In this document: piece by piece, positions 1 through 26,340 of the stretch
Layout: each line of letters opens with the position of its first letter
Position numbering within the stretch: the stretch's first letter is position 1
Source: a virus
IMG/VR virus record: IMGVR_UViG_3300046000_001028
Location: 1-26,340 of that record
Direction: 5' to 3' (one strand)
DNA length: 26,340 nucleotides
Program-made: the position numbers and the translations under genes
Notes under the pieces: generated by a model
What the model was told of the DNA's origin: nothing
The model's input: the letters and a program-made list of their open reading frames with translations, nothing else
Databases searched by the model: none

Positions 1-15
1 AGGATTGAAATTACG

Positions 16-42
16 ATTCACATAGTTCACATCATTCACATC
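16..42. repeat. Three 9-bp direct repeats, (A/G)TTCACAT(A/C)
   Basis: TTCACAT occurs at 17-23, 26-32 and 35-41 with an exact 9-bp period, just before the first promoter-like element. Two readings are possible. It may be a protein-binding array. Or it may be the 3' end of an upstream coding sequence, because frame 1 is open from base 1 to a TAA at 43-45 and would end in an IHI-VHI-IHI pattern. The exact 9-bp period fits both, and the window edge prevents a decision. Confidence 0.45.
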
Positions 43-56
43 TAAATACATTATAG
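42..56 (+). promoter_or_regulatory. T4-late-like promoter element 1
   Basis: CTAAATACATTATAG matches the recurrent element of this genome and shares TAAATA with the T4 late promoter core TATAAATA. It is the first of three copies within 70 bases ahead of the first gene. Its TAA may also be the stop codon of an upstream gene. Promoter activity is inferred from recurrence and position. Confidence 0.45.
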
Positions 57-77
57 ACTGAAAAACAAACAAAAAAA

Positions 78-93
78 TTCAAATACATTATAG
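78..93 (+). promoter_or_regulatory. T4-late-like promoter element 2
   Basis: TTCAAATACATTATAG shares AAATACATTATAG with element 1, which starts about 37 bases upstream. It leaves about 17-35 bases to the candidate ATGs at 110 and 128, so it is the best placed of the three elements to drive the first gene. Confidence 0.45.
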
Positions 94-97
94 AAAA

Positions 98-107
98 TTA
101 AATACAT
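98..107 (+). promoter_or_regulatory. T4-late-like promoter element 3 (partial)
   Basis: TTAAATACAT keeps the TAAATACAT core but lacks the TTATAG tail. It abuts the ATG at 110, so a transcript from it could not carry a normal leader for that start, though it could serve the ATG at 128 or be a decayed copy. Confidence 0.25.
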
Positions 108-109
108 AT

Positions 110-478
110 ATGAAAACGAAAAGTTATATGAGATATCACCGTTACGACCAAAACAATGTCAAATACATTAAACGCTTTGAGCTTAACGAAACTGTTCCCA
201 ATGCTGACGAAGGCTTTACAGAATGGATTCGTGGTACAGGTCCATTCGAACCACAGGCGTTAGCTAACGTTGCTGAAGGTATACGTAGAGCTTGTACTGG
301 TGTGCCAAAAACTCCAGAGCAAAAACAAAAGATGCGTCTTGCAAAGTTAGGCGTACCAAAGAGTCAAGAGCATAAAGACAATATGCGTAAGAGTTGGTAT
401 AGACGTAAAGAACTAGAAATGGCTGAACGATATATAGTTGATGAAATACAATCCTCGTCAACTATATCTTCAGCATAA
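110..478 (+). CDS. Small protein with two NUMOD3-like motifs
   Basis: This 122-residue basic protein has an N-terminal part containing EGFTEWIRGTGPF (about residues 34-46), which I cannot assign. Two back-to-back copies of a G-V-P-K-(T/S)-x-E-(Q/H)-K pattern follow at about residues 64-97. This resembles NUMOD3, a DNA-contacting motif best known from phage homing endonucleases of the GIY-YIG and HNH types. No nuclease catalytic domain is visible, so it may be a DNA-binding protein or a remnant of a mobile endonuclease. The ATG at 110 has no clear ribosome-binding site, and ATG 128 is an alternative start. The end overlaps the next gene by 38 bases. The coding assignment is good; the function is inferred. 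Confidence 0.7.
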   Translation: MKTKSYMRYHRYDQNNVKYIKRFELNETVPNADEGFTEWIRGTGPFEPQALANVAEGIRRACTGVPKTPEQKQKMRLAKLGVPKSQEHKDNMRKSWYRRKELEMAERYIVDEIQSSSTISSA

Positions 479-665
479 TAAATTTCCTAAGGATATTAAA
501 GTTAGTGTCATCATTAAGTTTGATAAAAAATTAAATGAGTGGCAGTTTGCAACTTGGAAGTGCCGAAACTGTGGCACTACCCTTAAGTTTGCAAGTACTA
601 TACTAAAGCATCAAAACAACTGCAAAGAACTAAATACAATTAAGAAGAAACAAACAAATGATTGA
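441..665 (+). CDS. Small zinc-finger-like protein
   Basis: This is a 74-residue protein counted from ATG 441; a TTG at 438 would add one residue. A C-x2-C-x12-H-x3-C motif lies at residues 41-61 (C41, C44, H57, C61) and could bind one zinc ion. The same spacing occurs at the C-terminus of the HNH endonuclease at 3895-4341, and such knuckles are known at the ends of phage homing endonucleases. It overlaps the preceding NUMOD3-like gene, so the pair may be two pieces of an ancestral endonuclease or a functional DNA-binding pair. It ends in a short lysine-rich tail and overlaps the next gene by 8 bases. Confidence 0.6.
   Translation: MKYNPRQLYLQHNKFPKDIKVSVIIKFDKKLNEWQFATWKCRNCGTTLKFASTILKHQNNCKELNTIKKKQTND
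630..644 (+). promoter_or_regulatory. T4-late-like promoter element 4
   Basis: CTAAATACAATTAAG keeps the CTAAATACA core seen at 42-50. It lies inside the 3' end of the zinc-finger-like gene, 14 bases before the ATG at 658. Because it is inside a coding sequence and departs from the ATTAT tail, confidence is lower than for the intergenic copies. Confidence 0.3.
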
Positions 666-975
666 ATACACATACAAATTATACCGAGACGATGACGAAC
701 AATTAGTAGTCACTGTAGACCCATTGGTTAAAGACATTGAGGTGTCGATAGAAGCAATGATGAATATGAACGTTGATGACTTAAGTGACGACAACAAACA
801 AATCTTTGAGATGAAAATATTGGGCTTACGAACTATACATCAGTTCTTAGGCGCATTGCAACAAGAACAATACCTCAAAGAATATAAACAGGGTCTTACC
901 ACTGAGCTTAAGGGTCAAGTAAACATAGACACTGGCCAAGTAATCGATAGCATCACTAAAGGAGCATTACATTGA
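658..975 (+). CDS. Hypothetical acidic protein
   Basis: This 105-residue protein is rich in Asp and Glu and looks mainly helical: an N-terminal strand region, an acidic segment with the VDDLSDDNKQ stretch near residues 39-48, then a helical part. I recognise no domain. It starts at ATG 658, overlapping the end of the previous gene by 8 bases. Its TGA stop (973-975) overlaps the TTG start of the next gene. It sits in the tight run of small genes ahead of terminase, so co-expression with the packaging genes is likely. Confidence 0.75.
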   Translation: MIEYTYKLYRDDDEQLVVTVDPLVKDIEVSIEAMMNMNVDDLSDDNKQIFEMKILGLRTIHQFLGALQQEQYLKEYKQGLTTELKGQVNIDTGQVIDSITKGALH

Positions 976-1340
976 GCGAGTTTAAAGGCATTATCGACAA
1001 GCCCTTTTACGTTGGGCACATAAAGAACTTCGATAAGATGGTCACAGAACTGTCGCCATTTATGAATGAGTATGAGATTGACCAATGCATAAGCTTTATG
1101 TTTACACTGCAAGATACAAAGAACGATATCAATCCAAGTCCAGAAGATTGCAAAACACAATTGCAGATAATGCTAGGTCGTGATAGGTTCTTAGAACTAA
1201 CGCAACAGTGGGGCAAGAAGAATCAAAAGTTCCTATCAGTGTTTGGTGCATTAAAGTACAAAGACAAACGTGATGGCAAGTTTTATGATGGCCTAGATGA
1301 GACAGATAACGTAGAAGATTACGAGAAAGTTTATATATGA
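972..1340 (+). CDS. Hypothetical protein with a TTG start
   Basis: This 122-residue protein is of unknown function. The chosen start is TTG 972. It overlaps the upstream TGA as TTGA, and an AAAGGAG ribosome-binding site ends about 7 bases before it, far better placed than for any internal ATG. The N-terminus has a GHIKNF stretch followed by an amphipathic helical region. The C-terminus is acidic (DETDNVEDYEKVYI). No catalytic motif is visible. The stop overlaps the next ATG as ATGA (1337-1340). Confidence 0.7.
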   Translation: MSEFKGIIDKPFYVGHIKNFDKMVTELSPFMNEYEIDQCISFMFTLQDTKNDINPSPEDCKTQLQIMLGRDRFLELTQQWGKKNQKFLSVFGALKYKDKRDGKFYDGLDETDNVEDYEKVYI

Positions 1341-1483
1341 TGCCTTGGTATAAATCAATATGGTTAAGATTGCGTAAGAGTAATCAATTACCTGGCAATG
1401 AAGTATTATTGCCTATGACACCACCATCTGTCGAAGTAAAACCTAAACGTGTAAGGAAGAAAAAAGATGTTAACAATACGTGA
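1337..1483 (+). CDS. Small basic hypothetical protein (48 aa)
   Basis: This is a 48-residue reading frame starting with tandem ATGs at 1337 and 1340, overlapping the previous stop as ATGA. The N-terminus is aromatic and basic (MMPWYKSIWLRLRKSNQ) and the C-terminus is a Pro/Lys/Arg tail (KPKRVRKKKDVNNT). It could bind nucleic acid or a membrane surface, but nothing identifies a function. It fills an otherwise empty gap between two genes and its end overlaps the next ATG at 1467, supporting it as a real gene. Confidence 0.55.
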   Translation: MMPWYKSIWLRLRKSNQLPGNEVLLPMTPPSVEVKPKRVRKKKDVNNT

Positions 1484-1646
1484 ACGATTAAACAATCCAG
1501 GCATTGTAAGAACATATCTACATATGATTCGTAACGACCACGAAGATATCGTTAGAGACTTACGTAAGACACTCAAAGACAATGCTGAAGGCCACAGTAA
1601 ACAGATTATGTTAGAAGAAGAATTTGTTAAACGTTTAGGCGAATGA
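1467..1646 (+). CDS. Small helical hypothetical protein (59 aa)
   Basis: This is a 59-residue predominantly helical, charged protein (MLTIRERLNNPGIVRTYLHM at the start, MLEEEFVKRLGE at the end). A purine-rich AAGGAAG at 1454-1460 lies about 6 bases before the ATG as a ribosome-binding site. It overlaps the preceding gene by 17 bases and the next gene by ATGA (1643-1646). Its length and charge are typical of small phage accessory proteins. No domain is recognised. Confidence 0.6.
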   Translation: MLTIRERLNNPGIVRTYLHMIRNDHEDIVRDLRKTLKDNAEGHSKQIMLEEEFVKRLGE

Positions 1647-1828
1647 GTCCCAGAGAATTTATAGGCTATTGCTACTGCGATAGTCGTTTTCGTACCATTG
1701 AAAATATAGTAACGAAAGGCACATTACAAGAAGTGTTAGAGCTACAAGAAATTAATAATAAGATGCCTAAATTTCATAGGCACAATGAGGTAGCTAAACT
1801 TATTAAGGAGAGATTAAATGGGTTATAG
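1643..1828 (+). CDS. Hypothetical protein (61 aa)
   Basis: This 61-residue protein has a CYCDSRF segment near residues 9-15 (two cysteines, C9 and C11), followed by a helical region. Too few metal ligands are visible to call a zinc site. It starts by ATGA overlap with the previous stop and overlaps the next gene by 11 bases. That next gene's AAGGAGAG ribosome-binding site lies inside its 3' end. Function unknown. Confidence 0.6.
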   Translation: MSPREFIGYCYCDSRFRTIENIVTKGTLQEVLELQEINNKMPKFHRHNEVAKLIKERLNGL

Positions 1829-2126
1829 AGCAACAGAAGCAATGGCAGCTAATGCAAAGCGTGGATTAGAGATGCGACAGAAAGTTAGTCCTAGCAATCG
1901 TGGCGGCACAGCAGTAGGATTAAATCGTGCAAGTCAATTTGCAAACAGACGAGAAGTTAGTTTAGATACAGTAAAACGTACCTATAGTTTTTTAAGTCGT
2001 GCAGAAGTGTATTACAAGCCTGGAGAGAACACAGCAGGTACACAAGCATATCTGTTATGGGGAGGTCCACCAGGACTTACTTGGGCTAGAAACATATTAC
2101 GCAGTGAAGGATTATTAGATGACTGA
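1818..2126 (+). CDS. Phage protein with KRGLE...WGGxxGLxWA motif
   Basis: This 102-residue basic protein has a strong AAGGAGAG site 6 bases before ATG 1818. Its sequence follows a pattern found, alone or fused, in phage head and packaging proteins. The elements are an AKRGLEMR helix (residues 13-20), GGTAVGLNRASQ (29-40), SLDTVKRTYSFLSR (48-61), and a terminal YLLWGGPPGLTWA (78-90). I know this pattern from phage-encoded proteins near portal, protease or MuF genes, but its biochemical role is not established. It directly precedes and overlaps the small terminase gene, consistent with a role in packaging or head assembly. Confidence 0.7.
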   Translation: MGYRATEAMAANAKRGLEMRQKVSPSNRGGTAVGLNRASQFANRREVSLDTVKRTYSFLSRAEVYYKPGENTAGTQAYLLWGGPPGLTWARNILRSEGLLDD

Positions 2127-2463
2127 AATAGTTAAAAAGAAAGTAGGCGGTGCACGACCAGGTGCAGGCAGAAAGAAAGGCGTGACACAAAAGTTGTCAG
2201 CGCAAACTATTCTTGCCGCCATTGAAGATAAAGATAAACCATTCGCTGAAGGCTTTGCAGAAGATTATCACAATGCACGTATGGGCGATGATAAGCATTT
2301 GTTACAGAAGTATCAGAGTATGATATTGAACAAGGTTGTTGCAGATAAGCAAGAGATTGATGTGACTACATTAGGTCAGTCAATGAACAATAACTTTGTG
2401 TTTCCAACAAAAGAACTAAGTGATTGGAAAGAGATTCCAATCAGTTACACAGTGAATGAATAA
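2119..2463 (+). CDS. terS: Terminase small subunit, putative
   Basis: This 114-residue protein is probably the DNA-recognition subunit of the packaging motor. It opens with a basic segment containing GGARPGAGRKKG (residues 9-20), a hallmark of many small-terminase and helix-turn-helix phage proteins. A helical region with acidic stretches and a C-terminal tail that could contact the large subunit follow. It overlaps the previous gene by 8 bases and the large terminase gene by 8 bases (ATGAATAA), the usual terS-terL arrangement. The assignment rests on the N-terminal motif and on context; the rest of the sequence is divergent. Confidence 0.75.
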   Translation: MTEIVKKKVGGARPGAGRKKGVTQKLSAQTILAAIEDKDKPFAEGFAEDYHNARMGDDKHLLQKYQSMILNKVVADKQEIDVTTLGQSMNNNFVFPTKELSDWKEIPISYTVNE

Positions 2464-3892
2464 CATTGAGATACCACTATATGGCGAGCAATCGACAATA
2501 CTAAATGATTGGCTCAGTACTGACAAACATTGTGTGGATATTGTTCCAGTGGGTAGCGGTAAGACATTTCTTGCCAGTATCGCCCTACCACTATTTGCTA
2601 GTGATGCGAGATACCATAAAGGTAAAGATATAATCTATAGTGCTCCAACAGGCGCAATGATTAAGTCACTGATTTGGGAACCTCTCAAGCATAGTTGCAT
2701 AAATCATTTTGGATTAAGTGATGGTAAAGATATTAATAATAGTGAGCTTACAATTAAGTTTCCTAATGGCATATTCATTCGCTGTAAAAGTGCAGAACAA
2801 CGTGAGAACTTACGAGGTCTTAACGTAGGCGTATGGGTCGCTGACGAAGCCGCATTGTACACGCAAGATACATTACAAGAAATTACTAATCGACTGCGCC
2901 CACGTGTTGGTCAAGCTGATACGCAAGGTAGATTGATTGTGATTAGTACGCCTAATGGTACAGGTCCACTGCACGATCTGTTCACGTTAGCATTAGAGAA
3001 TGATGAGAAGTATGTTGTTCGTCATTACAATTACTTGCAGATGCGTAGTGGTAATAAAAACTTTATTGATGAGCAGAAACGTATCATCAGTCCATTAAAG
3101 TTTAATCAAGATTATATGTGTCAGTGGGAAAGTGTTAGTGATGCGTTCTTCTACACTTGGGACAGACACAAATATACACGTGAAGTCAAAGACTTTGGTG
3201 GCGATTTATATACATTCCACGACTTTAACAAACGTGTTATGTGCGCTACTGTAGCACAAGTTAAAAAGAGTGGGCACAAAGAAGGCACAATAGAGATATT
3301 AAAAAGTTATGCGATACCTGATTGCAGTACAGAAGGTATTGCTGATGCGATTAGACAGGACTTTCCTAAACGCAGAATCAACAGCATTATCGATATGAGT
3401 GGCACACAAGTTAATCGTGATACAACAAGTCCCTTTGGCGTAACAGATCGTATCATCTTAGAGAAGTATGGCTTTACAATTGTGAATACACGTAAGAGTA
3501 ATCCATTAATTACAGATACAGATAACACAAGTAATGGCTTTATCAATCGTGGTGGCTTAGTCGTGCAACCTGATGATAAGTTTTTATTAGAAGCATTGCA
3601 AACATACCATTTCGAAGATGGTAGTCGTAAAAAGTTAGTCAAGTACAGTGAAAGTAGATACGCACACATAGACGGATTAGGTGACTGCATACGTTATGGC
3701 ATACATCATCTGTTCCCAATACAACACGACAGCTTACCAATCAATGAATTTGTAGGTATGGATCAACGTTTTGCAAGACAGAATAAACCCGGCTTAGAGC
3801 ATATGCCTGAGAGTCCACTATATCCAGGTGGACCGAGCTGGGAAGAGATTATGAATGGTGATGTAGTAGAAGATTATCAGGTGTGGAATTAA
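2456..3892 (+). CDS. terL: Terminase large subunit (ATPase-nuclease)
   Basis: This 478-residue protein powers DNA translocation into the prohead and cuts the concatemer. ATPase half: a Walker A-like PVGSGKT at residues 31-37, lacking the usual first glycine of GxxxxGKT. Walker B VGVWVADE lies at 124-131 (D130, catalytic E131) and the coupling motif IVISTPNGTG at 161-170. Nuclease half, RNase H-like: probable metal-binding aspartates in YTFHDFN (D256), IIDMSG (D313) and HIDGLGD (D407/D410). Length and domain order are normal for a phage large terminase. The ATG is embedded in the end of terS. The next gene, an HNH endonuclease, begins immediately after the stop, splitting the usual terL-portal junction. 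Confidence 0.93.
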   Translation: MNNIEIPLYGEQSTILNDWLSTDKHCVDIVPVGSGKTFLASIALPLFASDARYHKGKDIIYSAPTGAMIKSLIWEPLKHSCINHFGLSDGKDINNSELTIKFPNGIFIRCKSAEQRENLRGLNVGVWVADEAALYTQDTLQEITNRLRPRVGQADTQGRLIVISTPNGTGPLHDLFTLALENDEKYVVRHYNYLQMRSGNKNFIDEQKRIISPLKFNQDYMCQWESVSDAFFYTWDRHKYTREVKDFGGDLYTFHDFNKRVMCATVAQVKKSGHKEGTIEILKSYAIPDCSTEGIADAIRQDFPKRRINSIIDMSGTQVNRDTTSPFGVTDRIILEKYGFTIVNTRKSNPLITDTDNTSNGFINRGGLVVQPDDKFLLEALQTYHFEDGSRKKLVKYSESRYAHIDGLGDCIRYGIHHLFPIQHDSLPINEFVGMDQRFARQNKPGLEHMPESPLYPGGPSWEEIMNGDVVEDYQVWN

Positions 3893-3894
3893 TT

Positions 3895-4341
3895 ATGGGA
3901 AGATATCAAGGCGATAGTGGCACACTATTAGAACGACTATTAGATAAAGTTATAGTCAATGAAATTACTGACTGTTGGGAGTTTCAAGGTGGTAAGAACA
4001 ACATTGGTTATGGTATGATACGTGACGGCAAAAAGATGCGTACAAGTCATCGTGTAAGTTATGAAGAACATAAAGGCCCTATACCACACGGTCTATGCGT
4101 AATGCATAGCTGTGATAACCCAATCTGTTGTAATCCTAGTCATTTAAGCGTGGGAACTCATAAACAAAACACAAGAGATATGATGAACAAAGGTAGATCG
4201 AATCCATTCGGTAGCTATCTTGGCAATGGTGGTATGTTAGGTAAAAAACAACCTACAACATTATGCAAGTACTGCAATCGATCAATACCAAACAATGTTT
4301 ACGCTAGATTTCACGGAGATAAGTGTAAGCTTAAACCTTAA
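3895..4341 (+). CDS. HNH homing endonuclease, free-standing
   Basis: This 148-residue protein is counted from ATG 3895; a GTG at 3883 would add four residues and overlap terL. An HNH_3-type core spans about residues 27-95. It has a CWEF start, a conserved S-H-R, H71 in the VMHSCDN strand, paired cysteines around ICCNPSHL (N80, H83), then GTHKQNTRDM. A C-terminal knuckle C124-x2-C127-x12-H140-x3-C144 may bind zinc. Such enzymes make site-specific breaks and copy themselves into related phages. HNH proteins also assist packaging in some phages, and its place beside terminase allows that alternative. It lies between terL and portal with no intron signal that I can see. Confidence 0.9.
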   Translation: MGRYQGDSGTLLERLLDKVIVNEITDCWEFQGGKNNIGYGMIRDGKKMRTSHRVSYEEHKGPIPHGLCVMHSCDNPICCNPSHLSVGTHKQNTRDMMNKGRSNPFGSYLGNGGMLGKKQPTTLCKYCNRSIPNNVYARFHGDKCKLKP

Positions 4342-4342
4342 G

Positions 4343-4357
4343 CATAAATACATTATG
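4343..4357 (+). promoter_or_regulatory. T4-late-like promoter before portal
   Basis: CATAAATACATTATG lies in the 53-base gap after the HNH gene, 37 bases before the portal ATG. It shares a 15-base run, AGCATAAATACATTAT, with the element at 22055. ATAAATA matches 7 of 8 positions of the T4 late consensus TATAAATA. Late-promoter function is inferred. Confidence 0.6.
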
Positions 4358-4394
4358 CACCATTTCGCCCTAGGCAATATAAAGAGACACAACA

Positions 4395-6017
4395 ATGCAC
4401 AATAATCGTGATTTACTAAAACGCAATCCAGTGTATGATAATATCTATTTGCAGATGTTATCATATCAGTACGCATATCTTGGCGGCATTACTTTCAAGC
4501 AAGCTGTTCGCAAGAAAAGACCTAGTGAAGATAGTACACTCTATCTTGATTTAGTAGCTAACACAGTAGCACAGCCTATCTGTCGTTACATTGTTGACAC
4601 TATCAATGATGTATTGTTTGAGCCAGGCATCAAACGCAATTTACAATTCTGTACACCACAAGGTAAACACATTGCTCCTGAGAATAACGAATGGATCGAT
4701 TTGTTTCAATTAGATGCCGATCTAACTAATCGTAGTATGAATGGCTTTATGGAAGGTGTAGGAGATTTAACAAGTATATTTGGGCACTGTTGGGTCGCAG
4801 TCGATATGCCCCAAGCAACAGAAGGGAATCTTGGTAGACCATATGTGTGTGCCATTAGCCCATTGGATGTATGGGACTGGGAGTTTGACTACTACGGTGG
4901 TCGACCACTGCTCAAATATGTTAAAATCAAAGAGATGGAAGAAGAAGATTGTTACTATATCAAATGCTATTATTTAGGTGATGCAGTAACTCCAAGCTAT
5001 TGGCATAGCTACAAAGTAGAAAAAGGGCCTGGTAAAGAAAATCAACCAGCAGAACGCATAGGCGAAGGTATGTATCCACCTGGTATGAGCTTACCAGTAT
5101 TCATAGCATATGGTCGCAGAGACCCTAGAACTATGGAATGTGGCGTAAGTGATATCGATAGTGCAAGTGACGCACAAAAAGAATATTATAAACTAGAATG
5201 CGAGAAGTATACAGCATTGCAATTTGCTCACACGATCATTCGTGCAGATAAAGGCATTAGTGTTCCAGTACACGCAGGTGCTATTGTTCGTGCTAACGAA
5301 GGACAGATCGAAGCTATAGCTATTGATACTGGTGACGTAGACGCAATCATTAGAACACAAGATAACATACTAGAACAGATAGAAGCACTGACTGGATTAG
5401 GTGGCTTACGTACAAGTAAGAACCAAATAGCAAGTGGTGTTGCTATCATCGAAGAACGTAAACAATTACACAGATTAGCAAAGAGTAAAGCTAGACTGAT
5501 GGAAGTTACAGAAGAAATGATTTACACTTATGCGGCACGTTTTATGGATCAACGTTGGGCTGGAGAAGTACACTACAACACTGACTATGAAGCACACGAC
5601 ACTAACTATCGTATGGCATTGATTAAATCTGCTAATGAGTTAGCTGGTGATAATGAGATAGTTAAATCATTGATTACAAAAGAAATTATTGCATTATTAT
5701 CACCTGCTGAAGACATACCAGAATACGAGCAAGTGTTCATCAATACTATTCAAGATGGTCAGTTAAAAGCATTGATGCAAGAAAACAATGACCAAGTACT
5801 GAGCAGAGATTTAGAACCTAGTATGATACCTACGCACGAAGAATACGGCGAAGAAGGTGATGGTAAAGAACAAGCTGAATACGATGATGAAAATGGAGTA
5901 CCAGATAACACAAGTATATTAGGTGGTGCGGGTACTCCAGTAACAGACGTAGGGTTAACCTACTATCCAAATCAAGTAGCACCTGCGCTATTGCTAGGTG
6001 GTACAGCAGGTAGATAA
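4395..6017 (+). CDS. Portal protein
   Basis: This 540-residue protein is probably the dodecameric ring through which DNA enters and leaves the head. Its N-terminal part carries helical residues with ANTVAQPICRYIVDTINDVLF (split here at residues 55-75). The central wing has FGHCWVAVDMP and AISPLDVWDWEFDYYGG, typical of portals describing lipid-free beta regions after a helical stem. Towards the C-terminus the segment LTGLGGLRTSKNQIASGVAI leads into a long helix (about 335-390), as in portal crown and tunnel helices. The tail is acidic and low in complexity. A purine-rich AAGAGA precedes the ATG by 7 bases. Length and position after terminase fit the family. Confidence 0.88.
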   Translation: MHNNRDLLKRNPVYDNIYLQMLSYQYAYLGGITFKQAVRKKRPSEDSTLYLDLVANTVAQPICRYIVDTINDVLFEPGIKRNLQFCTPQGKHIAPENNEWIDLFQLDADLTNRSMNGFMEGVGDLTSIFGHCWVAVDMPQATEGNLGRPYVCAISPLDVWDWEFDYYGGRPLLKYVKIKEMEEEDCYYIKCYYLGDAVTPSYWHSYKVEKGPGKENQPAERIGEGMYPPGMSLPVFIAYGRRDPRTMECGVSDIDSASDAQKEYYKLECEKYTALQFAHTIIRADKGISVPVHAGAIVRANEGQIEAIAIDTGDVDAIIRTQDNILEQIEALTGLGGLRTSKNQIASGVAIIEERKQLHRLAKSKARLMEVTEEMIYTYAARFMDQRWAGEVHYNTDYEAHDTNYRMALIKSANELAGDNEIVKSLITKEIIALLSPAEDIPEYEQVFINTIQDGQLKALMQENNDQVLSRDLEPSMIPTHEEYGEEGDGKEQAEYDDENGVPDNTSILGGAGTPVTDVGLTYYPNQVAPALLLGGTAGR

Positions 6018-6038
6018 TACTACCTAAAAACTAATTGT

Positions 6039-6052
6039 AATAAATACAATAC
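6039..6052 (+). promoter_or_regulatory. T4-late-like promoter before scaffold and capsid genes
   Basis: AATAAATACAATAC lies in the 72-base gap between portal and the scaffold-like gene, about 38 bases before the ATG at 6090. It would head a capsid-tube unit that ends at the terminator at 9502-9531. Confidence 0.55.
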
Positions 6053-6089
6053 AAACTCGGTGATTACGAACAATCAAGGAAAAAATTAA

Positions 6090-6866
6090 ATGGATCAACA
6101 ATCTTTCGTTGGCAACGACAGCCAGACTAATACTAACCAGTCAGTGGAAACACAAGAAGGTGGTACAGAACAGGTAAATCCTGGTGCTATTCGTAAGAGT
6201 ACTACACAAAGTTTATTGACTGCACTTAGCAATGCTAGTGGCACAAACTTTACTAGTGTAGAAGATGCTCTTGCTTATGTTGCTAGAACATCTGCTCAAC
6301 AACTCGGTGGCAACGTACAGCCAGTGGAACAGCCTAAAGTACAACAAACGTCCGGACGTGTAACAACTAACGACCTGCACGAACGCTTTAATGAACTATC
6401 ACAAAATCTTGCACGTAAAGAGCAAGCATTGCGTGAGAAGGAACTTGATAGCGATATTCAGCGGGCAATGGGTGACAAGTTTGATACTGATTTGATTGAT
6501 TATGCATTGAATAAAGTTAAGAACAATATTCAATGGAACGATGATGGCACTTATGCTATCGTCAATCAAAAAGGTCAAGAACGTTATGGTAGCGATGGTA
6601 TGCCACTTACAATCCAGGGATTGGTACAAGAAGTAGCTCAGGGTAATCCTAAGCTATTGAGACAGAGCAATTCCAATTCTGGATCTGGTTTAAGACCTGG
6701 ACAAGGTAGTTTTACTGGTGCACTAGAAGAAACTATACCAGACTATTCACGTGATCCTGCCGCATTCAATGCGTGGGCTAACAAGAATGGACTAGGTAAA
6801 GGTGTAGGCTTAAAAGGTCTAGGCGTATCAGCAACAGTATCTAGTTCAAGTCGTAAGGTGCTCTGA
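6090..6866 (+). CDS. Putative head scaffolding protein
   Basis: This 258-residue hydrophilic protein lies between portal and major capsid protein, the usual place of the scaffold. The N-terminus is Gln/Asn-rich and probably disordered. A charged helix, likely coiled coil, runs at about residues 94-128 (DLHERFNELSQ through REKELDSDIQ). A folded segment follows, then a Gly/Ser-rich linker and a conserved-looking YSRDPAAFNAWANKNGLGKG near the end that could be the coat-binding element. AAGGA precedes the ATG by 9 bases. No protease motif is visible in it or its neighbours, so if it is a scaffold its removal does not obviously involve a fused protease. Assigned by position and composition. Confidence 0.65.
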   Translation: MDQQSFVGNDSQTNTNQSVETQEGGTEQVNPGAIRKSTTQSLLTALSNASGTNFTSVEDALAYVARTSAQQLGGNVQPVEQPKVQQTSGRVTTNDLHERFNELSQNLARKEQALREKELDSDIQRAMGDKFDTDLIDYALNKVKNNIQWNDDGTYAIVNQKGQERYGSDGMPLTIQGLVQEVAQGNPKLLRQSNSNSGSGLRPGQGSFTGALEETIPDYSRDPAAFNAWANKNGLGKGVGLKGLGVSATVSSSSRKVL

Positions 6867-6897
6867 AGCCAACAAAATTTAATTTAAGGAAAATATA

Positions 6898-7950
6898 ATG
6901 GCATATACATTAGGCGGCCCAAATAATGAGGGCGATGGTTTTACAACAGCGATTTCAAATTTCGCATTACGTGCTATGCACGAATCTAACGGTCTAGTTA
7001 ACTTTACTAACGTTGTTGCACCTACACAGGGTCAAACATTCTTAGTACCTAACTTTGCACCAATCACATATCAGGACTATAATCCTTCTAGCAATGCTGG
7101 CGGTACATTCAGTAACGTTGGTAACGCAGTTGTACAGAATCCTGCATTAGGTCAAGGTACAATTACAGCAACTCCTGCAGTTGCACAAACAGCGTTTGAT
7201 ATTTTTTATGGTTGGACCACGTCCTTCACATTGGCAGCTACATTAGGTGCTGAACTTGGCGAGAGTTTCGCTGAGAAGGTAGACCAACGTGTTACAGCGG
7301 CGTTCTTATCATTCAAAGCAACTCCTGGTAATACATACTACGCAACAAGTGCTGACGGTTTTGATCGTGTCTTGCAATTAGGTGCTATGGAAATTATCGG
7401 TGCTACTAACACTAGTGGTACTTGGACTGATGGTTTCACATCAAATACTATTTTAGATACTGTTCGTTTAATCAAGCAGAACTTTAAAGTAGCTCGTATG
7501 CCTGGTACACCAGTTATCGTTATGGATAGCAATGGTGATGCACAAACACAAGCAGGTTACACTGGTAATCAAGTTGGTTCTAGTTTGAATCGTTTGTTAG
7601 CTGAACTAACTGGCGGTGCAGTATCACAAAGTGGTGGTTCTAACCTATCTGCTCTTGGTAATGAATTACTAACAACAGGTCGTATTGAATCAGTATATGG
7701 CTGTATGATTATGTTCACTACATTCTTACAAAGTGCTTCACGTACTGTTGTAGGTCAAGCTTCATTGCCAGTACTAGTTGGTGCTTATATGGGCGATAGC
7801 GCAATCTTTACAGTAATGAAAGAAGGCTTGCAACTTAAAACTGGTGAAATCCCAGGTGGCTTGCAGATTTGGTTAACTGGTGTTGGATACTTCGGTTCTG
7901 GCGTTGGTGACTTGCGTAGAGGCGGAGCTATTAACATCCTTCAAAACTAA
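6898..7950 (+). CDS. Major capsid protein
   Basis: This 350-residue protein is taken as the head shell subunit. It has an N-terminal arm with long Gly/Ala/Asn stretches and a long helix region at about residues 115-145 (AATLGAELGESFAEKVDQRV). A P-domain-like centre follows (NTILDTVRLIKQNFKVARMP, then VIVMDSN). The C-terminal region has VYGCMIMFTTFLQSASRTVV and ends in a Gly-rich stretch. This order is compatible with an HK97-fold coat protein. TAAGGA precedes the ATG and the gene is flanked by short non-coding gaps. Codon use looks biased to common codons, as expected for an abundant virion protein. No cleavage protease gene is visible nearby. Confidence 0.85.
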   Translation: MAYTLGGPNNEGDGFTTAISNFALRAMHESNGLVNFTNVVAPTQGQTFLVPNFAPITYQDYNPSSNAGGTFSNVGNAVVQNPALGQGTITATPAVAQTAFDIFYGWTTSFTLAATLGAELGESFAEKVDQRVTAAFLSFKATPGNTYYATSADGFDRVLQLGAMEIIGATNTSGTWTDGFTSNTILDTVRLIKQNFKVARMPGTPVIVMDSNGDAQTQAGYTGNQVGSSLNRLLAELTGGAVSQSGGSNLSALGNELLTTGRIESVYGCMIMFTTFLQSASRTVVGQASLPVLVGAYMGDSAIFTVMKEGLQLKTGEIPGGLQIWLTGVGYFGSGVGDLRRGGAINILQN

Positions 7951-7978
7951 TTTGAATTAAGTCTAGGAATAATATAAT

Positions 7979-8506
7979 ATGTCAGTACCATATCAACGAA
8001 TATCAAATGCAACAGTAGAGGACATTATGTTCTACGATCCGGCAGCGGAGCGTAGAGCTAGTGCGCTTAATGTTGATTGGGCTCCATACTTTAAGGTCGG
8101 TTCACAAGAGTGGCTTTATAAGTTAGAGTTCGGATGGTGGCAGAAATACTGCGACACAGTGTTGGGTGCTTACTATTATGCTAATCTGCCAGACGGTCAG
8201 TTGATTTCAAGTTTCAATCCAAGTCTACTCATTAAGAGTGACCAAACATTAATTCGCTTAGACACATTCGGTGCAATACTAGTTTTCTATGAAAGTTTAG
8301 TAACCGATGTGTCTAATATGAATGAGGTTGATGTTCAGAATTATGAATTCGCTAAAAAGCGATGTGAAGATGAATGGACAAAAGCGTTGCAGTTGATGAA
8401 TTTCTATGATTTATATATGGATAATCCTCAAGGCCCAACGACAAAGCTTGAAGAAAATTGGACAGCAGACGTTGATTACTTCAATGGAGATAGGAGATAT
8501 TTCTAA
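7979..8506 (+). CDS. Head-tail connector candidate
   Basis: This 175-residue acidic protein follows the major capsid gene, where the adaptor that docks beneath the portal is usually encoded. It has many aromatic residues (FGWWQKYCDTVLGAYYYANL at about residues 51-70), a central helix, and a charged helix at about 125-140. I do not recognise a named family; the role is inferred from gene order and size. AGGA precedes the ATG, and the stop overlaps the next start as TAATG. Confidence 0.55.
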   Translation: MSVPYQRISNATVEDIMFYDPAAERRASALNVDWAPYFKVGSQEWLYKLEFGWWQKYCDTVLGAYYYANLPDGQLISSFNPSLLIKSDQTLIRLDTFGAILVFYESLVTDVSNMNEVDVQNYEFAKKRCEDEWTKALQLMNFYDLYMDNPQGPTTKLEENWTADVDYFNGDRRYF

Positions 8507-8958
8507 TGGCTGAAGTTACTTATAGTGTATTGAACGAACCTTATGTAAAGCAATCACAAATTATTGCTGTCACAAGGCGTGATATACCTACATCGTGGAA
8601 CATACCTATATTTGATGACTTCCCTAGTGATAGTGAAGTTGTACGATATGGTATCTACATAAGTGACGTACATTTAGTCAGTAGAAATCCTCATCAACTT
8701 GGAATACAATACTGTGGTGCAATATATCACGCATACGATGAATTTAATATAACATATATTTCTTATCAAGACGATCCATACAATACAGCAGTTAATGCTA
8801 TTATTGGCAATTTAGTTACAGCTATCAAAGATGATGGCGTACAACTAATGGATGGATACTTTGAAAGAGATTTTGAACAGGTTCGAACGTATGGACCAAC
8901 ACAAGCAGAGAAGCATACCTGGACATTCAGAATGCTACGAATGGAATTTAATACATAA
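8506..8958 (+). CDS. Tail-completion or terminator-like protein candidate
   Basis: This is a 150-residue mixed alpha/beta protein. Its size, its position directly ahead of the tube protein, and a layout with a helix at about residues 96-112 (NTAVNAIIGNLVTAIKDDG) followed by strands suggest a tail terminator that caps the tube and joins it to the head. No family motif proves this. It starts by TAATG overlap with the connector gene, implying translational coupling. Confidence 0.5.
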   Translation: MAEVTYSVLNEPYVKQSQIIAVTRRDIPTSWNIPIFDDFPSDSEVVRYGIYISDVHLVSRNPHQLGIQYCGAIYHAYDEFNITYISYQDDPYNTAVNAIIGNLVTAIKDDGVQLMDGYFERDFEQVRTYGPTQAEKHTWTFRMLRMEFNT

Positions 8959-8981
8959 CGCCAACATACAAGGAGACTATA

Positions 8982-9482
8982 ATGGCAAGAATTACGGTAA
9001 ACACAACAGGTACTCAACCAACACTATTGGTAAGTACAGACCTTATTAGCAACAGTGCTAACTGGGGTAACATAGCAAATACATTAAGTGTAACTTGCTT
9101 ACAAGACGTTACTATCACTAACAGTACAGGTATCTATTCATACATTGATTTCTGTTCTGGTGATATGCAAAAACTAACGACACCAGCAGATAATGAAATT
9201 TCTGTGAATATGGTTATTGATGGTACTGTGTATTTCGGTACAGATCCAGTATCTCCTGCTACGGCCACTGAATATGGCGTTGCAGGATTATCAAATAACA
9301 AAGTTCAAGTGCAGTTTAAACTAGTTATGAATGGTGGCAATGCAACAGCAAATGCTTACTACTACGCTGGTCAAGGCTACATCAGTTCATTAGCACCAAC
9401 AGTAAGTCCTGATGCACCTGTATGGGTGACACCAATGACACTAGCTGTTAATGGTTCGATGGTTGCGGCAGCTAACCCTTAA
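8982..9482 (+). CDS. Major tail tube protein, putative
   Basis: This 166-residue beta-rich protein, dominated by Thr, Asn, Ala, Val and Gly, has little helix. It lies between the head-tail joining genes and the chaperone genes, where lambda gpV-like tube subunits are found. A strong AAGGAGA site precedes the ATG, and a perfect 10-bp terminator hairpin lies just after the gene. Both suit a highly expressed virion protein. The sequence is too divergent to name a family, but size, beta content and context agree. Confidence 0.7.
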   Translation: MARITVNTTGTQPTLLVSTDLISNSANWGNIANTLSVTCLQDVTITNSTGIYSYIDFCSGDMQKLTTPADNEISVNMVIDGTVYFGTDPVSPATATEYGVAGLSNNKVQVQFKLVMNGGNATANAYYYAGQGYISSLAPTVSPDAPVWVTPMTLAVNGSMVAAANP

Positions 9483-9501
9483 TCTAATGATTGAGTAAAA
9501 C

Positions 9502-9531
9502 AAGGAACACTTTAAACAGTGTTCCTTTTTT
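9502..9531 (+). terminator. Rho-independent terminator after the tube gene
   Basis: A perfect 10-bp inverted repeat, AAGGAACACT (9502-9511) and AGTGTTCCTT (9518-9527), closes a six-base TTAAAC loop and runs straight into a T tract (9526-9531). It should end the capsid-tube transcription unit. Confidence 0.9.
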
Positions 9532-9546
9532 ATTGAAAGCAAACAA

Positions 9547-9735
9547 ATGACACAACAAGAACAAGTATGGTATAAAACAAATGAAGAAAAATTGCGTAGT
9601 CTTATTGCAGATGAAGCAAAGATGATGCCTATGTTAGACAATATGATGGCAACAATCAAACAACTAAAAGCAAAACAAGCATTCAGATTAGCACTTCTAA
9701 ATCAACTATTAGAACAACTAAATGAAAACGAATAA
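9547..9735 (+). CDS. Small coiled-coil protein (62 aa)
   Basis: This is a 62-residue, almost entirely helical protein with Leu/Met/Ile spacing suggesting a coiled coil (about residues 25-60, MPMLDNMMATIKQLKAKQ then LALLNQLLEQL). It lies between the terminator and the next promoter element, so it would need read-through to be expressed, and its ribosome-binding site is weak. It could assist tail assembly or be non-essential. Function unknown. Confidence 0.55.
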   Translation: MTQQEQVWYKTNEEKLRSLIADEAKMMPMLDNMMATIKQLKAKQAFRLALLNQLLEQLNENE

Positions 9736-9747
9736 ATACATTACAAT
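9731..9747 (+). promoter_or_regulatory. T4-late-like promoter before tail chaperones
   Basis: AATAAATACATTACAAT overlaps the stop codon of the 62-aa gene and lies about 20 bases before the chaperone ATG at 9767, with an AAAGGAT ribosome-binding site at 9753-9759 between them. It would restart transcription just after the terminator. Confidence 0.6.
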
Positions 9748-9766
9748 AATTTAAAGGATATAACAA

Positions 9767-10063
9767 ATGAAACTCTCACAGCTTACAGCAAAACCCCAAC
9801 TAATAGACATTCATATCGATGATGAAGATACCATCAAAGAATTCGGTGAACCAATCGAATTCTGGACTTGGGATCGTCAACCTATGGACGTGTTTATGAA
9901 GTTAGCAAACGCAAGTGGTAATGATACAGCAGGTATTATTGGTATTGTTCGAACACTGATCCTTGATGATAAGGGTAAAGAAATATTAAAAGACGATGCT
10001 ATGCTACCTACACACGTTTTAATGAAGGCTATTGGTAAGGTGACTGAGCTACTGGGAAAGTAA
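9767..10063 (+). CDS. Tail assembly chaperone, gpG-like
   Basis: This 98-residue protein is the probable unshifted product of a lambda G/GT-type chaperone pair that coats the tape measure and recruits tube subunits. It is acidic and mixed alpha/beta; an N-terminal strand region is followed by helices containing MDVFMKLANASGND and LPTHVLMKAIGKVTELLGK. The family is usually unalike in sequence and is identified by place (between tube and tape measure) and by the frameshift. Here GGGAAAG lies just before the TAA stop. AAAGGAT precedes the ATG. Confidence 0.8.
   Translation: MKLSQLTAKPQLIDIHIDDEDTIKEFGEPIEFWTWDRQPMDVFMKLANASGNDTAGIIGIVRTLILDDKGKEILKDDAMLPTHVLMKAIGKVTELLGK
10054..10060 (+). promoter_or_regulatory. 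Programmed -1 frameshift site GGGAAAG
   Basis: In the zero frame the codons are CTG GGA AAG TAA, so G-GGA-AAG is a canonical X-XXY-YYZ heptamer placed immediately before the stop. It is the same heptamer used in the lambda G-GT fusion. Slippage moves reading from GGA/AAG to GGG/AAA and continues as GTA ACT CAA in the frame that is open to 10317. Confidence 0.9.
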
Positions 10064-10317
10064 CTCAAGACAGTATTGATCCTAAGTCTGAAAAGATGGC
10101 TCTCATACTGACTATAGATGGATTAGGTAAGCGTTATGGTATGCTACCTAGTGAAGTATTGAATAAAAGTAATACATTTGATTTGTATATTATGGATATG
10201 GCTATGACATTTGAAAACTATCATCACAAGAAACAGATGAACAATGGTATGGATCCTACTCCTGAGTATACTACAGATGAATTATTGACTATGTTTAATA
10301 AGAATAAGGATCAGTAA
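10060..10317 (+). CDS. Frameshift extension of the chaperone (gpT-like domain)
   Basis: Read from GTA 10060 after the -1 shift, this adds 85 residues to the 98-residue upstream part, giving a 183-residue fusion. In the -1 frame there are stops at 10036-10038 and 10045-10047, but none from 10048 to 10314, as expected for a shift at 10054-10060. The extension contains YGMLPSEVLNKSNTFDLYIM, resembling the T-type domain of other phage chaperone fusions, followed by a Lys-rich helix and acidic tail. An internal ATG at 10096 exists but has no convincing ribosome-binding site, so the fusion is the likelier product. By analogy with lambda gpGT, it would bind tube subunits during tail assembly. Confidence 0.85.
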   Translation, partial: VTQDSIDPKSEKMALILTIDGLGKRYGMLPSEVLNKSNTFDLYIMDMAMTFENYHHKKQMNNGMDPTPEYTTDELLTMFNKNKDQ

Positions 10318-10601
10318 TGTCTGTAACAATAAAAGACGATATCACCGCTAGTTTGAAACGCATCAATAAGCAAATTAGTAATTTGCCTAAAGAAGCTTTT
10401 ACTGAATTCGTAAAAGGCACGCCTATACGTAGCGGCAATGCTAGAAGAAAAACTAGACTAAGTGGTAACAAAATTGTTGCTGGTTATAACTATGCACAGA
10501 AATTAGATGAGGGCTTTAGTAAACAAGCGCCTGATGGTATGACTAAGCCTACAGAACAGTTCGTAGAAAAGCGTATGACAGAGATATTAAGAAAGAAATA
10601 A
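10317..10601 (+). CDS. HK97-gp10-like tail/neck protein
   Basis: This 94-residue basic protein shows the core pattern of the HK97 gp10-like family: an N-terminal helix (LKRINKQISNLPKEAFTEF), TPIRSGNARRKTRL at about residues 35-48, a strand, then YAQKLDEGFSKQAPDGM at 60-76. Members join head to tail or complete tails. Here it sits between the chaperone fusion and the tape measure rather than before the tube gene, an unusual position. Start and previous stop overlap as TAATG, with AAGGATCAG upstream. The family call is moderate and the site of action is inferred. Confidence 0.6.
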   Translation: MSVTIKDDITASLKRINKQISNLPKEAFTEFVKGTPIRSGNARRKTRLSGNKIVAGYNYAQKLDEGFSKQAPDGMTKPTEQFVEKRMTEILRKK

Positions 10602-10602
10602 A

Positions 10603-13122
10603 ATGGCAGATTTAAGTTATACAATCACGGTCAATTCTAGTGGTGCAGTTACTTCTTTAAAGAAAGTTGAAACACAAGTTAAAGCCGTCAATGATAGCTT
10701 TGCTAAATTAAAAACTGCAATTGCAGGAATAGCACTAACTGGTCTTATAACTAAAACAATACAGTTTGCAGACGCTATACAAGATGTAAGTGATGCTACT
10801 GGCATTGCAGTTGATAAAATTCTTGGTTTTAGTAGAGCAGTATCATTAAATGGTGGTACAGCAGATGATGCTAATACAGCATTACTAAAATTTAATGAAA
10901 CTATTGGTAAAGCAGGTGATGGCGCAGTAGGAGCGCAAGCCGCATTTGCTAGTATTGGTGTATCATTAAATGATTTAAGAACACTAAGCTCTGAAGATTT
11001 ATTTGTAAAAACAATTGATGGCATTGGTAAAGTTGGCGACCTTAGCGAACAAGCAAGATTAAAAACAGAATTGTTTGGTAAAAGTTTACGTACCACCAGT
11101 TTAACAGGTGTAAGTTCGCAGTTTGCACAAGCTACAAAAGAAAGCGAAGCATATGCAAGTAGCGTCAAAGCTGCCGCTGATTTACAAAACAAATTAGATA
11201 TGGCTTTTAAAACTTTACAGCAAAGCATATTAAAAACAATTGAGCCATTAGCAAACTTTGTTAATAAGTTAGAGCCAGAACAAATAGATAAGATAGTTAA
11301 AGCTATTGTAGAAATGAGTGTTGCACTAGGTAGTATTGCTGTTGCGGCTAAAGGTCTACAAATGTTAGGAGCATTAGCATTAGCAGTGGGTGGCGCATTT
11401 GCAACACTGGCTGCGGCAACAGCTACACAAACATTTAGATTTATGGCATTCTATCACGTAGTAAAACAAGCTTTGCCGGTGTTTACTAAGGTAGGCAGTG
11501 CAGTAGTTTTATTAGGCACTGCCGGTGGAACGCTCGCTGGCAGAATTGTATTATTAACTTCTAAGTTGCAAGGTGCATTGTTTATTCTTAAACAAGTTGG
11601 CGTTACTATTGCGCTTTTTGCTACTAAGTTCTTACCTAAATTATTAGGCCCTATAGGTATCATATATGGTGCGTTTGAAGCACTTAGATTAATTATATTG
11701 TCGGTCTTCAAAGTTGATATTATTGATGAATTTATAGGCGCTGTAAGTTCTGCATACAATAAATTAAAGGCGTTAGCAGGTTTTGCTCCGGAAGCGTATA
11801 AAGGCCCAGATACAGGCGATGAAACAGATAGACTTAAAAAGCGATATCCTGCGCCAAAAATGCCCGGCGGCAAAGACGTTCCTAGTGGTATAGCTAAACA
11901 AATTTCAGATGTACAACAGATTACAGAGAACTTTAAAGAACAAAATAAACAGACTAATATAAAATTAGCACTTGAAGCAAGTTTAGTAGGACTATCTGAA
12001 GATCAACGTGAAGTAATTCAAGGCATATACGAATTAGAAGAAAAGCGTGTTGCCGCAATAACACAATTGCAAGATAAACTAGCAAACTTAACACCGGATG
12101 AAAAGAAGCTTGGACTAGCTAAAGAAATTACAGCACAGATTGAAGCAGTCAACAAAGAGTATGGTGTGCAACAAGGCTTAGTTGTTAGTTACATTGAAAA
12201 AGCACAATCAGCAAGAATGATTGAAAAAGACCGAGCTAATACGCTTGAGTTGATTACGCAACAAATGCAACTTCAACAAGAACTTGCCGGCACAACTAGT
12301 GGCATTCACGGCGATATCGCTAGACAGATGCAAGATATTGGTTATAAAAACGCACAACGCGGCCAATCTCCTGCCCAGCAAATGTTGAACGATGTAAATA
12401 AAGCAATTGATGAATTCCAAGCGCAAGCCGCGGGTAAAATTATGTCTGTGTTTGAAACAGAAGATGGTTTTAGAAACATACAGCAGATGAATAGTGAATT
12501 AGAAATAATGTATGCTAAGAGCGAAGCATTACGCAAAGTTAAACAAGTTGATGCATTGCAAAGTCGTGATTGGGCTACAGGATGGCAAGATGCATTTGAT
12601 AGTTACTTAGATAATGCAACCAATGCATATAAAATTGCTGGTGAACAGTTTGCTGTAGTTACACAGGGTATGAACAGTGCAATCGACAAGTTTGTCGATA
12701 CAGGTAAAATGAGCTTTGGTGATTTTGCTACAAGTGTTATCAAAGATTTATTAAAGATTGAATTAAGAACACAAGCGGCAATGGCAATGTCAGCCTTTAA
12801 AGGTGCTGGTGGTGCTGGTGGTATATTGAGTACGATTGGAAGCTTCTTCGGTGGCTTCTTTGCAGGTGGTGGTCAGCCTCCAGTAGGTAAAGCAAGCATT
12901 GTTGGCGAGAACGGACCTGAGCTGTTCGTACCCAAGACAGCAGGAACAATCGTACCTAATGGCGGCGGTGGCGGATCGGGTGGTGGCGGTAATACATATA
13001 TTACAAACAATATAAGCGCAATGGATGCTAAATCAGTTGCACAATTGTTTGCAGAAAATCGTAAAGCACTATTTGGAACAGTAGAGCTTGCAAGAAAAGA
13101 AGTATCATACGGAGTAAGATAA
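10603..13122 (+). CDS. Tail tape measure protein
   Basis: This 839-residue protein sets tail length and is ejected ahead of DNA. Its N-terminus is helical. A long hydrophobic region with several possible membrane segments spans about residues 232-372 and may help channel formation. A charged coiled-coil region follows at about 465-565. The C-terminus carries VGENGPELFVP then GTIVPNGGGG (about 765-795), a hallmark of lambda gpH and related tape measures. At roughly 1.5 angstroms per residue, the length predicts a tail near 125 nm, close to lambda's. It lies directly downstream of the chaperone fusion, as expected. No peptidase domain is recognised. Confidence 0.93.
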   Translation: MADLSYTITVNSSGAVTSLKKVETQVKAVNDSFAKLKTAIAGIALTGLITKTIQFADAIQDVSDATGIAVDKILGFSRAVSLNGGTADDANTALLKFNETIGKAGDGAVGAQAAFASIGVSLNDLRTLSSEDLFVKTIDGIGKVGDLSEQARLKTELFGKSLRTTSLTGVSSQFAQATKESEAYASSVKAAADLQNKLDMAFKTLQQSILKTIEPLANFVNKLEPEQIDKIVKAIVEMSVALGSIAVAAKGLQMLGALALAVGGAFATLAAATATQTFRFMAFYHVVKQALPVFTKVGSAVVLLGTAGGTLAGRIVLLTSKLQGALFILKQVGVTIALFATKFLPKLLGPIGIIYGAFEALRLIILSVFKVDIIDEFIGAVSSAYNKLKALAGFAPEAYKGPDTGDETDRLKKRYPAPKMPGGKDVPSGIAKQISDVQQITENFKEQNKQTNIKLALEASLVGLSEDQREVIQGIYELEEKRVAAITQLQDKLANLTPDEKKLGLAKEITAQIEAVNKEYGVQQGLVVSYIEKAQSARMIEKDRANTLELITQQMQLQQELAGTTSGIHGDIARQMQDIGYKNAQRGQSPAQQMLNDVNKAIDEFQAQAAGKIMSVFETEDGFRNIQQMNSELEIMYAKSEALRKVKQVDALQSRDWATGWQDAFDSYLDNATNAYKIAGEQFAVVTQGMNSAIDKFVDTGKMSFGDFATSVIKDLLKIELRTQAAMAMSAFKGAGGAGGILSTIGSFFGGFFAGGGQPPVGKASIVGENGPELFVPKTAGTIVPNGGGGGSGGGGNTYITNNISAMDAKSVAQLFAENRKALFGTVELARKEVSYGVR

Positions 13123-13125
13123 GAA

Positions 13126-13821
13126 ATGGCCGGATTACAAACAATTATTAACAAGTGCAACGGTCTAGCAATAGATCGCCGCAAAGTTGTTGGCATACAG
13201 TTTACACGAAACGAAATACCACGTGTAAGTCAAACACCAACTAAGAATCCCTGGAAATTTACATTAGATATGCCAACTAGTTTAAGATATTATGAATGGC
13301 GCAGTTTGATGGAAGCATTAGATACATTAGATCGAATTACACCAGAAGTAATCACATTTAGTAACGTTCCTCAGTTAAGCTGGATATATAAATATCAAGG
13401 TGCGTTAAATCAAACTCAATTAAATGGACTGACTGTATCATCTTTTATAGGAAATCAATTAGTGCTAAATGGTTTGCCTGCAGTTGGCTCAGGTACAGTA
13501 TTGTTTGAACCAAATGATTTAATTCAGATTGGATCTAGTGGTGTTAATCCTTATCCATATACAAGTACGACACAAGTATTGCGTGGTAGTGGAGGAACTG
13601 TAACAGTAACAACTAGCAGACCAAATATTATTACAGCTGGTGTAGGCGGGCAAGGTATTATTGTTGGTAACAATTGCCAGTTCAATATGTTTTGCCCTAA
13701 TATGCCTACGTACAAGTTGATACCAGGCGGCTACGCCGGTAGTGGTACAACAACTACTAACAACGCAATATTAGAATGGTCTGATAGCTTTCAGTTATAC
13801 GAATTTGTTGGAGCCGCGTAA
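13126..13821 (+). CDS. Distal/minor tail protein
   Basis: This 231-residue beta-rich protein follows the tape measure, where distal tail or lambda gpM/L-like proteins are encoded. The N-terminal part contains FTRNEIPRVSQTPTKNPWKF and a helix with YEWRSLMEALDTLDRI. The central region (about residues 95-190) is a Gly/Thr/Val-rich beta segment with PNDLIQIG. The end, CPNMPTYKLIPGG then WSDSFQLYEFVG, looks like a small conserved domain. A GGAG lies 11 bases upstream. It probably forms the junction ring between tube and tip, but the family is not firmly recognised. Confidence 0.6.
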   Translation: MAGLQTIINKCNGLAIDRRKVVGIQFTRNEIPRVSQTPTKNPWKFTLDMPTSLRYYEWRSLMEALDTLDRITPEVITFSNVPQLSWIYKYQGALNQTQLNGLTVSSFIGNQLVLNGLPAVGSGTVLFEPNDLIQIGSSGVNPYPYTSTTQVLRGSGGTVTVTTSRPNIITAGVGGQGIIVGNNCQFNMFCPNMPTYKLIPGGYAGSGTTTTNNAILEWSDSFQLYEFVGAA

Positions 13822-14654
13822 TGGAAAATATTTCAGCAGTTGCCAATAATAAACCATTAGTAAACAATGCAGAGTTTGTAAGATTAACTATATACGATGA
13901 TATTACTCCTGTAGTAGCTACTAGTATTGTAGCTAACACGGCATATGAAATTAAAGTTGCTGGTACTACAAATTGGACAAGTATAGGTGCACCAAGTAAT
14001 ACTGTGGGCACTGTATTTTTAGCTAATGCTACTGGATCTGGTAATGGTACAGCGTATGAAGTTGAAGTTCATACTTTTAGCAGTGCTTATCAGTTTCAAA
14101 CAATTAATAATCAAATTTATACGCCGCTTGGCGGCTTAATGGCTGTTGGTCAACAACAGCGTGATATGCGTGTTACGTCAGCAGACACTAGCGTAAGCAT
14201 TAGCGGCATACCAACATATACAAATGTAGCTACTGTATTAGATACAAAAATTCGCGGTAGTAAATTAGAAATCACTAGAGGATTTTATGGTGGTGATGGC
14301 AATGTTGCTAATAATTATGTATTGACTAGCACTGCACAACGCTTTACTGGTATTGTAACTAACTATGCTATTACAGAAGATAGGCAAGAAAGTGATGATA
14401 ACTTTACTGTTGTATTAAATGCAAGTTCATATAAAAGTGTACTAGAAAATCGCATATCTGGTAGAAAAACTAATCCAGTTAGCTGGAAAGAATACGATCC
14501 AACAGATACGAGTATGGACCAAATATATTCGTTAGCGGATCAATGGTTTGATTTTGGTGGTAAGCCACTAACAGGCACAACAACAACAAGTCAAGCAAGT
14601 TCAACAACGTCAGTTACTCAAACAACAGACGCATACGTACAGGAGCAACCATAA
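13821..14654 (+). CDS. Tail hub/tip protein with inserted GTTNWTSIGA module
   Basis: This 277-residue protein probably forms part of the tail tip with its neighbours. The parent fold appears to run from FVRLTIYDD (19-27) to HTFSSAYQ (84-91), then YTPLGGLMAVGQQQRDMRVT, SISGIP and LDTKIRGSKLEITRGFYGG. Between its first two strands sits an extra segment at about residues 34-81, with the pattern AYEIKVAGTTNWTSIGA, NTVGTVF, TGSGNGTAYEV. I recognise this as a module recurring in marine phage structural proteins. The C-terminus is a Thr/Ser-rich linker. Both ends overlap neighbours as TAATG. The hub role is inferred from position. Confidence 0.65.
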   Translation: MENISAVANNKPLVNNAEFVRLTIYDDITPVVATSIVANTAYEIKVAGTTNWTSIGAPSNTVGTVFLANATGSGNGTAYEVEVHTFSSAYQFQTINNQIYTPLGGLMAVGQQQRDMRVTSADTSVSISGIPTYTNVATVLDTKIRGSKLEITRGFYGGDGNVANNYVLTSTAQRFTGIVTNYAITEDRQESDDNFTVVLNASSYKSVLENRISGRKTNPVSWKEYDPTDTSMDQIYSLADQWFDFGGKPLTGTTTTSQASSTTSVTQTTDAYVQEQP

Positions 14655-17600
14655 TGGGATGGTTTAAGAAAGCATTAGGATGGGCCGCAGTAATTACTGC
14701 CGCATTTGTAACCTTTGGTGGTTCATTAGCTGTTGCTGGAGCTTGGCTAACAAGCGGCAGTATCGGTGCTATGGTAGCAAGAACGGTATTAGCTATTGGT
14801 ATAAGCAAATTAGTAGGCAATAGAGCTGGAACAAAAGCCGCAGGCGGTGATGCCCCTAGTGCTCGTTTTCAGTTAACTCCTAGTACTATAAACAAAGTGC
14901 CTCTATTATATGGCTCTGGTTATTATGGCAGTGTAATGGTTGATGCTATTATTAGCACAGATAACAAAACAATGTGGTATGTAATGGCGTGTGCAGAAGC
15001 TACAGATACTGGTACGATTAGTTTCGGTGATATGTACATCGATAATAGATTGATTACATTTGATGGTGTAGATCAAACAAAAGTTGTTAGTTTAACTAAT
15101 AACGCAAATCCTCCGCAGGTTGATACTACTATTGCTGGCAATATGTATGTCTATAAATTTAACGATGGTTCTAGTAGTGGAGTCAACACCGCACAAACAG
15201 CTATACAGATTTTACAAGATCCTGATATACCATTGGCTAGACAATGGACAAGTACAAATACAATGACTGATACTGCATTTGTTATTGTAAAATTGATTTA
15301 CAATCCAGATAAACAGGTTGTTCGATTAGGAGAATTAAAAACACAAATAATCAATACACTTGATAAGCCTGGTGACGTATTGCTTGATTATATGCAAAAC
15401 ACAAGATATGGCTGTTCTATTCCGTTAAGTCAAATTGATACAGCTAGTTTAACTGCATTAAACACTTACAGTGACGAATTAATTACGTACACACCTGATA
15501 CTGGTGGTAGTGCTACACAAGCAAGATATCGCATTAATGGACCAATTGATTTAAGTACTAACTGTTTAAGTAATTTACAGGGGCTTGCTGATGCGTGTGA
15601 TAGTTGGATACAGTACAGTGAATTAACTGGTAAATGGAAAGTTGTTATTAACAAGCCATATACTGGCAGTTTAGGAAGTTTATACAGTGTTGATAGCAGT
15701 GTACTGATTGGTGGCATTGATATAACTCCTATTGACTTAAATCAAACTTATAACAGCATCGAAGTTCAATTTCCTAGCAGTGTAATTAAGGATCAAACAG
15801 TTGTAAGAGTAGTTGATTTAACTGATCCAACAACAGATTGGTATGAACCAACACTATTAAGTCCTAATGAACCAAATAACAGATTGACTATTCAATATCA
15901 AGTTGTTAACAATTATGTACAGGCAGTGTATCTTGGTGTACGTAGATTGCTACAAAGTAGAGAAGATTTAATCATTAACTGTAATTTAGATTACAGTGGT
16001 ATACAAATTGAAGCAGGAGATGTTGTACGTGTTACATTAGCAGAGTATGGTTGGGCGGATAAACTATTTCGTGTAAGCAGTGTTTCTGAAATCAAAAAAG
16101 AAGATGGCAATCTAGGTGCAAGTATAACTGCTTTTGAATATAACGGTACGATATACAACGATCAAGCTATACAAGATTATGTGCCAGAAGATAACACTGG
16201 ATTAAACGATCCTAATATATTCGATCAACCATCTACACCTATTGTAGCAGATGGATCAGCTACTCCTGGTTCTACTAACTATTTTACTGTAACTAGTACT
16301 GTACCACCAGTAGGTTCTACGCTGTATATGGATTTTAACTATGGTTTTTCTAGTAATGTAGAAACTCATACTAGTTATTCAACTGTATCTAGAGGCGATA
16401 GCACAATATATCCTGCAAATACAACGTTATCAATTAACGTTGCAGATTTAAGCGCAGGTAATTACTATTGGTCAACTACTGCTAGAAATATGTTTGCTGG
16501 TAGACAAAGTAATAGTTCTAATGTATATGCTTGGGGTGGACCAAGTATAACTCCATATAGTAATGTAGAATTCATTTGTGCAAGTAGCAGTGGCAATCTT
16601 ATAACAGTAGCTCCAAATACTGCAAACGTTGTTATAGGTCAAATAGTAACAGTAACTGGTGGAGTTGGAGCAGTAGCCGCAAATACAGTAGTATCTAATG
16701 TTAACAGCAATGTTACGTTTACTATTAATCCAGCTCCAACAACTCCGTTTGTTTGTGCTAATCTATTACTAACTGGCGGTGGCATTACATCTAATCAAAT
16801 TGCTAATGGTGCAATTACAGTTGGTAAGATTGCTAATGGTGCAGTTATAGCAGGTACTCTTGCTAATGGCGCTGTTACTGTAGGCGTACTTGCTAATGGT
16901 TGCGTTGTGTTTGGATCTATTGCCGCTAATGCGATCTCTGCTAATACAATTCAAGCAAATGCTATTACAGCAGGCACAATAGCCGCTAACGCAATTACAG
17001 CAGGCACAATAGCGGCTAATGCTATTACAGCTGGAACTATTGCCGCAAATGCTATTACTGCTAATACTATTGCGGCTAACGCAGTAACAGCCGGCACGAT
17101 TGCCGCTAATGCAATTACTGCTGGTTCAATAGCCGCTAATGCAGTAACAGCAAATACAATTGCGGCAAACGCAATTACTGCAGGCACGATAGCGGCAAAC
17201 GCTGTAACTGCTAACACAATTCAAGCTAACTCAATTGACGCTAGTAAAGTTCAAGCGTTTACATTAACTAGTGGTCAAATAGCGGCCGGTGGTATTGTTG
17301 CATCAAGTATTGCGGCTAATACAATTACATTTGAGAATTTAGTTATTGGTGCTGTAACACAAAGTAGGTCAACATTAAGTGATCCTATTGTAAAACCAAT
17401 ACCATTTACTAATATTACTGGCACGTGGCCAAACAATACACGATGCGTTGTACCAGCTGGTGGTGTAACTATCATACCAAGTACAGACCCACAAAGTAGT
17501 GCTAACTCAGAGTACACTGAAGGTAGTAGAATACAAGTTGGTTATAGTGTAAAGATGTATGTAGATCCGGGCAATGTTGCTAACGCAAGTCAAAACTGGG

Positions 17601-19117
17601 ACGATTACAATCTTGTAGAGGTATGGAAATCAGGTGCAAGTAGTGTATTTGATAGAGGTTTTAATACGATACGACAAGCATATGATATTACTGCTAATGC
17701 AACAAGTGCAAGCAATCAACAATTACACGCATTAGGATATTCGCCAGGTGGCTCAGATTTGTATAGTGGTGATGGTGGAAATGTTTGGCAAATATACAAT
17801 GGTAATAGCACAAGCAAGACTATTACTGGTGCTATGAGTTATGCTTCAACTACATTTTCAAGTTATCCAAGATATGTACAAAGTGGTTGTGTAGGACCTT
17901 TTCAGACTCCTGACTCGGGTACAGTAAACAGTGGTCTTGGTAGTCGTCAAGGTTCTAATCCTGCTCCTATCGTATGGGATCAGAACAACGGCACTGATGC
18001 TGTAAGATATCGCACATCAGCAAATAGCGCAATAACTGTTGGCTATCAAAATGATTTTTTAAGTATGGAGTTTACGCCACATACTGCTGGTAATGGATAT
18101 CCATACACAAGTGCTAATGCAGGTTATATATTTACAGGTACTAATGGTGATATCTTTTATAGCCCTACAGTTTTTGCTCCTAATGAGAACACAACAAGTG
18201 TTATGCGTAAAGAGAACGTACCAAATCTAATTAAAGATATGAATGCAAGTTATAGTGGCCCAGTATCTGGCACTACATATACTGCTGTGATTGTAGGACA
18301 AACAGGTACAGTATTGCGTAGTGAAAGAACATTAGGTGCTAGTGATTATAGTAGTAGCTGGACTGCAAAATCAATCTACATCGAGGGTAATACACAACGA
18401 CCACTATTAAGCGATTTATATTCAGTAGCAAGTGATAACACTACTAATAGTCCTGCAACAAGTAAGTGGGTCGCTGTTGGTCAATATGGTATGATACAAT
18501 ATAGTAGTGACGATGGCGATGCTTGGGATCAAGTATATCTTGGCAATAGTGTAAGCTGTGATTTTAATGGCGTCAAATATGGCAATGGTAAATGGGTTGC
18601 AGTAGGTGATGGCGGCAACATTTATGTAAGTAGTAATGCGGCTAACGTTGGTAGTTGGGTACAATTCGACACAGGAAATTTGTTATACACGAACGGCGCA
18701 AGCTATGGATCTATATATGGTGTTTATGGTAACGGTAATGTTAACACAAACACTAGACAGTTAAACACTGTAAACTATAATGGTCAATGGGATACTTGGA
18801 GCATTGGTGGTCAGGGCATAATATTGTATAGCAACGACAATGCTAATACATTTAAAGTAGCGTATGAACAAAGTCCTAGTGAAACATATGATTTAGAAAG
18901 AGTTACATTCTTTGGTAGCTGGCCTAATGTTGCCAATGTAAGCAGACCTCCTGCAGAACAGCAAATATTGAATAATCAAATATTCAGTGGTACAATTGTA
19001 GATACAAGTTATGTTGCTGGACAAGAGACAACATATTATCTAGTTATAGGTAATATGAACGGCAATACAATACTTGCTGGACAGATATTCTTGCAAGTAC
19101 AAGAAATAAAAAGATAA
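14654..19117 (+). CDS. J-like tail tip / central fibre protein
   Basis: This 1487-residue protein probably forms the tail tip and contacts the host. Residues 8-57 are hydrophobic, like a lambda gpI/J-type N-terminus. About 60-520 is a J-like core, with QTYNSIEVQFPSSVI and AGDVVRVTLAEYGWADKLFRV. An Ig/FN3-like beta domain lies at about 533-629 and a GQIVTVTGGVG module at about 638-710. Nineteen decapeptide repeats fill 711-900. A receptor-facing C-terminal region follows, with three or four propeller-like motifs such as SKWVAVGQYGMIQYSSDDG and GKWVAVGDGGNIYVSSN (about 1205-1450). The start overlaps the previous stop (TAATG). It is longer than lambda J (1132 residues) because of the repeats and propeller-like end. 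Confidence 0.85.
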   Translation: MGWFKKALGWAAVITAAFVTFGGSLAVAGAWLTSGSIGAMVARTVLAIGISKLVGNRAGTKAAGGDAPSARFQLTPSTINKVPLLYGSGYYGSVMVDAIISTDNKTMWYVMACAEATDTGTISFGDMYIDNRLITFDGVDQTKVVSLTNNANPPQVDTTIAGNMYVYKFNDGSSSGVNTAQTAIQILQDPDIPLARQWTSTNTMTDTAFVIVKLIYNPDKQVVRLGELKTQIINTLDKPGDVLLDYMQNTRYGCSIPLSQIDTASLTALNTYSDELITYTPDTGGSATQARYRINGPIDLSTNCLSNLQGLADACDSWIQYSELTGKWKVVINKPYTGSLGSLYSVDSSVLIGGIDITPIDLNQTYNSIEVQFPSSVIKDQTVVRVVDLTDPTTDWYEPTLLSPNEPNNRLTIQYQVVNNYVQAVYLGVRRLLQSREDLIINCNLDYSGIQIEAGDVVRVTLAEYGWADKLFRVSSVSEIKKEDGNLGASITAFEYNGTIYNDQAIQDYVPEDNTGLNDPNIFDQPSTPIVADGSATPGSTNYFTVTSTVPPVGSTLYMDFNYGFSSNVETHTSYSTVSRGDSTIYPANTTLSINVADLSAGNYYWSTTARNMFAGRQSNSSNVYAWGGPSITPYSNVEFICASSSGNLITVAPNTANVVIGQIVTVTGGVGAVAANTVVSNVNSNVTFTINPAPTTPFVCANLLLTGGGITSNQIANGAITVGKIANGAVIAGTLANGAVTVGVLANGCVVFGSIAANAISANTIQANAITAGTIAANAITAGTIAANAITAGTIAANAITANTIAANAVTAGTIAANAITAGSIAANAVTANTIAANAITAGTIAANAVTANTIQANSIDASKVQAFTLTSGQIAAGGIVASSIAANTITFENLVIGAVTQSRSTLSDPIVKPIPFTNITGTWPNNTRCVVPAGGVTIIPSTDPQSSANSEYTEGSRIQVGYSVKMYVDPGNVANASQNWDDYNLVEVWKSGASSVFDRGFNTIRQAYDITANATSASNQQLHALGYSPGGSDLYSGDGGNVWQIYNGNSTSKTITGAMSYASTTFSSYPRYVQSGCVGPFQTPDSGTVNSGLGSRQGSNPAPIVWDQNNGTDAVRYRTSANSAITVGYQNDFLSMEFTPHTAGNGYPYTSANAGYIFTGTNGDIFYSPTVFAPNENTTSVMRKENVPNLIKDMNASYSGPVSGTTYTAVIVGQTGTVLRSERTLGASDYSSSWTAKSIYIEGNTQRPLLSDLYSVASDNTTNSPATSKWVAVGQYGMIQYSSDDGDAWDQVYLGNSVSCDFNGVKYGNGKWVAVGDGGNIYVSSNAANVGSWVQFDTGNLLYTNGASYGSIYGVYGNGNVNTNTRQLNTVNYNGQWDTWSIGGQGIILYSNDNANTFKVAYEQSPSETYDLERVTFFGSWPNVANVSRPPAEQQILNNQIFSGTIVDTSYVAGQETTYYLVIGNMNGNTILAGQIFLQVQEIKR
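16784..17353 (+). repeat. Nineteen 30-bp repeats encoding decapeptides (ITAGTIAANA)
   Basis: Reading in frame from ATT 16784, every 30 bases encode a unit of the form (I/V)-T-A-(G/N)-T-I-A-A-N-A. Units 5-15 are close to perfect and units 1-4 and 16-19 are degenerate. The periodic hydrophobic residues suit a trimeric beta-helix or fibre shaft. Units with identical peptides use different codons (for example GCC, GCG and GCA alanines), so the array is old and maintained at protein level rather than freshly duplicated. Confidence 0.9.
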
Positions 19118-19129
19118 TAAATAGAATAT
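19116..19129 (+). promoter_or_regulatory. T4-late-like promoter before first adaptor-fibre cassette
   Basis: AATAAATAGAATAT overlaps the end of the J-like gene and is followed by AAGGAAACG and the ATG at 19142. It differs from the consensus at the C after AAATA. The distance to the ribosome-binding site is very short, making this the weakest of the intergenic elements. Confidence 0.4.
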
Positions 19130-19141
19130 AAGGAAACGAAA

Positions 19142-19648
19142 ATGAGTTTACTACTTAACGGCGCAAAGACGATTACAATCGCAGGCACAGAGATGCAATG
19201 TATAGAGATATACACAGGAGAAGCATACACATTCCCATTTGCTTTTACAGATAGCGTTGGTAATGCTATCAATTGTACTGGATGGACATTAGGCACAAGT
19301 GCTAAGTTTTATGTTGCTGACACAATAGATTATACTAGTGATACTACTATTAACATTGGTAATCTTACATTAGATACTCCACAGCCCAGTACTGGTGCTA
19401 ACACATACAGTGCGAACTTAACAGCAGTGTTTACAACTGCCGCTACTGGTGTGGGATATCTTTATATTCCTGCTAACTTAACTGGTGGTACAGGAAGTCC
19501 AAATCCTACTCCAACAATTAATTTAGCGAATAGTTCAGCGAATACAAACATTGTAACTGTTACTATGAGTGTAACACGAACAGATGTATTAAGCAGTAAA
19601 GTAAACGTAAGTAAAGAACCAATTGGAATTATAGTAAGGTATCAATAA
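19142..19648 (+). CDS. Fibre adaptor-like protein 1
   Basis: This 168-residue, almost all-beta protein has an N-terminal half, IEIYTGEAYTFPFAFTDSVG then INCTGWTLGTSAKFYV, following the strand-turn pattern of upper-baseplate or BppU-like N-terminal domains that attach receptor-binding proteins to the tail. The C-terminal half is Thr/Asn/Ala-rich beta sequence ending in KEPIGIIVRYQ. It directly precedes and overlaps (TAATG) a fibre gene, suggesting that it anchors that fibre. The 253-aa gene at 22135 appears to play the matching part for the second fibre. The adaptor role is inferred. Confidence 0.55.
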   Translation: MSLLLNGAKTITIAGTEMQCIEIYTGEAYTFPFAFTDSVGNAINCTGWTLGTSAKFYVADTIDYTSDTTINIGNLTLDTPQPSTGANTYSANLTAVFTTAATGVGYLYIPANLTGGTGSPNPTPTINLANSSANTNIVTVTMSVTRTDVLSSKVNVSKEPIGIIVRYQ

Positions 19649-21033
19649 TGTCTGATATAAATTTAGATTTTATCGTTGCCAACAACAGTATTGAGTTTAC
19701 TGTTCAACCTAACGATATCACAATAACTCCTACTGATATACAGTTAACTGTTTATGGCGCTGGTGTGGGCGTGCCCGGTGGTTCTAGTGGACAACTACAA
19801 TACAACAATGGACAGGTATTAGGTGGAATTGCAAACACATCTTATGCTAATGGAAATCTAAGTTTAGGATCAGTTGCAAACATACAGATTACTGGCGGTG
19901 CGGCTAACTATGCATTAATTACTAATGGTAATGGAATTCTTTCTTGGGGACAAGTAGCCAATGCAAACACAGCCATCTACGCAAACTATGCAAATTTTGC
20001 TGGTAATGCTACCATTGCAAATACTGCAAATGCAGTAGCTGGTGCAAATGTTTCTGGTATTGTTGCTAATGCAAGTCTAGCAACGTTTGCTACAACTGCA
20101 AATAGTGTAGCCGGTGCTAATGTTTCTGGTACAGTTGCATTAGCTAATAAAGTTGCCAATGCAACTCAATCAAATATTACTTCACTAGGTACTTTGGTAG
20201 GACTTACTGTTAATGGAATTACTTCATTAGGATCTTCTAGCAATGTAAAAATTGATGGTGGAGTTAATGGATATGTATTACAGACAGATGGTACTGGTAA
20301 TTTAGATTGGACAGCGCAAACAGGTGGCGGTGGCGGAAATGGGTCGCCAGGTGGCGCAAATACACAGGTTCAATTTAATGATGCAGGTGTATTTGGTGGA
20401 TCAGCTGGATTTACTTTTAACAAAACATCTAATGTAATGTCGATTAGTTCAGCAAATATTGGTAATACTTTAATTAATTCAAATGGAATATTTACTCCGG
20501 GTGTGTATGCTGATATTACAGGTATTAACTTTTTATCTGCTGTAACTATCGATGCCTCTGCTGACGCTACTTTAGGTAACAGTGTAACAGCTAATTATTT
20601 AATTGGTACGTTAACAACTAACGCACAACCAAACATTACAAGTGTAGGTACGTTAACTGATGTAGTTGCTAGTGGTAATATTACAACTACTTCAACGTTA
20701 GGATATGCTACAGGAGCTGGTGGCACTGTTACTCAAATAACTAGTAGAACTACTGGTGTAACTTTAAATAAACCAACTGGAAAAATAACATTAACTACTG
20801 CATCATTGGCAGCTAATACACAAGTACAGTTTACTTTAACAAATTCTTATATTACTGCTACTGATTTAGTAGTAATACAACACGTTAGTGGTGGTACACT
20901 AGGATTATATAATGTTACTGCAACAGCTGGTAATGGCAGTGCAGTTATTTCTATTAGAAATAATTCTGCGGCAACTAGCGGTAGTCAAACACCAGTATTA
21001 CAGTTTGCTGTTATTAAGGCAGTGGTTACATAA
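19648..21033 (+). CDS. Tail fibre protein 1
   Basis: This 461-residue protein is rich in Asn, Ala, Gly, Thr and Val. It has an N-terminal attachment segment (about 1-45), then motifs typical of phage fibre shafts: GGSSGQLQYNNGQVLGGIAN, two VAGANVSG repeats, NITSLGTLVGLTVNG, and NTQVQFNDAGVFGGSAGF. The last 105 residues begin GTVTQITSRTTGVTLNKPTG and end VLQFAVIKAVVT. That pattern recurs as a terminal domain in many phage tail fibres and probably trimerises or binds the next fibre segment. TAATG overlaps occur at both ends. It likely contributes to host adsorption. Confidence 0.8.
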   Translation: MSDINLDFIVANNSIEFTVQPNDITITPTDIQLTVYGAGVGVPGGSSGQLQYNNGQVLGGIANTSYANGNLSLGSVANIQITGGAANYALITNGNGILSWGQVANANTAIYANYANFAGNATIANTANAVAGANVSGIVANASLATFATTANSVAGANVSGTVALANKVANATQSNITSLGTLVGLTVNGITSLGSSSNVKIDGGVNGYVLQTDGTGNLDWTAQTGGGGGNGSPGGANTQVQFNDAGVFGGSAGFTFNKTSNVMSISSANIGNTLINSNGIFTPGVYADITGINFLSAVTIDASADATLGNSVTANYLIGTLTTNAQPNITSVGTLTDVVASGNITTTSTLGYATGAGGTVTQITSRTTGVTLNKPTGKITLTTASLAANTQVQFTLTNSYITATDLVVIQHVSGGTLGLYNVTATAGNGSAVISIRNNSAATSGSQTPVLQFAVIKAVVT

Positions 21034-22052
21034 TGGATTTTGCATATGGCCCAAACGTAGCTTTAAGTGGATTAGATGTTATTTTTGTATCTACTAGCGT
21101 ACCGACTAATATAGTAGCTCCTGTGATATCAGGTACGCCACAAGTACGTAATACTTTAACTACTAACAATGGTTCTTGGAATCCTGGAGTTCCTGCTCCT
21201 ATTACTAATTATAGCTATCAGTGGCAATCATCAAATGCAAACATTGTTTCTGCTACTAGTAATGCATATACTATACCATATACACAAGCTGGAAATCCTA
21301 TTCGGTCAAGTGTTACTGCTACCAATGCTACTGGCTCAACTATTGCATTTAGTAATAATACAATTAATGTTTTGGCTAATGTACCACTACCACCAACATC
21401 TGTTGTCGCATCAAATTATAATTTAACAACTGCTAGTGTTACATTTACACCTTCAGCAGATACAGGTGGGGCAACAGTAACTAGTTATGTAGTGACTAGT
21501 AGCCCAGGCTCAATTACAGCTAGCGGTAGTGGTACAACTATTCTTGTACCTGGCTTAACTACTGGTATTGAATATACTTTTACAGTACGTGCTGTAAATA
21601 GTGTAGGTAGTAGCATATCAAGCGGTGCAAGTAATGCATTAACAATAATACCAAATATTGGCGAATATTTTAATGGTGGATATTTCTTATCTGATAATGG
21701 TTCTACTTATACAGTTGTAGGCCCTGTAGCAAATCAAACTGGACCAGCACAGGGGGTTGATATATTAAATGCTTATTTTGCTTCTACTATTAATGGTTAC
21801 ACAGGATGGGATAGTGGGACACTGGCTAATTGGAATGACGCATACACAAATAAAGCAGTGTTCGCAAGTATAGGTCAGGGATTTGGTACATTAGTTTATT
21901 GGACAGGTGTAGAAGTAATTCCTTTTACTAGTAATTTGATGTATTATCAAGTTATAAGTAATGGAACTCAAGGCACTGCATACAAATATTCAGCGTCTCC
22001 ATTTAATGGACCATTGTATTATGGTAGACCATTCAGAACAGCGGCTTGGTAA
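21033..22052 (+). CDS. Receptor-binding candidate: Ig + FN3 + Lcl-like domain
   Basis: This 339-residue protein has three modules. Residues 28-118 form an Ig-like repeat (VAPVISGTPQVRNTLTTNNG, then YSYQWQSSN). About 119-207 is fibronectin type III (TTGIEYTFTVRAVNSVGSS). About 210-339 has INGYTGWDSG, NKAVFASIGQGFG, LVYWTGVE and a terminal YYGRPFRTAAW. This last part follows the layout of DUF1566/Lcl-type C-type lectin-like domains. Ig and FN3 modules are common on phage surface proteins, and lectin-like ends bind cell-surface glycans or proteins. TAATG overlap with the fibre gene suggests that it caps fibre 1. The Lcl call is by pattern and moderate. Confidence 0.7.
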   Translation: MDFAYGPNVALSGLDVIFVSTSVPTNIVAPVISGTPQVRNTLTTNNGSWNPGVPAPITNYSYQWQSSNANIVSATSNAYTIPYTQAGNPIRSSVTATNATGSTIAFSNNTINVLANVPLPPTSVVASNYNLTTASVTFTPSADTGGATVTSYVVTSSPGSITASGSGTTILVPGLTTGIEYTFTVRAVNSVGSSISSGASNALTIIPNIGEYFNGGYFLSDNGSTYTVVGPVANQTGPAQGVDILNAYFASTINGYTGWDSGTLANWNDAYTNKAVFASIGQGFGTLVYWTGVEVIPFTSNLMYYQVISNGTQGTAYKYSASPFNGPLYYGRPFRTAAW

Positions 22053-22054
22053 AG

Positions 22055-22069
22055 CATAAATACATTATC
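22055..22069 (+). promoter_or_regulatory. T4-late-like promoter before second adaptor-fibre cassette
   Basis: CATAAATACATTATC lies two bases after the stop of the lectin-like gene. It shares a 15-base run, AGCATAAATACATTAT, with the element before the portal gene. An 80-base leader containing a perfect hairpin follows before the ATG at 22135. Confidence 0.6.
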
Positions 22070-22075
22070 ACGTAC

Positions 22076-22105
22076 ACGTAACTCTGCGAGGTAGTAGAGT
22101 TACGT
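22076..22105 (+). other. Perfect 10-bp inverted repeat in the leader
   Basis: ACGTAACTCT (22076-22085) and AGAGTTACGT (22096-22105) flank a 10-base loop GCGAGGTAGT. No T tract follows, so it is not a standard terminator. It would form near the 5' end of a transcript started at the element just upstream and might stabilise that message. CATTAT (22063-22068) and ATAATG (22107-22112) could extend the stem with a bulge. Confidence 0.65.
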
Positions 22106-22134
22106 CATAATGCGAGACAAGCAGAGGAAAACAA

Positions 22135-22896
22135 ATGGCAAAATTCACACAAGCCACACTCAATCAAGTGGCAGGTTTTGACGCACAAGTATTAGCACAA
22201 AATCTAATATACAATCAAAAAGATTTCTGGAACTTCGAATGGAGTACAGTTACAAGTTATACCAGTGGTTGGCAAACTGGCACAACACCAGTAGATTTAA
22301 CTGGTGCTACTATCAACGCAACAATCGTTCGTAGAGCAATCACTGATTACCAAGATAGCAGAACTGGAATAGATTTTAAAATCTATGACTACCCATTAGT
22401 TCCTCTCATTACAACTATTACACAAACTAGTTCTAGTCCAGACATTTTAACTTGTACTACAACTGCCGATCTATTTGTTGACCAGCCCGTTCGTTTTGTT
22501 GGAAGTGTATTTGGTGGTGTTGCGATCAATACAACATATTATGTAAGTACAATAGTTACTGAAACTACATTTACAATAAGTGCTACACAGGGTGGTGGTA
22601 CGTTTGCACTGTCGCCTGGAGCTGGTACAATGCGTATGAATAGAGTAGCACCAACTCCAATAGTATTACCTATATCAAATGTAGTTAATGCGGCAGGTAC
22701 TTTTACATTAACTGTTGATGATGATACGTGGGACTTGATCGCAGGCGATCCAGATTTAGATATTAGTGCCGCAGAACCAGCTTGTTTCACAGGTAGAATA
22801 AAGATAAGTTTTCCCGCAGTTGGAACACAACCAGCATATGACCAAGCAGTATTCTTATTGTTCTTGGTAAATTCAGATGGGGTAATCAACTACTAA
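22135..22896 (+). CDS. Fibre adaptor-like protein 2 with inserted module
   Basis: This is a 253-residue beta-rich protein. Residues about 20-90 (FWNFEWSTVTSYTSGW, TPVDLTGATINATIV, FKIYDYP) and about 169-253 (TFTLTVDDDTWDLIAG, AVFLLFLVNSDGVINY) look like one adaptor-type beta domain. It is interrupted at about 92-168 by a module with ILTCTTTADLFVDQPVRFVG, GGVAINTTYYVSTI, FTISATQGGGTF and GAGTM. I recognise that V-D-Q-P-V-x-F-x-G / YYV / FTIS pattern from marine phage structural proteins. AGAGGAAA precedes the ATG. It is followed one base later by the second fibre gene, matching the adaptor-fibre order at 19142-21033. Confidence 0.6.
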   Translation: MAKFTQATLNQVAGFDAQVLAQNLIYNQKDFWNFEWSTVTSYTSGWQTGTTPVDLTGATINATIVRRAITDYQDSRTGIDFKIYDYPLVPLITTITQTSSSPDILTCTTTADLFVDQPVRFVGSVFGGVAINTTYYVSTIVTETTFTISATQGGGTFALSPGAGTMRMNRVAPTPIVLPISNVVNAAGTFTLTVDDDTWDLIAGDPDLDISAAEPACFTGRIKISFPAVGTQPAYDQAVFLLFLVNSDGVINY

Positions 22897-22897
22897 T

Positions 22898-25800
22898 ATG
22901 GCTAATCAAGTAATCGTAACAAACACAGGCAACGTACAGGTTGCATTAACACCACCAGCTAATGTACAAGTGCAGATTAGTCGTGCGGCTATTGGTACTG
23001 TAAGCAACGTACCTACAGCTAACTTTGCTAACTATGCTGGTAATGTAACAGCAAGCAATCAACCTAACATTACAAGTTTAGGGACACTAACTACATTGAG
23101 TGCAACTGGTACAGCAACATTTGGTAATGTTATTGTAACCGGTAATCTACAAGTTGGTAATCTAGTAGCTAACAATGCAAACTTTGCTAACTTTGCTGGT
23201 GAAGCTTTTAATGTAAGTGGATCTAATGTAACTGGTGCAGTAGCAAACGCAACATATGCGAATGCGGCCAATACAGCCAATCTCGCAACATTTGCCACAA
23301 CTGCTAATGCGGTTGCTGGTGCTAATGTTTCTGGCACAGTAGCTAACGCAAACTATTCAGCATATAGTGGTCAAGCAAACACAGCTAATCTATCAACATA
23401 CGCAACAACTGCAAATAGCGTAGCACTTGCAAATGTAAGTGGCGCAGGTAATATTGCAAGTATCAATTTAGATGGCAACGTTGCAAATCTATTAACAGGC
23501 AATGGCACATTCGTTGCTATTCCAACAGTAAGTGCAAATGCTAACTACGCAAACTTTGCAGGCACCGCATTCAATGTAAGTGGAAGTAATGTATCTGGCG
23601 CAGTAGCTAATGCAACATTTGCGGCAAACGCAGGTAATGCAAATATAGCAAATACAGCAAACAGTGTTGCAGTAGCTAATGTAAGTGGCATAGGTAACAT
23701 TGCTACTGTAAACTTAGATGGCAACGCAAGTAACATTCTTTATGGTAATGGCGCATTTAGTGCCGCACCAATTATATCTAATGTAGCAAATGCAAACTTT
23801 GCTAACTTTGCTGGAACAGCTTTTAGCGTAAGTGGATCAAATGTAAGTGGTGAAGTTGCAAATGCCGCATATTCCAATGCCGCTAACACAGCTAATCTTG
23901 CAACATACGCTACAACTGCAAATGCAGTAGCAGGAGCCAACGTAAGTGGTACAGTAGCTAACGCAACATTCGCATTAGATGCTGGCAATAGCAATTTAGC
24001 TAATACAGCAAACAGTGTAGCAGTTGCTAACGTAAGTGGCATAGGTAACATTGCTACTACAAATTATGATGGTAACACAAGTAATGTATTATATGGTAAT
24101 GGTGGTTTCTACGCATTGCCAACAGTTAGTAATGTAGCAAATGCAAACTATGCAAATTTTGCTGGTACTGCATTCAGTGTAAGTGGCAGTAATGTTTCGG
24201 GTGCAGTAGCTAATGCGACATACGCAAACGATGCAGGTAATGCTAACCTAGCAAATACAGCTAATAGTGCAACAGTAGCCAACAGTGCTAATTCAGTAGC
24301 AGTGGCTAACGTTAGTGGTATAGGTAACATTGCAACAGTAAACTTAGATGGTAACGCAAGTAATATATTATATGGTAATGGTGTATTTGCAACAACTCCA
24401 ATTATATCTAACGTAGCTAATGCTAACTATGCTAACTTTGCTGGTGAGGCATTTAATGTAAATGCTAGTAACATAACTGGCACTGTTGCCAATGCAAATT
24501 ATAGTGCATATGCAGGAGAAGCAAATACAGCTAACTTAGCTACATTCGCAACTACAGCCAATGCAGTAGCAGGTGCTAATGTAAGTGGTACAGTAGCTAA
24601 CGCAACATTTGCATTAGATGCTGGTAATGCTAATCTAGCAAATCTTGCTACATATGCAACAACAGCAAATAGTGTAGCTGGCGCTAATGTAAGTGGTGAA
24701 GTAGCTAATGCAAACTTTGCAAGTTATTCTAATATTGCCGCAAGTGCAAACAGTGTAGCATTGGCCAATGTTGTTGGCATTGGTAACATTGCAAATATCA
24801 ATTTAGATGGTTCTAGTTCAAATGTATTGTTTGGCAATGGAGTGTTTGCTCCTGAATCTACAAGTATTGCAAACGCTAACTATGCTAACTTTGCTGGTAA
24901 CTTAATCAATGGAACAAGCAACATTAGTATTCCTACAGCAAGTAGCAACATACTAATCAGCACAAATGGTAATGCTAATGTTGTTGATATTCGTGCAGAA
25001 GGTTCATTAGGAATAAGACCACCAGCACAAGGTCCATTGAATGCACTACGCATTGAAACATATGGTCGTAGTGGTAATACTGGCGCACAACGCATTAGTA
25101 GTTTTAGATTTCGTGGCAACAGTACAACTCCATTAAGTGTTGAGCCCGGTGATTACACAATGGAAATACTAACTGCTGGCTCTAATGGTACAGCATTACA
25201 AACAAATAGTTTAGCATTTATTCGTGGTCAGGTTGGTAACTCATATACAGCAAACAGTGCTAACATTCCATTAGGTTGGCAAGTAACAGTAAATGATACA
25301 AATGGCGGTATAAACAATCAAGGTAAAACACATAACTTTTATAGTAATGGCAATGTTAGTTTTGCTAATGTTATATTTGCTGACGGTGGTGGATTAAGTA
25401 ACATTGTAGGTGCTAACGTAACTGGTCAAGTACCATATGCGGCAGTTGCAAATAGTGTAGCAGTAGCTAACGTTAGTGGTATAGGCAATATTGCTACAAT
25501 TAATTTAGATGGCAATGTTAGTAATGTGTTAACTGGTAATGGTACGTTCGTTGCTATTCCTAATGCAAGTGCTAATGCCAACTATGCAAACTTCGCAGGT
25601 AATTTAATTAATGGCACAAGCAATATCTCTATTCCTATTGCAAATGGAACGATAGCGTTTAGTGTTAACAATACTGCAAATTTAGTTATGTTAGAGAATG
25701 GTGGATTTATGAACACATTCCCAACAAGTTCAGTAGTTAATATGTTGCGTATTAATACTTTTGGTAATCCATTAAGTGATGCACATCGTATTGCGTGGGC

Positions 25801-26340
25801 TAGAGCTAGAGGTAGTAATACTAGTCCAACAAGTGTACAGGGAGGTGATAACATAGGCTCGTTGAGCTACTTTGCACATAATGGTGCTAACTATCAAACT
25901 AACAGTGTTGGTTTTATTCGTGGCAGAGTAGATAGTAGTTATACTGCAAACGGTGCTAACATACCAATCGGCTTTCAAATTACTGTAAATGATACTAACG
26001 GTGGTATCAATAATCAATCAAAAACTCATAACTTTTTTGCTAATGGTACTGCAAGTTTTGCAAGTTCTGTAGAAGCTAGTTCATATAGCGCAAGTGGAAA
26101 TATTGCTGGTGGTAATTTAAGTACTGGTGGCACATTATCAGTTAGTGGTAATACTAGTTTAGGAAGTTTATCTACCAGCACATCAGTAGATGTAAAAGGT
26201 AACAACTCTACTGGAGTTTTTTTATTGAATGGCGTTCAATTTAGTGTTATACAAACTGAAGCAAATGGCGCCGCTGGATATGCTCCATTCTTTTTTAGAA
26301 CGTTTCAATCTAATAATGATCCCATACCGGCAGCAAATCT
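22898..26340 (+). CDS. Large repetitive tail fibre protein 2 (3' truncated by window)
   Basis: This frame is open from ATG 22898 to the end of the window, giving at least 1147 residues. The N-terminus (VQVALTPPANVQVQISRAAIG) parallels that of fibre 1 and probably binds the adaptor. The shaft, to about residue 620, is built from Ala/Asn-rich motifs: NANFANFAG(T/E)AFNVSGSNVSG, ATTANAVAGANVSGTVANA and six IGNIATVNLDGN-type units. Two related beta domains follow, each with FIRG...SYTAN.ANIP and TVNDTNGGINNQ. The end region (LLNGVQFSV) begins another domain. It starts one base after the previous stop. Function is a long adsorption fibre; the receptor-binding tip is outside the window. Confidence 0.85.
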   Translation, partial: MANQVIVTNTGNVQVALTPPANVQVQISRAAIGTVSNVPTANFANYAGNVTASNQPNITSLGTLTTLSATGTATFGNVIVTGNLQVGNLVANNANFANFAGEAFNVSGSNVTGAVANATYANAANTANLATFATTANAVAGANVSGTVANANYSAYSGQANTANLSTYATTANSVALANVSGAGNIASINLDGNVANLLTGNGTFVAIPTVSANANYANFAGTAFNVSGSNVSGAVANATFAANAGNANIANTANSVAVANVSGIGNIATVNLDGNASNILYGNGAFSAAPIISNVANANFANFAGTAFSVSGSNVSGEVANAAYSNAANTANLATYATTANAVAGANVSGTVANATFALDAGNSNLANTANSVAVANVSGIGNIATTNYDGNTSNVLYGNGGFYALPTVSNVANANYANFAGTAFSVSGSNVSGAVANATYANDAGNANLANTANSATVANSANSVAVANVSGIGNIATVNLDGNASNILYGNGVFATTPIISNVANANYANFAGEAFNVNASNITGTVANANYSAYAGEANTANLATFATTANAVAGANVSGTVANATFALDAGNANLANLATYATTANSVAGANVSGEVANANFASYSNIAASANSVALANVVGIGNIANINLDGSSSNVLFGNGVFAPESTSIANANYANFAGNLINGTSNISIPTASSNILISTNGNANVVDIRAEGSLGIRPPAQGPLNALRIETYGRSGNTGAQRISSFRFRGNSTTPLSVEPGDYTMEILTAGSNGTALQTNSLAFIRGQVGNSYTANSANIPLGWQVTVNDTNGGINNQGKTHNFYSNGNVSFANVIFADGGGLSNIVGANVTGQVPYAAVANSVAVANVSGIGNIATINLDGNVSNVLTGNGTFVAIPNASANANYANFAGNLINGTSNISIPIANGTIAFSVNNTANLVMLENGGFMNTFPTSSVVNMLRINTFGNPLSDAHRIAWARARGSNTSPTSVQGGDNIGSLSYFAHNGANYQTNSVGFIRGRVDSSYTANGANIPIGFQITVNDTNGGINNQSKTHNFFANGTASFASSVEASSYSASGNIAGGNLSTGGTLSVSGNTSLGSLSTSTSVDVKGNNSTGVFLLNGVQFSVIQTEANGAAGYAPFFFRTFQSNNDPIPAAN
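23447..25519 (+). repeat. Six dispersed G-N-I-A-x(2)-N-(L/Y)-D-G repeats in fibre 2
   Basis: Units encoding GNIA..N(L/Y)DG(N/S)..N(L/I/V)L.GNG.F begin at 23447, 23693, 24044, 24323, 24782 and 25484. The spacings are 246, 351, 279, 459 and 702 bases, all multiples of three, with variable numbers of TAN/ANF/AGANVSG blocks between them. This is a mosaic of in-frame block duplications and losses. Confidence 0.8.
24869..25366 (+). repeat. Fibre 2 internal domain duplication, copy 1
   Basis: About 166 residues run from ANANYANFAGNLINGTSNIS to NGNVSFA, including a helix-poor beta domain with ALRIETYGRSGN, AFIRGQVGNSYTANSANIP and TVNDTNGGINNQGKTHNF. Copy 2 lies 702 bases downstream at its left end and 696 bases downstream at its right end. 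Confidence 0.8.
25571..26062 (+). repeat. Fibre 2 internal domain duplication, copy 2
   Basis: About 164 residues run from ANANYANFAGNLINGTSNIS to NGTASFA, with MLRINTFGNPLS, GFIRGRVDSSYTANGANIP and TVNDTNGGINNQSKTHNF. The edges are nearly identical to copy 1, while the centre has diverged strongly, suggesting that surface residues vary between copies. Confidence 0.8.

Follow-up and report, generated by a model that had tools for sequence, protein, structure and literature searches.

An apparently undescribed 46-residue insertion domain in a phage tail hub protein and its possible role as a surface decoration

Why does a phage tail hub protein carry a foreign-looking stretch of some four dozen residues between two of its strands, and did that stretch reach it as a unit from other virion genes? 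The question was raised by a first-pass annotation of the window, by which we mean the whole stretch of DNA analysed here (26,340 nucleotides, positions 1 to 26,340 of the IMG/VR virus record IMGVR_UViG_3300046000_001028). On balance, we regard the segment as one instance of a 46-residue insertion domain that appears to be undescribed, is predicted to fold on its own and may serve as a surface decoration. Confidence is high that the segment is a module and that it was inserted; that it binds something, as a weak surface contact, is a more tentative proposal.

Fold comparison of a predicted structure identifies the product of 13821-14654 as a tail hub, in agreement with the first-pass annotation. 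The full-length AF2 model is of moderate confidence (built from a 51-sequence alignment, mean pLDDT 70.3) and VIA matched it to the solved tail tips of T5 (7zqp_b; Z 12.3, rmsd 3.6, 145 aligned), GTA (6tba_7A, Z 11.7), R4C (8gtc_P, Z 11.2) and lambda (8iyk_L, Z 10.5). PHROG 2048 (‘tail protein’) also matches hub residues 93-270 (E 1.9e-10). The gene order in the window is tape measure, a 231-aa gene, hub and J-like gene, and Methylophilaceae phage P19250A has a similar order, plus one small gene ahead of J. A position between the tape measure and J-like genes is as expected for a tail hub of the gp27/GTA hub/lambda gpL type. The genes concerned are:

10603..13122, + strand: tape measure protein, upstream of the hub (PF09718, E 8.2e-16; PHROG 24)
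13821..14654, + strand: tail hub protein, 277 aa, the module carrier (ORF including stop; PHROG 2048; fold comparison)
14654..19117, + strand: J-like tail protein, 1487 aa, directly downstream of the hub (PHROG 5616 tail fiber protein, E 4.1e-15)

Elsewhere in the window, inspection of the translation by eye showed many AITAGTIAANA-type repeats in the J-like protein (16769-17217) and, at 22898-26338, a long open-ended protein built from ANYANFAG / ANVSG repeats that may be a tail fibre. From motifs seen by eye, we take the ORF at 3883-4341, between terminase-like and portal-like ORFs, to resemble an HNH endonuclease, and the ORF at 110-478 presumably resembles a NUMOD-type protein.

The hub ORF reads LTIYDD...[ATSIVANTAYEIKVAGTTNWTSIGAPSNTVGTVFLANATGSGNGTA]YEVEVHTFSSAYQ, carriers of the window’s clade read ...YEVEVHTFSSAYQ, and hub relatives without the segment read, for example, LTIYNEYGNTANNNVYTFSSSYQ. 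The net length difference between carriers and non-carriers is 47 residues (alignment A3), close to the roughly 48 first estimated, while the interval given for them, 13920-14063, lies a few residues off the unit defined by the module profile. The right edge of the MAFFT gap is ambiguous, because GNGTA at the module end resembles GNTAN in the empty loop. The profile detects the module in the window with E 3.8e-25 for 13917-14063. The two delimitations are:

13905..14045, + strand: net insertion of 47 residues, hub residues 29-75 (MAFFT alignment; edges uncertain by several residues)
13917..14054, + strand: insertable module of 46 residues (profile boundaries)

The expectation that the hub would read through smoothly without the segment was confirmed by its relatives. 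Among the 37 loci from a first IMG/VR scan with the hub protein, the segment was present in ten and absent from 26, and the remaining locus was a fragment. A wider scan brought the total to 73 distinct hub ORFs, from which the fragment L041 and the shortened L006 were left out to give a tree of 71 rows, calculated with the insert columns excluded. The module is present in 34 of these 71 ORFs and absent at the same point from the other 37, including that of P19250A; it is dispensable in the hub, as those 37 proteins lack it. A second small hub indel, GGDGNVA at residues 157-163, lies in another loop, and its presence among relatives is independent of the module.

Structure prediction, which the first-pass annotation had suggested as a check for a separate domain, returned one. 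Modelled alone in AF2, the module is predicted to fold autonomously (pLDDT 98.0, pTM 0.79) into a short helix, a strand at 10-15, a helix at 21-24 and strands at 34-36 and 46-48. Other phage proteins with predicted structures in BFVD show the same fold, the first three with TM to query of 0.95, 0.90 and 0.94. In the full hub model, the module occupies a hairpin between strands 16-25 and 77-87, and its last strand runs into the hub; exposure of this loop on the assembled tail is assumed, since that model is moderate (pLDDT 70.3). The predicted elements are:

13866..13895, + strand: hub strand before the insertion, residues 16-25 (AF2 full-protein model)
13941..13958, + strand: module strand 1, YEIKVA (AF2 model of module alone)
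13974..13985, + strand: module short helix (AF2 model of module alone)
14013..14021, + strand: module strand 2 (AF2 model of module alone)
14049..14057, + strand: module strand 3, which runs on into hub strand 77-87 when the whole protein is modelled (AF2, both models)
14049..14081, + strand: hub strand after the insertion, residues 77-87 (AF2 full-protein model)

Conservation marks out the same unit. The conserved block in 93 aligned context representatives is the module, with the consensus AGSFV.G..Y.I..VGTTDFTLIGA.SNTVGV.FTATG.GSGTGTA in 71 of them. Across 75 contexts, information drops sharply outside the 46 columns, from 0.66-4.62 bits within the module to at most 0.38 bits beyond three residues; directly outside, V-T is favoured before and T after, and then the signal stops. 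Twelve of the 46 columns hold one residue in (rounded) 100% of the 71 representatives, with the proviso that three of them (16, 18 and 24) were in the search pattern and two ends were favoured by row choice. Conservation of columns 16-24, all of which belonged to the search pattern, is thus partly selected for, as is that of the end columns, because representatives were chosen at full length. Seven columns are invariant in the 98-row module alignment (A6, the window plus 97 rows). The 232 distinct copies supplied 180 candidates for it, which thinning reduced to 117; of these, 20 were omitted, namely 17 genome-contig copies, L006 and a single copy from each of L230 and L272. In complete ORFs, all but one of the 153 copies lie internally, with at least 20 residues on each side counted from the first Met. 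Low complexity or chance as the origin of the matches was rejected, since the reversed ORFs of the collected loci gave 0 matches at E≤0.01, against 238 forward ORFs at E≤1e-4.

Searches with the segment alone place the module in many different predicted virion proteins, between unrelated flanks and nearly always internally. In 50,697 phage records, tblastn with a 51-residue query found it in three, in unrelated proteins, and a second query returned the same three; the BLAST low-complexity filter may hide some further copies there. The proteins are fibre-like in Cyanophage S-TIM54 (Red Sea), and head-like (PHROG 240) and ‘stabilization’ proteins in two spring-source records. Pattern scans of IMG/VR confirmed at least 481 and then at least 570 stretches (481/600 and 570/600 pattern matches). 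The first-pass statement that this module also occurs in unrelated marine phage structural proteins is borne out by S-TIM54, by the two spring-water records and by hundreds of IMG/VR stretches taken without regard to habitat.

From the collected loci, 291 copies were obtained in 238 ORFs, 232 of them distinct, falling into 93 flank clusters. Copy counts are lower bounds, because HMMER default filters missed the copy in L214. The clusters, made by BLASTP of up to 120 residues each side of the module, include three weak genome loci (L222-L224) and are over-split, with seven of the 93 representatives matching PHROG 3287. Two or more module matches, and up to nine, were present in 19 of 44 virus records, namely the window and 43 records picked by hand among 80 loci. 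Twenty parents were scanned singly and included a distal tail protein (PHROG 1302), head-tail adaptor Ad2 (PHROG 211), J (PHROG 31/5616), a relative of the P22 tail accessory factor (PF11650), an internal virion protein and a tail spike; at E≤0.001, nine of the 20 remained without a PHROG hit. The 93 representatives, each comprising the module and at most 230 residues on either flank, match 82 PHROG families, and among the matches listed are head closure, major head, baseplate wedge, distal tail and tail spike proteins, as well as tail tube PF18906; these matches cover module and flanks together and imply nothing about the position of the module relative to the matched domain.

Empty sites were found in three families besides the hub. 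They are the neck adaptor Ad2 (carrier L091; S-SKS1 and P-SSM2 without the module), the ‘stabilization protein’ of PHROG 3287 (carriers L293 and MW202481; Venkman and MW202710 without) and the distal tail protein (carrier L272; PMBT28 and 9g without). Two further candidates were dropped: the structural protein of MW202615, which has a partial relative only, and the L104 family, in which the nearest phage relative, C75C1, has a different extra sequence at that place. The counterpart of the L104/L310 site in C75C1 looks as if the site takes varied inserts.

The idea that the module moves between virion genes agrees with these unrelated virion parents and their empty sites, but is too narrow, as bacterial proteins carry it as well. 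Among GTDB contigs, 22 module loci were found; 19 of the 22 are titled MAG, so that viral contigs assigned to bacterial bins may be among them. PilY1 proteins of type IV pili are carriers: in L208, two copies follow the propeller match, and in L211, four precede it; L312 has one copy in a protein assigned to PilY1 by eye from its N-terminus. Other bacterial carriers include FG-GAP repeat proteins (L205, L212), a DUF6531 protein and fn3 and GEVED proteins, and three of ten bacterial carriers scanned had no Pfam match. In the cultured isolate Limnohabitans radicicola JUR4, the module lies at L214 4001-4138 in a very long ORF, whose label ‘autotransporter-like’ rests on repeats; this copy was found by HMMER --max. 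The module is present in two of 299 genomes of that isolate’s family, L214’s own included, and in eight of 181 genomes of the family to which L205’s genome belongs, three of them already known.

How such a module might come to sit in so many proteins can be outlined as follows. It would occupy a loop without breaking the host fold and spread rarely, by non-homologous recombination into loops. Once in place, it would pass to descendants or be lost, relatives would exchange it at a shared site, and tandem duplication would occasionally follow. As a surface decoration, the less certain part of the outline, it would provide an extra weak contact to a glycan, the cell envelope or a particle; in bacteria it might offer the same extra contact to a pilus tip or adhesin, and in this phage the decorated protein would be the tail hub. 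Decoration is suggested by the presence of the module on many virion parts and in bacterial adhesins with a fixed pattern of conserved residues. A bolder version, to which we give limited credence, would make it a ligand-binding micro-domain common to uncultured phage particles and bacterial adhesins (PilY1, autotransporters), which both sides would insert in loops of exposed proteins, tuning attachment to a shared environmental target through variable copy number; it would have been overlooked because isolates rarely carry it and a survey of protein mosaicism stopped at 50 residues.

The main rival to a weak surface-binding decoration, which is the likeliest reading, is a tolerated neutral spacer: a compact, stable mini-fold that loops accommodate, conserved for folding only and without a ligand. 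Its absence from 37 of 71 hub relatives fits such a spacer, as do shortened and diverged copies lying beside full ones and the spread over head, neck, tail and fibre families, which suggests no single target. A purely structural fold might, however, be expected to drift more than one with 12 of 46 columns near-fixed (in part through the search pattern and the choice of rows) and seven invariant in 98 rows, and tandem arrays and carriage by bacterial adhesins suggest use. We consider the spacer possible but somewhat less probable than decoration.

For the hub itself, a different alternative must be weighed, namely that the segment is an ancestral part lost by some relatives, so that no movement into the hub is needed. 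The fixed site and matching phylogeny that the first-pass annotation had named as evidence against movement are seen in part: all 34 carriers have the module at one site, but 37 relatives lack it, and its distribution on the tree needs five changes, at least three of them forced by well-supported branches. The deepest in-group branches are carriers, and in 30 of 33 hub copies tested (near-copies included) the nearest module sits in another hub, both of which favour ancestry. The equivalent proportions are often half or fewer in non-hub contexts (7/14, 5/10 and 3/8 in some of them), and hub copies L013 and L014, once matches within their own clade are set aside, have close matches in another protein as well. 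Such relationships are poorly resolved by 46 residues. Against an ancestral origin, the most distant relatives, the outgroups P19250A and L085 (both on long branches), are without the module; together with the insertions in three other families, this calls for a gain at some earlier point. From its single site, the carrying deepest branches and the five changes, the module looks old in the hub, probably a long resident with losses or same-site exchange rather than a fresh insertion, and no fresh insertion is visible in this family because the site is fixed there. Ancestry in the hub is a minority option in our judgement, and is compatible with the insertion-domain explanation for the other proteins.

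A less probable alternative is that the module cements the particle, contributing to assembly or stability through contacts inside it rather than facing outward. Hub, neck, distal tail, tube and head families are places where extra contacts could stabilise a particle, but one sequence would then need to fit many unrelated interfaces, and the module is also found in bacterial PilY1, FG-GAP and autotransporter-like proteins, which have no capsid. We think cementing unlikely.

The first-pass annotation further proposed movement as a unit. The separately predicted fold, inserted in the hub hairpin, favours this, but movement was not recent in the cases sampled. Between 85 context representatives, identity at codon positions 1/2/3 is 0.71/0.72/0.32, and identical residues use the same codon at a frequency of 0.339, compared with 0.334 expected from pooled usage; synonymous sites are thus saturated, indicating that movement is mostly old. 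Recent DNA-level transfer between contexts was looked for and not found: when 46-residue copies from different contexts were compared in 19,076 pairs, nucleotide identity never exceeded 77%. The closest pair within one ORF reaches 87% (L208), and repeated copies inside ORFs show that local duplication occurs. Up to six copies were seen in one ORF (L116), with L116, L121 and L230 all multi-copy, and some of their copies end after about 30-40 residues with the next copy directly adjoining. The third-position G+C of the module follows that of the host ORF (r = 0.91). These patterns indicate that the module is a protein under purifying selection that probably moved long ago, and not a DNA element. 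Selfish DNA that happens to be in frame (a mini-intein, homing element or Rickettsia-palindromic-element-like sequence) might account for in-frame occurrence in many unrelated genes and for several copies in some genomes, but we reject it as highly improbable, since the module persists as protein rather than as DNA: the window copy shows no inclination to form a hairpin (DNA fold z = 0.01) and is not flanked by repeats of ≥10 bases, synonymous sites are saturated and third-position G+C tracks the host gene. Inteins, moreover, are far larger than 46 residues.

Read as an insertion domain with a possible decorating role, the segment represents a very small, new-looking addition to parts that phages put on their particles, present in at least 570 IMG/VR stretches, yet seen in just three of 50,697 phage records. 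Because different phages carry the module in proteins of the head, neck, tail or fibre, a decorating role can be tested by comparing proteins with and without it, and the bacterial carriers, which resemble pilus-tip proteins and adhesins, provide a lead to any ligand. The predicted stable, insertable 46-residue fold could also serve as a scaffold for loop grafting.

Searches of Pfam, PHROG, NCBIfam and the PDB gave nothing that convincingly matches the module. Scans of 22 copies against Pfam, PHROG and NCBIfam gave weak unrelated matches only (best E 0.031, 0.074 and 0.024), and, at the sequence level, the PDB produced a single match of 12 residues, to a ribosomal L21 (E 0.64), so that these libraries supply no clue to a ligand. 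Structural comparison with the PDB, using a 49-residue query that is hard for such programs, yielded one Foldseek match at E≤10 (E 4.7) and 0 of five chains with Z≥2 in VIA. A literature search that included the motif GTTDFT and S-TIM54 showed no description of the module among the entries listed; most subscription papers lay outside it, and unpublished status is not implied.

Among known systems, viral decoration proteins such as Hoc, pb10 and Dec are separate proteins, whereas the module is an internal insertion in a core tail protein. The accessible text of one source describes decoration proteins as optional additions on the particle surface (PMC7602432). Carbohydrate-binding modules of family 5/12 are likewise small modules in secreted and virion proteins, and one context representative carries a CBM_5_12 match, but none of the 22 module copies matches that profile.

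The closest functional parallel, by analogy, would be the Ig-like domains of phages (I-set, Big_2, fn3/PKD), which are also small, common to unrelated virion proteins and proposed to confer surface stickiness. According to Fraser et al., phage Ig-like domains are reportedly often terminal, frameshift-made extensions; the module, in contrast, is internal in 152 of 153 copies in complete ORFs and occurs in proteins of the neck, the hub and the distal tail. It also differs in having 46 residues and a predicted fold that is not an Ig beta sandwich, and none of 22 copies matched an Ig family at E≤1, although HMMER filters drop most matches above 0.1. Phage K1F adheres better to epithelia when it displays adhesins with Ig-like domains, according to the accessible part of that report (PMC13370021).

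In evolutionary terms, the module resembles the domain mosaicism described by Smug et al. (2023), whose accessible text reports that phage proteins with no other relationship can have fragments in common and that recent examples involve receptor-binding, neck and lysis proteins (PMC10684548). It, too, is a similar fragment in otherwise unrelated proteins, as detected here with HMMER and BLAST rather than HH-suite. As far as that text describes it, the survey covered 4,548 RefSeq genomes and its sequence-based measure counted aligned fragments of at least 50 residues (PMC10684548). With 46 profile positions, the module falls under that minimum, and with its presence in three of 50,697 phage records it would probably escape such a survey. 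Studies of mosaicism in phage proteins therefore need a separate search for fragments of fewer than 50 residues.
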